From Gimesia sp. (GTDB lineage Bacteria > Planctomycetota > Planctomycetia > Planctomycetales > Planctomycetaceae): a stretch of DNA of 64,000 nt. Each line of letters begins with the position of its first letter. The first letter of the stretch is position 1. The stretch covers positions 1 to 64,000 of the forward strand of contig PAJV01000064.1 in NCBI GenBank assembly GCA_002706765.1. Direction: 5' to 3'. A program made the translations under genes and the position numbers. Below the pieces are notes generated by a model that saw nothing but the letters and a program-made list of their open reading frames with translations, was not told the origin of the DNA and did not search any database. Below, one piece after another: positions 1 through 64,000 of the stretch.

Positions 1-72
1 ATTGTGACACGCTGGGAATACCATGATTATCTCTACGAAAGCTTTGTTATACTCGGATGTCTATTTACACTA

Positions 73-1413
73 TTAAAACGGTTTTGAGATGACCTCTAGT
101 GAAAATGCAGGTAGACTTTCAACCGGCGACCCCAACCCCGTCACCTTTGCTTCCACGCACCCGTCACATGAGTCGTCAGTGAAGTGCGCAGCAAAATAGC
201 CTCCATTTTCAATCGCATTTGCGAATGCTGACGGACTTAGGGTATTCAGATCAGTTGGTACTTGTGTGATCGAGCCGTTCGGGTCCACGCGATGCCGGAT
301 GTTGACATATTCCGGCGACAGGCGGTCAGCACCAAATGCTGGTATCTCAAGGCTGGACTCCGCAAATCGATTTCGAGGAAGACCACCACCGGGTCTAACG
401 ATGTTTCGTACAGGCGGGACCTCGAAGTGAACGATTTGGAATTTGTTAGTAATGGAATTGCGCTGTGCTACTGTTCTCACGAGTGAAGTTGCTGGTTCAG
501 GAACTACTAACACGGATGAGCCGACCGGAGATAGCTGTGTAAGTTTCCCCCCATTGGTGGAGTCTCGTACGTAAGGAAAACTTGTCAAGTCAAATCCGGC
601 GGGAAGGGGAAGTCCGCCTTCGTTGGCAGAGAGCCGGTGTGTCATCCGCAACTTTTCATTGCGATGATACTCGGAAAAGTCGATCGAAATATCCCGACCA
701 TCCAAGCACTCTTTCCCCGAGAATAGTTTGTGAACAGGAAAGACATAGTCCGCATCGTTCGCACCATCATGGCCTCCTTGTACCGAGCCTGCGGTACCTG
801 GCTTAGCCCAACGGGCCAAAAAAGCCGCGTAACGAGCTGGCAGGACACAGATAGCCTCGCTCCCATTCTTTGGTAGTACCCAAAAGCTCCTGCGCCTCGC
901 GTCGTAATTGGGTTTAGAAGTCCCAATCCTGGCAACACCTGTTCGCGAATAAGCTACATCAGCATGTCGAAGGTGTGGTGTTCGGCTTGCTATACGGTAC
1001 TGGTAAGCAAAAACGGCGATAAAGGTATCGTCCAGATCTGTGCGGTCAGACACCAGGCTATAAATGAAATTTTCGATGACATCCAACTCTTCCAGCGTCG
1101 GGTAGTTCTTTGAATTTCCCGATGGATTTCCGTTTGAGGTTGGATGGACGGCAGGTGACGCCAACGCATGGTAAAACAAGCTTTGCGATGGGCTGCCGCC
1201 AGTAATCGCTCGGTCGGCAGTCGCGTGAAAGTCTTCTAATCCTGGCTTCGTGCGATTGATTGATGAGAGAGGTGCTGTCAATGCTGCGAGAAGTTTCGGA
1301 CGCGACGACTGAATAATATCCAATTCTCCCCCTGTTGCATCCAGGAAATAATCTCTCCACCCACGTCCCTCTAAACGATCGCAAATATCTTTAACGTCAT
1401 TGATGATAGGCAT
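73..1413 (-). CDS. Unrecognised 446-aa protein, last gene of the GMC/DUF1080 operon
   Basis: I do not recognise this protein. It is complete: ATG at 1411-1413 preceded by AAAGGA with good spacing, TAA at 73-75. There is no signal peptide or membrane segment, so it looks cytoplasmic. It is rich in Pro, Ser and Asn, and has one close Cys pair near the C-terminus (DSCDGCVEAK). The first ~110 residues look like a separate globular piece, including a YPTLEELDVIENF stretch. It lies 311 bases downstream of the FABP-like gene on the same strand and is probably the distal gene of the 6373-73 group. It could supply a partner or structural function to the oxidoreductase, but this is only guilt by position. 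Confidence 0.75.
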   Translation of the reverse strand: MPIINDVKDICDRLEGRGWRDYFLDATGGELDIIQSSRPKLLAALTAPLSSINRTKPGLEDFHATADRAITGGSPSQSLFYHALASPAVHPTSNGNPSGNSKNYPTLEELDVIENFIYSLVSDRTDLDDTFIAVFAYQYRIASRTPHLRHADVAYSRTGVARIGTSKPNYDARRRSFWVLPKNGSEAICVLPARYAAFLARWAKPGTAGSVQGGHDGANDADYVFPVHKLFSGKECLDGRDISIDFSEYHRNEKLRMTHRLSANEGGLPLPAGFDLTSFPYVRDSTNGGKLTQLSPVGSSVLVVPEPATSLVRTVAQRNSITNKFQIVHFEVPPVRNIVRPGGGLPRNRFAESSLEIPAFGADRLSPEYVNIRHRVDPNGSITQVPTDLNTLSPSAFANAIENGGYFAAHFTDDSCDGCVEAKVTGLGSPVESLPAFSLEVISKPF

Positions 1414-1724
1414 GGTTGTTTCCTTTACGCAAATTCACTGAACTTTTATGAGATTTTGGGATACGTAGATCGATTGCCGTAGCAGAAAGGCTCGGCGTCC
1501 GCCAAAACGAAGAGCCTAACAAAACCTTGCTTTAAAATTTCGTGTCATTACCAAGTGATTTGTTATAACGGACCGCCGGGTCACAAGATTCGATGTAGTT
1601 AATCGTGGATTAGGCAACACTTTTGATCTGACCGTTTTCTTACCTTAAGGGAGCGGACAGTTCGGTTCTCATGGTCGCACCTTTTTTTATCACTGCTTAA
1701 ACGACAAAGCGTTCTGAACGCGGC
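1414..1724. other. Intergenic, nothing recognised
   Basis: A 311-base gap between two same-strand genes. The minus-strand Shine-Dalgarno of the 446-aa gene lies at its left edge. I see no convincing hairpin plus T-run, tRNA or ORF, so the distal gene could have its own promoter here. Confidence 0.5.
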
Positions 1725-2771
1725 TTAGCTCTGTATGGCTGGAGCGACTTCAACCTCAGCCTTTGAAGGTGCTACCTTCTCCATTGTATTGATGCTAATG
1801 TGTGGCCAACGTATGAGTCCCGGCAAGCCATCGCGTCGACTGAAAAAATCAAGCAAGACTACCTGGAGATATTGAAGTCGCAGTTTTGGTTTCCCATGCT
1901 TGTCTTTTTCGACCAGTTCTTGAATCCAGAAAGTTGACTTCATCGACGCTGCATTGGCCTGCCGGACGACGAACGGGATATTGTGAATGCCTCCGGTCTC
2001 CACAGTTGTGTCGACTGATAGCGTTGTCGTTCGTTTGATTTCGACACCTTCATTGGCCGCTCTCAATAGGTCGGTGGTTCGATGGGGAAGAAAACCCGGA
2101 AAGGCTGGATCGGACACCACTCCTTTGAACGGATGATCGATGAAATTCTTGTAAGGGGATAGGTAAGGATTCCCTTCAACGTCAGGCGAAACTCCGACAG
2201 GCAGTCCACTGACTTCATCAGGAATATCTGGAGGGCCGTCTTCGACTTTGCTCTTCCCCAGTGCAAGCACCGAGTCTCCGTGAGGAATGGTCGCAAGTCG
2301 ACCAACATCCAGACCCAATGGCGTTTCGTTCAACATATAAAGCCAAAGTCCCGGTTCGTGGTGAATTGGTAAATCGGCGGGGCCTGCTAACCCACTATCG
2401 GGAAAATCCGCGGCGCTAATCTGTTTGACCTGTTGTTCATAGTCGAGCGTGACGACAAACTGATCGCTTTCTTGTGTCGTGCCAGAGGATTCGTCAACGC
2501 TAATTCCGCGATTGGGCACGCCTTTGTCTATCAACGAGAAAGTCAGCACCTCGTTGTACTGATTCATCATTAAACGATAATTAAAACCCGCACCTGGTGC
2601 CGTCGCAAACGGCAACGCGATAATATTCCAGCCTCTTCCTGAAAGGTTTGGCTCATTCTTCCAGATGCCTGGCAACAGCTTAAGCGGACCAAGATCATCA
2701 TCACCCGTATCTGCTGGAGCGAGATAACGCCGCTGACCTTTCATTTTCGACAGGATAATTTCTTTTTTCAT
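1725..2771 (-). CDS. Nitrobindin/FABP-like (heme-binding-like) beta-barrel protein
   Basis: 348 aa, ATG start with GGGAGA six bases upstream. Residues ~27-170 carry the pattern LGPLKLLPGIW...GRGWN...LTFSLIDKGVPNRG, followed by HHEPGLWLY and IPHGDSVLALG. This pattern recurs in a family usually labelled heme-binding or lipocalin/FABP-like beta-barrel proteins. I am working from memory of that pattern and cannot verify the ligand. There is no signal peptide. It sits 85 bases downstream of the GMC-DUF1080 gene and is very probably co-transcribed with it. A barrel next to a flavin oxidoreductase could bind a cofactor or a hydrophobic substrate. The C-terminal ~100 residues do not suggest a known domain. 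Confidence 0.6.
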   Translation of the reverse strand: MKKEIILSKMKGQRRYLAPADTGDDDLGPLKLLPGIWKNEPNLSGRGWNIIALPFATAPGAGFNYRLMMNQYNEVLTFSLIDKGVPNRGISVDESSGTTQESDQFVVTLDYEQQVKQISAADFPDSGLAGPADLPIHHEPGLWLYMLNETPLGLDVGRLATIPHGDSVLALGKSKVEDGPPDIPDEVSGLPVGVSPDVEGNPYLSPYKNFIDHPFKGVVSDPAFPGFLPHRTTDLLRAANEGVEIKRTTTLSVDTTVETGGIHNIPFVVRQANAASMKSTFWIQELVEKDKHGKPKLRLQYLQVVLLDFFSRRDGLPGLIRWPHISINTMEKVAPSKAEVEVAPAIQS

Positions 2772-2856
2772 TTAGTTCTCCCGGGGTAAGAGATGAATCA
2801 AAGACTCGGTCTGAACAGAAATTCTGTCCCACTATATAACCAACACTGCGAAGTAC

Positions 2857-5451
2857 CTAGATACGTTTGATCCGGATACTTCGATATTGAACGACCTCGG
2901 TGTGACATTGCAATCCAATGAATCCTCGACGCAATGCATTGCCGATTTCTCCCTCACAAACGATTTCGTTATTGCACCTGACCGTGATGTCTTGACCTTG
3001 GACCTGTATTACAAAGTCGTTCCAGTAACCAGGACGCCCATCGCGGGGACTGATGGCTCGACTGCACGAGCGAGTAGCAGGCAGTCGCCCGTACAGAGCA
3101 CCAGTCTTGTGTCGGGGACTGCCATTTGCATCCGAGACGACATCAAAACCTCTTTCGTCGATCTGTACTTCTAATGCTTGATCGTAGAAACCGCCCAGGA
3201 GGAACAAGTTCCCAACCGGTTCAGGAGCACGCAGAAAAATTCCACCATTCGCGTAGGGTGAAAACGTTCTCCATTGAAGTCGCAGTTCAAAATCATCAAA
3301 TTCTTCGGAGCTGAAATAGAGAACGCCAAGCAGCGGATTTTGGTTTTCCACACCTGCGTTTAGTATTGTTGGTTGGCCTGTTTCTGGAATAGTAAGAAAG
3401 TTAGCTGCGTCAGCGCTCCGCCAATTGCTGAATGTGCCATCGAAAAGGTCGTCGAAGCCACTCTCCGTAACCGAAACTGTTGGACTGCTAGTGAATCGCG
3501 AGGTTATGCCGCGCGCTATTTTCCTGGCAAGCGCCAACCCTGTTGGAACCGGATTGGCCGATCCCGCACTTGGAAACAAAGACTGGTCGCACGCATAAGC
3601 GTTTGAAACATGATGAAAACGTCCGTGGACATCCGTAACCGATCCGTAGGGATCCGTACCCATCCACAACGTTCCGCACTCATGATAAGTCGTTCCAATG
3701 CCATCCTGCTCCACATTGCTGTCCGTGTAATATCGAACTTTATTACCGGACGCCAAAAACTCTTCAAGTGTTTTAAATCGTGATCCTGTTTCGGAGATCG
3801 GTACATCGAACATCTCTGCAATCAATTGAAATGCTGCAGTGGTTTGATCTTCGCGTACCGCACGATCCGATGGTGTTTCAACAATCCGCACGAAGGCCCG
3901 TGGAACACGTTCGATGATATTGCCAAATCCATCCATAAATAGCTCGTCTGACACACCGGGGACCGGCGTATCCATCCAACTGAACAATTCCGCTGACGGA
4001 ATGGTTTTCTCCCGTTCTCCAAACATCTCTCCGCATGTCCGAATACCAATCGCAATTAACTCGTCATTCTGAGCCTGCAGAATGTCTTGAATCTCATCGA
4101 AATTCGGAAGCAAGCGATATAGATATTCCTCAGCATCTAAAGGCCCTGATCCAGAATTTGGCGGCACATTAGCCGATGCGTAAAACTGAAAATGGAACTC
4201 GCCCTGGCGGCCTTGTTGTGTCACCGTCCGAGACCGACCTGGAACATGCAATGCCGCATTACCCAATGGGGCACCCGTAGGCATGGACAAAGCCTCTCGT
4301 TTCACTTGCCAAACATGATTTCCACGTACGTGCGCCATCAGGTTTCGTCCCATCAACTCTGGTCCCACGCCGATGGGACGCCGAAACGAATTAAGCGCGA
4401 TGCGTGTCGATTCAATCGCATGCCCCGCCAATACGACCATGCCGCCCGGATTGATTTCAAAATTCTCAATCGAGCGAATGGTTTTCGGCGCATTGCGATC
4501 AAATGGAACTCCGGATGCAATCCGATCGACCAACGCGACGCGAACCCCGGTAGCGATACCTTGATCCATGGTGACTGATGTGACGTGTGCATTGGGGACT
4601 AAAAATAGGCGGCGATTTCTATCGTCACCCTGATGGTCACGTCGGATGGCGTCCAGCAGCAGGATCAGACTGGAGTACTTATCAAACCCAAAAAGCCCCG
4701 ATTGGGGGCCCGTTCCTTGGACTGCAACTGGTGGAGGCAGTGGAGTCATCAAGTGCGTTCCATTGCCGTTACCCAGCGTCACCTCGCTAGCAACCGCCTT
4801 TGCTCGTGTAAGTAATGTATTGTACAAGTCGCCTTGAATGAAATCCGTTGACTCAGACGCTCCAATTTCCCACTCGACGAACGGATAGCCATCATCGATC
4901 TCTTCAGGCGGCACCCCCGTTTGAAACAGGTAATCGACAACTTCTTCCGGCCAGGGGCTATCGGCACGTCGCAAGTTGTCTTCAAGCAAACGCGGTGTCC
5001 ACCCGCCCCAGAAAAGCGATTTCCCGCCCACGCATTTCGCATGATCAACAAGATTTCCCGCGTTCAAATAGTGGGCAGGTTCCTCAATTTGCCGCTGCGA
5101 CGTGGGTCCGACCAACGGCTCAAAAACGAGGCTACCGAGGTCACCGGTCCGCGTCAGATTTTGGATATGTTCAGATATCAGAAACGGCCCAGATTCGAGC
5201 ACAGCGATCCGAGGTGCCGCCGACCCAAGTGCTTGTCCAAACTCATGAAGCTTGGCAGCAAGGTAGGCACCGTACATTCCTGATCCGACAATAACGATAT
5301 CGAACCCGCGGGTTCCGCGTGCGTCTTCCAACTCTTCCCAAGTATTGCAAGCGAATCGGGCCACACCATCAACAGAGAAGGTCGTCGCTTGGACGTCCCG
5401 TATTCCATTACCAAAGAAGGAGCCCGTCTCGGCCAGTTTTTTCAGCGCCAT
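2857..5451 (-). CDS. GMC-type flavin oxidoreductase fused to a DUF1080 (3-keto-glycoside hydrolase) domain
   Basis: 864 aa, about 200 longer than an ordinary GMC oxidoreductase. Residues ~50-650 are the GMC part: an FAD-binding GSGMYGAYLAA at 56-66, a GGKSLFWGGW motif, and the C-terminal His/Asn active-site pair (His590 in HECGTLWMG, Asn633 in SANP), as in pyranose/glucoside oxidoreductases. Residues ~666-864 match DUF1080: LFDG at the start, then DFELRLQWR, GGIFLR, EVQID, TGALYG and YWNDFVI. DUF1080 proteins have been shown to act on 3-keto-disaccharides and 3-keto-glycosides. The fusion therefore suggests oxidation of a sugar hydroxyl followed by cleavage of the ketoglycoside in one polypeptide; this is inference. 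No signal peptide is seen. GMC substrate class cannot be fixed from sequence. Confidence 0.85.
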   Translation of the reverse strand: MALKKLAETGSFFGNGIRDVQATTFSVDGVARFACNTWEELEDARGTRGFDIVIVGSGMYGAYLAAKLHEFGQALGSAAPRIAVLESGPFLISEHIQNLTRTGDLGSLVFEPLVGPTSQRQIEEPAHYLNAGNLVDHAKCVGGKSLFWGGWTPRLLEDNLRRADSPWPEEVVDYLFQTGVPPEEIDDGYPFVEWEIGASESTDFIQGDLYNTLLTRAKAVASEVTLGNGNGTHLMTPLPPPVAVQGTGPQSGLFGFDKYSSLILLLDAIRRDHQGDDRNRRLFLVPNAHVTSVTMDQGIATGVRVALVDRIASGVPFDRNAPKTIRSIENFEINPGGMVVLAGHAIESTRIALNSFRRPIGVGPELMGRNLMAHVRGNHVWQVKREALSMPTGAPLGNAALHVPGRSRTVTQQGRQGEFHFQFYASANVPPNSGSGPLDAEEYLYRLLPNFDEIQDILQAQNDELIAIGIRTCGEMFGEREKTIPSAELFSWMDTPVPGVSDELFMDGFGNIIERVPRAFVRIVETPSDRAVREDQTTAAFQLIAEMFDVPISETGSRFKTLEEFLASGNKVRYYTDSNVEQDGIGTTYHECGTLWMGTDPYGSVTDVHGRFHHVSNAYACDQSLFPSAGSANPVPTGLALARKIARGITSRFTSSPTVSVTESGFDDLFDGTFSNWRSADAANFLTIPETGQPTILNAGVENQNPLLGVLYFSSEEFDDFELRLQWRTFSPYANGGIFLRAPEPVGNLFLLGGFYDQALEVQIDERGFDVVSDANGSPRHKTGALYGRLPATRSCSRAISPRDGRPGYWNDFVIQVQGQDITVRCNNEIVCEGEIGNALRRGFIGLQCHTEVVQYRSIRIKRI

Positions 5452-5665
5452 GCCTGCCCCCAGATTTTTAATGAAGTTCTTTGTGATGAACTAAAGATTG
5501 TGTAAGGAACTCAAGGGGTCAGACAATACGCAACATCTCTGCGCTTTGGCAGGCTTTCCCCAGGTTATGGCAACGACCTTTGAGCTGATATCCGTATTGA
5601 TCGTAGACAATTGGCGTTCCTGATCGCCGATATACTAAAGTTGGCAGACGCGTCACCCTATTCGA

Positions 5666-6373
5666 TTACTGCACTATCTCTACCGGAACTTCCACAACAA
5701 GGTCATTACCATAAAAAACTTGAACGGTATCGTAGTCACCATTGACCTTGCTGTAACTGACCGGTTTCCAGACCACGAACTGTGGCCAAATGCCAGGACG
5801 TTGATGGAGATGAATTTCCATCTGCAGAATCCTCGGGTTAATCCCCTGCGGTATTCTTGGAAGCAGCAGTACATCAACTCCAGGGTTCGGAACCTGCACT
5901 TCACCGACAAGATGGAACTGGTCAGGCCTGGGTGGCATCGTGTTGTTCCATGCATACCAGTCACGAGTCACTATGTTGCTTGTCGAAATGACACCTGCTT
6001 GAGTTTCGTTCGTTCGGCTCAGGCTGACCAGATCGCATTCTTCAAGATTAATAGAAGCTTCTCCCAGACGAACGCATGAAACACGATTGAAGTTGGGTAC
6101 AGCCTGAATCAGAGCGGCAACATTTCCTCCAGAGGATACCTCAACTTGAATCGAACTGCCCTCGGTCGAGATATTGCCAGAGGCCATCGGCGTACCGTTG
6201 ACAAAGAGACTTGCAAGTGCCCAGGTATTCGGGCATAAGCTGCTTTCAACATTTCGCAGGACAATCATTTTTGAATGAGGGCCCTTGATCGAATGTATCA
6301 GCAACGCGGATGCTCCTGACTCTCCCACACCACCTCTGGCAACTGAAGTACATGCTCCCGAATCAGCGGACAT
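5666..6373 (-). CDS. Unrecognised ~235-aa protein, first gene of the GMC/DUF1080 operon
   Basis: I do not recognise this protein. I chose the ATG at 6371-6373 because GGGAG lies eight bases upstream (minus strand, 6382-6386). The reading frame also extends five codons further to a TTG, which would bury that ribosome binding site. The protein has no signal peptide, is rich in beta-prone residues, and its second half has the run DWYAWNNTMPPRP and a C-terminal LVVEVPVEIVQ. It reads like two beta domains. It is the promoter-proximal member of the minus-strand group, 214 bases upstream of the fused oxidoreductase. Confidence 0.65.
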   Translation of the reverse strand: MSADSGACTSVARGGVGESGASALLIHSIKGPHSKMIVLRNVESSLCPNTWALASLFVNGTPMASGNISTEGSSIQVEVSSGGNVAALIQAVPNFNRVSCVRLGEASINLEECDLVSLSRTNETQAGVISTSNIVTRDWYAWNNTMPPRPDQFHLVGEVQVPNPGVDVLLLPRIPQGINPRILQMEIHLHQRPGIWPQFVVWKPVSYSKVNGDYDTVQVFYGNDLVVEVPVEIVQ

Positions 6374-6857
6374 AAGAGTTACTCCCAATCACGTGTAACA
6401 TGATGTGTAATCCAGCTCACTTATCTCTAAAACGTTAAGGGCATACTTTGCCAACGTTAAGAATTACATAAGAAGCCAGAGGGAAGCCAATGAATATTTC
6501 CAGATGATCTCTCCAATATTAAATCGCAAAATAGTTCCACGAGAGATCATTTAATTTGAAAATTCCTGCTGATAAGAATGATTTCAGCAGGGATGCAGCT
6601 TGCTTCAGTGCAAATCATTTCATGATTCACCAATATTTTCTCTGCAAGTATGAGAGTCATTCATACTTCCACTGCGCGAACCTGGATGGTAGATATTCCA
6701 TGTAAAACACAGGAAAAACGCCTGAGGATAATCGGCTTAAATTCTTACAGAACAAGGAAGATTACTCTCTAACGAAACGGTATACTGATGGAATTGAGTA
6801 TGCCAAATACTGAAGGGGCCATTTTTTTCTGTTCCAATTTCAAATCAGATATTAAAC
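6374..6857. other. Divergent intergenic region
   Basis: 484 AT-rich bases between the minus-strand oxidoreductase operon and the plus-strand sigma factor gene. Both must be transcribed outward from here. I could not define -35/-10 boxes with confidence and found no RNA gene. Confidence 0.5.
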
Positions 6858-7460
6858 ATGGATAAAAACGAAGAGACTCCTGTTTCAAACTGGCTGGACA
6901 CACTGGGGAAGGATCAGAAAGATACAGTCCAGGGGATCTGGGATGAGTTCTATGAAAAATTGATTCGCTATGCAGAGACACGTGTCAATACTTTCCCGAC
7001 CGCCACACTGGATGCCGAAGACATCGTGCTTTCTGTCTTCGAAAGCGTGTGGGCTGCTTCACAAGAGGGCCGTTTCGACTCAGTGCAGAACCGAGACGAA
7101 TTATGGTGGTTATTGATTGCCATGACCCAGAGAAAGGCTGTGAACCACATCCGTCGCGAAACAGCCCAAAAACGAACCTCTGTCAACGGCAAATTGCCAA
7201 TCTCAATGACTTCACTCGAACATTTTCAGGTATTTGTAGCAACAGATCATTCTCCAGAATACTTCGTGATTATGGAGGAAGAATATCAGCGCGCTTTAGG
7301 GAAACTTTCTGATGATGTTTTGAAGAAAATTGCGGTTTATAAGATACAGGGTTACACTCATGAAGAAATCGGTGAGTTATTGGATATTTCCCCTGCAACG
7401 ATAACTCGAAAAGTGCGACTGATCAGAAAAATATGGAGCCATGACGAATCCCCCCTATAA
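6858..7460 (+). CDS. ECF-type RNA polymerase sigma factor
   Basis: 200 aa. It has the two-domain layout of a planctomycete ECF sigma factor. Region 2 lies at ~25-100 (DAEDIVLSVFESVW, then RDELWWLLIAMTQRKAVNHIRRE). Region 4 lies at ~145-195, a helix-turn-helix with GYTHEEIGELLDISPATITRKV. It lacks region 3, as ECF factors do. The 3' end overlaps the start of the kinase gene by 20 bases, so the two are translated together. In planctomycetes, ECF factors of this kind are commonly paired with a Ser/Thr kinase that is thought to control them by phosphorylation. No anti-sigma factor is present nearby. Its regulon is unknown; autoregulation from the upstream gap is possible. Confidence 0.9.
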   Translation: MDKNEETPVSNWLDTLGKDQKDTVQGIWDEFYEKLIRYAETRVNTFPTATLDAEDIVLSVFESVWAASQEGRFDSVQNRDELWWLLIAMTQRKAVNHIRRETAQKRTSVNGKLPISMTSLEHFQVFVATDHSPEYFVIMEEEYQRALGKLSDDVLKKIAVYKIQGYTHEEIGELLDISPATITRKVRLIRKIWSHDESPL

Positions 7461-9585
7461 TCCCGTAGATGATGATGATCTTATGGCAGTTGCCATAACG
7501 ATAGACCGCATCTGTGACAGTTTTGAGTCATCCTGGAAACAGGGCCGCGCCCCCCTGATTGAGAGTTTCCTCAACGAAACAGCCGGGAAAACTCAGTCGA
7601 TTGTCTTTCCAGAATTAATCAGATTGGACATTCATTATCGAAGTCTAAACGGCACCCTGATCTCTCTGGATGAATACCAGTCTCGGTTTCCCCAGTACAG
7701 TGAGATCCTGCAGGATTTTTCCTCGCAGCTGGCCGACTCACATCAGCAGATCCGCAGAATCGGCCGCTATCGTCTGGAGAAAATAGTCGGTCGAGGTGCC
7801 TTTGGCGTAGTCTGGAAGGCCTGGGATGAAGAGCTACAGCGGATCGTCGCTGTCAAAATCCCGCGAAATCAATCACTGTCAGAACAGGAAAGAAACCGTT
7901 TTTTCCGGGAAGCCCGCTCTGCAGCCAGGCTTTCTCATCCGGGAATTGTATCGATTTATGACTTTGAAGAGATCGACGGGTCTCCCGTACTGGTAACTGA
8001 GTATATCCAGGGCTCGACCTTGCGCGACTGGACGCGGCATCATGAAGTCGATTTTATCGAAGCGGCAACCATCTGTCGTGATCTGGCCAGTGCGCTGCAT
8101 GCCGCGCACCAGGAATCAGTCATTCATCGGGACCTGAAACCGAATAATGTTCTGATAACTGAGGACGGTCAGGTTCGTATTACTGATTTTGGACTCGCCA
8201 AACGCTCCGATGTCGAATCAACGATTGCCGTGGCTGGCGCCATCATGGGGACCTTCTCATATATGAGCCCGGAACAGGCTGACGGCAAAGCCTCCTCGGT
8301 CGATGGTCGGTGTGATATCTATGCCCTGGGGATCATTTTATATGAATTCCTGGCAAATCGGGTTCCCTTTAAGGGAAGCACCAGCCAGCAGATGATATCT
8401 CAGATCCTGCATACCGAACCGGTTCCCCCCCATAAATGGAATGCAAGTGTCCCCCGTGATCTGGAGACGATTTGTCTGAAAGCCATGAGCAAAGTCGTCA
8501 GTGATCGCTACAACACTGCCAGTGAACTTGCTGCCGACTTGCAGCGATTCATCGAAGACAAACCGATCACGGCACGTCGACTTGCACCGCAGGAAAAATT
8601 ATGGCGCTGGGTTAAACGAAATCGATTATTGAGCGCCGCCTGCACTACGATCTGCCTGCTTCTCCTGAGTGGTATGACTGCCATGATGGTGATGCATGAT
8701 GACGGAAAATGGCAGGTCAACGTCCATACGGATCCTCCGGATGCACGTATCCTGGTCTACCCTCGCGATCCCATCAGTGGGGAACCTGATACAAGCATCA
8801 AATTTGAAGCAGATGGTACCACCCCTAATACACTGCGTCTGGCTCCCGGTGAATACTATGTAGTGGCGATTCTGGAAGGGACGCCGCGGTTTCACCACGT
8901 GTTTCGCAAGGTGCCTCCCCGTGGGACTGAAACCCCCATCGGGAGTACCAAAAACAGGTTCTGGCAAAAGACAGGCCCAGATACGATTGATTGGCCTGAA
9001 ATTATTATTCCAACCCAAAGAGTTCTGGATGAGATGGTATTGATTAAAGGAATCGAGAATAGCGTTCCAGACCTGTTTGTCTCAACTAAAGAATTCACAA
9101 ATCGAGACTACTTAATTATTCGCCCGGATACATCTTCCTCGAAGCTAGCCCGACAATCACCTCCGGACGAACCTTATTATCCCAAGGGGCAGGATTTAGC
9201 CATTCATTTTGCTGAAGAAGCAGGTGGTCGATTGATGACCGACAAGGAGTTCGAACATATTGTTCATTCTATCCCTTCGTATCCTGACCTGCAGAATTTT
9301 CTTCAAAAGGGAGCTGAATGGACCGCTTCCCGAGCGACGCCGGAACAGATCAAATCATCCGATGTGGCACTAGAACTGAATCCAGAATTTCGTACTTCCA
9401 ATTTTATTGGCCTTTCTGTCTTCCGAGGAGATATTTCTCACCAGATTGGCAGCAAATTAAATGCGAAACCAACCGCTTCGTTTTCAGTTAAAGCCGCAGT
9501 TTGTTATGGTCGAAGTTCTGAGATTGGTTTTCGCCTTGTCCGTCTGGCTGGCTCAATCCCTCCCAAAAAACAACCCCCAAAATAA
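7441..9585 (+). CDS. Membrane Ser/Thr protein kinase with PEGA-like and FGE-like C-terminal tail
   Basis: 714 aa. Residues 1-100 form an N-terminal helical region found ahead of many planctomycete kinases. The kinase domain (~108-375) is intact: glycine loop GRGAFGVVW at 117-125, Lys139, HRDLKPNN at 229-236, DFG at 249-251, SPEQ at 276-279. One transmembrane helix lies at ~396-418. Outside it comes a PEGA-like segment (~425-480) and a region ending in GFRLVRLAG, which is how formylglycine-generating-enzyme (FGE/SUMF1-like) domains end. That last domain looks shortened and is probably a ligand-binding relic, not an enzyme. The gene begins inside the sigma factor gene, so the kinase very likely senses an envelope signal and acts on that sigma factor. 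Confidence 0.9.
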   Translation: MTNPPYNPVDDDDLMAVAITIDRICDSFESSWKQGRAPLIESFLNETAGKTQSIVFPELIRLDIHYRSLNGTLISLDEYQSRFPQYSEILQDFSSQLADSHQQIRRIGRYRLEKIVGRGAFGVVWKAWDEELQRIVAVKIPRNQSLSEQERNRFFREARSAARLSHPGIVSIYDFEEIDGSPVLVTEYIQGSTLRDWTRHHEVDFIEAATICRDLASALHAAHQESVIHRDLKPNNVLITEDGQVRITDFGLAKRSDVESTIAVAGAIMGTFSYMSPEQADGKASSVDGRCDIYALGIILYEFLANRVPFKGSTSQQMISQILHTEPVPPHKWNASVPRDLETICLKAMSKVVSDRYNTASELAADLQRFIEDKPITARRLAPQEKLWRWVKRNRLLSAACTTICLLLLSGMTAMMVMHDDGKWQVNVHTDPPDARILVYPRDPISGEPDTSIKFEADGTTPNTLRLAPGEYYVVAILEGTPRFHHVFRKVPPRGTETPIGSTKNRFWQKTGPDTIDWPEIIIPTQRVLDEMVLIKGIENSVPDLFVSTKEFTNRDYLIIRPDTSSSKLARQSPPDEPYYPKGQDLAIHFAEEAGGRLMTDKEFEHIVHSIPSYPDLQNFLQKGAEWTASRATPEQIKSSDVALELNPEFRTSNFIGLSVFRGDISHQIGSKLNAKPTASFSVKAAVCYGRSSEIGFRLVRLAGSIPPKKQPPK

Positions 9586-9642
9586 GATAGCTCAGGATCC
9601 ATACCTTGGGGGCGGTTTAAACTAAGATGTTAACTCAACTTA

Positions 9643-10446
9643 CTACTTAGAATTTTTCTGATCCTGGCAGTCTATATTTCTATCTTCAGGTTTGACTTCC
9701 TCTTTAAATCGAATCAGGAATTGGGAACCAGCGTAATTGATAAACGCGTATTCACGGCATTTACCATCAGAACTATCAGGCATGTAATAGGTAGCTCTTT
9801 TCTCGGAATAGGAATAGGGAAGCATAACTGGAATCTTGTCCGCTTTTCCATATACTTCAAATCCATACCAGAAATAGTATGCGTCAGATTGTTCGGTTGG
9901 ATTTTCAGATTTCGAGGCACATACGAAAAATACCTTTGCATACTTTACACGCGACATTGGTGTTCCAAATTGCAAAATACGTGTTTCTAATATATCGTAA
10001 TGTAGCTTAGTTTCAGGGGGATAGAGATCCAGCCTGGCGGTAGGACTAGCTGGCAAAGGATGCATATAGTGAGTGATCGGGGGTTCAACGGAGCTTTTTT
10101 TCTGGTCATTCTTATCTTTTGGAATAAATCGTGGTGAGCATGCGCCACAACCACTTGATCCATTACAAAATTCTTGTGGATAGGTTGCAGTTTCGTCATA
10201 AGTATCATACTCAATCACAGAAACAGCAGTGGCAGCATTACAGTCTGTATCATACTGATACTTATAGGCCATCCACATCCAGAGATCTACACCGACTGGT
10301 GCAAGGCGAACTTGGTTACACACGCAGGTTATCAACTTGGGCTCTTCTGTCTTATCCTTGGCAACACTCTGGTTTGCATCACCTGCCAGGCAAAAGAACA
10401 AGAAACAGGTTCCCATAGAAAAAGTGAGTTTAAAACGATTCATCAT
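9643..10446 (-). CDS. Unrecognised Cys-rich exported protein
   Basis: I take the start at the ATG of 10444-10446 (267 aa, MMNRFKLTF...), because AAAAGGG sits upstream at the right distance and a signal peptide follows at once (hydrophobic ~9-22). The frame is open 36 codons further upstream but without support. The mature protein has several cysteines, with CVC near residue 40 and a CGAC cluster near 100, and many Tyr and Asp residues, which suggests a disulfide-bonded periplasmic or surface protein. I do not recognise the family. It lies 119 bases downstream of the DUF1559 gene on the same strand and converges with the kinase gene. Confidence 0.65.
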   Translation of the reverse strand: MMNRFKLTFSMGTCFLFFCLAGDANQSVAKDKTEEPKLITCVCNQVRLAPVGVDLWMWMAYKYQYDTDCNAATAVSVIEYDTYDETATYPQEFCNGSSGCGACSPRFIPKDKNDQKKSSVEPPITHYMHPLPASPTARLDLYPPETKLHYDILETRILQFGTPMSRVKYAKVFFVCASKSENPTEQSDAYYFWYGFEVYGKADKIPVMLPYSYSEKRATYYMPDSSDGKCREYAFINYAGSQFLIRFKEEVKPEDRNIDCQDQKNSK

Positions 10447-10565
10447 TGTTGGCCCTTTTCGTTGTGAATTATGCGAAAGCACAGGATAGTTTGTAGGAAT
10501 AAGTGAGTACTCTTCAAAGACAATTCCGGTTTCAGGTATTGATTTCTGATTCACTCCTTTACTGG

Positions 10566-11591
10566 TTAATATTCTCCCAGCACTTTTCCATCGTTGCGGG
10601 TACAGAGAAGTTTCAAAGTTTCCAGATTCATATTTTCGCTCAGAAAACGTACTGAGCCGTCAGTGAGCAGACATTGAGCCCCTCCACTGTGCGCAGAAAT
10701 CAAGGGGTTGTTAGGCCCCCCGTCAGTATGAATTCCCGGCAATCCCCCGTCCTTGGTGCCGATGGGGTAGCGAACGGTCGTCAGATTAAATACAGGGAAG
10801 GCCGGCGTGAAACCCCCGGGCCCCAGCAACAGCGGCGGCGTCCCGATATTCACAGTCCCCGTGGCCCAGCCACTGGGATTACCCGCATCCACGCGGATTT
10901 GCACTCCCGACTTTTCAACAGTACTGGAAATCTCCCCCACCACAATCGTATTAGAAGTACCATCTGTGATATCTCGGATCGTGACAGTTCGATTAGGAAC
11001 CAGCACACCTGTAGCTGAAACTCTGCCATCCAGGTGAGGCAGACAACACATGGAATTTGATGATGCGGGAAAGAGATCGTCTGAAAATGAATTCCTGCTC
11101 CCTGAGACAGTGCCGGTATTCGTCGCCCCAGAGATACCGGCATAATGCGGCATCGTCATATTAACTCCCGGCAATAAAACACCGTTGACTCTCTCATTCA
11201 GTGGACTGGAAGGGCACAGCATGACCATCATCTTGACATCAGCTGTGAGAGCCGGATTCAGGGGGGTGAATCCACAGCTGGCGATCTCATGGTCATACAG
11301 CTCATAGAGTGCTCCATATTCAAGATAGGGGAGCAAGCCAACCCACCAGCTGGAGCCAAATCCGAAATTCTGGTTTCTGACTCCCAGAGGAAAATTCTGA
11401 AAGGCGCTGTGATAGTTCTGAAGTGCCAAACCAACTTGTCTGAGATTATTTTTGCACTGTGAACGCCGCGCTGCCTCCCGTGCCTGCTGAATCGCAGGCA
11501 GCAGCAGCGCAATCAGAATTGCGATGATAAAGATTGCGACCAGAAGTTCGATTAGTGAAAATCCACGTCTTTGATCAGGTGTGCTTATCAT
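10566..11591 (-). CDS. DUF1559 protein with type IV pilin-like N-terminus
   Basis: 341 aa from the ATG at 11589-11591, with AAGG nine bases upstream. A GTG 11 codons earlier is also open but has no ribosome binding site. The N-terminus has the prepilin signature RRGFSLIELLV followed by a long hydrophobic helix and QAREAARRSQCKNNLRQ. The C-terminus has the H-x9-DG pattern (AHSGGAQCLLTDGSVRFL) typical of the DUF1559 family, which is hugely expanded in planctomycetes. It would be cleaved and N-methylated by a prepilin peptidase and assembled or displayed at the envelope. The exact role of DUF1559 proteins is not known. A pilus/type II-like operon lies at the far end of the window. Confidence 0.92.
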   Translation of the reverse strand: MISTPDQRRGFSLIELLVAIFIIAILIALLLPAIQQAREAARRSQCKNNLRQVGLALQNYHSAFQNFPLGVRNQNFGFGSSWWVGLLPYLEYGALYELYDHEIASCGFTPLNPALTADVKMMVMLCPSSPLNERVNGVLLPGVNMTMPHYAGISGATNTGTVSGSRNSFSDDLFPASSNSMCCLPHLDGRVSATGVLVPNRTVTIRDITDGTSNTIVVGEISSTVEKSGVQIRVDAGNPSGWATGTVNIGTPPLLLGPGGFTPAFPVFNLTTVRYPIGTKDGGLPGIHTDGGPNNPLISAHSGGAQCLLTDGSVRFLSENMNLETLKLLCTRNDGKVLGEY

Positions 11592-11862
11592 ACCCAGGGC
11601 CCTTGATTTTATACATATATTCACATTCTGGATATTATGGGGTGTTTAAATTGGAATAACAAGTACTCCCCTGAAAATTTAAAAGTGAGTGCCCTGACTC
11701 TGCTTCATGGTTCCAGCAGTTTCTATTCTGAATATCCGGTCGCGCCCCGTTAGCGATATTTCCACAACATCAATACCGAAAAATAATTAGATTTCTGATC
11801 AGATCAGATCGATTATTTTAGAAAATTCAGACTAACCTTCTTTTTTCTGACATGCAACTGGT

Positions 11863-12446
11863 TCAAAATACGGTTCGTTTGATCTGACACTTCAGGAGCC
11901 GTTCTGAACAGTGCTTTTCTGGTTTGTGATGAATCCGCAAATAGGTATGGCTTCCAAGCTTAGATAGGGACTCCACAAATTTGTCCGTTTTAGTTTGCAG
12001 CTCCGCAATCACAGCGTCTACCAGGGCCAATGCAACCTCATCTGAAACGATTCGCTGCATCAACGTCAGCGGGAAACGGACCGAATTTACTTCAGTACCT
12101 GATTGAGCAATGGGCCCCCCAAAATCAAAGAACTGCGTTGTCCGAACGATTGTATAAGGAATCGTACCCGCTTTGATCAATTCTTTCTGAGCCAGCGTCG
12201 CAAGGAAATTCTGCCTCGACTTCTCAATGAATTGCAGCGAAGCCTGGCTTCCGAACAATGGTGAATTTGCAATATTTATGATCACACATCTATGTCTGTC
12301 ATAACTTCAATCAATCCTTCGCCTGTGATCGTGTTGACTCCTGAAGACGGTGATGCCGCAATCACCTCATGGCCGCGATCCCGCAGTATACTCACCACTT
12401 TCAATCCGATTAATCCACTTTCTCCGATGACTACGATTTTCTTGAC
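11863..12446 (-). pseudogene. Decayed NmrA-like NAD(P)-binding (SDR-family) protein gene
   Basis: Read on the minus strand, 12443-12290 encodes KKIVVIGESGLIGLKVV...EVIAASPSSGVNTITGEGL, the Rossmann glycine motif and following strand of an NmrA-like reductase. It then hits TGA where a DVVIxxANSP motif is expected. One base has been lost (GTGGTG to GTGTG) and the rest continues in another frame at 12285-11863. That second part joins QNFLATLAQ directly to KELIKAGTIPYTIVRTTQFFDF, so a segment of about 35 residues is missing. The expected start codon reads GTC and a stop lies just before it. Three independent lesions make this a pseudogene. Confidence 0.85.
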
Positions 12447-12491
12447 TTACCTTTCTCTCATAATAGTTATTTTGAAAATGACTCTGATTAA

Positions 12492-13268
12492 AAACGGGCA
12501 CTGCAGGTTTCGAATTCACTCGCTGAAGCTGCCCGGAGCCTGGGAGTCCACATCTCTCAGATTCGTAAGTAAATGGAAAGTGAAATTCATGCTACGGGAC
12601 AAAGGTCGCCATCTTTGACAGAAGATGAAAAAGCAGATCTGAAGCGGCTACGTGAAGAAATACATCGACTTAAAATGGAACGGGATATTTTAAAAACAAC
12701 CACCATTTTTTTGCGAAGAAAAATCAAGAAAGTTTGCCTTTTTCGAAGAAAACGACCAGTCCTTTGAACTCACTGCCATGTGTCAGATCTTCCAGGTTTC
12801 ATGGAGCGGTTTCTCTACCTGGAAACGACGCGAGTCGAGTATCCGTCACCTTCGTCAGCAGAAACTGCTTGAAGAAATCCGTGTGATTCATCATGAAAAC
12901 CGCCAGGTTTACGGCTCATCTCGCATTCATCAGGATCTCCAGGAACGAGACACAATTGTAGAGTGTATAACGTAGTAAGATTGATGCCGGAAGCAGAAAA
13001 ATATGCCAAAACAACGAAGATGATATGTGTCACTACAGATTCAAATCACCAGTTGCGAGTGGCTGAGAATCTGGTGAATCAACAGTTCGACTCTCCCACG
13101 TAAGCCGACCAGATCTGGGTGAGTGATATCACATCTTCCTGGACCGATCAGGGTGGGTTGTATTTGGCTGCCGTGCTTGACTTATACTCCCAGAAGGTTT
13201 TGGACTGGTCGATGCCAAAGACCAGGAATGCTGATTTGGTATGCGGTGACTTGAAGATGGCTATCGGC
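12492..13268 (+). pseudogene. IS3-family transposase remnant (orfA and orfB, both broken)
   Basis: The orfA part (12504-12767) reads SLAEAARSLGVHISQIRK, then a stop at 12570 where a Trp is expected, then LTEDEKADLKRLREEIHRLKMERDILK, the typical IS3 orfA coiled coil. The orfB part (from ~12737) reads ENDQSFELTAMCQIFQVSWSG, then EEIRVIHHENRQVYGSSRIHQDL. It changes frame near 12955, has a stop at 13101-13103, and resumes with ADQIWVSDITS and AAVLDLYSQKVLDWSM, the start of the catalytic core. The remaining core is gone. Neither terminal inverted repeats nor a target duplication could be identified. It is not mobile by itself. Confidence 0.85.
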
Positions 13269-13445
13269 GGGCAGCATACATTCCGTCACACTTTTATATC
13301 GCGAGCCCTCGTGGCAGGAGTTCCTGAGGCAATTATCCATAAATGTGTGGGGCATGTTGTTCTTAAGGCACTGAAACACTACACGCATATTGCTGATCAG
13401 GAGTCACAGTCTGCGATGGAAAGGTTGAATTGGCCGGACGCATAG
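13269..13445 (+). pseudogene. C-terminal remnant of a tyrosine recombinase (phage-type integrase)
   Basis: The 59 codons before the stop at 13443 read HTFRHTFISRALVAGVPEA, then VGHVVLKALKHYTHIAD. This gives the H-x-x-R motif, the GH motif and the nucleophile Tyr context of tyrosine recombinases. The N-terminal DNA-binding part and the first catalytic Arg are absent. The piece is joined in frame to the IS3 transposase remnant, so one open frame (GTG 13119 to TAG 13445) encodes a chimera of two unrelated proteins. It lies 309 bases from a tRNA-Ser gene, the usual kind of target for such integrases. Confidence 0.8.
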
Positions 13446-13514
13446 TGTCTGGCCAGGAAAGAGTATTTAGAACGAGACGGCGACCTTAAGTACTTCGTTC
13501 TTTGAAAAACACAG

Positions 13515-13549
13515 GGCCGGGGGCTCTATAATTTTCAGAGTCCCCGGCC
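13515..13549 (-). terminator. Strong hairpin, minus-strand terminator
   Basis: A 13-bp GC-rich stem (one G-U pair) with a 9-base loop. On the minus strand it is followed by CTGTGTTTTT. It lies ~205 bases beyond the tRNA-Ser 3' end and probably ends that transcript; it also separates the tRNA from the recombinase remnant. Confidence 0.65.
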
Positions 13550-13753
13550 AGTATTTAATTGTGGCCGGATGGATCAGGCCCCTTTGTACGACAACAATAT
13601 CAAAACTTTTTTCTACAGGGGGGGGCACAATAAACCAGATTTCTACGAAGCAGATTTCTAATCAGCACAAATCTAGCACAAAATCAGAATCTTCAATTCC
13701 GGTTGATTGTTTGGTCCTACAAAAAAGTCAAAAGCGGTCATGTACAAATGAAT

Positions 13754-13839
<86 letters not shown>

Positions 13840-14348
13840 GATTGGCTGATCCCGGATTCGAGATCAGCCTGTCATTTATTCGAACTGACAGCATAGTCAG
13901 ATCTTTGTGCAGCGTCAAATTCGAACGACAGTACTTTATTCTGCCCGCATTTGAGGTTGTCTGGCCGGGCTGCCAACTATCTTTGCTGTTTTGTCGTAAG
14001 AATTTCAGTGTGTCTTTGTCTCAAGATCCCTTTATACAGTCAGAACCTGTTGAACGACTGGAAATATAAACGTTTCCCTGCATCTTTCTTGCAGACTCCC
14101 TGTCGTCGGGATATGCTGTTATTTATAGATATTTTCTGTAAAGATTGGTTCACCATCATCTTTGGTAAATCATTTCACACAGAAAATAGCGATCTGACAG
14201 CGAACATCTGGTAGATGAAGTAGGTATAATGAGAGCCAGGGTATGTCCATGTTCTGTGTGGCAGCCTTCAAATTCGTGATATCACAGGTCTAGCATCCTC
14301 TCTTTCACGACCCCGGTTCATCCGTTTATTAGCGATGGAATTTATAAT
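13840..14348. other. Intergenic, promoter region of the TPR/Exb operon
   Basis: 509 bases between the tRNA-Ser and the first TPR gene. Short frames here lack ribosome binding sites and family features. The promoters of both flanking transcription units must lie here, but I cannot place them. Confidence 0.45.
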
Positions 14349-17300
14349 ATGCGTCTATTCCATATTGTTTCAATCGTGAGTCTGTTTACGATTCTGACAA
14401 CAGTCTCTTCTGTTACCGCAGAGGAGCAATATCTCGAGTTTCTTCAGGGATTACGTGATAAAAATTATCACGACACGGCATTAGAATACCTCGATCAAAT
14501 TGCCGCTGACAAAACCACGCCAAAGAAAGTACAGGAACTGATTCCCTTTGAGCGGGCGATGACCCTGTTAATGTTTTCGCGTACTCAGCGTCTGCCGGAG
14601 GAACAGGAAGCCACATTAGACCTGGCACTGGCACAACTGGCATCCTTCACCAAGCAGTATCCCAATCACCCTATGGCGGGGACTGCCAATACTGAACGCG
14701 GTAAAATTATTCTGGAAAAAGCGGAAGTGGAAGGCCGCAAAGCGCAGTCGCCTGCGGAACAGAATAATAAAAAAGCGCATCAGGAAGCAGCACGAAAGCT
14801 GGTGGCACAGGCCAGGGACATTTTTCAAAAAGCCTATAATCTGCACGAAAAAACCTGGAAATCATTTCCTGCGACTTTCATCGATAAGCAGAAAGAACCG
14901 GAAAAATACGAAGCCCGGGCTAAAGCCGAAATCCAATTTATGAGTGCCCAACTGGATCTGGCGCAATGTACTTATGCCGAGGCACAGACATACGATCCCG
15001 GCAGTGCTGACTATAATCGGCTTCTGAAAAAAGCTTCGGAAGAGTATGCCAAAATTCACGAACGCTATCGCAGCCAGGTGGGCGGTTTGTATGCCCGTAT
15101 GTGGCAGGGAAAATGTTTTGAAGAGCAGGGTGAACTGGGACGCGCCCTGGGGATCTACAATGAATTACTGGGACACCCAGGTAATTCCTCGGCGATTAAA
15201 GCATTAAAAGATAACTGCCTGCAGTTCCGGTTGATCTGCCTGAATGACGACAAGAATAAAGACTATGAACTGGTGATCAATGAAGCCGAACAATGGTTGA
15301 AAGAAAATCGTTCCCGCAGCCGCACAGCCATTGGCCAGGGGATAACCTGGGAACTGGCGCGTGCTCAAGAGGCTTTGGCGAACCAGGAAAGCACGAAAAA
15401 AGGTGATCAGGAACGGATTCTCAGGCAGGCTCTGGCAAATGCCCGCTTTGTGAATGCCTTCCGGGGCAAATATCGAGATGTTTCCCGGCTGATGGTAGGC
15501 CGCATCAATGCAAAGATTCAGGGGAATTCCGGTGGAGATCCTCAGGATTTTGCCACTGCATATGGCTTGGGTCAGGACCGTAATAAGCAGACGAAGGCCT
15601 TAAAAGACAAGCTGGCAGCAGCCAAGTCAGCAGCGGACAAGAAGAAAGCCCAGGTCGAACTGACGCAGTTTATGGAAGAAACGGCGCGGATCCTGCGGAT
15701 TGCCTTGAAGCTGGCGGATAATAAAACGGACCCCAAAGAGCTGGATCATGCCCGCTTTCTGTTGAGTTATACCTACTATAACCTCAGACACAGTTATGAA
15801 TGTGCAATTCTGGCTGAGCTGGTTGCCAGGAGTGATGATAAAGTCAATGGGGGCATGTCACTGGATGCAGCCTACCTGGCTCTGGCCGGTTATCTGCAGG
15901 CTTATAACGATTCCCCCAAGGATCAGCGCTACGTTGATAATCAGCATATGGAAGAGATTTGCAACCTGATTACCAGCAGATGGCCTGAAAGTGGTCGTGC
16001 GAATGACGCCCGGATCCAGCTTGGAAATATCTACAGCTCCACCGAACGACCTGCCGAAGCAGCAAAATGGTTTTCACAGGTTCCCCCCGCCGCGCCGCAA
16101 TACACGGATGCCCAGATCAGGGCCGGTCAGGCATACTGGAACAGCTATCTGACTGCAATGTCGCGGCGATCCGAAACGAAACCGGAAAACGCAAAAGAGT
16201 GGTCTGAGCTAGCTGAAAAGCATCTCCGCACGGGAATCGCAGCAACATTGAAATCACTCCCTGCGGAAGCAAAGACTCCTGAAGATTTAACGGCCGCAAA
16301 AACGTCACTCGCACAAATTGCCTTAAACAACGGAAAATATCAGGATGCGATTGATATCCTGTCCAAGGATCCGCATGCGGTTCTGAAAGCCATCCATGTT
16401 GCAAAAGGAACCAAGCGACCTGCCAAAGGCGTGCAAAGCAGCGAGTTCGCAAATCTGGTCTACCAGCTGCAGCTGCGGGGCTATATTGGACTGCAGCAGA
16501 TCGACCTGGCCCGGAAAGCGATGAAAGAGCTGGAAGAATCCGCTTCAGGTTCCGGTGGAGAATCCATCACGGAGATGTACCGTCAGCTGGGTGAGAAAAT
16601 AACTGAAGAGATTGAACGTCTCAAGGCGGCTGGGGACACCAAGCGAATCGACGATGTTCGAAAATCGCTGGAAACATTCCTGACAGACATTTTCAAACGC
16701 AAAGATCAGACCTACGGCTCACTGGTCTGGATTGGTGAAACTTATTACGGCATGGGGCAGGGAGCCAGCGAAGACCCAGCGGTGGCACGGGGCTATTATG
16801 ACAAAGCTGCAGCCGCTTTCGAAGAAATTCTGAAACGCCAGGCAGCAACAGGCGATTTTATCCCAGGTGATTTTCAAGTGGGGATCACCCTGCGACTGGT
16901 AAACTGCAAACGGGAACAGGGCGAATACGAAGCAGCTCTGAAACTGCTCGCCCCGATACTGAAAGAAAAAGAAAAATCACCGGAAGTACAGTTTGAGGCA
17001 GCAAATCTCCTGCAGACCTGGGCTTCAAGCGGTCAGGGTGACAACAGTAAAAAATATATGGATGCCATCAATGGAATGGAACTGGAAAATGGTGCGGTAA
17101 TTAAAGGCTGGAATTATCTGGCGCGACTACTGCAGAATTCGATGGATACACCAGGTCGTGAAGACCTGAAAGAGATGTATTACGATGCCCAGTACAATAA
17201 GGTAGAGTCGCTGCAAAAGTATGCGATCGCCGTCAATGATGCTGAAAAACTGGAGCGTGCAAAATCCGAAATCAATGTGCTGGGCCAGATCAGCGTTGAC

Positions 17301-17987
17301 CTGCCCGACGATGTCTGGGAACGGTTCAACAAGTTGTATCGACAGATCCAGGTTGATATGGGTGAAGATCCCCAGGATCTGGCGCGACGCGTGAGTGCCA
17401 GCGAAACGGTTGCCGCCAACGATGCGACTCCTCTGGAAACAGAAACGCCGGCGGATACCAGTCAGAAAGTGGCACAGCAGCCGGTGGCACAGGCAACGGG
17501 AGGATCCAATACGATGATCATCGTATTGCTCCTGCTGGTCGGCGTTGGTGGTGCTGCCGCGTTTTACTTCTTCGGAATGAAACCTGGTAAGAAATCAACA
17601 AGGCCTTCGTATCAGCTGGCAACCAATGTCACGATGCCTGCCGATATTCCGGCTCCTGCGCCTGCGAGTCCTAAACCAAGTCGATCCGCATCATCGAAGT
17701 CGGCGGCGCCCGGCGTCTCTGTAGAGAAATCACGCAGCAAAGCAGAACCCGAGAAGTCCAAGACCAGGCAGCCGACTGAGAAAACAGATTCCGACAAGAG
17801 TGAATCCGGCAAAGAAAAACGCAAGCTGACTCCGGAACAGATCGCTGCCCGCAAAGCAAAGCTGGCGCAAATGTCGCCTGAAGAAATAGCAGCCCGCAAA
17901 GCGGCGATTGCCAAAAAGAAGGCGGCTCAGGCAAAACAACAGAAACAGTCACGACCTCGTCCTGAAAATGAATCTCAGGATAGCTGA
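14349..17987 (+). CDS. Large exported TPR protein with one C-terminal membrane anchor
   Basis: 1212 aa. A signal peptide (1-24) precedes about 1020 residues made mostly of TPR-like helical hairpins, for example AYNLHEKTWKSF, QGELGRALGIYNELL and EYEAALKLLAPILK. A single transmembrane helix follows (~1056-1078) and then a basic, Ser/Lys/Ala-rich tail of ~130 residues with a duplicated PEQIAARKAKLAQ / PEEIAARKAAIAK motif. The topology is thus a periplasmic TPR scaffold anchored in the inner membrane with a cytoplasmic tail. It is the first gene of a run TPR-TPR-ExbB-ExbD-ExbD, so it probably docks partners onto the proton-driven ExbBD motor. Its partner is not identifiable from sequence. Confidence 0.85.
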   Translation: MRLFHIVSIVSLFTILTTVSSVTAEEQYLEFLQGLRDKNYHDTALEYLDQIAADKTTPKKVQELIPFERAMTLLMFSRTQRLPEEQEATLDLALAQLASFTKQYPNHPMAGTANTERGKIILEKAEVEGRKAQSPAEQNNKKAHQEAARKLVAQARDIFQKAYNLHEKTWKSFPATFIDKQKEPEKYEARAKAEIQFMSAQLDLAQCTYAEAQTYDPGSADYNRLLKKASEEYAKIHERYRSQVGGLYARMWQGKCFEEQGELGRALGIYNELLGHPGNSSAIKALKDNCLQFRLICLNDDKNKDYELVINEAEQWLKENRSRSRTAIGQGITWELARAQEALANQESTKKGDQERILRQALANARFVNAFRGKYRDVSRLMVGRINAKIQGNSGGDPQDFATAYGLGQDRNKQTKALKDKLAAAKSAADKKKAQVELTQFMEETARILRIALKLADNKTDPKELDHARFLLSYTYYNLRHSYECAILAELVARSDDKVNGGMSLDAAYLALAGYLQAYNDSPKDQRYVDNQHMEEICNLITSRWPESGRANDARIQLGNIYSSTERPAEAAKWFSQVPPAAPQYTDAQIRAGQAYWNSYLTAMSRRSETKPENAKEWSELAEKHLRTGIAATLKSLPAEAKTPEDLTAAKTSLAQIALNNGKYQDAIDILSKDPHAVLKAIHVAKGTKRPAKGVQSSEFANLVYQLQLRGYIGLQQIDLARKAMKELEESASGSGGESITEMYRQLGEKITEEIERLKAAGDTKRIDDVRKSLETFLTDIFKRKDQTYGSLVWIGETYYGMGQGASEDPAVARGYYDKAAAAFEEILKRQAATGDFIPGDFQVGITLRLVNCKREQGEYEAALKLLAPILKEKEKSPEVQFEAANLLQTWASSGQGDNSKKYMDAINGMELENGAVIKGWNYLARLLQNSMDTPGREDLKEMYYDAQYNKVESLQKYAIAVNDAEKLERAKSEINVLGQISVDLPDDVWERFNKLYRQIQVDMGEDPQDLARRVSASETVAANDATPLETETPADTSQKVAQQPVAQATGGSNTMIIVLLLLVGVGGAAAFYFFGMKPGKKSTRPSYQLATNVTMPADIPAPAPASPKPSRSASSKSAAPGVSVEKSRSKAEPEKSKTRQPTEKTDSDKSESGKEKRKLTPEQIAARKAKLAQMSPEEIAARKAAIAKKKAAQAKQQKQSRPRPENESQDS

Positions 17988-18065
17988 TATTCAGCTGGTA
18001 TGACTCTGAATAATAGAAATCATCTCGAGATGAGACATCAATTATCGTTGAGGAGCAACAAACTC

Positions 18066-19112
18066 ATGAAACGTCCGTTCTGGTCAAGTTTGATTCTGCT
18101 GGCAGGAATTTCAATTCTGACAGCGTCAAATGCTACTGCCGCAGATACGATTTATCAATATGATGGCAGCAGCCCGTTGCTGGGAGATGTCACTGGTTAC
18201 ACGAAGACTGAGTTGACATTAAAACGCGGGGCCTCCGATGTCAAAATACCGGCGAATGAAATTGAACGCGTTCGCTGGGATGGAGAGCCTCCTCAGTTGA
18301 ATATCGCCCGCAATCAGGAGCAGAATGGGAATTATGCAGCCGCTCTGGAAGAGTATAAAAAGGCAGAAGGCTCTGCGAGCCCGAATCTGAAAAAGAGTCT
18401 GCAGTTCATGGTTGCCCGTGCCACGGCCCGCAGTGCCAAATCGAATCCTGCCGGCCTGGATAATGCTATTAAGCTGCTGGATGATTTTGTCAAAGCCAAC
18501 GGTGATCACTTCCGATATTATCCGGCAATGAAACTGCTGGGGGAAACTTACCTGGCGAAAAAAGACTATGCGGCAGCGAATTCGGCATTTGGTACAGTGG
18601 AGCGATCCCCCTGGAAAGATTACCAGATGGATGCCAAAAATATGAAAGCCCGGGTTCTGCTGGCCCAGGGAAATACCAAGGGGGCGCTGGCCGCTTTCGA
18701 AGCCGTTGCCAAAATGGACGGCAAGACACCAGGCGAACTGGCCACTAAGCATGCTGCCCAACTGGGAAGTGCGATTTGTCTGGAAAAAGATGGTAAACCT
18801 CAGGATGCCATCAAAGTTCTGGATCAGATCATCAAAGAAGTCAGTTCACAGCAGAGCAGTCTGCTGGCGGAAACGTATCTGAAAAAAGGGGACTGCTACC
18901 AGGCTTTAGGTGAATCAAAAGAAGCTCTGATCGCTTATCTGCATGTTGACGTGCTGTTTCCATCAGAACCCGCTGTGCACGCGGAAGCCTTATACCACCT
19001 GTCGAATCTCTGGGGAAAAATTCAGAAACCAGAGCGGGGTGCCGAGGCCCGGGCAGTGCTGCAACAACAGTATCCCGACAGTGAATGGACGCAAAAAGCC
19101 ACTAAAGGTTGA
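18066..19112 (+). CDS. Exported TPR protein
   Basis: 348 aa from the ATG at 18066 (MKRPFWSSLILLAG), with GAGGAG ten bases upstream and a signal peptide ending near ATAAD. The frame is open 22 codons further upstream to the end of the preceding gene, but that would hide the signal peptide. After a short beta-rich module (YQYDGSSPLLGDVTGY...IERVRWD), TPR helices run from ~75 to the end (NYAAALEEYKKAEG, KDYAAANSAFGTVE, GKPQDAIKVLDQII, GESKEALIAYLHVD). It follows the larger TPR gene by 78 bases and precedes exbB by 164 bases, and is presumably a soluble periplasmic partner of the same machine. Confidence 0.85.
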   Translation: MKRPFWSSLILLAGISILTASNATAADTIYQYDGSSPLLGDVTGYTKTELTLKRGASDVKIPANEIERVRWDGEPPQLNIARNQEQNGNYAAALEEYKKAEGSASPNLKKSLQFMVARATARSAKSNPAGLDNAIKLLDDFVKANGDHFRYYPAMKLLGETYLAKKDYAAANSAFGTVERSPWKDYQMDAKNMKARVLLAQGNTKGALAAFEAVAKMDGKTPGELATKHAAQLGSAICLEKDGKPQDAIKVLDQIIKEVSSQQSSLLAETYLKKGDCYQALGESKEALIAYLHVDVLFPSEPAVHAEALYHLSNLWGKIQKPERGAEARAVLQQQYPDSEWTQKATKG

Positions 19113-19276
19113 TAAATTGACAGGAAAGTCAGATTGCTGGCAAGATTCGTCAGGTCTTCCCTTTACAATACAATTTTGGCCTATAAATAATAACACACTT
19201 GTATTTAAGACACTTTCAGTCCCACAACAAGCTATTCACGATTAACACTCCTTTCAGTAGACCGGAGACCACAACG

Positions 19277-20161
19277 ATGATGATGGGGAATTCCTTGGAA
19301 CGGAATCAGACTTCACTGGCTGTTCGTAGCCTGAGCATATTATTACTTCTGGCTGTGATTCTGTCACCGTTCGGTCTGACAACGAACAGCTGGGCTTTTC
19401 AGGATGAAGCGGCACCGGCTGGTGATGCTCCAGCAGCAGAGAATGAAGCGGCACCGGCTGCTGAGCCAGCGGGCGAAGCACCTGCTGCCGGTGGTGGTGA
19501 AGCTGCTCCTGCTGGAAATGCGGCACCGGCTGCTGCACAGGAAAGCTTTCTGGCGTGGATGATTCGAGCTTCCGGCTTTTTCGGTCTCATCCTGTTACTG
19601 CTCTCATTTCTGATGGTAGCATTGATCATGGCAAATGTTCTTTCGATCCGTCGAGACAACCTCATGCCTCCCGATCTGATTGGTGCCTTTGAAGAAAAAA
19701 TCAACAATAAAGATTACCAGGGAGCCTACGAACTGGCGAAGAGTGATGATTCGTTTGTTGCTCGTGTATTGGCTGCGGGCCTGAGTAAACTCAACCAGGG
19801 TTACTCTGAAGCAGTTGAGGGGATGCAGGAAGTTGGTGAAGACGAAAACATGGCCATGGAACACAAACTGAGTTACCTGGCTCTGATTGGTGCGATTGCT
19901 CCCATGATCGGTCTGATGGGTACCGTGTATGGTATGATTTTGAGCTTCCAGACCATCGCCAACTCAGCGACATCACCCAAGCCCTCCGAGCTGGCAGACG
20001 GTATTTCCACCGCGTTGTTTACAACACTCGAGGGTTTGACCGTGGCGATTCCTGCGATGATTTTCTACAGCCTGCTGAGAAACCGGGTGGCCCGTTTTTC
20101 ACTGGAAGTCGGCATGATCAGCGAAAGCCTGATGAACCGTTTCTCCTCCAGCAGCAAATAA
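19277..20161 (+). CDS. exbB: ExbB/TolQ/MotA-family proton channel
   Basis: 294 aa. The start is the first of three tandem ATGs at 19277, after GGAG; the frame continues upstream only to a TTG. A signal-like segment (~17-38) is followed by an Ala/Pro/Glu-rich low-complexity stretch with repeated EAAPA units (~43-90). The TolQ core comes next: a first membrane helix at ~95-125, a cytoplasmic domain, then GAIAPMIGLMGTVYGMILSFQ and ALFTTLEGLTVAIPAMIFY, the paired helices that form the proton path. The extended periplasmic N-terminus is longer than in E. coli ExbB. It forms the stator-like motor with the two ExbD proteins downstream. Confidence 0.93.
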   Translation: MMMGNSLERNQTSLAVRSLSILLLLAVILSPFGLTTNSWAFQDEAAPAGDAPAAENEAAPAAEPAGEAPAAGGGEAAPAGNAAPAAAQESFLAWMIRASGFFGLILLLLSFLMVALIMANVLSIRRDNLMPPDLIGAFEEKINNKDYQGAYELAKSDDSFVARVLAAGLSKLNQGYSEAVEGMQEVGEDENMAMEHKLSYLALIGAIAPMIGLMGTVYGMILSFQTIANSATSPKPSELADGISTALFTTLEGLTVAIPAMIFYSLLRNRVARFSLEVGMISESLMNRFSSSSK

Positions 20162-20233
20162 TATCGTTATCGATCAAACAGACAGGCTGCGTGTCGCAGT
20201 CTGTCATACCCTGATTGAATAAAGAGTGATTCA

Positions 20234-20704
20234 ATGAAAATCAAGACCAAAAAGCCAGCGGTTGCTGACGTTGATATGACGCCGATGATTGATATCGTGT
20301 TTCAGCTGATCGCGTTTTTCATGGTAATTACCAACTTCGAGCAGATTCAGGCTGATGAGCGCGTGAAGCTGCCTTCGGATTCCCTGGCAAAACCGCCGGT
20401 AGTCAAAGCCGCGGACGAACTGGTATTGAATATCGGTTTTGATCGGAACGCTGAAGGGGAGATTACGGATCCCCAAGCGTATATATTTTATAACGGTGAG
20501 CAGATTCCCGTGCTGAAATTTGGACCGAAGTTCGAACAGGAAGCGCGTATTTACAAACAGAAAAACCAGGACCCCAAGGATGTGCCTGTGATTCTGAGAG
20601 CCGATGCACTGGTTAAAACAGGTCTGGTTCAGGATCTGATAAAGCTGGCACAGGAAAACGGCTTTACCAAGTTTGCCTTCAAAGCAACTCAAAAAATTGA
20701 ATGA
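20234..20704 (+). CDS. exbD: ExbD/TolR-family protein (first copy)
   Basis: 156 aa, ATG start with AGAGTG upstream. The N-terminus has the ExbD signature VDMTPMIDIVFQLIAFFMV, a single membrane helix carrying the proton-coupled Asp20. The remainder is a periplasmic domain with the usual beta-alpha TolR fold (KLPSD..., VILRADALVKTGLVQDLIKLAQENGF). It follows exbB by 72 bases. Two different ExbD copies next to one ExbB indicate a hetero-dimeric ExbD, as in many gliding, uptake or Tol-like systems. Confidence 0.93.
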   Translation: MKIKTKKPAVADVDMTPMIDIVFQLIAFFMVITNFEQIQADERVKLPSDSLAKPPVVKAADELVLNIGFDRNAEGEITDPQAYIFYNGEQIPVLKFGPKFEQEARIYKQKNQDPKDVPVILRADALVKTGLVQDLIKLAQENGFTKFAFKATQKIE

Positions 20705-20762
20705 CGACTCTTAGAAAACTACTGTTGGCTAAACAGTTTTTAATTTGTCAGGATCAATTCCT

Positions 20763-21275
20763 ATGAAGTTACGCAGTTCAGGTCGAGAAGCAGAAAAGAT
20801 CGAGCCACAGATGGCACCGATGATCGATGTGGTATTCCAGCTTCTGATCTTCTTTATGTTGACATTGAATATCGTGGAGCCGGAAGGTGATTTTAATGTC
20901 AACATGCCTATTACTGACAGCACGGAAGCTTCCGACGAACCTGTGCTTAAGACGGATATAAAAGTCAGGCTGGTTGCAAATGAAGATGGTTCTCTCAATA
21001 CGATTCGTGTGGGACAGCTCAATCTGGGTAATGGTCCCAATGTATTTGCCGGCCTGAATCATGAGATCCTGAAAATTATCGGTAGACCAGGGAGCCCCAT
21101 TACCAAAGATATGGAGGTCGAGCTGGAATCCGATTACAACCTGCATTATGAATATACCCTGAAAGCCGTGAGTGCCTGTACCGGACGCCTGGATCCCTCC
21201 GGGAAACACATCATCCGTTACATAGAGAAAATCAAGTTTGCACCACCGGTGGGTGGTCCGAATGCGGGCAGTTAA
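20763..21275 (+). CDS. exbD: ExbD/TolR-family protein (second copy)
   Basis: 170 aa from ATG 20763 with AGGA nine bases upstream; an upstream in-frame start at 20745 lacks a ribosome binding site. The membrane helix carries PQMAPMIDVVFQLLIFFML with Asp22 in the proton-coupled position. The periplasmic part is diverged from the first copy and contains a DLHYEYT-like segment near the end (SDYNLHYEYTLKAVSACTGR). It is separated from the first exbD by 58 bases and is the last gene of the TPR/Exb operon. Confidence 0.92.
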   Translation: MKLRSSGREAEKIEPQMAPMIDVVFQLLIFFMLTLNIVEPEGDFNVNMPITDSTEASDEPVLKTDIKVRLVANEDGSLNTIRVGQLNLGNGPNVFAGLNHEILKIIGRPGSPITKDMEVELESDYNLHYEYTLKAVSACTGRLDPSGKHIIRYIEKIKFAPPVGGPNAGS

Positions 21276-21302
21276 CCCTCTCGGGAAAATCAAGAATTCG
21301 CG

Positions 21303-21336
21303 CAGCTCACGGATACATCTGTCTGTGGGCTGTTTT
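21303..21336 (+). terminator. Possible terminator of the TPR/Exb operon
   Basis: An 8-bp stem, CAGCTCAC with GTGGGCTG (one U-G pair), followed by TTTTCATT, 28 bases after the exbD stop. The loop is 14 bases, so this is a modest candidate. Confidence 0.45.
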
Positions 21337-22019
21337 CATTGTATAGTACCAGTGGAAATAAAATCAGATCTCTTGAGATGCTGCCTGCAGAATGTTTGCA
21401 AAATTCATGTGAGAATCAATGGTTCTGATTTCCTTTTCAGTAGCAACCGCAAATTTGATTGGCTATAGTGTACGATTATCCTTTGCCTGAAACGGGTATC
21501 AAGGTTTTTAATAACAGCTTTGTATTTCACGGTTTAACAGATCGGAAAACGACAGCTGATGTCTGTTGTGTGTTTGGGAGATCACACAATGATTTTGTTA
21601 TCTCGCACTCTGTGAAGGGAAAGAGGAGTTAAAGTCGGTCGATAAGAAGAAGTTTCAGTGAAGGAGCAGACGAGGTCCTGAATTGAAATCTGACTGACTG
21701 TCACAAATCAAAACATAAACAGAGGGGATCAGGTGCGGTCTGGAGATAAACAACTCCGGATCAGGACTGTTCACAAGGCGGGAAGTAGAGCGGGAATTGC
21801 CCGGTCTGCTGTCTGCCTGTTAGAGCAAAAATCAAAATCATTCCCAAACTCTCTGGATGTCTGAGACTTATTTCCGGAGAACAGGGATATTACTGAATCG
21901 GATTCAAGCGATTGAAATCGGCCTGAATCACCTGTTTTTTACAATGAGTTTCGGCATGCGAGAATCGATGGGAACAAGTAACTGAAATCTTGCCTTAGAC
22001 TTAAAGTGACTCATTTGTA
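21337..22019. other. Long intergenic region, nothing identified
   Basis: About 680 bases without a convincing gene. I looked for tRNA, tmRNA, signal-recognition RNA and riboswitch-like conserved blocks and saw none. There are several purine-rich stretches (for example GGGAAAGAGGAG near 21620) but no coding frame behind them. Confidence 0.45.
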
Positions 22020-23033
22020 ATGTTGTTAATCAGTATTCGAGTGCTCTACGCATTTGTATGTGCAGGGGCCATCGCCACCTTTGTCAGTTCCAACCCGCCC
22101 AGCCCCGTTGATCAGTATCCACTGATTGCCTTTGTACTGCTGATGATTCTGACACAGGCTGTAACCTGTCTGGATCTGCTTATCAGCCGTAAACGGATCG
22201 AAGTGATGTCGGCCATTTACTTTGGTCTGCTGGTGGGAGTGTTGTTGAGTTACCTGCTGATCCAGGCGTTAAACCCGGTGATATCCAAAACACCGTGGGG
22301 TGAGGGAGTGGTTATGATCACGACCCTGACGCTGCCCTATCTGTGTATCTCTTTTCTATTGCAGACCAAAGATGATTTTCGGTTTATTGTCCCTTACGTT
22401 GAGTTCTCGCGAGAACTGAAGGGGGGACGTCCCCTGGTACTGGACAGCAGTGCCTTGATTGATGGACGGATTGCAGATGTCGTCGAGACGAAAATTCTGG
22501 ATTCCGAAATGGTCGTTCCCGACTTTATACTGAAAGAAGTTCAGGATATTGCCGACAGCAGTGATAAAGTTCGCCGCGTCAGAGGTCGTCGCGGGCTGGA
22601 CATTCTCTCGGCTCTGCAGAATAACCCGAACGTCGATATTTCCATGTACGAAGCCAAGGAAACCGACAAGGAAAAAGGGCTGACCGTCGATCAGAGACTG
22701 GTGGTTGCTGCGAAAAAACTGGGTGGTAAGGTTGTCACCAACGACTTCAATCTGAATAAGGTTGCCAGCGTACAGGGGGTCGATGTGATCAACCTGAATG
22801 ATGTTGCCAACTCATTGAAACCACGTTATCTGCCAGGCGAACATATCCAGCTGAAGATCATCAAAGAAGGAGAATCACAGGCTCAGGGTGTCGGATATCT
22901 GGATGATGGTACAATGGTGGTATGTGAACAGGCCAATCACCTTGTAGGACGTGATGTGGATGCTGTCGTTACCAGTGTTCTACAGAGTAGTGCAGGTCGT
23001 ATGATTTTCGGTCGCGTCACTGACAATCGCTGA
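22020..23033 (+). CDS. YacL-like membrane protein with PIN and TRAM domains
   Basis: 337 aa. Four hydrophobic helices occupy ~1-115. A PIN-type nuclease domain follows (~138-260): [12 protein letters not shown] with the first acidic residue, then [25 protein letters not shown] and [10 protein letters not shown], giving the expected acidic cluster. A TRAM RNA-binding domain ends the protein (~280-335, [31 protein letters not shown]). This order is that of Bacillus YacL, whose exact substrate is not settled. The acidic residues are present, so it may be an active membrane-bound RNase. It is followed 38 bases later by the Nudix gene. Confidence 0.9.
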
Positions 23034-23071
23034 GACAGGCACAGCTCTTCCGGCGGAAACGGAGCGCTATC

Positions 23072-23485
23072 ATGAGTAACCGGAAAATAAGTCATATTGG
23101 AGTTGCCGTTGTGGAATATCAGCGGCGATTCCTCGTGGGAATTCGCAATGGAGATTCGCCTCTGGCAGGCTATCATGAATTTCCAGGGGGGAAGTGCCAC
23201 ACCGGAGAACCCTCGTCAGCCTGTGCCGCCAGAGAATGCAGGGAAGAAACCGGTCTGGAAGTCATACCTGTCCATGAACTGCTGTCGGTTCAACACAGTT
23301 ACGACCATGCAGAACTGGATCTGGATTTCTGGCTCTGTCGGCCCGCCGATGCCTCTGATGAATTATTCCAGCAGACTCTGCATGGCTTTCACTGGATCCC
23401 GGCTGCTGAACTGCCTGATTTGAGTTTCCCGGCGGCAAATTCTGAGATCGTCGAGTTGCTGGTGAAAGAGTTTGCTTCCGAATAA
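23072..23485 (+). CDS. Nudix (MutT-like) hydrolase
   Basis: 137 aa, ATG at 23072 with GGAG seven bases upstream. A complete Nudix box lies at residues 40-62: G, five residues, E46, seven residues, RE at 54-55, EE at 58-59, then GL. It is followed by a short C-terminal part with WIPAAELPDLSFPAAN, as in MutT/8-oxo-dGTPase-like proteins. A role in clearing oxidised nucleotides is plausible. The substrate cannot be assigned from sequence. Confidence 0.9.
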   Translation: MSNRKISHIGVAVVEYQRRFLVGIRNGDSPLAGYHEFPGGKCHTGEPSSACAARECREETGLEVIPVHELLSVQHSYDHAELDLDFWLCRPADASDELFQQTLHGFHWIPAAELPDLSFPAANSEIVELLVKEFASE

Positions 23486-23653
23486 ACCTGCAGCTGAATA
23501 GACTGCATCCTGATCTGGTTTCATTGACCGGAAGAAGGCGAACAGAGAACGCCCGCTTTGATTTGACTTTTATCCTGTGTGACCTAGGTTTAATCAACAT
23601 ATCGCGCGATTGTTTTCACATCTCATCAGAATGCATTGACAGGTTTCCAGGGC

Positions 23654-24715
23654 ATGGGCTATTCAATCACTCAGGCGACCCCGAGTGACGATCAGGAAGA
23701 ACTGATTTCCCTGATTAATCGGAATTTTAAGAAAACCAGCTCTCAATGGTTTAACTGGTCTCACCATCAAAACCCTTTCGGTGAGAACTACTGCTGGCTC
23801 GCGCATGAAGAATCAGCCGGAAAGCTGATCGGTTCAACGGGTTTATTAACCCGTCGCATGTGTTATGGTGGGAAACCGTTTGCCGTCGGTCAGGCCGAGT
23901 CGATTAATATCGATGAAGAGCATCGCTCTGCTCAGGCGGCTTTGAAGTTGCAAAGAGCATTGATCGCGCACCTGCCTCATACCAACTTCAATTTTGTGTA
24001 CGGCATGACTGATACCGCGACCGCCGTATTCAAGCGTTGTCGCTATCAACAGGTGGGTACATTCCAGCACTGGGTGAAACCGATTCGGACGGAATACAAA
24101 TTCAAAGACCGAATTTCATCGCCGCTGATCAGAAAAGGAGTTGCCAGTCTGGCAGATCTGGGCTTACGACTTTATTCGCAGGAGACGCGGACGTTTTTGC
24201 CACATCAGAATAAAATTAATTTTGATGCCCCGATTGATGAACGCTTTGAAGCCCTGTTTCGAGAGCATTCCGCAGGACTGGTCATGGTTGAGCGGACGCG
24301 TGAGTTTCTGGAATGGCGATTTCGCCAGGAACCCACTACACGGTTTCAGATCATGACTCTGGAAGACCGCAACCAGAGGCTGCTGGGGTACATGGTATTT
24401 GTACTGGGAGAGACGGGGCGCAGTGGTGATTATGCAGCGGGCATTCAGGATTTTTTCTATCGAGATCTGAAATCATTTCGGCTGATGCTGACAGCTTTCA
24501 GCGGTTATTGTCGACAGATTGGTATGGAGACGATCGTGATCAATTACTTTGGTCGCGAAGAAGTTTCGAAACTGCTGGCCCGTTTCGGATTTTTCCAGAG
24601 GCACTCACAGACGAACGTGTTTGTGTATGCGAATCCTGCCTGCCCGGATTTCTCACTCGAACCACTTCTCAACCCGAATCGCTGGCACCTGACGAACGCG
24701 GAACTGCTTTCCTGA
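23654..24715 (+). CDS. GNAT-fold acetyltransferase-like protein
   Basis: 353 aa from the ATG at 23654; a TTG six codons upstream is also open. The N-terminal ~130 residues have the GNAT pattern SQWFNWSHHQNPFG..., then KLIGSTGLLTRRM and VGQAESINIDEEHRSAQAALKLQRAL, the acyl-CoA-binding region. The C-terminal half is a second, diverged GNAT-like unit with YMVFVLGE and a C-terminal INYFGREEVSKLLARFGF. Such two-lobed GNAT proteins are often found near envelope or polysaccharide genes. The substrate is not known. A hairpin with a 7-bp stem spans the stop codon but lacks a T-run. Confidence 0.75.
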   Translation: MGYSITQATPSDDQEELISLINRNFKKTSSQWFNWSHHQNPFGENYCWLAHEESAGKLIGSTGLLTRRMCYGGKPFAVGQAESINIDEEHRSAQAALKLQRALIAHLPHTNFNFVYGMTDTATAVFKRCRYQQVGTFQHWVKPIRTEYKFKDRISSPLIRKGVASLADLGLRLYSQETRTFLPHQNKINFDAPIDERFEALFREHSAGLVMVERTREFLEWRFRQEPTTRFQIMTLEDRNQRLLGYMVFVLGETGRSGDYAAGIQDFFYRDLKSFRLMLTAFSGYCRQIGMETIVINYFGREEVSKLLARFGFFQRHSQTNVFVYANPACPDFSLEPLLNPNRWHLTNAELLS

Positions 24716-24747
24716 ACGCGATGTCTTTCAGGAGCGACTTACTTCTG

Positions 24748-25140
24748 TTACTGCGCGCCACGCTGCTGCTGCTGTTCCCGGGCGATCAGTTCTGCTGCCG
24801 CCGCGGATCCTGTATTAAAATTTGCGGTAGCGAGGCTGGGAATACCATAACCGTGCCCTTTCAGTGGATTGAACCAGATTTCACGTCCAGAGAAGGGATC
24901 CAGGCAGTAGGTATAACCGTCGATTGAAACAAAGAGCTGGTCTTCGTCAATGAGCATCGCGAGAAATTTGGAACGACCTTTGGGTGATTTCCATGACCAG
25001 AGCAGCTTACCGGTATCACGGTGCAGAGCGACGACCCGTGAATTGAAACTGACTAATAACAGGTCGTTGATATCCAGTCCGTTTGCCGGTTGGGAAGGAT
25101 GAGCTGCATACTCATTGTCATCCAGAAATCCGCCACTCAT
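24748..25140 (-). CDS. Short PQQ-type beta-propeller-repeat protein
   Basis: 130 aa. Two PQQ-like blades are visible: VVALHRDTGKLLWSWKSP and YTYCLDPFSGREIWFNPL. A full propeller needs six to eight, so this is either a fragment or a small protein using two blades. No signal peptide. The C-terminus is Ala/Gln rich. The frame is clean and the start has AGGT just upstream. It lies 84 bases downstream of the TPR lipoprotein gene on the same strand. Confidence 0.65.
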   Translation of the reverse strand: MSGGFLDDNEYAAHPSQPANGLDINDLLLVSFNSRVVALHRDTGKLLWSWKSPKGRSKFLAMLIDEDQLFVSIDGYTYCLDPFSGREIWFNPLKGHGYGIPSLATANFNTGSAAAAELIAREQQQQRGAQ

Positions 25141-25224
25141 GAAGACCTGCCTGAATGAATTGAACTGTCTGAAAAAAATGCGATCTGAGGAGAATCCAGT
25201 TTAGAACAGATCTGGATCTGACTC

Positions 25225-26682
25225 TTATTGAATGGGCCGAATCACAGGTTTGCCGGCTGTTTTTTCTTTGTCCAGTTTTCCAGGGCCAAGGGAAGGGTCG
25301 ATGGCAACAGCGCGTTCGTAATCTTCCGCTGCTTTTTCGTACTCGCCACGTTCTTTATGTGATTTAGAACGCATCAGGTATGCTTTGGCGACGATTTCAT
25401 CGATCCGCTTGGCGCGTTCGAAGTCACGCAACGCGTGTTCCACATCTCCGCGCTTCATGAATGCATCCCCGCGAACAGAATAGGCTTCCGGCTGAGGCTG
25501 AATTTTGATGGCCCGGGAACATTCCTGGATACAGCGATCCAGCTTATTTTCTTCAAGATAAAGGGCACCGCGAATATAATAACCGCGGCCCGTGTCCTGT
25601 GTGAGTTCGACGATTTTTGCATAATCCTTCATTGCCTGCTCACGCATCTCTGATGCCAGGTAAAACTGTGCACGCTCCAGGATCAGCTCTGTATCTTCGG
25701 GGGACTTGGCCATCCGCTCGTTCAGTCCCGCCAGCTTCTGCAGCCAGACAATTTTTTCTTCATCTGCTTTCTGTTTCTCAGGCTGTTCTGACTCCTGATA
25801 GACCGCCATTCGCTGTCGGTAAAATTTCAGACTGTTCGGGCTGAGTTCGATGGCTTTGGTAAAATCAGCAATCGCCTTGTCATACTCTTTGCGTTTCTTC
25901 CAGACCAGTCCCCGGTTATCGTAAGCGTTGAGATATTTGGGGTTTTGCTCCAGAACTTTATTCAGAACTTCTAATGCTTTGTCAGTTTCATTCAGATTCA
26001 TCAATGCGAATCCGAGATTATTCATTGCATCAATGCTGTCTGATTTGATTTCCAGAACCCGTTCGAAATCTGCGCGGGCCTCCTTAAGCTTTCCCGTGGT
26101 GGCAAACAGGAGTCCCCGATTATTCAAGGCCTGATGGCTGTCTGGTTTAATTTCAATGGCTTTAGTAAAATCTTTAACTGCGAGTTCGGCACCCCCCCGC
26201 GTCATGAAGAACAGCGCGCGTGTATAATAATATTGTGCGTTTTGGGGGTTCATCTCAATAGCTTTAGTCAAATCGACGATGGCGCTGGCGTCCTGCTTTA
26301 AATCGGCCCAGGCGCTGCCTCGATGAAAATAGAACCGTGAGACCTGGGGATTCAATTTGATCGCCATGGTCAGTTCCTGAATCGATTCTGCCAGCTTCCC
26401 CTGTTTCTGGAATTCCATTCCGCGCAGGTAGAATTCTTCGGCTTTCTGCAGGGCTGCCGCATCGACGTTAGCCTGTGTATTGGGGGATGCGTTTGGTTGC
26501 GGTTTCTGTCCTGACGCAGAATCTGATTTCGCAGGATCTGGAGTGCCAGCCGCCGCTGTCTGGGTTGTGTTATTAGTGGTGTTCTCTGGCTTAACTGCTT
26601 GCTGTGCAGAAGGATGTGACTCAGAACCACATCCGCTGAACAACGATAAACCGACTAGCATCCCTGCAATTTGACGATTCAT
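25225..26682 (-). CDS. TPR lipoprotein
   Basis: 485 aa from the ATG at 26680-26682, chosen because AGGTG lies nine bases upstream; a GTG four codons earlier would overlap that site. The signal peptide ends in a lipobox (LSLFSGC). A Pro/Asn/Gln-rich linker (~25-70) leads to at least ten classical TPR units, with repeats such as AEEFYLRGMEFQKQGKLAES, ALNNRGLLFATTGKLKEA and AYSVRGDAFMKRGDVEHA. Repeated AIDLTKAIEMNPQ-like helices mark the consensus. It is a membrane-anchored scaffold; partners are unknown. Confidence 0.88.
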   Translation of the reverse strand: MNRQIAGMLVGLSLFSGCGSESHPSAQQAVKPENTTNNTTQTAAAGTPDPAKSDSASGQKPQPNASPNTQANVDAAALQKAEEFYLRGMEFQKQGKLAESIQELTMAIKLNPQVSRFYFHRGSAWADLKQDASAIVDLTKAIEMNPQNAQYYYTRALFFMTRGGAELAVKDFTKAIEIKPDSHQALNNRGLLFATTGKLKEARADFERVLEIKSDSIDAMNNLGFALMNLNETDKALEVLNKVLEQNPKYLNAYDNRGLVWKKRKEYDKAIADFTKAIELSPNSLKFYRQRMAVYQESEQPEKQKADEEKIVWLQKLAGLNERMAKSPEDTELILERAQFYLASEMREQAMKDYAKIVELTQDTGRGYYIRGALYLEENKLDRCIQECSRAIKIQPQPEAYSVRGDAFMKRGDVEHALRDFERAKRIDEIVAKAYLMRSKSHKERGEYEKAAEDYERAVAIDPSLGPGKLDKEKTAGKPVIRPIQ

Positions 26683-26889
26683 TTTTAATATCACCTACTT
26701 TGTATATCCGCACTTTTTGCATAAAATGCAATTAATTGACCGAAGGCTTGTAAAACGACAACGAAAATCTGTCAATCCCAATTGATTTTTCGCATTTTTC
26801 ATCAATGGACGTTGAGGCCGCGATCTTTTACAATCCGGGAGCCCGCTCACGGGCCGATAAGCGGCATTATCTTATAAGGAATAAACAAC

Positions 26890-28035
26890 TTGCAATTACC
26901 TCGTAATCCAACCAGAGAAGTGAGAATTGGTACAGTCACGATCGGAAACGCGCATCCGATCGCCGTCCAAAGCATGACTGCGACCAAGACCAGCAACATC
27001 GACGCGACGGTTGCCCAGATTCACTCGCTCGAACAGGCGGGGGCAGATATCGTGAGAATTGCAGTCGATAATAAGCGGGAAGCAGCCGCTTTAATCGAAA
27101 TTCGCAAACAGACCACGGTTCCATTGACCGTGGACCTGCAGGAAAATTATCGCCTGGCGGAAGTGATCGCACCGTATGTCAATAAGCTGCGGTACAACCC
27201 GGGGCACCTGTATCATCATGAGCCCGAAAAAGCCTGGCAGGAAAAAGTCCGTTTCATTGCCGAAGTCGCGAAAGACAATGATTGTGCGATGCGGGTGGGC
27301 GTGAACTGCGGATCCGTCGATCCGGCCAAACTGGAAAAATATGATCCCCATGATTCCATTTCACCGATGCTGGAAAGCGCGCTGGATCATTGTGAATTTC
27401 TGGAATCGATTGATTTCACGCGGTTCTGTGTTTCACTGAAAGATTCTGATCCTGCGAAAGTGATTGAAGTCAATACCCGGTTTGCCGCCAAACGGCCCGA
27501 TATCCCACTGCATCTGGGAGTTACGGAAGCGGGCTTGCCTCCCGACGGAGTCATTAAAACCCGGATCGCATTTGAGCAACTGGTCAGCAAAGGCATTGGT
27601 GATACAATCCGCGTTTCTCTGACGGTACCCAATGACCGCAAAGGAGAAGAGATTGAAGCCGGGCATTCCATTCTGAATGATATCGCTGCAGGCCGGGTTC
27701 GCTCCGTCGTCGATTTCGACCAGAAGGGATTGAATATCATCAGCTGTCCCAGTTGTTCCCGCGTCGAAAATGAAGTTTTTGTCGATCTGGCTGCAGACGT
27801 TAAACAGATGACCGCTTATGCCAGAGACCATAAAATCACGATTGCCGTAATGGGTTGCCGCGTCAATGGTCCCGGCGAAACGGACGACGCGGATCTGGGA
27901 CTCTGGTGCGGGCCGAATTATGTGAATCTGAAAAAGGGGAGCAAAGAACTGGGTCGCTTTTCTTATGATGATATACTGCCTCGCCTGAAAGGCGAACTGG
28001 ACGCGCTGATTGAACAGCAGTCTGCACAGATTTAG
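26890..28035 (+). CDS. ispG: 4-hydroxy-3-methylbut-2-enyl-diphosphate synthase (flavodoxin/ferredoxin)
   Basis: 381 aa. Makes HMBPP from the cyclodiphosphate MEcPP in the MEP pathway of isoprenoid synthesis, using a 4Fe-4S cluster. The TIM-barrel part begins with [12 protein letters not shown] and has PIAVQSMT. The cluster ligands are in place: Cys286 and Cys289 (SCPSC) and Cys323 ([10 protein letters not shown]), with the following Glu330. It is the short bacterial form without the insert found in plants and some other bacteria. The start is a TTG with AAGGA ten bases upstream; there is no in-frame ATG nearby, so the unusual start is real. The gene stands alone, 68 bases before zwf. Confidence 0.97.
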
Positions 28036-28103
28036 TCTTTCGCCTGTAGTGCGCTCTTCTTATTCCTCAACTCATTTCTCGAAAAAACACGGATGTAAGT
28101 CTC

Positions 28104-29663
28104 ATGGCCAATTCAAGCCCCTCAGTCGACCTGACTACTGCCACCATCCTGATTTTTGGTGCGTCAGGTGACCTGACAGCGCGTAAGCTGATACCCGCGT
28201 TATACGATCTCTGGAGTGAAGGCTTTCTGTCTGAAGAGCTGCCGATTATCGGGCTGGCCCGTCGTTCTAAAACAGACGAGCAGTTTCGCGCTGAGCAGCG
28301 TGAGTCTGTTTCGCAGTTTACCCGTACAGGAACGGTGACCGATGAGAAATGGACGACTTTTTCCAGGCGGCTCTTTTATCGCGAAGTCGATATCACCGAT
28401 GAAAGCGACCACGTTTCTCTGAAATCCACAATCGAAGATGTGGAACGTGAAGCAGTGGGAGATGTGATTTCAAAACGCGTGGCTTACCTGGCGACAGCGC
28501 CTTCGCTTTTTTACCCTGCGGTACAGGCACTCTCTCGAGCAGAGATGATTCCCCGCAATTCCGATGATCAATGGTTACGGGTTGTCATTGAAAAGCCGTT
28601 TGGACACGATTTAGAGTCGGCACAAAAACTGAGTCAGGAATTAAGTGAGCTCTTATCCGAAGATCAGATCTATCGTATCGATCATTATCTTGGAAAAGAG
28701 ACTGTCCAGAATATTCTGTTGTTCCGACTGAGTAATTCGATCTTTGAGCCTCTCCTGAATCGCAACCATGTTGATCACGTGCAGATCACTGTCGCGGAAT
28801 CACAGGGGATCGAGCACGGGCGTGGCGGTTATTATGACCGTTCCGGAGCCTTGCGGGATGTCCTGCAGAATCATGTTCTGCAGTTGCTGTGTCTGATCGC
28901 CATGGAGCCACCGGCGTTATTCAGCGGGGAAGAAATCCGTGACGAAAAACTGAAAGTATTGAAAACCCTGTCTCCGGGCTCAAAAGGCCCCATATCGGAA
29001 TGGGCGGTCGCCGGTCAATATACCGCGGGGCAGTCGCAGGATCAGGCGGTTCCCGGTTATCGGGAAGAAGAACGCGTGCCTGCCGACTCTCATCGAGAAA
29101 CTTTTGTCGCGATGGAAGTCCTGGTGGAAAACTGGCGCTGGGAGGGAGTCCCCTTTTATCTGCGCACGGGAAAACGTCTGCCGGAGCGTGTGAGCGAGAT
29201 TGCGATTCAGTTCAAACATCCTCCCATGAATCTGTTTACGACAGTGGAATGTGACGGCGATATCTGCTCGATGGTGGAACGCAAGCCGAACGAGCTGATC
29301 TTCCGGATTCAGCCTAAAGAGTCGATCTCCATGAAATTTTCGACAAAGCGCCCCGGCATGCAGTATCAGATTCAGCCGGTCACGATGGACTTCGCGTTTG
29401 AAGACGCGTATCACACGAGTCTGCCTGAAGCTTATGAGCGGCTGCTGATGGATGTTCTGCGCGGGGATTCGACTCTGTTTACCCGCAGTGATGAACTGGA
29501 AGCCGCCTGGAAGTTTGTGACGCCCATACTGGAACAATGGGAGCGTCCCGAGCATACGCCCGAACCTTATTACGCTGGAACCTGGGGCCCCGCTGGCGCA
29601 TTGACGCTGCTGGAAAAATCAAAGCGACGCTGGCGCACTCCTTCTACCCGTAAGAAGCTGTAA
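28104..29663 (+). CDS. zwf: Glucose-6-phosphate 1-dehydrogenase
   Basis: 519 aa. First step of the oxidative pentose phosphate pathway, giving 6-phosphogluconolactone and NAD(P)H. Coenzyme loop GASGDLTARK at 19-28, EKPFGHD at 163-169 and the substrate-binding RIDHYLGKE at 191-199 are intact, followed by LRDVLQNHVLQLLCL. Length fits the family. It follows ispG on the same strand and could share its transcript, though the two pathways are not directly linked. Confidence 0.97.
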   Translation: MANSSPSVDLTTATILIFGASGDLTARKLIPALYDLWSEGFLSEELPIIGLARRSKTDEQFRAEQRESVSQFTRTGTVTDEKWTTFSRRLFYREVDITDESDHVSLKSTIEDVEREAVGDVISKRVAYLATAPSLFYPAVQALSRAEMIPRNSDDQWLRVVIEKPFGHDLESAQKLSQELSELLSEDQIYRIDHYLGKETVQNILLFRLSNSIFEPLLNRNHVDHVQITVAESQGIEHGRGGYYDRSGALRDVLQNHVLQLLCLIAMEPPALFSGEEIRDEKLKVLKTLSPGSKGPISEWAVAGQYTAGQSQDQAVPGYREEERVPADSHRETFVAMEVLVENWRWEGVPFYLRTGKRLPERVSEIAIQFKHPPMNLFTTVECDGDICSMVERKPNELIFRIQPKESISMKFSTKRPGMQYQIQPVTMDFAFEDAYHTSLPEAYERLLMDVLRGDSTLFTRSDELEAAWKFVTPILEQWERPEHTPEPYYAGTWGPAGALTLLEKSKRRWRTPSTRKKL

Positions 29664-29693
29664 CCGGATTTACGAGCCAGCCGTACCGGGTAC

Positions 29694-30104
29694 TTAATCC
29701 CGTGGGTCGGATTTCTGCTGGAAGTGGCTGCTGATGCGATGCAGTGGCTTACTGACGATCAGAAACAGGGTCATTCCCAACAGGGCACCTGTCGTGTCAG
29801 CGATCCAGTCTTTAATGCTTGGTTCACGCTGTAATACGGGGATGCCCTGCAGCAGTTCGTCCAGCGCACCGAACAGACTGACTCCGACCAGTATCAGAAT
29901 CAGGCGTTTGAGTGTCAGACTGTCCCATTTGAGCGACAGCCACCATGTCAGGAGAAATGCGAGCCCGGCATAAGCAATGAAATGCAGAGGCACATCGGTT
30001 CCCTGGGGGATGGTTCCTTTTTTAAGTGGAATATGAGTCGCGGTAAACAGGATTACCCAGTATAGAATCAGTCCGCTGCGTATCACGAATTGATAACGGT
30101 TCAT
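29694..30104 (-). CDS. VanZ-like small membrane protein
   Basis: 136 aa. Four hydrophobic helices with the VanZ pattern: LYWVILFTATHIPL, DVPLHFIAYAGLAFLL and the conserved GALDELLQ...RxPSIKDWIADTTGALLG. The function of chromosomal VanZ-like proteins is not settled; in enterococcal vanZ the phenotype is teicoplanin resistance. It sits tail to tail with zwf and 58 bases downstream of the aminotransferase stop, on that gene's strand. Confidence 0.85.
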   Translation of the reverse strand: MNRYQFVIRSGLILYWVILFTATHIPLKKGTIPQGTDVPLHFIAYAGLAFLLTWWLSLKWDSLTLKRLILILVGVSLFGALDELLQGIPVLQREPSIKDWIADTTGALLGMTLFLIVSKPLHRISSHFQQKSDPRD

Positions 30105-30162
30105 AACATTCCTGAAAACAACGGGGCTGACTTTCGGTAGAGCCGAGCGTCGCGGTGGCGAT

Positions 30163-31425
30163 TTATACCGGGTAGGGAGCTTTCAACCGGGCAGCCGGAT
30201 GTGACTCCAGATAGCTGGCGATACGTTCGGTTCGAGAGAGTGCTTCGGGAATGAAATCAATCGCCTGTTCCAGGCGATCATTCGGCTCGGCACAGCTGAA
30301 CCGTAAAAATCCATGTCCGGCTTCTCCAAAACATTCACCCCCCAGGCAGGCAATTCCGAAGTCATCGTCGGCGCCCTCCAGCAGGTACAACGCCAGCCCA
30401 TGACTGGTAATTCCCAGTTGATTACAGACCGGAGCAACGTTGACGAAAACATAAAATGTGGCGTGCGGATCCAGCGCATGGAAATGTTCGATCTCGTTCA
30501 GCTTATTGGTCAGCAGTACTACTTTCTCGCGGAATTTCAACATGACTTCGTCACGCTCAATGGAATCGCAGTTCAGGGCAGCAGCACCTGCCAGCTGGAC
30601 AATCGGGGGTGTGCAGGAAAGCGTGGTATTCACCATTTTTCCAATCGAAGTCGCGACCGCTTCTGAAGCCACACAGAAACCCAGACGCCAGCCACTCATG
30701 CTGTAGGATTTACTGAATGTGTAAGCGGAAACACATTGATCCAGCATACCTGGTTGTGCAAGGATGGAGTGATGCTTGCCCTGCCAGACCATGTGGCAGT
30801 AAGGTTCGTCGCTGAATACGGCAATATTCCTGCCGCGAATCAGATCAGCGATGGCTTTCAGGTCCGATTCCTCAATGACGCCACCAGTAGGATTATGAGG
30901 CGAGTTCAGGAAGATGGCTTTGGGGGCAGGATCTTCTTCCAGAAACTTTTTGATGTCGGCGATGTCAGGTCGGAATTCATTGGACTGTTTGAGATCAGAC
31001 AATACCATCCGGGCGCCGCGGCGTTCAATGTTGGGCAGATAGGTGGGAAAATACGGGCTGAACACCAGCACGCCATCACCGGGGTTTAAAAATGCCTCAC
31101 AAAAGAACTGCTCGAATACTTTGGCACCAGGTCCGACGACGATGTTTTCCGGCTTTGCGTTGACATTGAATTCCCGGGAGACAAATTCTGCGGCAGCTTT
31201 GCGGAACTCAGGGATTCCCGGCGAAGCACAATAGTGTGACTGATTGTTCTGGATAGCTTCAATACCGGTGGCTTTGGCAGAAGCGGTACTGTCAAACGGG
31301 CTGTCGCCGACTTCGAGTTCGACGACATCTTTACCTTCTGCTTTAAGCTGTTTGGCAACGGCCAGTACGCTGAATGCGGTTTCCACGGTAAGAGACTGAG
31401 CGAAATCACTTAATGTTAGCGCCAC
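30163..31425 (-). CDS. Class I/II (PLP) aminotransferase, aspartate-aminotransferase-like
   Basis: 420 aa. The PLP-binding segment is present: SPHNPTGGVIEES, DEPYCHMVW with the pyridine-contacting Asp, and SKSYSMSGWRLGF with the Schiff-base Lys. The C-terminal LRFSCA contains the Arg that holds the substrate carboxylate. The start is a GTG with AGGGG upstream (minus strand); there is no closer ATG. It lies with the VanZ-like gene as a short minus-strand unit. The amino-acid specificity cannot be told from these motifs. Confidence 0.92.
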   Translation of the reverse strand: MALTLSDFAQSLTVETAFSVLAVAKQLKAEGKDVVELEVGDSPFDSTASAKATGIEAIQNNQSHYCASPGIPEFRKAAAEFVSREFNVNAKPENIVVGPGAKVFEQFFCEAFLNPGDGVLVFSPYFPTYLPNIERRGARMVLSDLKQSNEFRPDIADIKKFLEEDPAPKAIFLNSPHNPTGGVIEESDLKAIADLIRGRNIAVFSDEPYCHMVWQGKHHSILAQPGMLDQCVSAYTFSKSYSMSGWRLGFCVASEAVATSIGKMVNTTLSCTPPIVQLAGAAALNCDSIERDEVMLKFREKVVLLTNKLNEIEHFHALDPHATFYVFVNVAPVCNQLGITSHGLALYLLEGADDDFGIACLGGECFGEAGHGFLRFSCAEPNDRLEQAIDFIPEALSRTERIASYLESHPAARLKAPYPV

Positions 31426-31542
31426 GAGGGTATCCCCTTTGAGTTTGATGTTATTCCAGAAGCATTCTCTTTATAAACTGTTACTCTATAACGGGAAACC
31501 GGTTTTTGAAACTGGACCAGCCCCGAATCTGTAAAACTCGGT

Positions 31543-32289
31543 TTATTTCGTTGAAATGGCCTGGGCCAGAGGACGCAGTACCTGATCGATGACATAGTCC
31601 TTCAGTAACTGGTCCGACCTGGTTTTCAGATCCAGCATCGTGTCTTCCAACCTCGTGTCTGCAGACTGACTTCCGTACTGCCGCAGCGTAAAGAAGACGG
31701 AAATCTGTTCGTCGGGATACTCCTCCCGTTTAACCTGATAGGCGTTGGTTCGGGTTTCAATCAGCAGTCGTGCCTGGCAGCGACAGGAATCTTCTAGGCT
31801 GAGTGTAATTGAAGGCTCGTAGTTCAAAGCCTGTGAACCGGGAATCTGCAGCAGGCTGTCGACGGCATGGTTGGCACCGAGTACTTCAGCGACCAGGGCA
31901 TCATGATTACCCCGATAAGTAAAATCAAAACCGACGATATAATCCAGGGCTTCACAATCCAGCGGACTGACAGACAGCATATAAGGAACCAGTTCCAGCA
32001 TCAGCCGGTTCTGTTCCAGGCAGTCTTCGGGATCCTTCGGATTTAAATAGCCACTACAGATTCGCTGAGACTCCAGAGACATCCAGCGCTGCTGCCCGAC
32101 TTCTTCTTTATCTTCTTCCAGGATGAAACCATTTTCACCGCGATTATAGAAATTCCGCATGCTGGGAAATGATTTCTGGACCCGTTCAAAAAAATTCAAA
32201 ACGGTATCCCGCGAGGAAGGGAGTGTCATTTCCGTGCACAGGTTCAAGTTGATGAAATAATCATCAGACAGCATGCTGTATGGATGCAT
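31543..32289 (-). CDS. Unrecognised ~248-aa protein, divergent from ogt
   Basis: I do not recognise this family. I start it at the ATG of 32287-32289 (MHPYSMLSDDYF); the frame is open for another 49 codons upstream, but these would run through the ogt promoter and start. The protein has no signal peptide and no membrane segment. It has conserved-looking aromatic motifs (VGQQRWMSLESQRIC, DALDYIVGFDFTYRGNHDALV). It may be a regulatory or stress protein, since it sits head to head with the repair methyltransferase gene. Confidence 0.6.
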   Translation of the reverse strand: MHPYSMLSDDYFINLNLCTEMTLPSSRDTVLNFFERVQKSFPSMRNFYNRGENGFILEEDKEEVGQQRWMSLESQRICSGYLNPKDPEDCLEQNRLMLELVPYMLSVSPLDCEALDYIVGFDFTYRGNHDALVAEVLGANHAVDSLLQIPGSQALNYEPSITLSLEDSCRCQARLLIETRTNAYQVKREEYPDEQISVFFTLRQYGSQSADTRLEDTMLDLKTRSDQLLKDYVIDQVLRPLAQAISTK

Positions 32290-32385
32290 ATTTGCTCGAT
32301 CATCATATAATTGGGACTGACGACTCCGGCCAGAAGTTGTCAGCCGAGGCTCATTCGTGGAACTTATTCTATCGGAGAAATTAAG

Positions 32386-32991
32386 ATGGGTCAAAGAACT
32401 GTTTATGTAAAGCGTGTAGTTCCTGAAACAGAACATTTAACCACTTCTGCTGCTGAATCAGACTCATACTGGTCGCTGTTTCAGACGGAAATCGGCTGGT
32501 GTGGTCTGCAGGGGAGGGAAGAGACTGTAGAACGGTTCCTGATGGGCTTGCCTGCCAGAAATGATCTGCTGCGTGTAATCAGGGCGGAGACTCATCGGGA
32601 TGGACAGTCTTCTGCGAAATCAGTCCTTGAATCGAACTGGTATCCGAAATTGCAGGAACGGCTGCAGGATTATTTTCAGGGGGCTCATGTGGAATTTCAG
32701 GACGTGAAACTGAAATTAACGAAGATGACTCCATTTCAGTCGCGTGTCGTCCAAGCTTTACAGCAGATTGGATATGGCAGGCAGATTACTTACGGTGAAC
32801 TCGCGGAGAGAGCCAGTTCACCGCGTGCTGCACGTGCGGTGGGGACCGTGATGTCTTCAAATCGGATTCCAATTCTGATTCCCTGTCACCGTGTGATTGC
32901 ATCCGGGGGGAAGCTGGGTGGCTTTTCCGCGCCACAGGGAACATCGCTTAAAGAACACCTGTTGTTGCTGGAATCCCGGGCGGAATTCTGA
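32386..32991 (+). CDS. ogt: Methylated-DNA-[protein]-cysteine S-methyltransferase
   Basis: 201 aa. Removes O6-alkyl groups from guanine by suicidal transfer to its own cysteine. The active-site motif IPCHRV contains Cys167, preceded by GYGRQITYGELA and followed by GKLGGFSAP. The start ATG at 32386 is fixed by GGAGA eight bases upstream; the frame extends 25 codons further without a site. The N-terminal half is a poorly conserved alpha/beta domain, as usual. It is transcribed away from the unknown gene at 32289. Confidence 0.95.
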   Translation: MGQRTVYVKRVVPETEHLTTSAAESDSYWSLFQTEIGWCGLQGREETVERFLMGLPARNDLLRVIRAETHRDGQSSAKSVLESNWYPKLQERLQDYFQGAHVEFQDVKLKLTKMTPFQSRVVQALQQIGYGRQITYGELAERASSPRAARAVGTVMSSNRIPILIPCHRVIASGGKLGGFSAPQGTSLKEHLLLLESRAEF

Positions 32992-33018
32992 TCAGGTTTT
33001 GAGAGGTGAGGTGATGGC

Positions 33019-33855
33019 TTAGGCCGATTTGCGTGACGCCGTTTCTGCTGCAGCACGTTTCACAGCAGTGGAAGCACGTCGTTTCCGCTGCATTGTCTGC
33101 TGTTGTTCGAGCATGGCCTGTTCAAACAGAAAGATGCGTTTGCCCAGACGATCAATCCGGCGGCTGACAGAACTGGTGGTCTGTTCCATGCCTGCCGAGA
33201 CGAGTGTGATCACACCCAGGAACAGCAACATCTGACCTGCCGTACTGATAAGCCAGCCTGTTGATGCATAGTTTGCAGGGCCACCATAATAGCCCCATAA
33301 GACAAGCGTGGTACCAATTGTCAAAACGGCAACGCCACCATAGGCCATCAACTGTCCCACCAGTCCCAGCCAGTTGGGTTTCTGATCATCTTCTTCAATC
33401 AGGTCTTGAATATCGCGGTACTCAGAATGCAGTCGAGGCAGGATCTCTTCTTCATAATCTTCTACCTGATCCGTCTCGTAAAAAGCATCCGCGTCAGTCT
33501 GGTCGAGAACAGTCTCCGAATTCATATGTGATTCATTTGTCTGAAAAGCAGGAGCGGGTTCCGGTTCTGCTTTTCTCACCGGTTGTGAACCTGTCTCTGC
33601 CCGTGGTGGTTCAGGTTGTTCAAACAGTGATGCGGAACTATGAGCGCGCGACTCGGATCGCGTCAGGGGACCGTATGGATCCAGGATTTCGCGATTCGAC
33701 CAGCGGGCCAGCAGTTCACGGGCCTCTTTGGTTTTGTCACTGATACGCGCAGCCGATGTTGTGCCCAGATCACTTCCACACGTCGCGCATTGCACGCGTT
33801 TGGAATCTGGCGAAACTTCGGCAGCCACATCGGACTGGCAACTTGTGCACCACAT
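33019..33855 (-). CDS. Zinc-ribbon protein with two membrane helices
   Basis: 278 aa. The N-terminus has a zinc-ribbon with two CxxC pairs, Cys3/Cys6 and Cys23/Cys26. An acidic, Glu/Asp-rich linker (~80-150) follows, then two hydrophobic helices (~165-185 and ~195-215) and a basic tail with SSVSRRIDRLGKRIFLFEQA. So the ribbon faces the cytoplasm next to a hairpin-type membrane anchor. I do not recognise a named family. It is a good candidate for a membrane-tethered regulator or chaperone but the sequence does not decide this. Confidence 0.75.
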   Translation of the reverse strand: MWCTSCQSDVAAEVSPDSKRVQCATCGSDLGTTSAARISDKTKEARELLARWSNREILDPYGPLTRSESRAHSSASLFEQPEPPRAETGSQPVRKAEPEPAPAFQTNESHMNSETVLDQTDADAFYETDQVEDYEEEILPRLHSEYRDIQDLIEEDDQKPNWLGLVGQLMAYGGVAVLTIGTTLVLWGYYGGPANYASTGWLISTAGQMLLFLGVITLVSAGMEQTTSSVSRRIDRLGKRIFLFEQAMLEQQQTMQRKRRASTAVKRAAAETASRKSA

Positions 33856-34201
33856 AAGGCACCTGGTTTGTTATAACTGAAGAATTAGAGAGGACTTGAG
33901 AAATGTCTGTGAATATCTTTGTTTGGGAGAGAGGCTTTGATTATCAACACTTGAGCATTTCATGCAATACCGTTTTCTCACTGGTCATGCAGTGAGCAGA
34001 CTGTTGGCTTCAGTTCTAAAAAAATTCATGACTGTGAAATACAGCACAGATCACACCCGCAACGACCGCAATACTGAGACTGTTCTGGTTCATCAACTAT
34101 GAATCAGTGTGTCAGGGATTCTGTTCGAGGTTGACCATTATGATTACCAGCAGTGCGGCTTCCCTTCATAGCAAACAGAGTGAACGTTTCAGGAGATGCA
34201 G
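33856..34201. other. Divergent intergenic region
   Basis: About 345 bases between the zinc-ribbon gene (minus) and the YHS-repeat gene (plus). No RNA or hairpin stands out apart from the ribosome binding site at its right end. Confidence 0.45.
34191..34195 (+). promoter_or_regulatory. Ribosome binding site that fixes the start of the YHS-repeat gene
   Basis: AGGAG lies directly against an ATG at 34196, too close to use. It is six bases from a second in-frame ATG at 34202, which is therefore the likely start. Confidence 0.7.
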
Positions 34202-35098
34202 ATGAATTTGTTTCGGTTTGGAATGACAGCAGCAGTATTGGTATCTGTAGTCTGTCTCAATGATGCTGCGAATGCGACAGAAAACAGTCAGAAAAAACAG
34301 GCTCCCGTTGCCCTGGAGGGGAACTGTGCTGTCTGCCTGGTGAACGGTAAGAAAGTGGTGGCCGGAAAGCCTGAGTTTGCTGAGATCTATGATGGCCAGA
34401 CTTATCTGTTTCCCTCAGAGGAAGTGAAACAGAAGTTTAAAGCAGCACCGGTACAATATGTTCCTGCTTTAAAAGGAGATTGCACCGTCTGCTTTGCTCA
34501 TCATGATGGCCTGCGGAAGCCGGGTAAGATTGATCATATCAGTTTTTACGAGGGACGCGTATTTCTGTTTCCGAATGAAAGTATTAAAGCGGTTTTTGAT
34601 AAATCACCTGCAGAATACGCTGACGTTGATCTGGCCTGCGATGGGAAATGTATTGTCTGTAAAGTCGATGGCGGGAAAGACGTGCCTGGGAAACCGGAGT
34701 TTACGTCGATCTACCAGGGGCTGCGATATCAGTTCCCCAGCCAGGCTGTGATGCAGAAGTTCCAGAAAGATCCTGCGAAATATGTCGCTGGCTTAAATAA
34801 AAAACAGGCAGCCGCCAGTGATTCGCCTGCTGCCTCTGAACTGGTTTCCATTAGAGGGACCACCGGTTGTGCTGCCTGTGAATTCGGGGTGCATCCCAGG
34901 CAGAATCCGGATGAATTAGGCCTGGCGGTCAAAAGTGACGACGGAAAAATTTATGTGATTGAAGGCGCACATGCCTCACATCCTGAATTATATAAAGGGC
35001 GTTTTCAGAGCCTGGCAGTCAATGTAAAAGGTAAACAGATTGCTCAGAAAGGCAAGTTTATCTGGCTGGAACCTCAATCGATCGAAACTGTTAAATAA
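34202..35098 (+). CDS. Exported protein with three YHS-like metal-binding repeats
   Basis: 298 aa from ATG 34202. A signal peptide (~1-26) is followed by three tandem YHS-like modules of ~52 residues, each opening with a CxxC (Cys42/45, Cys94/97, Cys150/153) and continuing with a YxGxxYxFPS-type strand and a KFKxxPxxYV helix. YHS/TRASH modules bind transition metals, often copper or iron. A fourth, different domain (~213-298) has its own CAAC pair (223/226) and a Gly/Lys-rich beta region. It converges with the thioredoxin-YHS gene, and the bufferin-like locus lies 1.9 kb downstream, so metal handling is the likely context. Confidence 0.85.
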   Translation: MNLFRFGMTAAVLVSVVCLNDAANATENSQKKQAPVALEGNCAVCLVNGKKVVAGKPEFAEIYDGQTYLFPSEEVKQKFKAAPVQYVPALKGDCTVCFAHHDGLRKPGKIDHISFYEGRVFLFPNESIKAVFDKSPAEYADVDLACDGKCIVCKVDGGKDVPGKPEFTSIYQGLRYQFPSQAVMQKFQKDPAKYVAGLNKKQAAASDSPAASELVSIRGTTGCAACEFGVHPRQNPDELGLAVKSDDGKIYVIEGAHASHPELYKGRFQSLAVNVKGKQIAQKGKFIWLEPQSIETVK

Positions 35099-35117
35099 CC
35101 TTCAATCTAAACGATCA

Positions 35118-35159
35118 ATAAAAAAAACAGCCTGTCACCACAGTCGGCGACAGGCTGTT
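35118..35159 (-). terminator. Terminator between the convergent YHS genes
   Basis: An 11-bp stem AACAGCCTGTC / GACAGGCTGTT (35126-35136 with 35149-35159). On the minus strand it is followed by a run of T residues (the A-run at 35118-35127), so it ends the thioredoxin-YHS transcript; the symmetric stem may also stop the plus-strand gene. Confidence 0.8.
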
Positions 35160-35243
35160 GAATGAATTTGCAATTGCACCTGACAGCGATTTTGTTTCTC
35201 TCCCTTCCAACCGGAGTTGAGGATGACTGTCAGGTGTTTTTCT

Positions 35244-36056
35244 TTACTTACTGATCAGGTAATAACCCGGATTTGAAGTAAACTTGTCCCGTTCTGCTTC
35301 TGAGGTGAAAAATACGAGTCGCTCGCGATACACGCCTCCGGCATAGGGATCTCCCTCTACAGACTGATTGCGTTCCAGCTGTGAGACGCGGCATTTTCCT
35401 TCAAAAGCGGGCCAGTAGTTTTCAGGGGCTGCATCAAATTTCTGCTTGTGTTCAATCGACGCGAAACAGACCGTCTGGCTTTTGTATTCTGTTGTATATC
35501 GGACATCGCCTTCGACCAGTTCCTGATCATCCAGCATGCTTACCAGGCAGATCTTTTTGAAGGCAAACTCAGGTGCGACCTGCTTCTGACTCATTTTCTG
35601 GATGGGTTGCTGTTTAAGGGGAGGCGCTGCCTGCTCATGATTCACCAGGCAGATTTTACTGAGATGCCCCTGCATTTCGGGAGCTGCCACGTAACCGGAA
35701 ATCTTTTTTACAATTTTCAGTTGGGGAGTAATGATCACAGTGGTGGGCAGTCCGGCAACGCCAATCGCTTCTACCAGCTCCGAGTTTTCGTCTGCATCCA
35801 CGCGAATGGGAACAAAACAGGAGTTGATATGCTTGATGACTTTTGCGTCTTTATAAGTTTCACGATCCATTTTGTGACAGAATCCACACCAGGACGCACC
35901 AATTTGAATCAACATTGCTTTGTCCTCAGAACGAGCCTGAGTTGCTGCCTGTTTTAAATCAGTTTGCCATTTGATCTCTTCGGCGTATGTGGATTCCCCA
36001 AAGAAGGGAAGGCTTAATAAACTCAGCGAAAAAATGATAAAATGCCCGGTACGCAT
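35244..36056 (-). CDS. Thioredoxin-fold protein with two YHS-like domains
   Basis: 270 aa. A signal peptide (1-25) is followed by a thioredoxin domain (~30-130) with the active site ASWCGFCHK (Cys57/Cys60) and the cis-Pro region GLPTTVI. The C-terminal half has two YHS-like modules: KKICLV...CFASIEHKQKF and GKCRVS...FFTSEAERDKF. The CxxC of the first module is reduced to one Cys, so metal ligation may differ. Start ATG with AAGGAA upstream. This joins an oxidoreductase to the same repeat found in the facing gene. A periplasmic role in reducing a metal site or the Cys-rich product of the neighbouring locus is inference. Confidence 0.88.
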   Translation of the reverse strand: MRTGHFIIFSLSLLSLPFFGESTYAEEIKWQTDLKQAATQARSEDKAMLIQIGASWCGFCHKMDRETYKDAKVIKHINSCFVPIRVDADENSELVEAIGVAGLPTTVIITPQLKIVKKISGYVAAPEMQGHLSKICLVNHEQAAPPLKQQPIQKMSQKQVAPEFAFKKICLVSMLDDQELVEGDVRYTTEYKSQTVCFASIEHKQKFDAAPENYWPAFEGKCRVSQLERNQSVEGDPYAGGVYRERLVFFTSEAERDKFTSNPGYYLISK

Positions 36057-36988
36057 AATGGTTCCTTATGATAAATATCCAGAGGTCCTACACGCTTTAC
36101 ATATCGGTAATATTTGATGGTCTGTTCAGTTTGCAGGATTATTCTGGTTCAGATTTTTGTAATTGATATGAGGTTTATGTCGGTTACTGATCAGTATACG
36201 GTTACGGGTGTTTCGCAAGCTGTCTAAGTTCTCTGCATTGACAGAGCAGGGGTGAGGTAAATCCTGCAGTGCTCTGACTTAATCTTCAGCCGGAAGAAAA
36301 CGGGATATTCCGTAGTTGTCCGGTAACTTGAGTGTAATTAGTTGATTTGTTTGGATCTTGTACAGATAAACGGGAATGAATCAGAGAACGGACTGACTTC
36401 AGAAGCAACGGCAGATCCGATCGAGAATGACTTCAGGTAAGTGTTATGACTGGAAGGGTTTATCAGAATGTAAAACGTCCAGAAAGATTGTTTCACTCGG
36501 GGCTTATACTTTATACGTCAATTATTCCGTTTTGATGGGATTCTATTACAGTTTTTCTCTCCCTGATCCAGGACTGATCCATTCGAAATCAATGACATTT
36601 CACTGGCTTCTTTTCACAGGGATCTCGCAACCTTCGATATTAACGCGGTGTTTCAAGCAAGGTCTCATTTCAGATCTGATAAGACAGCAGTTTGCCTGAA
36701 ATGAGTATCGAACGTTTTCAAAATTGAATATGTGAGTTTGATTACATCAGCGGGAACGGCGCTGGTTAAAGATAGTCAACATTGAAGAAATGCAACTGAA
36801 ATCAAGTCAAAAGTTGAGACGCAGGTTGATTAAAAAGAAGTTCAAAAAATGATTGAAAAACTATATCCTCAGTTTAATTCCCAGTTGAAATGTGAGATAA
36901 CTCACAGAACGGGTGCTGCTTGCTGTTTAGTCTGAATTCTCAGTTAGATCTCACATCTTTTTGCCGTATAGAAACTTCGAGGTAATCC
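36057..36988. other. Long intergenic region upstream of the bufferin-like locus
   Basis: 932 bases with no gene I can support. A 90-codon frame at 36427-36699 lacks a ribosome binding site and any family pattern. The right end holds a perfect palindrome (36891-36906) and the ribosome binding site of the precursor gene. Confidence 0.5.
36891..36906. promoter_or_regulatory. CRP/FNR-type palindrome upstream of the precursor gene
   Basis: The 16-base site TGTGAGATAACTCACA is a perfect TGTGA-N6-TCACA, the consensus for CRP-class regulators, 83 bases ahead of the precursor ATG. A regulator of the CRP/FNR family is the natural candidate; no such gene is in the window. It has not been shown to be bound by anything. 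Confidence 0.5.
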
Positions 36989-37522
36989 ATGAAACGTCCG
37001 GAAATGAATCGACGCGATTTTAATCGACTGACCTTTGCTGCTTTTGGAGGAGTGGTTGCAGGTTCCATGGCAGGTTGTCAGCCTGCATCTCAACCTGCAC
37101 CTGCAACACCTGATGCTGATGCAGAAGCCGGAAGTACAACTGCTGATGCGCATGACAATCATGACCATGCTGCTGAAGGGGGAGCCGAAACAGGTGATAA
37201 AGATGTCAGCCTGCTGATGAAAGAACCTCATGTCTGCCGCGGTTTGAATACCTGCAAAGGCAAACACGCCGGGATTGAAAATGAATGTGCCGGCCTGGGA
37301 GCATGTGCTTCCGTTGCCGAACACAGCTGTTCTGGTGAAAACGAGTGTAAAGGGCAGGGCGGCTGTGGCAGCAACCCCGGCATGAATTCGTGTAAAGGTA
37401 AAGGAGGCTGTCATATTCCTCTGATGCCTGATGCCTGGAAGCTTGCACGAGCTGAATTCGAAAAAGCCATGGAAAAAGCGGGTAAGAAAGTCGGTCCTGC
37501 ACCAGAACCCAAAAAAAATTAA
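36989..37522 (+). CDS. Bufferin-like RiPP precursor: Tat-type lipoprotein with five CxGxxxC units
   Basis: 177 aa, ATG with GAGGT six bases upstream. The N-terminus is a twin-arginine signal (NRRDFNRL, residues 7-14) running into a lipobox, GSMAGC, with Cys30. A low-complexity linker (31-80) has an HDNHDH cluster. Residues 83-141 then contain nine Cys arranged as five C-x-G-x3-C units: CRGLNTC, CAGLGAC, CSGENEC, CKGQGGC and CKGKGGC, every pair exactly six residues apart. A helical C-terminus follows. Cys-rich precursors beside DUF692 and DUF2063 genes are known as bufferins, whose cysteines are converted by the DUF692 enzyme. The Tat lipoprotein leader is unusual for that group. Confidence 0.8.
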   Translation: MKRPEMNRRDFNRLTFAAFGGVVAGSMAGCQPASQPAPATPDADAEAGSTTADAHDNHDHAAEGGAETGDKDVSLLMKEPHVCRGLNTCKGKHAGIENECAGLGACASVAEHSCSGENECKGQGGCGSNPGMNSCKGKGGCHIPLMPDAWKLARAEFEKAMEKAGKKVGPAPEPKKN

Positions 37523-37546
37523 GAGTCAGTTGAAAGACAGGGAAGT

Positions 37547-37585
37547 CGGGCTCCTTTTCAAACAGTTTGTGAAGGAGCCCGCTTT
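37547..37585 (+). terminator. Hairpin between precursor and enzyme genes (attenuator candidate)
   Basis: A 10-bp GC-rich stem CGGGCTCCTT / AAGGAGCCCG (37547-37556 with 37572-37581), followed by CTTTATATC. The T-run is short, so it may let part of the transcripts through. That would give more precursor than enzyme message, as expected for a RiPP operon. Confidence 0.65.
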
Positions 37586-37647
37586 ATATCAGAACCTGAA
37601 TGCAACACTCCTCAGAGTTTTAACTCAAGGAACGAAAGTAAAGACGC

Positions 37648-38577
37648 ATGCGGAAACCACGTCTGGGACATGAGAATCTGGGGCTGGGAGTCGGTCTGCG
37701 GACGGTACACTTCTCCCATATCCTGGAACACCGGCCGGAAGTAGACTGGTTTGAGATCATTTCTGAAAACTTTATGGATTCAAACGGTCGCCCACGTGCT
37801 GTTCTGGAACAAATTGCGGAACACTATCCGATCGTCATGCATGGCGTTTCGCTGTCGATAGGCAGTACCGACCCGCTGAACCGTGACTATCTGGAAAAAC
37901 TGAAAGGACTGGCGGAAAGGATTCACGCACGCTGGATTTCCGACCATGTCTGCTGGACCGGTGTCGCCGGCCGCAATTCACATGATCTGCTCCCCATTCC
38001 TTACAACGAAGAGACACTTTCCCATCTGGTGGAACGGATTCGAATCGTACAGGACATTCTCGAACGACCACTGGTCCTGGAGAACCCCAGCAGTTATCTC
38101 GAATTTCAGGATTCCACAATGAGCGAGTCAGAATTCGTCTGTCGCATGGCGGAAGAAGCGGACTGCGGTTTGCTGCTGGATGTGAATAATGTCTATGTCT
38201 CCAGTGTAAATCATGAATTTGATCCGGTCGCTTATGTAGAAGCAATTCCTGCAGAGCGGGTGGTGCAGTGTCATCTTGCCGGGCACACCAACTGCGGAAC
38301 TCATCTGATTGATACTCATGACGGGCATGTGGTCGACCCGGTCTGGAATCTGTTTCGCTTACTTCATCAGCGTACCGGAGGAGTCTCAACGTTGTTGGAA
38401 TGGGACGCGGAGATTCCTCCGTTTCCCGTTGTGCATCAGGAAGTATTAAAGGCCCGTCAGTACATGGATGAAAATCTTCCCGCGGCGCAAAATATGAAAA
38501 CAGAGATAGAGCCTGTCCACATCGATTCGCAGGCGATTCCTCATCCAGCATCATTTATTGTGGCGGAAGTGGAATGA
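37648..38577 (+). CDS. bufB: DUF692 multinuclear non-heme iron (MNIO) enzyme, BufB-like
   Basis: 309 aa. DUF692 enzymes (MbnB, TglH, ChrH, BufB) modify Cys residues of ribosomal peptides with two or three irons in a TIM barrel. Candidate ligands are all present: His65 in MHGVSLS, His100 in SDHVCW, His112, Glu145 in LENPSSY, Asp178/Asn180 in [10 protein letters not shown], His209 in CHLAGH, Asp222 and His224 near IDTHDGH, and Glu251 in LEWD. It starts 125 bases after the precursor stop and overlaps the next gene by four bases (ATGA). The C-terminal ~40 residues past the barrel are extra. The exact product (for example a thiooxazole) is not deducible. Confidence 0.9.
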
Positions 38578-39476
38578 GCCAGCAGAAACGCAAACTGGAA
38601 CAGCTGCAGCGCTGGATGCAGACCGTGATCAGCGCGCCGGGGGGAATCACAGCGGGCATCGCTTCGGAAGAAGCACAACGCGAGATACCGCTGCTAGACC
38701 ACCAGTTGGAGTCGGTAATTACCAGATCCAGTCAGCAGACGAGCCAGGAACGCATTGGTATTTATGCCAATGCCTACTATGCGCGGCTGCTCGAATGTCT
38801 CAGTGAGGAATATGCGGCCCTGGTGACCGCGATGGGCACCGCCGCCTTTGGTGCATTCAGTTTGCAGTATCTGCAGAAGTATCCTCCTGCCAGTTATACA
38901 CTCGGAGAGTTGGGAGCACGCTTCCCCCGCTTCCTGCAGGAGAGTCGACCTGAACCCGAGTCGCAGGCAGAAGCAGCCGACTGGACTGATTTTCTGATCG
39001 AACTGGCGACGCTGGAGCGGGTTTACAGCGAAGTCTTTGATGGTCCCGGAATCGAAAAGCAGGAACTGCTGACAGCGGAGAATCTGAAGGCAGTGACTCC
39101 GGAAGAATGGCCCGATCTGACTTTGAAGATGGCTCCCTGCTTTCGTTTACTGCAGTTTCAGTTTCCCGTTCACGAATATATCACCAGTACAAAACGGGGT
39201 GAGACCCCAGCGATCCCGGACCCGCACATCACATATCTGGCCATCACGCGTCGGCAATATATCGTGCGTCGCGCAGCCATCTCTGAAGCGGAGTTTTTTC
39301 TGCTTTCCTGCCTGCATCAGGGAATGCGAGTGGGTGAGGCGATCAATGAATTCGCAGCAGCAGGGCTCATGGAAGCAGATCAGCTGGCGGAACAGCTGCA
39401 TGTATGGTTTAAGCACTGGACCGAGTCGGCTTATTTTACAGATGTCAATCGCAGAGATGATTCAAAAGTAGTGTAA
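38574..39476 (+). CDS. bufC: DUF2063 partner protein of the MNIO enzyme, BufC-like
   Basis: 300 aa. The N-terminal ~110 residues match the DUF2063 putative DNA-binding-like domain: [12 protein letters not shown], then [30 protein letters not shown] and [20 protein letters not shown]. The C-terminal half is a winged-helix-like region with [26 protein letters not shown]. In DUF692 systems such proteins bind the precursor and hand it to the enzyme; the DNA-binding label is historic. It starts inside the stop of the enzyme gene (ATGA), so their synthesis is coupled. It is the last gene of the locus. Confidence 0.88.
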
Positions 39477-39876
39477 CCCCTTTTTTAACAGTTGTTTATG
39501 GTGATTGTGTCCTCTGTTCGATGCCACATGTTTGCGGTTGCCTGCGAGGCCAGATTGAGTCTTTCATCTCGGATCTTGATTTTTTGCTCGAAATCGTGTC
39601 TGTTGCGCAAAATGGATAAAACAGGTCAGACGGGTTGAAGATGCGTCCCGGATTTGGGTGATATAAGGAGTTTTTTCCAATTTCTGTGTGATTGGATTCA
39701 AGTTTTTCTATTGCGGTTTGTGCACCGCTCAAAGCACCAGCACTCCCCGCATTGACACAAAAAGGGCTCGGAATTACAGTCCCGACTTAAAGTAATCACC
39801 GTCTGGATCCAAATCATTCCGTTTCCTTTTTTCAAATGAGTTGATCTGCAGATTCGCTGTCAGGGAGGGCAGCAAT
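39477..39876. other. Intergenic, nothing recognised
   Basis: 400 bases between the DUF2063 gene and the amidase gene, both plus strand. The only clear element is GGGAGG at its right end, the amidase ribosome binding site. Confidence 0.45.
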
Positions 39877-40626
39877 ATGAAGGGCATCATAATGTGTTGC
39901 GTCGCGATGTTGCCGGCCTTTGAAATCTCAGGATGCACTCAGCGGAACTCCTTACCTCCTGTGGCGATCAATTCACCAACGCCGGCTCCCCAATACTCAC
40001 CTCAGGTTGCCAAACCCGTGCCTGGTGCGCCTTTATTTACGACACCACCTACGATCGCGGTGGAACCACTGGCGATTGAGCCGCAGAACCCCTGGAAACC
40101 AGAGGCGGAAGTCCGCGACTGGGAATACATTGTGATTCACCATACTGCCTCAACGACAGGCAGCGTGGAAAGTATTCATGAACTGCACAGTAAGAAAAAA
40201 GATAAATCAGGGAACACCTGGCTGGGCATTGGTTATCACTTTGTAATTGGTAACGGAAACGGTATGCCCGACGGTTCGATCGAGTCCACGTTCCGCTGGC
40301 GCGAGCAGATGCATGGTGCCCACGCCGGCGATAACAAGTATAACCAGCATGGAATTGGCATCTGTCTGGTTGGTAACTTCGAAAATGAGCCACCCTCCGA
40401 TGCGCAGCTGGCTGCGGTCAAAAAACTGGTGGGTGTTCTCAAAGCAGAATACAATATTTCCAGTGATCATGTACAGGGGCACCGCGATGTCAAAGCGACT
40501 GCCTGCCCCGGTAAATACTTCCCGATGAGCGAAGTGGCTTCGTCCATTGATCTTCCCGTGTATGGTGCAACCAGCCCTGCCGGGACGAACCCTGCCTCCA
40601 AAATGGAACTGGCCGCTCAGAAATAA
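39877..40626 (+). CDS. N-acetylmuramoyl-L-alanine amidase (amidase_2/PGRP-like), lipoprotein
   Basis: 249 aa from ATG 39877, set by GGGAGG eight bases upstream. The N-terminal signal ends in the lipobox EISGC (Cys20). After a Pro-rich linker the zinc amidase domain runs from ~85 to 225: YIVIHHTAS with the first zinc His, NTWLGIGYHFVIGNG, HGAHAGDNKYNQHGIGICLVGNF and GHRDVKATACPGKYFP with the second His and Cys ligands. It cleaves the bond between MurNAc and L-Ala, at the outer face of the inner membrane or the periplasm. Planctomycetes have thin peptidoglycan, so it is likely a growth or recycling enzyme. Confidence 0.92.
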   Translation: MKGIIMCCVAMLPAFEISGCTQRNSLPPVAINSPTPAPQYSPQVAKPVPGAPLFTTPPTIAVEPLAIEPQNPWKPEAEVRDWEYIVIHHTASTTGSVESIHELHSKKKDKSGNTWLGIGYHFVIGNGNGMPDGSIESTFRWREQMHGAHAGDNKYNQHGIGICLVGNFENEPPSDAQLAAVKKLVGVLKAEYNISSDHVQGHRDVKATACPGKYFPMSEVASSIDLPVYGATSPAGTNPASKMELAAQK

Positions 40627-40688
40627 ATTCGTAACTTCCCCCACATTTAAGACTACCCCCTGATTTACTCTTCGAAAGCAGATTGACA

Positions 40689-41465
40689 ATGGATTTTACG
40701 CAGCGTCTTAAATGGATTGAACAGGCATTGAATGCAGAACAAACGGATCATCTGCAATCATCGGCAGAGAATCGGATCCTGGGATTACAGGGCAGTACGG
40801 CATCGCCGATCCAACTGCCTCTCAAACATATTTCCCTGTTTCGCCCCGAGCATTATGAGCCGGGTTATGCTTATCCACTGGTGATCTGGCTGCACTCTGA
40901 CGGGGGATCAGAGCATGACCTGCATCAAATCATGCCTCAAATCAGCCTGCGAAATTACCTGGGGCTCTCCTTCCGTGCACCTGCCATTGATCCCGCAGCG
41001 CCAGACAACGGCTACCACTGGCCCGACAGTCATCTGTTTGCCGCCCAGTTCATGGAAAACATTCAGAAAACAGTCGTCGAACTCCGTAAAGCTCTGAATA
41101 TTCATGAAGATCGAATCTATCTGGCGGCGACTGGCAGCGGTTGTTCGATGGCCACGAAACTGTTGTTGAAAGCGCCTCATTTTTTTGCCGGTGCTGCTCT
41201 GCTTAACGGGAATTTCAGTGATAAGGATTTTCAAAAAACAGCCGGTGCCAGCCTGAAGAAAAACCGGGTCCTGCTCGACCGTCGCTCTACCGCTCAATCT
41301 GACAGCAAGCACTCAGCACAGTGGTTGGGCCGGATGTGGGAAACGACAGGGGCGGATATTCAAACGGTCAATTCTTTGAAAACAGAAACGACTCAGGAGT
41401 CAGAACTGTTCAGCCTGCTGGATCGCTGGATCATGGAAGGTATTTCGACAGCCTGGCTCGTGTGA
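40689..41465 (+). CDS. Esterase/phospholipase-like alpha/beta hydrolase, nucleophile lost
   Basis: 258 aa from ATG 40689. The fold is recognisable from YPLVIWLHSDGGSEHDL, the oxyanion strand, and from IYLAATGSGCSMATKLLL at the nucleophile elbow. In active relatives this last segment reads GxSxGG; here the Ser position is Gly (TGSGCS), so the usual triad cannot form. No signal peptide. It is probably a non-catalytic or altered member. It follows the amidase gene by 62 bases and could be translated from the same message. Confidence 0.7.
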   Translation: MDFTQRLKWIEQALNAEQTDHLQSSAENRILGLQGSTASPIQLPLKHISLFRPEHYEPGYAYPLVIWLHSDGGSEHDLHQIMPQISLRNYLGLSFRAPAIDPAAPDNGYHWPDSHLFAAQFMENIQKTVVELRKALNIHEDRIYLAATGSGCSMATKLLLKAPHFFAGAALLNGNFSDKDFQKTAGASLKKNRVLLDRRSTAQSDSKHSAQWLGRMWETTGADIQTVNSLKTETTQESELFSLLDRWIMEGISTAWLV

Positions 41466-41678
41466 GACCGGGCAAGCGACCAGTCGAGGTTTGATACGTG
41501 TGATCAGTTTGAATTACGCTGATTAATCCGTTTGTGCAGAAGTTTCCTGTTGTGACGCCGTTCTCCAGGCCGATGAATATTGTGGAGTCCTGATAATTCA
41601 GGAATTCCTCTGCTGATTTTCAAGGACAGTCCAGGCTGGACTGATCGCTTTATTCTACCGACTGGCAAGGAGAGAACT

Positions 41679-41987
41679 ATGATGGTGCGGCGTCTCATGC
41701 TCGCAGGGTTGTTCCTGTTTGTGGTTGGGTTGGCCACGTCTACCTTTTCGCCTTCGGATGCTTTGGCGGCTGGTCGTGGACAACCTACTGACTGGAATCG
41801 TTTTTATCACTACCCCTATGTGTATTATCCCCAGAACTTCCAGAGACCACAGGGTAGCTACGATAACCTCTACTATCGGTATCCGGAAAACATGCGGATT
41901 CCTGTCTACAACAAAAGCTGGCATAATTTTTATCCCAGTGAGCGTCCTTACCATTCAGGAAATCATTTCCATCTGGACGTCTTCTAA
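41679..41987 (+). CDS. Small Tyr-rich exported protein
   Basis: 102 aa from the first of two tandem ATGs at 41679, with AAGGAGAG upstream. A signal peptide (about 1-31, ending DALAAG) is followed by ~70 residues rich in Tyr, Pro, His and Asn (YHYPYVYYPQNF, NLYYRYPENM, NHFHLDVF). I do not recognise the family. Short aromatic-rich secreted proteins of this sort can be part of a surface or wall layer, which is a guess. Confidence 0.65.
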   Translation: MMVRRLMLAGLFLFVVGLATSTFSPSDALAAGRGQPTDWNRFYHYPYVYYPQNFQRPQGSYDNLYYRYPENMRIPVYNKSWHNFYPSERPYHSGNHFHLDVF

Positions 41988-42128
41988 GAATCACCGGCAG
42001 ACGTTTCCATACTCTGCCTGACATACAGGATCTCGCATAGGATCCTGACGGGCCTCCTGAAAGTGTACACGCTTTAAAGTTAAAAGTGTGTCTCCAATTG
42101 AGCGCTGGTTGCCTTCGCGCAACAATTC

Positions 42129-42158
42129 AGCCTGCGAACGTGTTCGCAGGCTATTTTT
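42129..42158 (+). terminator. Intrinsic terminator
   Basis: A perfect 10-11-bp stem, AGCCTGCGAAC / GTTCGCAGGCT, followed by ATTTTTATTT. It ends the transcript of the small Tyr-rich protein, about 140 bases after its stop codon. Confidence 0.9.
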
Positions 42159-42324
42159 ATTTCCCCTCTGCCTGTCTGAAATACTCCTGATTCTCCTTTT
42201 CAGAACGCTACGTCACTTCCTAAAATCCAATCTTCCCGTTCACCCTACGTCAGCCAGGTTTCTGATTCCCTTACCGGGACAGGACAATCCGGTTGAACTC
42301 ACAGAGCGTATTCTGGCTTGATCC
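42159..42324. other. Intergenic, recO promoter region
   Basis: The part of the 41988-42324 gap to the right of the terminator. It must hold the recO promoter; no clear boxes or ribosome binding site are seen. Confidence 0.4.
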
Positions 42325-43071
42325 ATGTCGAATGAAAAAACCGAAGGTATCGTGATCCGTCTGGCTGATTTCAGCGAATCCAGCAAAGTGATCACCTGGT
42401 TTACCCGGGATTTTGGGAAGACTGCAGCATTGGCAAAAGGTGCGAAAAGGCTGAAAAGCTCGTTTGAGGCTGCTATTGACTTGTTAGCCACATGTCGGAT
42501 AGTCTTCATCCGAAAATCTTCCGGCGGGCTCGATCTGTTGACCGAAGCTCAGCTGGTAAATCGTTTTCGCCCTTATCCTGGAAGTCTATCCAACCTGTAT
42601 GTGGGCTACTACATTGCCGAATTACTGGATGCCCTGACTGAGGAATATGATCCTCATCCAGAGCTGTATGATGCGGCCTGTGAAGTTTTGCACCACCTGC
42701 AGGAACACGATGATTTTCAGAAATCGTTGATAAAATTTGAGTTAAGCATTTTAGAAGAAATTGGTCAGCTACCTCAGTTCGAATACTGTGCAGGATGCAG
42801 TCGAGAACTCGGGCCGTCGGAATCGTATCTGTATGATGCCGGTAATGGCGGGCTGTACTGTCAGGACTGTGAACAACAGCGGCATGGTAACGTACGTGTT
42901 TCCCGTGGCGCAATTGCGATCCTGCAGAAGCTGTCTGACGAGAATACATTACTTTCCCAGCGATTAAACTTGTCCCTTCAGCAACAACGAGAAATTCGAC
43001 AGCTACTGTCTACAACCATGTCTCATATCCTGGGCCGCCGCCCCAAAATGGCGCCCTACCTTCAACTATAA
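42325..43071 (+). CDS. recO: DNA repair protein RecO
   Basis: 248 aa. Works with RecR to load RecA on gapped DNA (RecFOR). The N-terminal OB-fold begins EGIVIRLADFSESSKVITWFTRDFGK and has GAKRLKSSFEAAIDLL. The helical domain carries a zinc site with Cys155/Cys158 (YCAGC) and Cys179/Cys182 (YCQDC). The C-terminal helix ends RRPKMAPYLQL. Length and domain order fit the family. The BamD-like gene begins 31 bases after its stop. Confidence 0.95.
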   Translation: MSNEKTEGIVIRLADFSESSKVITWFTRDFGKTAALAKGAKRLKSSFEAAIDLLATCRIVFIRKSSGGLDLLTEAQLVNRFRPYPGSLSNLYVGYYIAELLDALTEEYDPHPELYDAACEVLHHLQEHDDFQKSLIKFELSILEEIGQLPQFEYCAGCSRELGPSESYLYDAGNGGLYCQDCEQQRHGNVRVSRGAIAILQKLSDENTLLSQRLNLSLQQQREIRQLLSTTMSHILGRRPKMAPYLQL

Positions 43072-43102
43072 TCACATCATTTCCCCCAGGTGGAAGTCAG
43101 GG

Positions 43103-44557
43103 ATGACCATGTCCACTTCATACTTAAAATATCAAAATTCCAGCCAGCCTCGATTCCTGTTGCTCAGTTCTGCACTGATGATCTGTGGTCTGGTTTCGGG
43201 GTGCGCCATGTTTGGCGATCGTGAATCCGGTTTTTCCGCGATGAAACCTCCCTGGTCTAAGAAGAGCGCGACGGATGATCCCTCCATCGAGGGTGTGCGT
43301 GGCCCGATGCAGCGGATCATGCAGACCGCAATGTGGGAAAAAAAGAAAGAAGCCAACTTCATCGAACCTTCCGTCGGTGCTGCCGAATATCAGAAGGCCA
43401 ACGAAACATTCAAAGCACAGGATTTTAAAGCAGCGGAAAAGGAATTCAAGTCGATCGTAAAGCGGTTTAAAAACGATCCGATCAAAGAAGACGCCCAGTT
43501 CATGGTGGCGGAATCGCAATTTGCTCAAAAGAAATACTCCTGGGCACAAGACAGCTATGACCAGTTGTTGATTGATTTCCCTTCGACGCGGCATCTGGAT
43601 CAGACAACCAAAAGAATGTTTACCATAGCCCGTTACTGGCTGCAGGAGCCAAGTATTGTCAAAGGCGGTGACATTCAGCAGGTCAATCTGGAAGAACCCG
43701 GCTCTGAAACACCGGAGATTCCCACTGACGGAAAAGATCGAAAAACACGCTGGGCTTTAATCCCGAATCTGTTTGATCGCAGCCGCCCCGTCTTCGATAC
43801 CGAAAACAGGGCACTGGAAGCGCTCAAATCGATCTGGCTCCACGATCCGACCGGCCCCCTGGCTGATGATTCTTTAATGCTGACCGCCAGTCACTATCTG
43901 AAAAAAGGCCGCTACATGGATGCCGACCGGACTTTCAGCCTGCTGCGGGAAGAATATCCGAAAAGCCCGCATCTCAAAGATGCCTTCATGCTGGGAACAC
44001 ATGTGAAACTCATGTCCTACCAGGGGCCCGCCTATGATGCCACCGTGCTGAAAGATGCAGGAGAACTGAAAGAGACAACACTCAGACTGTTTCCCGAAGC
44101 GCAACAGGCCCGGTTGAAAGAAGAGTTGAAAAAAATCGAACATGCCAAAGCAAAGCGTGAGTGGGAAACCGTGCAATACTGGATGCGTCGCAGTAAACCC
44201 AAGTCTGCCGCCGTTTATTGTAACCTGCTGATTGAACATTATCCGACTTCTCCGTTTGCCAATCAGGCGCGTGAACTGCTGGCAGAACTGGGGGCAGAGA
44301 ATACCAGCCATCTCTGGGCGAATTATGCGACACCCAAAAAGCAGGTCGCCGAACAGCCTGAGCCAGCAAAATCATTTCTGCCGGGTCTGCCTGGGTTTGG
44401 AAAATCTGAACCGGCTCCTGTAAATCCCCCCGCGAACGCAGCCGAGGCACCCCGTGAACTGGAAGCACCGGCACGACTGCAACTGGAAGGTTTTGGAGAA
44501 CCGATCAGAAAAATTCCTCTGGAAGAAGAGGCAGAGCCAGCGCGCGTCAAATTGTAA
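43103..44557 (+). CDS. BamD-like TPR lipoprotein
   Basis: 484 aa. The signal peptide ends in a lipobox (GLVSGC, Cys34). BamD-type TPRs follow (~95-185, AEYQKANETFKAQDFKAAEKEFK, AQFMVAESQFAQKKYSWAQDSYDQLLIDFP) and a second set at ~255-400 with YLKKGRYMDADRTFSLLREEYPKSP. A Pro/Ala-rich C-terminus is extra. BamD is the lipoprotein of the outer-membrane beta-barrel assembly machine, and this protein is much longer than the ~250-aa E. coli one. An ATG two codons downstream (43109) has equally good ribosome binding support. The LptE-like gene follows almost at once, which fits an outer-membrane role. Confidence 0.8.
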   Translation: MTMSTSYLKYQNSSQPRFLLLSSALMICGLVSGCAMFGDRESGFSAMKPPWSKKSATDDPSIEGVRGPMQRIMQTAMWEKKKEANFIEPSVGAAEYQKANETFKAQDFKAAEKEFKSIVKRFKNDPIKEDAQFMVAESQFAQKKYSWAQDSYDQLLIDFPSTRHLDQTTKRMFTIARYWLQEPSIVKGGDIQQVNLEEPGSETPEIPTDGKDRKTRWALIPNLFDRSRPVFDTENRALEALKSIWLHDPTGPLADDSLMLTASHYLKKGRYMDADRTFSLLREEYPKSPHLKDAFMLGTHVKLMSYQGPAYDATVLKDAGELKETTLRLFPEAQQARLKEELKKIEHAKAKREWETVQYWMRRSKPKSAAVYCNLLIEHYPTSPFANQARELLAELGAENTSHLWANYATPKKQVAEQPEPAKSFLPGLPGFGKSEPAPVNPPANAAEAPRELEAPARLQLEGFGEPIRKIPLEEEAEPARVKL

Positions 44558-44604
44558 CAGCTGTGCCTGCAGGTCCGATTCTCAGTGATCTGTTGAATAA
44601 ATTT

Positions 44605-45126
44605 ATGGAACGTTTCCTGGTTAAAATGTTATTACTGTTACTGTTGTCTTGTGATATGACAGGCTGCGGGTACACCGTTGGCAATTCCTATCAGACAGAC
44701 GTGCAGACCGTTTATGTACCCATCTTTGAAAATAAGACGTTTCGTCGCGGTTATGAATATCAGCTGACCGAAGCGGTCCAGCGAAAAATTCAGTCACGCA
44801 CCCCCTTTCGCCTGGCCAAAGGAATCGAGGCTGATACACGTTTAACCGGAACGATCAGACAAATTGATAAAAGCGTGTTAGCAACAACCCAGGATAATGA
44901 CCCACGAAACCTGAACCTGAGGTTTGTGGTTGATGTGACCTGGGAAGATACGCGAACAGGGAGGATTCTGTCACAACAGGAAGTGCCTATTTCTGCGGAT
45001 GTCGTGCAGCTGGTTTCACAGGCTTCTTTTGCACCGGAAGTCGGGCAATCACTGGCGACAGCCACTCAGACAGCCACGGACAGTCTGGCGAACCAGATTG
45101 TGCAATTAATGGAATCCCCCTGGTAA
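44605..45126 (+). CDS. lptE: LptE-like lipoprotein
   Basis: 173 aa from ATG 44605; a GTG 14 codons earlier, six bases after the preceding stop, is also possible and neither start has a strong ribosome binding site. The hydrophobic signal ends in a lipobox (MTGC) and the mature protein begins GYTVGNSYQTDVQTVYVPIFENKTFRRGYEYQLTEA in pieces typical of LptE: xVPxFxNxT then a helix and the strand ADTRLTGTIRQI. LptE plugs the LptD barrel that inserts lipopolysaccharide in the outer membrane. It supports a diderm envelope in this organism. Confidence 0.85.
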   Translation: MERFLVKMLLLLLLSCDMTGCGYTVGNSYQTDVQTVYVPIFENKTFRRGYEYQLTEAVQRKIQSRTPFRLAKGIEADTRLTGTIRQIDKSVLATTQDNDPRNLNLRFVVDVTWEDTRTGRILSQQEVPISADVVQLVSQASFAPEVGQSLATATQTATDSLANQIVQLMESPW

Positions 45127-45355
45127 ATAAGATCACGAAATCTGGATAGTCACGATTTTGGAAACCTGTTAAAATTCGAGTACTTGTCACCGTAAACCAT
45201 TTCTCTCGTCAATCAGCTGAAATTCACTCCCCGCCTCACTCGATGAACCTGTCTTCTTCAATAGCACGGATTGCATTATCATATCGGGCCACCGCCAGTC
45301 TCACTGGCACAGAGAACTGCCAGACCTGCAATTCAGGGAAGGATTTGGATAAACA

Positions 45356-46480
45356 ATGAAACTGAAACCTGTCTTACTTCAAAGTGCGCTCGTATTCACC
45401 TGCTGTGCTGCCGCGGGCCTGCTGCTGAGCAATCAGCTTTCCCAGGCGCTTGGGCAACAACCGGCCGCCAATCAGGAACCCGAGGTAGAACAACAACTGC
45501 CGGCTGCCCTGGAAGAGATCCTGCGAAACTGGGAACGGGAATCAGCCAAAATCGAAAAACTGGAAGGCAATCATCTTCGGCGTGAGTACGACGATGTATT
45601 TCAAATTGAGAAGAAATCGGAAGGCCGGTTTTATTACGAGCAGCCAGACAAGGGCCGGATTGATATTGCGGGAATGAAAATTCCTGAGGGTGCAAAAAGC
45701 GATAAGCCGAATGACAAAGGCGATTTCTATGCCTTGAAACCAGGGCAGGACGAACGCTGGATCTGTGATGGCAAGCGGATCTTTTCCATCGACGAAAATG
45801 AGAAAAAATACGAAGTCTTTCCGATTCCCCTGGAGCGACGCGGCGTCAATATCATGGAAGGGCCCCTGCCGTTTCTGTTTGGGATGCCAGCGAAAGTTGC
45901 CAAACAGCGTTACTTCCTGAAGCTGCTGGTGAATACGCCCGAGCAGATCATCATCGCTGCGAAACCACGTCGCAGAGCCGACGCAGCCAACTACCGCGAA
46001 GCAAAAATCAAGCTGGATCCGAAGACCTATTTACCGGCAGCCGTGCAACTGATTCATCCCAGCGGAAATCAATCGACCGTATATATCTTCAGCAATGTCG
46101 TCGCTAACAAGAACCGGGGAATCCTCGGAGGCATCTTTGGAAAAGATCCTTTCACTCCCGATCTGGACGACTACCGCCTGGAAGGAAAAGTGGTGGCAGA
46201 CGCAGGAGAAGAAAACGTACAGCGTCCGGTTCCCAAAGCTGCCCCTGTTCAACAGGCAGCTTTCAAAGTTCCCAATATGGTTGGACACAACTATAAATCT
46301 GCCGAAGCCTTACTTCAAAAAATGGGCTTTCAGACTAAAGTATGGCCCGGTGATCCTGCGGAGGAGCCCAGACTGATCCACCACGTTTATCAGCAGGTCC
46401 CCGTACCAGGTGCTACTGCAAAAAAAGGTCAGACAGTTCACCTCAAACTGTATATCGATCCGAATAAAGAAAAGAATTAA
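45356..46480 (+). CDS. TIGR03009-type LolA-like protein with C-terminal PASTA domain
   Basis: 374 aa. A signal peptide (1-32) is followed by the planctomycete TIGR03009 pattern: NWERESAKIEKLEGNHLRREYDDVF, RWICDGKRIFSIDENEKKYEVFPIP and GPLPFLFGMPA..., a LolA/LolB-like half-barrel that could carry lipid or lipoprotein. Residues ~300-370 are a PASTA domain (FKVPNMVGHNYKSAEALLQKMGF, then VYQQVPVPGATAKKGQTVHLKLY), a module that usually binds peptidoglycan or muropeptides. The start has GGAAGGA-like bases some way upstream. Joining a lipid-carrier fold to a wall-binding module is unusual. Confidence 0.85.
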   Translation: MKLKPVLLQSALVFTCCAAAGLLLSNQLSQALGQQPAANQEPEVEQQLPAALEEILRNWERESAKIEKLEGNHLRREYDDVFQIEKKSEGRFYYEQPDKGRIDIAGMKIPEGAKSDKPNDKGDFYALKPGQDERWICDGKRIFSIDENEKKYEVFPIPLERRGVNIMEGPLPFLFGMPAKVAKQRYFLKLLVNTPEQIIIAAKPRRRADAANYREAKIKLDPKTYLPAAVQLIHPSGNQSTVYIFSNVVANKNRGILGGIFGKDPFTPDLDDYRLEGKVVADAGEENVQRPVPKAAPVQQAAFKVPNMVGHNYKSAEALLQKMGFQTKVWPGDPAEEPRLIHHVYQQVPVPGATAKKGQTVHLKLYIDPNKEKN

Positions 46481-46512
46481 TTCGGAGAAGAAAATCCGAC
46501 AGAACATTCAAA

Positions 46513-46536
46513 GCCCCGGGGAGAAATCTCCGGGGC
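46513..46536. terminator. Terminator between the LolA-like gene and smpB
   Basis: A GC-rich stem GCCCCGG..AG / CTCCGGGGC with a two-base bulge, in the 57 bases between the convergent genes. It is followed by CTTAATTATTT on the plus strand. Confidence 0.7.
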
Positions 46537-46537
46537 C

Positions 46538-47032
46538 TTAATTATTTCTGGCTCGCATTGCCCGCTGGATATCCATGCGGGCGGAGTCTTTCTTGAGCTT
46601 TTCGCGTTTGTCGTGCAGTTTGCGGCCTTTGGCGATACCCAGTTTGACTTTCACCAGTCCGCGTGTGAAATACATGGTAAGCGGGATCAACGTCAGGCTG
46701 GAGTTTTCAGACCGCTCGGCGAATTTGCGGATCTCTGCTTTTTTCATCAGCAGTTTTCGCGGCCTGCGGGTCTGGTGGTTCATGGTATTGGCCTGCGGGT
46801 ACAGGGCGATATCAACGTTGAACAGCCAGACTTCGTTTTCCTGCATCCGCGCAAAGCCTTCTTCGATCGAAACCTTATTGGCGCGAATACTTTTGACTTC
46901 ACTGCCCGCCAGCACAATCCCGCAATCCAGCGTATCCAGGATTTCGTAGTTGTGCCGGGCTTTGCGGTTCTGGCAGATGGTACGTGAATTCGGGTCTTCT
47001 TTCGAAGCTTTCTTTTTCCCTTTTTTACCCAT
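46538..47032 (-). CDS. smpB: SsrA-binding protein SmpB
   Basis: 164 aa from ATG 47030-47032, with GGAG nine bases upstream; upstream in-frame ATGs are less likely. It binds tmRNA and delivers it to stalled ribosomes. Core features are present: NRKARHNYEILDTLDCGIVLAGSEVKSIR, EEGFARMQENEVWLFN, KREKLKKDSARMD in the basic tail. A Lys-rich N-terminal extension (MGKKGKKKASK) is typical. No tmRNA gene (ssrA) is seen in this window. Confidence 0.95.
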   Translation of the reverse strand: MGKKGKKKASKEDPNSRTICQNRKARHNYEILDTLDCGIVLAGSEVKSIRANKVSIEEGFARMQENEVWLFNVDIALYPQANTMNHQTRRPRKLLMKKAEIRKFAERSENSSLTLIPLTMYFTRGLVKVKLGIAKGRKLHDKREKLKKDSARMDIQRAMRARNN

Positions 47033-47276
47033 TACCAGCATCTCCAACTGCCGCCGACCAGTCTGGTGGTCTATCAATCCTGTCTTGACAGGTGGTCAAT
47101 GTCAGGCGAGCACGCCAACGAGCGTGCGGACCATTTTGGCCAACGTGCCATTCGAGGTCTGATAAGACACTGGTTCAGCGACAGATTACTACTTGAGGTT
47201 AAAACTTACTTTAAATCGAGGGAAACCCATTCCTGATCGACACGCGTCTCTAAAAAGAGGTTCAGTCTGCTCCTCG

Positions 47277-48014
47277 TCAGGAATTGTCCGTTCGCACCTG
47301 CACCTGTAGGGCACCCAGCATGCGGGTAATCTGTTTTTCCTTACTGGAAATGAAAGGTACATTTTCCAGTACGATCGCCCGAGGTTCATTTCGCGGGTGC
47401 AGCACCAGTCTCCCGGAACGCAGCAGGAGATACTCAAAGATATCGCTGATTTCTTTGTCGATCTTCAGGTTTGGTGCAGAAAAACGTTCCAGATCGCTCA
47501 GGAAACCGTGGTGATGCAGGAGTTCATTGCCTTTGACTTCCCAGTAATCAAAGCGAACATAAATGCCCACACAGATAAAGATCAGCCCCAGGATTCCGGA
47601 AAACAGCCAGTACATCTGCGAATTCGCCCAGGGACGCAAACCTTTCAGCAGATTGGTCAGGGGAGGGACGATATCCGGATTAAACCGCAGGATCATCCAG
47701 GCCCCCATAAATATTGCAGCGCCCAGAAAGAACAGCGTCAGCGAAGTCGTACGTGGGAAATCAAATGCGAGGACGGTCAGATTAAATCCAAAGACCCCCA
47801 GAAAGATCAGCGCCATGACTTCCGCTACATGCTCACGCTCTCCACCGATGTGGGCGGATTCTCCCGCGAAGGTCATGAAAATCGCAGCAGCAACTGAAAC
47901 CATCAGGGTCGGGTACAGAAATACGATTTTGGGATAGGAAATCAGGTAGATACTATCCTGAGAAAACTCTTTGTGAGTTCCTGGTTCTTTACTCAAATTA
48001 GTATCTTCAGTCAT
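47277..48014 (-). CDS. Membrane protein with PH-like (YdbS/bPH) C-terminal domain
   Basis: 245 aa from ATG 48012-48014, with AAGGGA eight bases upstream; a TTG two codons earlier is also open. Four hydrophobic helices lie at ~30-150. A beta-rich cytoplasmic domain follows (~155-245): YWEVKGNELLHHHGFLSDLERFSAP...LVLHPRNEPRAIVLENVP. This looks like a bacterial PH domain of the YdbS type. Such proteins sit in membranes and their roles are poorly defined. No operon partner. Confidence 0.75.
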   Translation of the reverse strand: MTEDTNLSKEPGTHKEFSQDSIYLISYPKIVFLYPTLMVSVAAAIFMTFAGESAHIGGEREHVAEVMALIFLGVFGFNLTVLAFDFPRTTSLTLFFLGAAIFMGAWMILRFNPDIVPPLTNLLKGLRPWANSQMYWLFSGILGLIFICVGIYVRFDYWEVKGNELLHHHGFLSDLERFSAPNLKIDKEISDIFEYLLLRSGRLVLHPRNEPRAIVLENVPFISSKEKQITRMLGALQVQVRTDNS

Positions 48015-48474
48015 TGTCAAATCCCTTATGTGTAATCGCTGGTTGAATGACGCGGATGTGAACGTGTATTATGTCTGGCAGCAGTAAACGTTTCGATTCC
48101 CGGTGCGGATCATGAAACCATCGATCAATTTCTAATTTACCTGGAAATGGGGGAGCTACTTCCTGCAGCCGAAATACCGGACAGAATTCAGTTTATCGCG
48201 TTTGAACTTCCTGTTTTCCGTGCAGCAATAGTAGACGCGAAATGTTCGGACTTCAAGGCTGATCAACTCAGAAGCTGTCAGCCGTTTGGCTGCCGTCAAT
48301 TCCTGACTGTACTCCAATCCTTCCAGCCCGACAGGTTCCCTTATTCGTATTGTCCTGATTATGAGTGAAACAATCTCTATTTTGTATAAAATATACAATG
48401 AAAAATATATATAATATATAAAAATCAAAAGTAAGCACTTATCACGGTTTGGGTTCCCTGGTTAATATTAATGT
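48015..48474. other. AT-rich divergent intergenic region
   Basis: 460 bases. The right part (48375-48425) is strongly AT-rich with TATAAA and ATATAATATATAA and is a likely promoter area for the cytochrome gene. No RNA gene recognised. Confidence 0.45.
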
Positions 48475-51400
48475 ATGAGCATACGATATCCTCGACAAAT
48501 TCGACCCGCCTCTTTCCTCATACTGTTGTTCCTGCTGACCGGATCTGCCAGGCCAGTCCAGTCTGCGGAAAAAGTAGACTACCTGAAAGAGATTAAGCCC
48601 CTCTTTGCAGAGAAGTGCTTTGCCTGTCACAGCGCTCTGAAAGAGGAAGCGGAGTTGCGTCTTGAGACCCGGGAGCTGATGCTCAAGGGAAGTTATTCGG
48701 GGGCCGTCATTCACCCTGGTAAGCCGGACGAGAGCATTCTGCTGGAGCGGATTCTGGCCAAAGGAGATGAGCAGATGCCGCCTCCTGAGGAAGGGTCGCG
48801 GCTGTCGGAGCATGACATTGCCCTCATCCGAACCTGGATTGAGCAGGGCGCCGTCACACCCAAAGAAGAGATTCCCGGTCGCCCCAAAGATCACTGGTCC
48901 TTTCAGGCACCCGTGAAGGCGAAGGTTCCCGATGTGGGCTTGAATAATCCGATTGATGCTTTTCTGGAAGTAAAACGGGAGCAGCAGGGGCTGGTGACTG
49001 TCGAACCGGCAGCGCGTCGAGTCTTGATTCGACGCGTTTACCTGGATCTGATCGGCCTGCCTCCGACACAGGAGGACATCGAACAGTTTGTGAACGACTC
49101 CTCTGAAGATGCTTACGGAAAAGTTGTACAAAAATTACTGGCGAGCCCGCAATACGGCGAACGCTGGGGACGCCACTGGATGGATATCTGGCGGTACACC
49201 GACTGGTATGGTCTGGGTAAGCAACTGCGTTACAGCCAGAAGCATATCTGGCACTGGCGCGACTGGATTATCGAATCGTTGAACCGTGACAGCAGTTATG
49301 CGGAAATGGTGCAGGACATGCTCGCCGCGGATGAACTGAAACCGACCGACCACGATGCACTGCGCGCTACCGGTTTTCTGGCGCGGCATTATTACCTGTT
49401 TAACCGAACAACCTGGCTGGACAGCACACTGGAGCATACTTCCAAAGCGTTTCTTGGTCTGACGATGAATTGTGCCAAGTGCCACGATCACAAATACGAT
49501 CCACTGAGCCACGTCGACTATTATTCAATGCGGGCAATCTTCGAGCCGTATCAGGTGCGCCTGGATCCCCTGCCGGGAGAAACCGATCTGGAACAGGATG
49601 GGTTGCCGCGCATCTTTGATGCCCACGCTGACACGAAAACTTATTTACATATCCGCGGCGATGAGAAAAATCCGGATCAGAGCCAGGCGATGCAGCCGGC
49701 CACTCCCGAGATATTCACTTTCGATGAATTCAAAGTCACGCCGGTTAAGCTTCCGGCGGAAGCGCATTACCCGGCCTTACAGGAGTTTGTCCTGCAGGAT
49801 CAGCTGAAAGCAGCTAACGAAAAAATTGCTGCAGCTCAAAAAGTCTCTGAACAGGCAAAAACACAACTGGCGCAGTTGGAACAGTCATCACAGAACCAGG
49901 TGGCTGAAAACGTATCAGGTCAGGCAGCCACATTTGTGGAAGATGATTTCCAGTATGAAAAACCTGAATTCTGGACACTGGGGCCTGGTGAATGGTCCTA
50001 CCTGGAAGGCAAACTGATCCAGACAAAAACCGGTTATGGGCGCGCCTCTTTGCGTTCAATCCCGAACCATCCCCGTGATTTCAAAGCCCGCTTCCAGTTC
50101 AAGACCACGGGAGGAGACAAATGGCGTTCTGTTGGCCTCGCGTTTGACGTGATCGGCGATCGGGAAAAGATGATCTACCTGAGTGCGGTTCAACCAGGGT
50201 CAAAGCTGCAGGTCTCTTATAAAGAAAATGGGAACTCTGTTTATCCCGCCGAGGGACGACATGCCTGCGAAGTGAAACTGAATCAATCCTATGAACTGGA
50301 GCTGAAAGTTCGAGGTCAACTGGTGAATGTCGCCATCAATGGCACGCATGCCCTTTCGTATCGGCTTCCGCTCCCGCGTGAAACCGGTCAACTGGAACTG
50401 CTGGCATTTGACGCCACAGCAGAGTTCGAACAGATCAGTATTCAGACTCTCGCATCGGATGAGACGATGATCGAAGGCAAGCAGCCTGCGAAAATGACAC
50501 TCGAACTGGCGCAGGCAAAGTCGGTTCGTGCGCAGGCCAGCCTGCAGGCAGCGACGCTCTACCCGGAAACATTACGCACGGCTTATGCCGTCGAAAAAGC
50601 CCGCCTGAATGACGTTCCCGAAAACGAACTGACCACATTAACGCAGGCTGCGGCATTGGCAGCCCGGAAATATGAGCTGGCACTGGCTGAGGAAAAACTG
50701 GCGCAAGCGAGAGAAAAAGCGGAAACCGCCAGCGAAGATGCAAAGAAAAAACTGAGTAAAGAGATTACGGCTGCAGAGAAGCATGTTGAGACAGCAAAAG
50801 AAGCTGTCAGCAAGCCGGGTGAAAAATATACACGGGTCCGTGCCTCGCTGAAAGCACTGGAAGGTCCGGACGAAAAGGATGATACAAGACTGCAACCCTA
50901 TCCCGAAACCAGTACCGGACGACGTTCGGCTCTGGCCCGCTGGATCACGCATCGGAAAAATCCATTAGCGGCGCGTGTTGCCGTGAATCATATCTGGCTG
51001 CGTCATTTTGGTGAACCACTGGTAGAAGATGTGACCGATTTCGGATTACGAGCAAAACGGCCGGTGCATCAGGATCTGCTCGACTGGCTGGCAGTGGATT
51101 TTATGGAACACGACTGGAGTATGAAGCATCTTCATCAGCTGATGGTGACTTCACAGGCGTATCAGCTCAGCATTTCTACCCGGAATGCAGAGCCGCAGAA
51201 TCTGACGAAAGACGAAACGAACCGGTACTACTGGAAACGGAATACCGTTCGGATGGAATCAGAAGTGATTCGTGACAGCCTGCTGCACCTGGCGGGAGAA
51301 CTGGATCTGACGATGGGCGGCCCCACGATTGATCCTGACAGGAATTCGGACAGCAGACGCCGCAGCCTGTATTTTACCTACTCGCGCGATTCGCAAGACA

Positions 51401-51762
51401 AATTCATCGGCATGTTTGATGCGGCTGATATCTTTGCCTGTTATCGTCGAAATGAAAGCGTCGTTCCCCAGCAGGCACTCACGCTGGCGAACAGTAAAGT
51501 CTCTTTGCAGATGGCCCGGAAGATCGTCGAAAAAATTCGCGCGGAGCATCCTTCGCTGAGTGATCAGGAATTTATCAGGCTGGCTTATGAGCGAATTCTG
51601 TGTGTGGAACCAATGCCTCGAGAACTCGAGATCTGTACTCAGGCGTTATTGGAAACACAGGCCACTTTAAAAGCAGCGAACCATCAGAACCCGACCTGGC
51701 GCTCACGCGAAAATCTGGTGCATGCCTTACTCAACCATAACGATTTCATTACGATCCGCTGA
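48475..51762 (+). CDS. Planctomycete cytochrome (PSCyt1 + DUF1549 + DUF1553) with an inserted LamG/DUF1080-like domain
   Basis: 1095 aa. A signal peptide (1-30) precedes a c-type heme site (CFACH at 48-52) in the PSCyt1 domain. DUF1549 follows (~160-380, with RRVYLDLIGLPPTQEDIEQF and WGRHWMDIWRYTDWYG) and DUF1553 near the end (~800-1060, with RRSALARWITHRKNPLAARVAVNHIWLRHFG and RRRSLYFTYSRDSQDKFIGMFD). Between them lies an extra beta-sandwich (~485-660: WTLGPGEWSYLEGKL..., ELELKVRGQLVNVAINGTHAL) of LamG/DUF1080 kind, and an Ala/Lys/Glu coiled coil (~680-780). It is followed after nine bases by DUF1501; the pair is a planctomycete hallmark, thought to oxidise or degrade polymers. Confidence 0.92.
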   Translation: MSIRYPRQIRPASFLILLFLLTGSARPVQSAEKVDYLKEIKPLFAEKCFACHSALKEEAELRLETRELMLKGSYSGAVIHPGKPDESILLERILAKGDEQMPPPEEGSRLSEHDIALIRTWIEQGAVTPKEEIPGRPKDHWSFQAPVKAKVPDVGLNNPIDAFLEVKREQQGLVTVEPAARRVLIRRVYLDLIGLPPTQEDIEQFVNDSSEDAYGKVVQKLLASPQYGERWGRHWMDIWRYTDWYGLGKQLRYSQKHIWHWRDWIIESLNRDSSYAEMVQDMLAADELKPTDHDALRATGFLARHYYLFNRTTWLDSTLEHTSKAFLGLTMNCAKCHDHKYDPLSHVDYYSMRAIFEPYQVRLDPLPGETDLEQDGLPRIFDAHADTKTYLHIRGDEKNPDQSQAMQPATPEIFTFDEFKVTPVKLPAEAHYPALQEFVLQDQLKAANEKIAAAQKVSEQAKTQLAQLEQSSQNQVAENVSGQAATFVEDDFQYEKPEFWTLGPGEWSYLEGKLIQTKTGYGRASLRSIPNHPRDFKARFQFKTTGGDKWRSVGLAFDVIGDREKMIYLSAVQPGSKLQVSYKENGNSVYPAEGRHACEVKLNQSYELELKVRGQLVNVAINGTHALSYRLPLPRETGQLELLAFDATAEFEQISIQTLASDETMIEGKQPAKMTLELAQAKSVRAQASLQAATLYPETLRTAYAVEKARLNDVPENELTTLTQAAALAARKYELALAEEKLAQAREKAETASEDAKKKLSKEITAAEKHVETAKEAVSKPGEKYTRVRASLKALEGPDEKDDTRLQPYPETSTGRRSALARWITHRKNPLAARVAVNHIWLRHFGEPLVEDVTDFGLRAKRPVHQDLLDWLAVDFMEHDWSMKHLHQLMVTSQAYQLSISTRNAEPQNLTKDETNRYYWKRNTVRMESEVIRDSLLHLAGELDLTMGGPTIDPDRNSDSRRRSLYFTYSRDSQDKFIGMFDAADIFACYRRNESVVPQQALTLANSKVSLQMARKIVEKIRAEHPSLSDQEFIRLAYERILCVEPMPRELEICTQALLETQATLKAANHQNPTWRSRENLVHALLNHNDFITIR

Positions 51763-51771
51763 AGGCACGTC

Positions 51772-53220
51772 ATGACAAATCATATTCAACAGACAGTATT
51801 ACCTCGCCGCCATTTTCTGACGAACCTGAGTTCCGGACTGGCGGGGATTTCACTGGCATCACTGCTGCAGGACGAGTCCCGCGCTGCCGGCGTGCATCAG
51901 GCTCCGGATGGCCAGCCCCACTTTCCTCCTAAAGCGAAAAGTGTGATCTGGCTGTTTATGCGGGGCGGCGTGAGCCACATGGAGAGCTTTGATCCCAAGC
52001 CGATGCTCAACAAATACGCCGGGAAGTCCATCAGTGAAACTCCCTGGAAATCGGTGCAGGAATCGGAAAAGCTGAAACGCGTGCGTGTGGTTGTAGTTAA
52101 CGATGCCAACGGTCAGCAGCGGAATAAAGTCTATCCCCTGCAGGTCGGTTATAAAAAGTATGGCGAGAGCGGGATTGAAGTCAGTGACTGGTTCCCTCAC
52201 ATCGGGGGATGCGTGGATGACCTGTCGATCGTGCGTTCCATGTGGACCACTGATGACAATCATGGTGCCCAGGTCCAGTTTCACTCCGGCCGACATATGC
52301 TGGATGGTCGTGTGCCGACCATCGGTGCCTGGGTGAACTATGGGCTCGGCTCACTCAATCAGAATTTGCCTCAGTTTATTAACATGGGACCTCGGTTTTT
52401 TGACGTCCGAGACGGTCACTATCTGGGACCTGCCTATGATTCGGTTCCTTTGAAAGTCGATCCCCAAAATCCACTGCCGTATGCGAAGCCGGAACTGGAT
52501 CTCTCGAGTGCCGAGCAGAAAATTGAATTTTCGTTGATCAATCAACTCAATCAATTGAGTGCGGAAAAGTTTCCCCACGACAGTACCCTGCAGGCGCGCA
52601 TTAAATCCTACGAACTGGCGTTTCGGATGCAGACTGCTGTGCCGGAAGTCATTCGTTTCGACCAGGAGACCAAAGAGACACAGGAACTGTATGGACTGCA
52701 CCAGCCGGAAACGAAGGAATTCGGAATGCAGCTGCTGGCGGCGCGGCGGTTCGTCGAGAAGGGCGTACGCTTTATTCAGATTATGCACGGCGATGGTGCC
52801 GCCGGTGCATGGGATTCGCATTCGAATCTGAAGTCAGGTCACTCCAAACTGGCCAGACAGGTGGACCAGCCCACTGCCGGTCTGTTGAAAGATCTGAAAC
52901 GTCGCGGGTTACTGAAAGACACGATCGTGGTGTTCGCAACCGAGTTCGGACGGACTCCCGGTTCGCAGGGAAGTAATGGCCGCGATCATCACCCATACGG
53001 GTTTTCCATCTGGATGGCCGGTGGTGGCATTAAAGGGGGCGTGGCCCATGGGACGACTGATGAACTCGGTTTCCATGCGGAAGCGAATCCGCATTATGTG
53101 ACCGACGTGCATGCCACCCTGTTGAAGCAGCTGGGATTGAAAGCACAACGTCTGGAAGTCCCTGGCCATAAACGTCTTGAAATGGATTTTGGTCATCCGA
53201 TTGACGAGATCATAGCCTGA
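51772..53220 (+). CDS. DUF1501 (sulfatase-like fold) secreted protein
   Basis: 482 aa. A twin-arginine signal ([20 protein letters not shown]) leads to the DUF1501 domain: [22 protein letters not shown], then [37 protein letters not shown] and [25 protein letters not shown] near the end. The fold is alkaline-phosphatase/sulfatase-like with a metal site. DUF1501 genes nearly always follow DUF1549/DUF1553 cytochromes, and the start here lies nine bases after that stop with GAAGG upstream. The true reaction is not established. Tat export suggests it folds with a metal in the cytoplasm. Confidence 0.92.
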
Positions 53221-53329
53221 TCTGCCCTGCTACGATTTTCCGGGACCCGCTACGTCGGTATAATGCAGACCTGCGATTATTGATCGCCGCTGATGTCTTC
53301 TCTGCCGGTTTATAGTGAAAGGGTTCCCG

Positions 53330-54259
53330 ATGATTCGTTCTCTGTGTATGGTTTTGCCGCTGGTTGTGTTTTCGCTGCTGGCGGGACCAGGTTCTGCAGT
53401 CGCAAAAACCTATCAGGTATATTTTCTGGGTGGTCAGTCCAATATGGATGGATATGGTTACACCAGAGACCTGCCTGTTGATCTCCAGCAGTCGGTTCCC
53501 GGCGTGCGGATCTTTCATGCGAATCCCGCGCCAGATGCCGTTCCCGTCGATGGCCGCGGACTCTGGTCCGAATTGAAACCCGGTCATGGGGTTGGTTTCA
53601 AGTCGGATGGCAAGGAGAATACTTATTCCAACCGGTTTGGCGTGGAACTTTCTTTCGCTAAAACGCTGCAGAAGCTGGATCCGGATGCGAATATCGCGTT
53701 GATCAAGATCTCGCGGGGAGGGACTTCAATCGCCGTCGATGCGGCCGGAAACTTTGGCTGCTGGGATCCTGATTTTGAAAAAGGGACAGGAAAAGGGCAG
53801 GGGATCAATCAGTATGACCATTTTCTGGCTGGCATGAAACGGGCACTGCAGACGACAGATATCGATAAGGATGGAGAAGCAGATGTCCTGGTTCCTGCAG
53901 GAATTGTCTGGATGCAAGGGGAAAGTGATGCCGCCTATACAGAAGAAATTGCGAAGGAGTATGAAGCCAACCTGAAGCGTCTTATGGACTTAATACGTGC
54001 AACGTTGTACGCAGATGACCTGCCTGTGGTGATCGGCCGCATTTCGGATTCGGGTGACAATCCGGAGGGAAAGGTCTGGAAATATGGTGACACGGTACGT
54101 GCAGCGCAGGCGGCTTTTGTAGAGAAAGACAAGCGTGCCGCGCTCGTGACCAGTACGGATGAGTATGGTTATTCTGATCGTTGGCACTATAATTCAGAAG
54201 GTTATCTGGATTTAGGCAGGAATTTTGCCCAGGCCCTATGGAAAGTTCCCCGGAACTAA
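53330..54259 (+). CDS. SGNH-fold sialate O-acetylesterase-like (SASA) enzyme
   Basis: 309 aa from ATG 53330, with AAAGGG six bases upstream. A signal peptide (1-25) is followed by block I with the nucleophile (FLGGQSNMDGYG, Ser37), block II/III region WMQGESDA, and the catalytic Asp/His in the C-terminal YSDRWHYNSEGYLDLG. The family removes acetyl groups from sugars such as sialic acid or xylan. Next to the cytochrome/DUF1501 pair this fits extracellular polysaccharide breakdown. Confidence 0.9.
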   Translation: MIRSLCMVLPLVVFSLLAGPGSAVAKTYQVYFLGGQSNMDGYGYTRDLPVDLQQSVPGVRIFHANPAPDAVPVDGRGLWSELKPGHGVGFKSDGKENTYSNRFGVELSFAKTLQKLDPDANIALIKISRGGTSIAVDAAGNFGCWDPDFEKGTGKGQGINQYDHFLAGMKRALQTTDIDKDGEADVLVPAGIVWMQGESDAAYTEEIAKEYEANLKRLMDLIRATLYADDLPVVIGRISDSGDNPEGKVWKYGDTVRAAQAAFVEKDKRAALVTSTDEYGYSDRWHYNSEGYLDLGRNFAQALWKVPRN

Positions 54260-54330
54260 TACTATCCTGCCTTGAGTGATGTGCTTTCAAATCTACGTTT
54301 TTGAATATGAAAAGTGATACAGGTATCAGA

Positions 54331-55698
54331 ATGAAACCGGAACTTCTTTCACCCGCGGGAACCCGTAAAGCCATGCAGTACGCGTATGCGTTTGGTGCAG
54401 ACGCCGTTTATGCAGGTCAGCCCCGCTACAGTCTGCGTGTCCGGGAAAACGAATTCAACAAGCTGGAAGTGATGGCGGAAGCGGTCGAAGAAGCACATCG
54501 TCTCGGTAAGAAATTCTATATCGCCAGCAATATTGCCCCTCATAATCTGAAGGTACGGAGTTACCTGAAGAACATGGAACCGGTAATTGATATGAAGCCT
54601 GACGCGCTGATCATGTCAGATCCGGGTCTCATTATGATGGTGCGTGAGCGCTGGCCCGACGTTCCCATCCATCTGTCAGTGCAGGCAAACGCCGTCAATT
54701 ATGCGACCGTCAAGTTCTGGCAGAAATTTGGGCTGACCCGCATCATTCTTTCGCGAGAACTTTCCATTAAAGAAGTCGCAGAGATCCAGGAAGAGTGTCC
54801 CGATATGGAACTGGAAGTATTCGTCCATGGTGCACTCTGTATCGCGTATTCCGGAAGATGTCTGCTGTCGGGGTATATGAATCACCGCGATTCCAATCAG
54901 GGGAACTGCACGAACGCCTGCCGCTGGGATTATAAAGTCAGTGACGCAGTGCAAACACTGGAAGGGGACATCGTATTAAAGAATCCACCCCCGCCACAAA
55001 ACCCACAACTGCCGATTCTTGATAAGGTCTTTCTACTGGAAGAACCACAGCGTCCCGGCGAGTACATGCCCGCTTACGAAGATGAGCATGGCACCTATAT
55101 TATGAATTCAAAAGATCTCAGGGCTGTTCAGCACGTGAAAACATTCACCGACATGGGAATCAGTTCTTTGAAGATTGAAGGGCGAACCAAGTCCTTCTTT
55201 TATGCAGCCCGGACGGCGCAGGTTTATCGTAAAGCCATTGATGATGCCGCTGCAGGCGTGGAGTTCAATGAAAACCTGCTGGAAATGCTCGACAGTCTTT
55301 CCAATCGAGGTTACACGGAAGGCTTCTTCCAGCGACACGCGTCCGAAAGCATGCAGAATTATGAGCATGGCCGTTCGATGGCAAATAAGCAGCAGTTTGT
55401 CGGCGATATCATCGACCGGGATGAGGATGGCATCATCGTGGATGTCAAAAACAAGTTTGGCCTGAACGATGAACTGGAGTTGATGACGCCGACCGGCAAC
55501 ACTGTCTTCAACCTGAATGCATTACTGAATCAGAAATCAGATTCGATTGAAGTGGCTCCGGGAAGTGGTCATGTTGTGAAAATTCCCTATGCTGAAAATC
55601 GGCTGGGTGACCGGGCTGATCAACTGACTGAGCATGATCACCAGTATGCACTGTTGATGAAGTCCGTCAAATCACCGGCGGAACCTTCACTCGCCTGA
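54331..55698 (+). CDS. trhP: U32-family protein TrhP (YegQ), tRNA 5-hydroxyuridine synthesis
   Basis: 455 aa from ATG 54331 (MKPELLSPAGT, the start used by E. coli YegQ), with AGG nine bases upstream; earlier in-frame starts at 54301/54307 lack sites. It carries the U32 signature ELEVFVHGALCIAYSGRC and QGNCTNACRW, with the cluster cysteines 170, 177, 193 and 197. The rest (DEHGTYIMNSKDLR, SLKIEGRTKSFFYAARTAQVYRKAIDDAA) follows E. coli YegQ closely. TrhP makes 5-hydroxyuridine at wobble position 34 of tRNAs using prephenate. The peptidase name is historic. Confidence 0.93.
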   Translation: MKPELLSPAGTRKAMQYAYAFGADAVYAGQPRYSLRVRENEFNKLEVMAEAVEEAHRLGKKFYIASNIAPHNLKVRSYLKNMEPVIDMKPDALIMSDPGLIMMVRERWPDVPIHLSVQANAVNYATVKFWQKFGLTRIILSRELSIKEVAEIQEECPDMELEVFVHGALCIAYSGRCLLSGYMNHRDSNQGNCTNACRWDYKVSDAVQTLEGDIVLKNPPPPQNPQLPILDKVFLLEEPQRPGEYMPAYEDEHGTYIMNSKDLRAVQHVKTFTDMGISSLKIEGRTKSFFYAARTAQVYRKAIDDAAAGVEFNENLLEMLDSLSNRGYTEGFFQRHASESMQNYEHGRSMANKQQFVGDIIDRDEDGIIVDVKNKFGLNDELELMTPTGNTVFNLNALLNQKSDSIEVAPGSGHVVKIPYAENRLGDRADQLTEHDHQYALLMKSVKSPAEPSLA

Positions 55699-55702
55699 TA
55701 TG

Positions 55703-56425
55703 TCAGGGTTGGTTGATCTGAGTTGCGGGAGGCGGGATCACCGGTTGAGTTGCGACAATGAGCTCATTGTTGACAGTTCTGACTCCGGGTTCCAGCATCG
55801 CCAGAAATTCAACCAGCTTTCTGGCACCTGCAGAATCGACTTGGCCACGCAGTGTCACACTGTGGTCAGCATTCAACTGGAACTCGACATCGCGTAATTT
55901 TTCGTGGCGTTCTTTGATCCGTGTAAAGGAATCCCCCATCGAATTCTGTACGTTGCTCAGCGGAAGAGGGGCTGCAGAAAACGCGATGCGTAACTGAGGC
56001 CGGAATTCAGGAACCTTGGGCCCCGTCTGTCCGGTGTTATTCAGATTCTGCCCGTTTCGTAAGCCGCCAGTTGTAGCGCGGTTAAAGTTGCGATTCTGTC
56101 CGTTATTCGCGCCTGTGGCACCCTGAGTATTCGTGCGGCCGATAAAGTTATTCTGAGTGTCTTCAGACCGTCCGATAAATCCACTTTGGGGGTTGAGGTT
56201 ATCAAAATTACCCATGGTCGAGAGACCAGACTGGGTACTGCCACTGCCGCCTGCCCGATTTCCGGAATTCAGATTTCCAACCGTTGTTCCTGTACTGCCA
56301 CTATTCTGAGGAGTATTACTGCTGGACAGGCTCTGAACCTGTGCTTCGCCAGTCGCAGGCAGGGCAAACGCCAGACATGCATAAAGCATGGTGTAACAGG
56401 GATTTTTGAATTTCAGGCTGATCAT
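55703..56425 (-). CDS. BON-domain exported protein
   Basis: 240 aa. The signal peptide (~1-28, ending GEAQ) is followed by a Gly/Asn/Ser/Gln-rich low-complexity region (~30-130) with repeated GNFDNLNPQSGFIGR-type units. The C-terminal BON domain (~165-228) reads RIKERHEKLRDVEFQLNADHSVTLRGQVDSAGARKLVEFLAMLEPGVRTVNNELIV in parts, the lipid/secretin-associated fold also found in OsmY. It is the distal gene of the secretion operon, 93 bases after the lipoprotein gene, and tail to tail with trhP with four bases between the stops. Confidence 0.85.
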   Translation of the reverse strand: MISLKFKNPCYTMLYACLAFALPATGEAQVQSLSSSNTPQNSGSTGTTVGNLNSGNRAGGSGSTQSGLSTMGNFDNLNPQSGFIGRSEDTQNNFIGRTNTQGATGANNGQNRNFNRATTGGLRNGQNLNNTGQTGPKVPEFRPQLRIAFSAAPLPLSNVQNSMGDSFTRIKERHEKLRDVEFQLNADHSVTLRGQVDSAGARKLVEFLAMLEPGVRTVNNELIVATQPVIPPPATQINQP

Positions 56426-56518
56426 GGGTAATCCGGAATGCGATTAATAACGGGATAAAATATTCTACTCAATTATAACATCGTCCACCTGTCCGCCAAG
56501 AAAATAATCTGTTTCCGG

Positions 56519-57415
56519 TTATTGCTCGGGGCTGTTCAATCGGAACTGCTGATAGCGGATCGACTGTTGAGAAGAACCCTCCTGTTCGGAAGTCTGATAT
56601 CCAGCTTGCGTGACACGATTCTGCTGGTTGAGTAATTCACCCAACTGCTGTTCCAGACGACGGATACGCTCATCTCGTTCGTCTGCTGCAGGGGTCGTTG
56701 ATTCCGCGTTGACCTGTTCAATCTTGCTGCTTTCTTCCAGTGTCTTTTTGAGCTGTCTGATTTTATTCTGCGGGGACAACTCCAGTTGTTTACCCCTTTC
56801 ACGACGGGCCAGGGTATCGACTTCTACCTGGGCGTCCGGCTGATCGTTAACGGGAGTCTGTACAAGAGGTTCTGTTTTCACTTCAGGTGTGTGTCCCTCC
56901 AGTTTCACCGAAATCAGGCGTGAGTAAATTTCGGGAACATCTTTTTGAACCAGTTTCACACGGAGGGCGCATTCGACCTGATCTCTCCCTTTCCGGACAT
57001 AAGGGATAAAGACCTGATAGGCTGGTCCGAGTGTTGATTCCACCGCATGGACCTGCCAGGCACCGGAGTCAAATTTGTATTGGTGAATTGGTTTGTTGGG
57101 AGTTTCGAGATTTCCCTGTTCATCATGAAGGTCAACATAAACGTCGCCCTTCACATAAACGGGGGAAGTATTATTATGTTGAAAGAACAACAGCTGACCG
57201 GCAAAACCCCTTGTTGGCTTGCCATCCACGCCTTTCCCTTCGGCCGCTTCCCAGAGTACGACGATATCGATGGCCGGTTTTTTGGCAGTCGCATACTTCG
57301 GGTCTGATTTCCAGTTCCATTGAGAGAGTGCCAGCGTCGTACATCCAGTGAGGGACGTCGAGGCACATAACATCAACAGCATGAAAAGTCTGACAGGCAC
57401 AATCAGGTGTTTCAT
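56519..57415 (-). CDS. Coiled-coil lipoprotein of the secretin operon
   Basis: About 298 aa. The start is GTG 57416-57418 or the adjoining ATG at 57413-57415; the sequence reads TAAGTGATGAAA, so it begins directly at the secretin stop and must be translationally coupled. The signal ends in a lipobox (SLTGC). A beta-rich domain (~35-185) with IDIVVLWEAAEGKG and FIPYVRKGRDQVECALRVKL is followed by a charged coiled coil (RRLEQQLGELLNQQNR near 255). No named family recognised. Position suggests a pilotin-like or outer-membrane partner of the secretin. Confidence 0.8.
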   Translation of the reverse strand: MKHLIVPVRLFMLLMLCASTSLTGCTTLALSQWNWKSDPKYATAKKPAIDIVVLWEAAEGKGVDGKPTRGFAGQLLFFQHNNTSPVYVKGDVYVDLHDEQGNLETPNKPIHQYKFDSGAWQVHAVESTLGPAYQVFIPYVRKGRDQVECALRVKLVQKDVPEIYSRLISVKLEGHTPEVKTEPLVQTPVNDQPDAQVEVDTLARRERGKQLELSPQNKIRQLKKTLEESSKIEQVNAESTTPAADERDERIRRLEQQLGELLNQQNRVTQAGYQTSEQEGSSQQSIRYQQFRLNSPEQ

Positions 57416-57418
57416 CAC

Positions 57419-60400
57419 TTAGTCTCGCCCCCAAAAGGGAAATTTCGATTGTATCGCTGGTTTCTTCTTTTGCTTTTTCGGTGGTTCTGACTGATGGCTC
57501 ATCTGTTGGATCATGCCGCCAGGCTGCTGGTTGTTGATGATCTCCGGATTCAGATTCTCCTGGGGCATCACGGTAGTGGGAATCGGTTCCAGCAACCCTT
57601 CTCCTTCCGGAATGAATTCAGGTTCTCCGGGAGGTACCGCGAAGATCGGGCCATGCATCTGTTCCGCTTTTTCAACCTGCAGGTGAATACGTTCTGATTC
57701 AACCTGTTTGATAAACTCAGAGTCAGCATCGTTACGAATGATGCGGGGAGTCAGGAAGACGAGCAGTTCTTTACGACGGGTCGAGGTATAATCATAGCGG
57801 AAAGGAATTCCCACCAGCGGGATGTCACCCAGCCAGGGTACCTTGCGCTCGATGGTCGTATCCGATTCCGTGATCATTCCCCCCAGCACGACGGTCTGTC
57901 CGTTGGGAACACTGACCGTTGTTTGTACCTGGGTAATGTTTTTGACAGGTGATTCTACTACATTTCCGGTCGTGGCATCGGTGAAGATCGGGACACTCGC
58001 TCCACTGAAGTCACTCTTCTCAGCCTGGGTTTCCATGACGATGTTTCCATCCGGGCTGATGCGAGGAGTCACGGTCAGGATAATACCAGCTTCGGACTGT
58101 TCAATTACCGGGTTGGCAGAACCGACGGCGGTAACCGAGACACCATTCACGACAGGGACAATCTGGCCGACCTGGATCTGGGCAGTCACATTGTCCACGG
58201 TACGAATTTGTGGACGACTTAAAATGTGCACATTACGTTTGGCAGCCAGGGCCCGAATCAGAATGCTGACCGACTCCGAACTGGCGGATAAAACCAGTCC
58301 GCCAAATCCCAGGTCGCTGTTCCCTCGTTGTAATGAGAAATTACTGAGAGCCTGTCCTGCCGTGTTGCTCGTGTTTTGTGTATTGTTCGTTCCCAGGGGA
58401 TTGATGCTGTTAAACAGGAACCCTGGTGTTGCTTCCTGGGAAACAATCGTCTGGTTGGTCTGGGTGACATTGCTCGCCCCGGTGACTGTCTGTTGCACGG
58501 TCAATATATTATCGATGATACTGCGGTTAAACAGCAGGGAGTCCTGCAGACCGAGTTCAACCCCGAATTCATCGTCGTTATCCAGTTCGACTTCCACAAT
58601 CAGCGCCTGGATAATCACCTGTGGAGCTTCTTTATCCAATTGTTTGACCAGGTTGGAAATCTGTTCAAAGTAACGGGGAGTGGTACTGATAATCAGGTTG
58701 TTATTGATGGCTTCCGGAACCACGATGACTTCGCGTTCCAGCAGTTCAAAACTGCTGATCAGGTCCGGATCCTGGGCGATGAGGGAACGTTGTGTATCAA
58801 GGAATTCATTGATGGCAACCGATACATCGGCGACCGGGGTGTTTTTCAATTGAATGACCGTCGTTTCCCGCTTGCGGCTGTCGGCACTATCCAGTTTCAG
58901 CAGGATCGCTTCTACGATCTGCAAAGCATCTGCACCACCCTGGGCGACCACTGAGTTTGTACGGCGATCGACGGAAAACTTCAAGGGGATCAGATTACTG
59001 TTCGCATCGTTCACGCCGGCAATCTGTATTCCCAGATCGGTCTGCTGATTGTCAGCAGAGAAAGTGGACTGCAGTAAAGCCACCATGGATTCTGCATCGG
59101 CATTCTTTAAGGTGAATACTTTCAGTTCTGCCACGGTAGAAACACGCGCATCAAACTGGTCGATCAGCGCGCCAATCATATCCAGGCTGTCCTTGGGGGC
59201 AGTGACGACCAGGGTATTTGCACGAGGATCCGGGATAACACGAATATCGGCCAGCAAGCCGGATCGGAGGACTCGACTTTGTGCTCCTTCCTGCGAGAGA
59301 AACTCCAGCACGACGGAACGGGCTTCCTGTAACTGCTGTGCGGCTTCGCCACCCGCACCGCCGACGTTGGTTCCCAGGCCCGCTGTCTGAGCGGCAGCAG
59401 GATTCAGAACACTTTGCAGGGTGGCGTTCAAAGTTTCCGCCAGATCTGCAGCAATCGCATTTTTTAAGGGGAAGATTTTGACGCGACTGACAGCCTGTGA
59501 CTGATCCAGATCGATTTTCTGAATCAGGGCAGCAACTTCCTGCATGTCACGTGGTGGTGCCTGGACAATAACGGAATTGGTACGGATATTGGGAGATACA
59601 ATGATGCGTGTTCCCAGTCCGCCGCGTTCATTATAGAATTCACGAATGGTCGTCGCGACCTGACTGGCGCTGGCACTCTTGAGCTGAAAGACGGCAAACT
59701 CATTCGTTGGATTAACGGGTTGATCCAGTTCTTCAGCCAGTTTGAGGATCGACGGCATGTCTGTATCCGGAGCCAGAATCAGTAACGCATTTGGCTTGAC
59801 CAGTGGAATGATCTTGATTTTCTGGAGCTGTCCCTGAATAGCACGTAATTTCACCAGGTCTTCGTAAACTCCATTCAACAGTTCGGCAAGTGCAGTCGAG
59901 TTCACATGCTGCAAGTTTAACAGGTGAATATCGGGACGCGTGCCTTCGCTGAGTTTTTCCAGTTCTTTGATGATTTTCATTAACGCGGTGACATCTTCAT
60001 CTTTACCACGCAAGATCAGAACACCCAGATCCGGGACCGATTCGATATTAACGTTGCCACTCAAGTCCTGCAGAAGTTCAGGCAGGGAACGCTGTTGTTC
60101 CACCTGGGCGGGTTTGTCGGCAGGTTGAGGTTGCTGCGGATTTTGTGCAGACCCCGGTTGCTGTTCCTGAAATGCGATCTGATCAACGCGCTGTCTGAGC
60201 TGGTCGATCTGTTGATCACGGGGAGAGACAAAATTATCAGAGTACGTTTTGACGGGTAATCGTTGGGATGCTGCAGGAGCCGGTGTGGAATTGTTTTGTT
60301 TATGTAATTTCTGAGCTACCTGGCCAATTTGTGGTGATCCGGTTACCAGCTGAATGGATTGTGAAAATCCTTTCGCTGCCTGGTCCAGTTTGAAGGCAGT

Positions 60401-61354
60401 CGCTTTCAATGCATGTGCTTTAGACGGTGCTGCTTCAAAAATCAGTTCGTTATTCTCTTTATCAATGCCGACTCGAAAATCAATTTGCGTGTCGATGATT
60501 TTCAGTGGTTCCTGAGTCTGCTCATCAATCAGGCTGGCTTCCTGGCTTTTGAAGACGACCAGTCCGGGAAATCCGCGCGGACCTTCACCCTGTAGTTCAG
60601 CCCGCGATTCAAAGGCATGGTAGAACTGACGGAGGATTTCCGTGCTGTTCAGAGTACGCGGTCGGACGGTAAAAATAGCAACCTGAGGCGTCGCTTCTTT
60701 CTGTTGAATTTTGCGGGCACTCTTCTCAAATCGAGCGGGGGCATCAGCTGGTGAGACAGGAGATGGTGATGGTTCTGCCTGTTCCTGATGTTCCATCTGG
60801 CGAATATGATTCTCTCCAGGTTGTTTACCTTTCGGAGTCCGGTCAGCCGACTGAATTGTGGGGCGAATATATTTGGCTTTTGCTTCCCGCAGATCAAGCA
60901 CGATCAGAAAGCTGTCTTTTTGCAGCAGCCGAAAACCCTTTGGCTCAAGCTCGCGGTTTAAAATCTGAAAGGTTTCGATCAGGGTATGAGGTCGCTTGTC
61001 AATTCTGGAATAGAAGCCTTTGGGAACGACATCCATAACCAGGGTTAATTCACTCTGTTCCGCCACCTGTTTTAATACCTGTGCCCAGGTTGCCTGGACA
61101 TGATTCAGGGAAATGTCAGCGACATCACTGGCTTTGCGTACCTGCTTCTGAATCGCCTCGGCCTGCTGCTTTGAATCAACGGCTGCTGAGCCGGACTCAC
61201 TGGTTTGAGCTTCGTCCGATTTACGAAGACGATTCCAGAAACCAAATTTCCCTTCGGCGTGCGCAGAAATTGAGGGCCCACTCAGAACGAGCACCGCCAG
61301 CAGGCATCGCAGATGACTGGAAAAATTTCTGGTGATTCGCTTGTAAGACAACAC
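57419..61354 (-). CDS. Very long secretin (GspD/PilQ-like)
   Basis: 1311 aa, roughly twice the usual 650-750 of GspD. A signal peptide (1-34) is followed by an N0-like domain (QATWAQVLKQVAEQSELTLVMD). After a Gln/Pro-rich linker come at least five N1/NolW-type repeats, each with a ...IRTNSVIVQAPP-like strand (for example PNALLILAP, RTNSVIVQAPPRDM, RANTLVVTAPK, RTNSVVAQGG, NNNLIISTTPRYF). The C-terminal secretin domain has VPVVNGVSVTAVGS, ILTVTPRISPDG, VPNGQTVVLGGMITESD and PWLGDIPLVGIPFRYDYTSTRRKELLVFLTPRIIR. It forms the outer-membrane gate. The repeats lengthen the periplasmic vestibule, possibly to span a wide planctomycete periplasm. Confidence 0.95.
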   Translation of the reverse strand: MLSYKRITRNFSSHLRCLLAVLVLSGPSISAHAEGKFGFWNRLRKSDEAQTSESGSAAVDSKQQAEAIQKQVRKASDVADISLNHVQATWAQVLKQVAEQSELTLVMDVVPKGFYSRIDKRPHTLIETFQILNRELEPKGFRLLQKDSFLIVLDLREAKAKYIRPTIQSADRTPKGKQPGENHIRQMEHQEQAEPSPSPVSPADAPARFEKSARKIQQKEATPQVAIFTVRPRTLNSTEILRQFYHAFESRAELQGEGPRGFPGLVVFKSQEASLIDEQTQEPLKIIDTQIDFRVGIDKENNELIFEAAPSKAHALKATAFKLDQAAKGFSQSIQLVTGSPQIGQVAQKLHKQNNSTPAPAASQRLPVKTYSDNFVSPRDQQIDQLRQRVDQIAFQEQQPGSAQNPQQPQPADKPAQVEQQRSLPELLQDLSGNVNIESVPDLGVLILRGKDEDVTALMKIIKELEKLSEGTRPDIHLLNLQHVNSTALAELLNGVYEDLVKLRAIQGQLQKIKIIPLVKPNALLILAPDTDMPSILKLAEELDQPVNPTNEFAVFQLKSASASQVATTIREFYNERGGLGTRIIVSPNIRTNSVIVQAPPRDMQEVAALIQKIDLDQSQAVSRVKIFPLKNAIAADLAETLNATLQSVLNPAAAQTAGLGTNVGGAGGEAAQQLQEARSVVLEFLSQEGAQSRVLRSGLLADIRVIPDPRANTLVVTAPKDSLDMIGALIDQFDARVSTVAELKVFTLKNADAESMVALLQSTFSADNQQTDLGIQIAGVNDANSNLIPLKFSVDRRTNSVVAQGGADALQIVEAILLKLDSADSRKRETTVIQLKNTPVADVSVAINEFLDTQRSLIAQDPDLISSFELLEREVIVVPEAINNNLIISTTPRYFEQISNLVKQLDKEAPQVIIQALIVEVELDNDDEFGVELGLQDSLLFNRSIIDNILTVQQTVTGASNVTQTNQTIVSQEATPGFLFNSINPLGTNNTQNTSNTAGQALSNFSLQRGNSDLGFGGLVLSASSESVSILIRALAAKRNVHILSRPQIRTVDNVTAQIQVGQIVPVVNGVSVTAVGSANPVIEQSEAGIILTVTPRISPDGNIVMETQAEKSDFSGASVPIFTDATTGNVVESPVKNITQVQTTVSVPNGQTVVLGGMITESDTTIERKVPWLGDIPLVGIPFRYDYTSTRRKELLVFLTPRIIRNDADSEFIKQVESERIHLQVEKAEQMHGPIFAVPPGEPEFIPEGEGLLEPIPTTVMPQENLNPEIINNQQPGGMIQQMSHQSEPPKKQKKKPAIQSKFPFWGRD

Positions 61355-61718
61355 TGTTTTACCCCGTGTTTACCAGGATTTGATTTTAGGAATGAGAGTC
61401 AGAAAGTGTGGACGCATCTCAGGTGAGATCGACTCCGCTAGAATCCCTTTAATCGTTAATATCGTCAAAGTTTGACATTGTAGTTGAACAAAGGTTGCAG
61501 AAACCTGCAAGAAAACTCGAGATTTGCGGAATGTTAGAATCGTTGTAAGTGTATATAATAGATAGGGATGCGCGTATCGATGTCCGCTCGTTAATAACAA
61601 CGAATTGATGTGGCAGTCAGAATGGGATGTATAGAGGGGAATGGAAGAGGAAAATGTATGGGAAACAGCTTGAGGAGAAGTGTTGATGTCCAATAGTAGA
61701 AACAGGAAATGAGAGACA
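61355..61718. other. Intergenic within the secretion operon
   Basis: 364 bases between the PilO-PilP-like gene and the secretin on the same strand. It has an AT-rich tract near 61550 (TATATAATA) that could be a promoter. No gene or RNA recognised. Confidence 0.4.
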
Positions 61719-63617
61719 TCAATTTAACACCGGAACTGAAGTCAGGTTTCGCAGAGATCTGAAATTTTCTCCCAATGAAAGCATCCAGGGTTTTCCATCA
61801 ATTTCCAGAATCAGATGCTGGTCCGTAATGGTCTTTACCACCCCCTGGATGTCGGCAACTTTCAGGGAGTCTCCCTCCTGAACTTCCCGTTTCTGGTTGG
61901 TTGCCCGATTTCTGATCCAGGCAATCTTTTTTCCGTCGATTTCGATGCTGCCGGTTAAAAATGTAAAAAATGCATCATCCAGTGAGACAGATACATTAAT
62001 CTGCTGCGAGGATGTGACGGGGGGCGTTCCTGAGTCGGACACAGTGACTGTAATCGGGTACTCTTTTAATTCGGTCGACGCGGAGGGAGTCCAGGTCAGT
62101 TCTCCGGACTCGGGATTGATTCGGACGCCCTCGGGGACGCCGCCGGCTAATCCAAATCGGAGTTTCTGTGTCGGCTGGTCTGGGTCTGTCGCTTTGACAT
62201 ACAGAGTCAGGGGCTGAGTCTGATAGGCGATGATGGACGAAACAGCTTCTATTTTCGGAGGGGTATTCTGTTCCAGAAAGTCAAGCTGGAAAGTGCGTTC
62301 GACTTTTTGACCTTCCTGATTGACAGTCACGGTCACCGGATAATTACCAGGCTTTTGTTCTTTACCAGGGGACCATTTCAGTTTATCTGCTTCTGAGACG
62401 AAACCGGGTAGATCTGATTTGACGGTAATCTGAGGATTCGCCAGAGACGGATTGACTCCCTCCAGAGGAAGTGTCAGATTGAGCGTGTCACCCCGGACGA
62501 CGGTCTGTTTACCAATTTCTTTTAAATCCAGTTTGTAGACTTTATCCGGAACTGGTTTGGCAAAGGGGCTGACCCGGGCGATTAAGCGATAATCATACAA
62601 TGCCTGCAGATACTGAGGTGCCTGAGTGACAGCGGCGCCTTTTGCGTGCGCTACCGGTTTTGTATCCAGCATTCCCCGCTGGACTCTCCATTCACTGGAT
62701 CCACTTTTGATGACATTCAGCAGTTCATTATCAATTTTAACCAGAAATGCCTGATCTACAGGAAAATGGGCAGTACTGAGTACTTTAAGAAGCTCGGCAT
62801 CCTGGGTCTTTGGCTGCTGCAGACGCGTGCTGCCTTCAGAGAATTGATTTAACGGTGCCAGTTCCAGTAATGTCCCAGGCTCATAACGGGCAGGTACTGT
62901 CAGGTTTGCGCCTCGCGCAACGGTCCAGGTATCACCTTCAACTTTTTCAACAGTGAGGAACTCCTGATCGAGACGAATCCGAAATGGAGTCTGGCTGGGG
63001 AATTCGAGTACGTTTTGAACCTTCATTTTCGTTGCATCAAAATTCAAAGTTGAAAGCAGTTTTCCCCGGGGAAACAGCAGTTCGCGTGGCCGGGCTTTGG
63101 CTAAGGCCAGTCCTTCCGCGGTCAGTTTGACTTCGAGGGGGTCAGACACGCGTGTCCCGGTACTGTTCAGTTCCAGGCTGATAATATTCTGCTGCAGATC
63201 GGTTTGATAAAAGTGGAGCATAAACTGGCATAACTGCGCGTAAGTTGCCGATCCTTCCAGTGAAGCCTGAATCGCAGTGTAGGTTTTTCCTTCCCGCATC
63301 CGTCGACCGGGTGAGAGTTTGAGGTTGGAAAAACCGGAGAGTTCTGCCAGGTCATTCAACCATTCCAGATAGAGCCGCTGGGCATCATGTTCGTCGGGGG
63401 GCAGGCTGTTATCCACCCAGTCGCCGAGTTGCCTGGCAGAGCGCAACAGTTCCAGTTCTTTCTGTTCCCGTTGATCTATCTGCTGGTTCAAAGCCTTCAA
63501 CTGATTCTGGCGCGTTGTGACGGGTTCAATGAACGTACTGTTGATCAAAGGCATTCCCAGCCAGATCAAAATGACAGCTCCAAAAGCCGCAGCCAATATT
63601 TTTTCACGTTTTTGCAT
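61719..63617 (-). CDS. PilO/GspM-like membrane protein with Ig-like and PilP/GspC-like domains
   Basis: 632 aa from ATG 63615-63617; a TTG five codons earlier is open. One membrane helix (~7-26) and a coiled coil (~33-65) lead to a PilO/GspM-like ferredoxin fold (~80-175: RLYLEWLNDLAELSGFSNLKL, YAQLCQFMLHFYQTDLQQNI). Two segments of beta-rich repeats follow, the last (~455-550) being a clear cadherin-like Ig domain (DPDQPTQKLRFGLAGGVPEGV). The C-terminal ~70 residues (IDGKKIAWIRNRATNQKREVQEGDSLKVADIQGVV) resemble PilP/GspC HR domains that contact the secretin. Normally PilO and PilP are separate proteins. Confidence 0.8.
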   Translation of the reverse strand: MQKREKILAAAFGAVILIWLGMPLINSTFIEPVTTRQNQLKALNQQIDQREQKELELLRSARQLGDWVDNSLPPDEHDAQRLYLEWLNDLAELSGFSNLKLSPGRRMREGKTYTAIQASLEGSATYAQLCQFMLHFYQTDLQQNIISLELNSTGTRVSDPLEVKLTAEGLALAKARPRELLFPRGKLLSTLNFDATKMKVQNVLEFPSQTPFRIRLDQEFLTVEKVEGDTWTVARGANLTVPARYEPGTLLELAPLNQFSEGSTRLQQPKTQDAELLKVLSTAHFPVDQAFLVKIDNELLNVIKSGSSEWRVQRGMLDTKPVAHAKGAAVTQAPQYLQALYDYRLIARVSPFAKPVPDKVYKLDLKEIGKQTVVRGDTLNLTLPLEGVNPSLANPQITVKSDLPGFVSEADKLKWSPGKEQKPGNYPVTVTVNQEGQKVERTFQLDFLEQNTPPKIEAVSSIIAYQTQPLTLYVKATDPDQPTQKLRFGLAGGVPEGVRINPESGELTWTPSASTELKEYPITVTVSDSGTPPVTSSQQINVSVSLDDAFFTFLTGSIEIDGKKIAWIRNRATNQKREVQEGDSLKVADIQGVVKTITDQHLILEIDGKPWMLSLGENFRSLRNLTSVPVLN

Positions 63618-63671
63618 TGTCTTAACATTCAACTCAAATAAGTGGATGAAGCAGGTTTACTTTCAACCTGA

Positions 63672-64000
63672 TCAATTTCCATTCTGCTTTGCCGTTACGG
63701 CAGGCTGTATTACTTCTGGTCTTGGAGGGAGTTTTTCTGCATCGATTTCGAAGGGGACCGGATACTCGGCATCGTAAGTTTTGTTCGTACTGCGTTTGGG
63801 GTGCACCCGAAAGTTATTTTTGGATAACTGCTGATTGAGATCGCGGGCGTCCAGATCTTCTTTAGCATTTCCGATCGCCCGCAGGCGGCTGAGAGAGGTC
63901 TGGCTGGCCGAGCGATTTACATCGAGTTCACTCAGGTAGATACGATCGGTTCCCGGGAGAGTGGTGTCCACTTCCTGCAGAACTTTCAAAGTTTTGGGAT
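63672..64000 (-). CDS. PilN/GspL-like protein, 5' end beyond the window
   Basis: Only the last ~109 codons are present; the frame is open to the right edge, and the TTG near 63989 is internal. It contains PKTLKVLQEVDTTLPGTDRIYLSELDVN, the assembly-domain pattern of PilN/GspL, then a ~50-residue tail. It lies 54 bases upstream of the PilO-PilP-like gene on the same strand, the place where pilN stands in type IV pilus operons. The upstream part (PilM-like) would be expected outside the window. Confidence 0.7.
   Translation of the reverse strand, partial: PKTLKVLQEVDTTLPGTDRIYLSELDVNRSASQTSLSRLRAIGNAKEDLDARDLNQQLSKNNFRVHPKRSTNKTYDAEYPVPFEIDAEKLPPRPEVIQPAVTAKQNGN

Follow-up and report, generated by a model that had tools for sequence, protein, structure and literature searches.

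A bufferin-type MNIO locus of Gimesia sp. encodes a nine-cysteine precursor with a candidate twin-arginine lipoprotein leader

The thiooxazoles of the bufferin Buf1 have been published as copper chelators, and DUF692 genes of Caulobacter are described as copper-induced in the available part of PMC8224329. Bufferin leaders are described as Sec signals in the excerpted literature, and according to the excerpts of PMC12452194 about 16% of Buf2 carry lipoprotein signals after Sec export. The same excerpts raise the unsolved question of how precursors with a signal escape export before they are modified, and they describe a survey with two arms, the main one covering precursors that have a predicted Sec signal and a length below 200 aa and the second covering cysteine-containing proteins of any size without one; because the second arm took non-Sec proteins of any size, Tat precursors could sit there unrecognised. 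They also describe adjamnio-I, proteins of 122–293 aa with 8–21 cysteines, no predicted Sec signal and PME-type 2 partners, and tie leaderless precursors to PME-type 2, a type without the DUF2063 signature. In the available part of PMC12636315, DAG-RiPPs (lipo-DybAH, lipo-NedABC) were mined as peptides of 50–160 aa with an SPII prediction, a size range that misses a precursor of 177 aa such as the one analysed here, and the isolation of lipidated oxazolin is reported. Mining by Sec or SPII prediction and size may reflect a selection effect against Tat precursors. The word "Tat" is absent from the available text of PMC12452194, PMC12636315 and PMC13097082, "twin-arginine" from that of the latter two, and "lipoprotein" from that of PMC13097082. 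In the open-licence PMC literature, MNIO and twin-arginine were not found together, bufferins and Tat gave a twin-arginine mention only inside a reference list, and bufferins and "planctomycet-" gave PMC12636315 only, the planctomycete passage of which, as excerpted, concerns ChrH-like enzymes.

The locus lies in a window of 64,000 nucleotides from Gimesia sp. (PAJV01000064.1), the window being the whole stretch of DNA that was analysed, and its genes stand in the order precursor, MNIO and DUF2063 partner, as in bufferin gene clusters (Table 1). A sequence-only reading of the window had described a cysteine-rich precursor, a DUF692 enzyme and a DUF2063 gene starting in an ATGA at the enzyme stop (38574 against 38577), and all three were found at the positions it gave. 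The MNIO matched PF05114 with 369.5 bits and the NCBIfam model MNIO_BufB (NF050167) with 363.6 bits against a cut-off of 310, and the partner matched PF09836 (58.1 bits) and PF22106 NGO1945_C (28.4 bits), both over their cut-offs, which placed it in PME-type 1. With the BufB model passed, a PME-type 1 partner and the bufferin gene order, the proposal of a bufferin-like MNIO locus was supported.

Table 1. Features of the locus, in positions of the window.
Feature	Position	Strand	Evidence
RiPP precursor gene (bufA-like), 177 aa	36989..37522	+	ORF and homologues; BufA2 NF050166 22.2 bits
Candidate twin-arginine signal (RRDF, R8-R9 at 37010-37015) into lipobox SMAGC (C30 at 37076-37078)	36989..37078	+	
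HDNHDH in precursor linker, residues 55-60	37151..37168	+	
Nine-cysteine core, five CxGxxxC units, C83 to C141	37235..37411	+	alignment of 33, shuffles
Precursor C-terminal WxxARxxFE helix (predicted) and GPAP end	37436..37504	+	alignment, AF2 model
Hairpin in the precursor–MNIO gene gap, then T-rich stretch	37547..37581	+	fold z, genus alignment
MNIO (DUF692) enzyme, BufB type, C-terminal PHPxxxxxxE tail	37648..38577	+	Pfam, NCBIfam
DUF2063 and RRE-type partner (PME-type 1)	38574..39476	+	PF09836, PF22106

In HvfB, residues N175, D242 and H244 form the essential site 3 according to the excerpts of PMC13419390. Their equivalents, assigned by alignment with 3BWW and counting along it, a correspondence that is inferred and covers site 3, fell in the LDVNN and DTH motifs of the MNIO and were invariant in all 18 aligned MNIOs. 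In the source genome the MNIO was the sole PF05114 match, and the precursor was the sole significant match to the precursor query. The MNIO cassette was kept in 10 of 10 genomes of the source genus and occurred beyond the genus without the genus's flanking genes. The locus is real, conserved and of bufferin type. Its product is very probably a bufferin-like peptide that is rich in cysteine, modified by enzyme and able to bind metal. A promoter scan of the locus gave no signal over chance, and no copper genes of known kind were present among the locus neighbours scanned with Pfam. A YHS-repeat protein (34196–35098) and a thioredoxin-YHS protein (35244–36056), with a possible metal link, adjoin the locus and are syntenic through the genus; these neighbours hold a fixed place only in the source genus, and the thioredoxin-YHS protein had three homologues elsewhere, at other positions. 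Two source-genus genomes also encoded a second MNIO (L085 and L086, about 31% identical), with no such precursor within the range searched.

The survey of related loci was anchored on the MNIO in order to avoid a bias in the precursors; statements on gene neighbours hold for loci found through the MNIO. Among 392 Planctomycetota genomes searched, the BufB model had a match in 110 and a match over its cut-off in 70, and all ten genomes of the source genus were over the cut-off. We fetched 30 short loci, 60 regions, 29 wider regions and 80 named loci from a GTDB genome scan for the MNIO, the last being the best 80 of at least 582 loci. Duplicates and 22 loci with an MNIO less than 50% identical to that of the locus were dropped, leaving 144 MNIO rows, 68 from the planctomycete genome search and 76 from the named loci; 24 of them had no precursor by rule, a number that includes missed long fusions or rows with at most 3 kb upstream. 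Automatic leader typing and regular-expression core typing misassigned several precursors and were discarded; cores were retyped by HMM and leaders by RR-x-[FLM]. Typed by two HMMs, the leader-bearing precursors were mostly multiples of the six-cysteine unit (49 Buf2-type rows) or a nine-cysteine form (36 rows). L137 and L175, nine-cysteine by HMM with a Sec leader and no C-terminal tail, were neither counted nor aligned. The aligned set of 33 consisted of the locus precursor and 32 loci, L129 being left out of this alignment (A2) as a near copy. In a plasmid collection, the MNIO search gave 354 records, all below 60% identity.

The precursor core contained nine cysteines (residues 83–141); they form five C-x-G-x3-C units, and one cysteine is common to two of these. 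Shuffling never produced five units: over 20,000 permutations each, the 75-aa core gave at most 3 and the whole precursor at most 2. The units had been described as five of fixed spacing: they are present and conserved, but the spacing within a unit is fixed by definition and the distance between units varied. Over the 33 aligned leader-bearing nine-cysteine precursors, seven of the nine cysteines were invariant and the other two occurred in at least 90%, and the other precursors of this set were 42–92% identical to that of the locus. No Pfam family was over its cut-off in a scan of the precursor, and BufA2 (NF050166) gave 22.2 bits, under the curated cut-off of 60. When the nine-cysteine core was aligned to the 12-cysteine two-domain Buf2, C3 and C4, with an eight-residue loop, and C10 were missing. 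L006 and L038, from the same MNIO clade as the locus, had 11 cysteines with only C10 missing; their BufA2 scores were 62.8 and 51.3 bits, compared with 22.2 for the locus precursor. By this alignment the CxGxxxC array is the two-domain core of Buf2 (BufA2) in a shortened form, and the change would have run from twelve cysteines to nine. It could alternatively be supposed that the locus is a decaying bufferin copy that lost three cysteines and with them some or all of its activity, as the fall from 12 to 9 might suggest; the near-complete conservation of the cysteines across otherwise diverged precursors, the conserved added tail and the retention of MNIO and partner throughout the genus make this very improbable.

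The locus is thus like Buf2/BufA2 (NF050166; Buf_6/12Cys) in its bufABC order, its BufB-type MNIO, its PME1 partner and its C-x-G-x3-C/CKG core repeats, which can be aligned cysteine by cysteine. It differs in the nine core cysteines, where BufA2 has 6 or 12 conserved ones, in the WxxARxxFE tail, the RRxF leader and the PHP tail of the MNIO, and in its low score with the BufA2 model. Curated cut-off and cysteine count both place the precursor outside BufA2, but its mode of action is probably BufA2-like. The WxxARxxFE segment, C-terminal of the core, is an addition relative to Buf2. In the AF2 model of the locus precursor (mean pLDDT 45.6) there was no confident core fold, and ten-residue blocks with a mean pLDDT above 70 occurred only in residues 151–170, the WxxARxxFE region; the leaderless precursor of L170 gave a mean of 54.8, and both models were too low for fold searches. 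The linker motif HDNHDH had been put forward as a feature with possible metal ligands. Three or more linker histidines were found only in the source genus and one other genome (L002) among the 33 rows, and because of this narrow occurrence the motif is not a class feature. Judged from their sequences, the nine-cysteine core, the predicted helical tail and the predicted twin-arginine lipoprotein leader are together new relative to the known bufferins.

Captophorins (fontiphorin, oxazolin, gonophorin; excerpts of PMC13097082) share with the locus an MNIO–PME1 pair, a cysteine-rich precursor and 5-thiooxazoles, which here would be expected. The locus, known here from sequence alone, has no EGKCG repeats, and after the catalytic Asp its MNIO has Ala where the captophorin enzymes, in the same excerpts, have Phe, or Asp in the Cys-Lys group. 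The Asp tied to Cys-Lys substrates (Gadgil et al.) was Ala in 35 of 36 nine-cysteine Tat enzymes; tried as a class marker, this residue did not separate the MNIO classes. With DAG-RiPPs, as far as the excerpts of PMC12636315 describe them, the locus shares an MNIO-modified precursor, the modification being predicted here, and a lipobox.

The MNIO tree was a quick search in which 50 of 141 inner branches were open; it placed all 36 nine-cysteine Tat rows, the 17 leaderless rows and the 13 long-protein rows in one 79-row group (SH-aLRT 95), together with 11 no-precursor rows, L066 and L192. Nested in it was a 40-row group (97) with 34 of the 36 nine-cysteine Tat rows; its remaining members were five rows lacking a precursor and a single long-branched fusion. 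A short C-terminal MNIO tail (window 38533–38577; PHPxxxxxxE) was typical of nine-cysteine loci. In the form P[HQN]P...E it ended the enzyme in 33 of 36 nine-cysteine Tat rows, in none of 49 Buf2-type and none of 17 leaderless rows, in 1 of 13 long-protein rows and in 5 of 24 rows without a precursor. The other three nine-cysteine Tat enzymes had variants such as SNP or FHP, and 12 of the 17 leaderless rows had SNP or STP at this position.

The precursor starts with MNRRDFNRLTF and its leader ends with GSMAGC. The earlier reading of a twin-arginine leader running into a lipobox held for the locus itself, where an RRxF motif precedes an uncharged h-region, a lipobox cysteine (SMAGC) follows it as in DAG-RiPPs, and the genome encodes both TatC and Lgt. 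Among the homologues, the R, R and F of RRxF were present in all 33 aligned leader-bearing nine-cysteine precursors with varying adjacent residues, and were the sole invariant residues of the n-region, RK or KR never occurring; when leaders were shuffled, RRxF arose with a mean probability of 0.007 per leader. The lipobox cysteine was found in 23 of the 33, and the ten precursors without it were all from outside the source genus and resembled signal peptidase I leaders. RR leaders (RR-x-[FLM]) were also present on 16 of 49 Buf2-type rows, from Planctomycetota, Acidobacteriota and Gammaproteobacteria; ten of these precursors were scanned with NCBIfam and all matched BufA2, three of them (L134, L030 and L050) over the cut-off. 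The other 33 Buf2-type leaders had no RR motif, so the chemistry does not require Tat. The apparent novelty lies in the predicted twin-arginine lipoprotein signal on the nine-cysteine precursors. In two genomes (G216 and G220) the clade MNIO had no adjacent precursor, and an RR-leader precursor lay on another contig of each (L213 on G216:C27, L212 on G220:C22), these contigs being without a BufB-model match.

We consider it fairly probable that this is a bufferin-type (captophorin) locus in which the nine-cysteine precursor would receive thiooxazoles in the cytoplasm, be exported by Tat, become lipidated and bind copper at the membrane, with an excess of precursor set by a hairpin. Still in the cytoplasm, the precursor would be bound by the MNIO and the DUF2063-RRE partner and several of its core cysteines would be oxidised, 5-thiooxazoles being the most likely product (-4 Da per cysteine). 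Once matured, it would leave by Tat rather than Sec, C30 would be diacylated by Lgt, and cleavage by signal peptidase II would leave the product on the membrane, where it would bind excess copper or another soft metal. Weighing against parts of this reading are the ten of 33 precursors without a lipobox cysteine, the Ala in place of the Asp tied to Cys-Lys substrates, the lack of known copper genes among the scanned neighbours and, for the hairpin described below, the single compensatory pair, its absence from the terminator scan and the ten nine-cysteine Tat loci in which no stem satisfied the rule.

The same modified metallophore might instead be a Sec-exported lipoprotein, in which the two arginines would be a mere positive n-region. 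Related Buf2 precursors with leaders lacking RR, and the lipoprotein signals after Sec export on about 16% of Buf2 in the excerpts cited above, are in keeping with this. Tat prefers folded cargo. The absence of a folded core in the AF2 prediction also favours Sec, but all 33 otherwise diverged leaders keep a strict RR and a fourth-position F, which argues against it, as does the lower hydrophobicity of the h-region in the nine-cysteine set (1.83). The Buf2-type RR leaders speak against the Tat reading, their h-region being as hydrophobic (2.28) as that of the rest (2.26), so that only the nine-cysteine set was lower. We regard Sec export of this precursor as improbable and the Tat route as the preferred reading.

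The gap of 125 nt between the precursor and MNIO genes had a fold z of -3.94. Its stem (37547–37581) was present in 10 of 10 source-genus genomes and was followed by T-rich sequence; in the outer stem, 97.8% of cells were paired in the genus, with one compensatory pair in which both sides had changed in two sequences, and nine of the ten source-genus gaps had a fold z below -2. A terminator scan with a loop limit of 8 did not list this hairpin. A rule-based search, run without a shuffled control, found a stem of at least 7 pairs in 26 of 36 nine-cysteine Tat loci, with differing sequences, and no stem meeting the rule in the other 10; in 12 of the 26, at least 5 of the next eight bases were T. 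Gap ends were taken from alignment starts, so gap lengths are approximate. Among gaps of 30–300 nt, z was below -2 in 56 of 79 behind exported precursors (20 of 33 nine-cysteine, 14 of 15 Buf2 with RR and 22 of 31 Buf2 without RR) and in 1 of 7 of the leaderless and long-protein rows. Gaps shorter than 30 nt were found in 3 of 85 exported rows versus 23 of 30 leaderless or long-protein rows. Most exported systems have a hairpin between the precursor and MNIO genes, in leaderless systems the two genes mostly lie nearly end to end, and the gene-gap hairpin is common to nine-cysteine and Buf2-type loci. The hairpin would give precursor in excess over enzyme; such an excess, which a metal sink requires, would apply to exported precursors and probably not to leaderless or fused proteins, because 23 of their 30 gaps are shorter than 30 nt.

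A leaderless nine-cysteine unit with the tail stood before an MNIO in 17 rows from Flavobacterium, Mucilaginibacter, Roseivirga, Alteromonas, alphaproteobacteria and Streptomyces/Actinomadura; six of these rows (L151, L152, L154, L159, L179 and L181) were set by hand, the starts of their long ORFs being doubtful. In 13 further rows, cysteine-rich ends of the nine-cysteine or a related kind closed ORFs of 492–771 aa before an MNIO. These long-protein ("ferritin") rows were defined by an ORF above 380 aa, and the 6 of 13 scanned with Pfam all matched PF12902 Ferritin-like (L138, L156, L157, L061, L182 and L176, from several phyla and directly before the MNIO); others, among them L150, L153, L169 and L172, were classed by length only. 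Partners of six leaderless loci (L146, L149, L151, L162, L163 and L170, all with the DUF2063 signature) and four fused loci matched PF09836 in 10 of 10, with NGO1945_C over its cut-off in one. By these signatures the leaderless nine-cysteine loci with DUF2063 partners are an exception to the PME-type 2 link in the excerpts of PMC12452194. Adjamnio-I, compared here by description only, may overlap the leaderless nine-cysteine proteins and differs from the leaderless and fused loci in its PME-type 2 partners, against a DUF2063 signature in all 10 scanned. In L083, L084 and L087, distant MNIOs were preceded by proteins whose ends are rich in Gly and Cys; presumably these proteins resemble the published TIGR04222 type.

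Such relatives bear on whether the product stores copper at all. The nine-cysteine unit might be a general modified module, and the modified protein at the membrane might serve in redox or bind another metal (Fe, Au, Hg). Consistent with such a role are the leaderless and PF12902-fused nine-cysteine proteins beside MNIOs, with their mostly minimal gaps, and the YHS and thioredoxin-YHS genes among the genus neighbours. However, the leader-bearing nine-cysteine loci mostly keep the gap and hairpin layout of Buf2, and the MNIO of leader-bearing nine-cysteine proteins passes the BufB model. A role other than copper storage is unlikely in our judgement, if a little less so than Sec export, and we retain membrane copper binding as the preferred function.

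The sequence-only reading had also suggested a separate, planctomycete class, and this did not hold. The nine-cysteine unit occurred, leaderless or ferritin-fused, in Bacteroidota, Pseudomonadota, Actinomycetota and Acidobacteriota, RR leaders occurred on Buf2-type precursors of Acidobacteriota and Gammaproteobacteria, and the core aligned to Buf2 as Buf2 minus three cysteines, with 11-cysteine intermediates; a separate planctomycete class was rejected on these grounds. A broader proposal, to which we would give slightly less than an even chance, is that Tat serves a whole RiPP export class, in which the MNIO matures the precursor and Tat delivers it, with the nine-cysteine module reused both in leaderless cytosolic proteins and as the C-terminal domain of ferritin-like ones. 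If this is true, modification and export could not fall out of order, as Tat moves finished proteins, and the Tat leader would offer a direct answer to the problem of premature export; in many planctomycetes the product would be lipid-anchored as well. Where the module is reused, the MNIO would be modifying enzymes or metal stores and not peptides, and the leaderless and ferritin-fused relatives broaden what MNIO enzymes may modify. In L046/L139, L124 and L057, two differing RR-leader cysteine-rich precursors stood in tandem before one MNIO.
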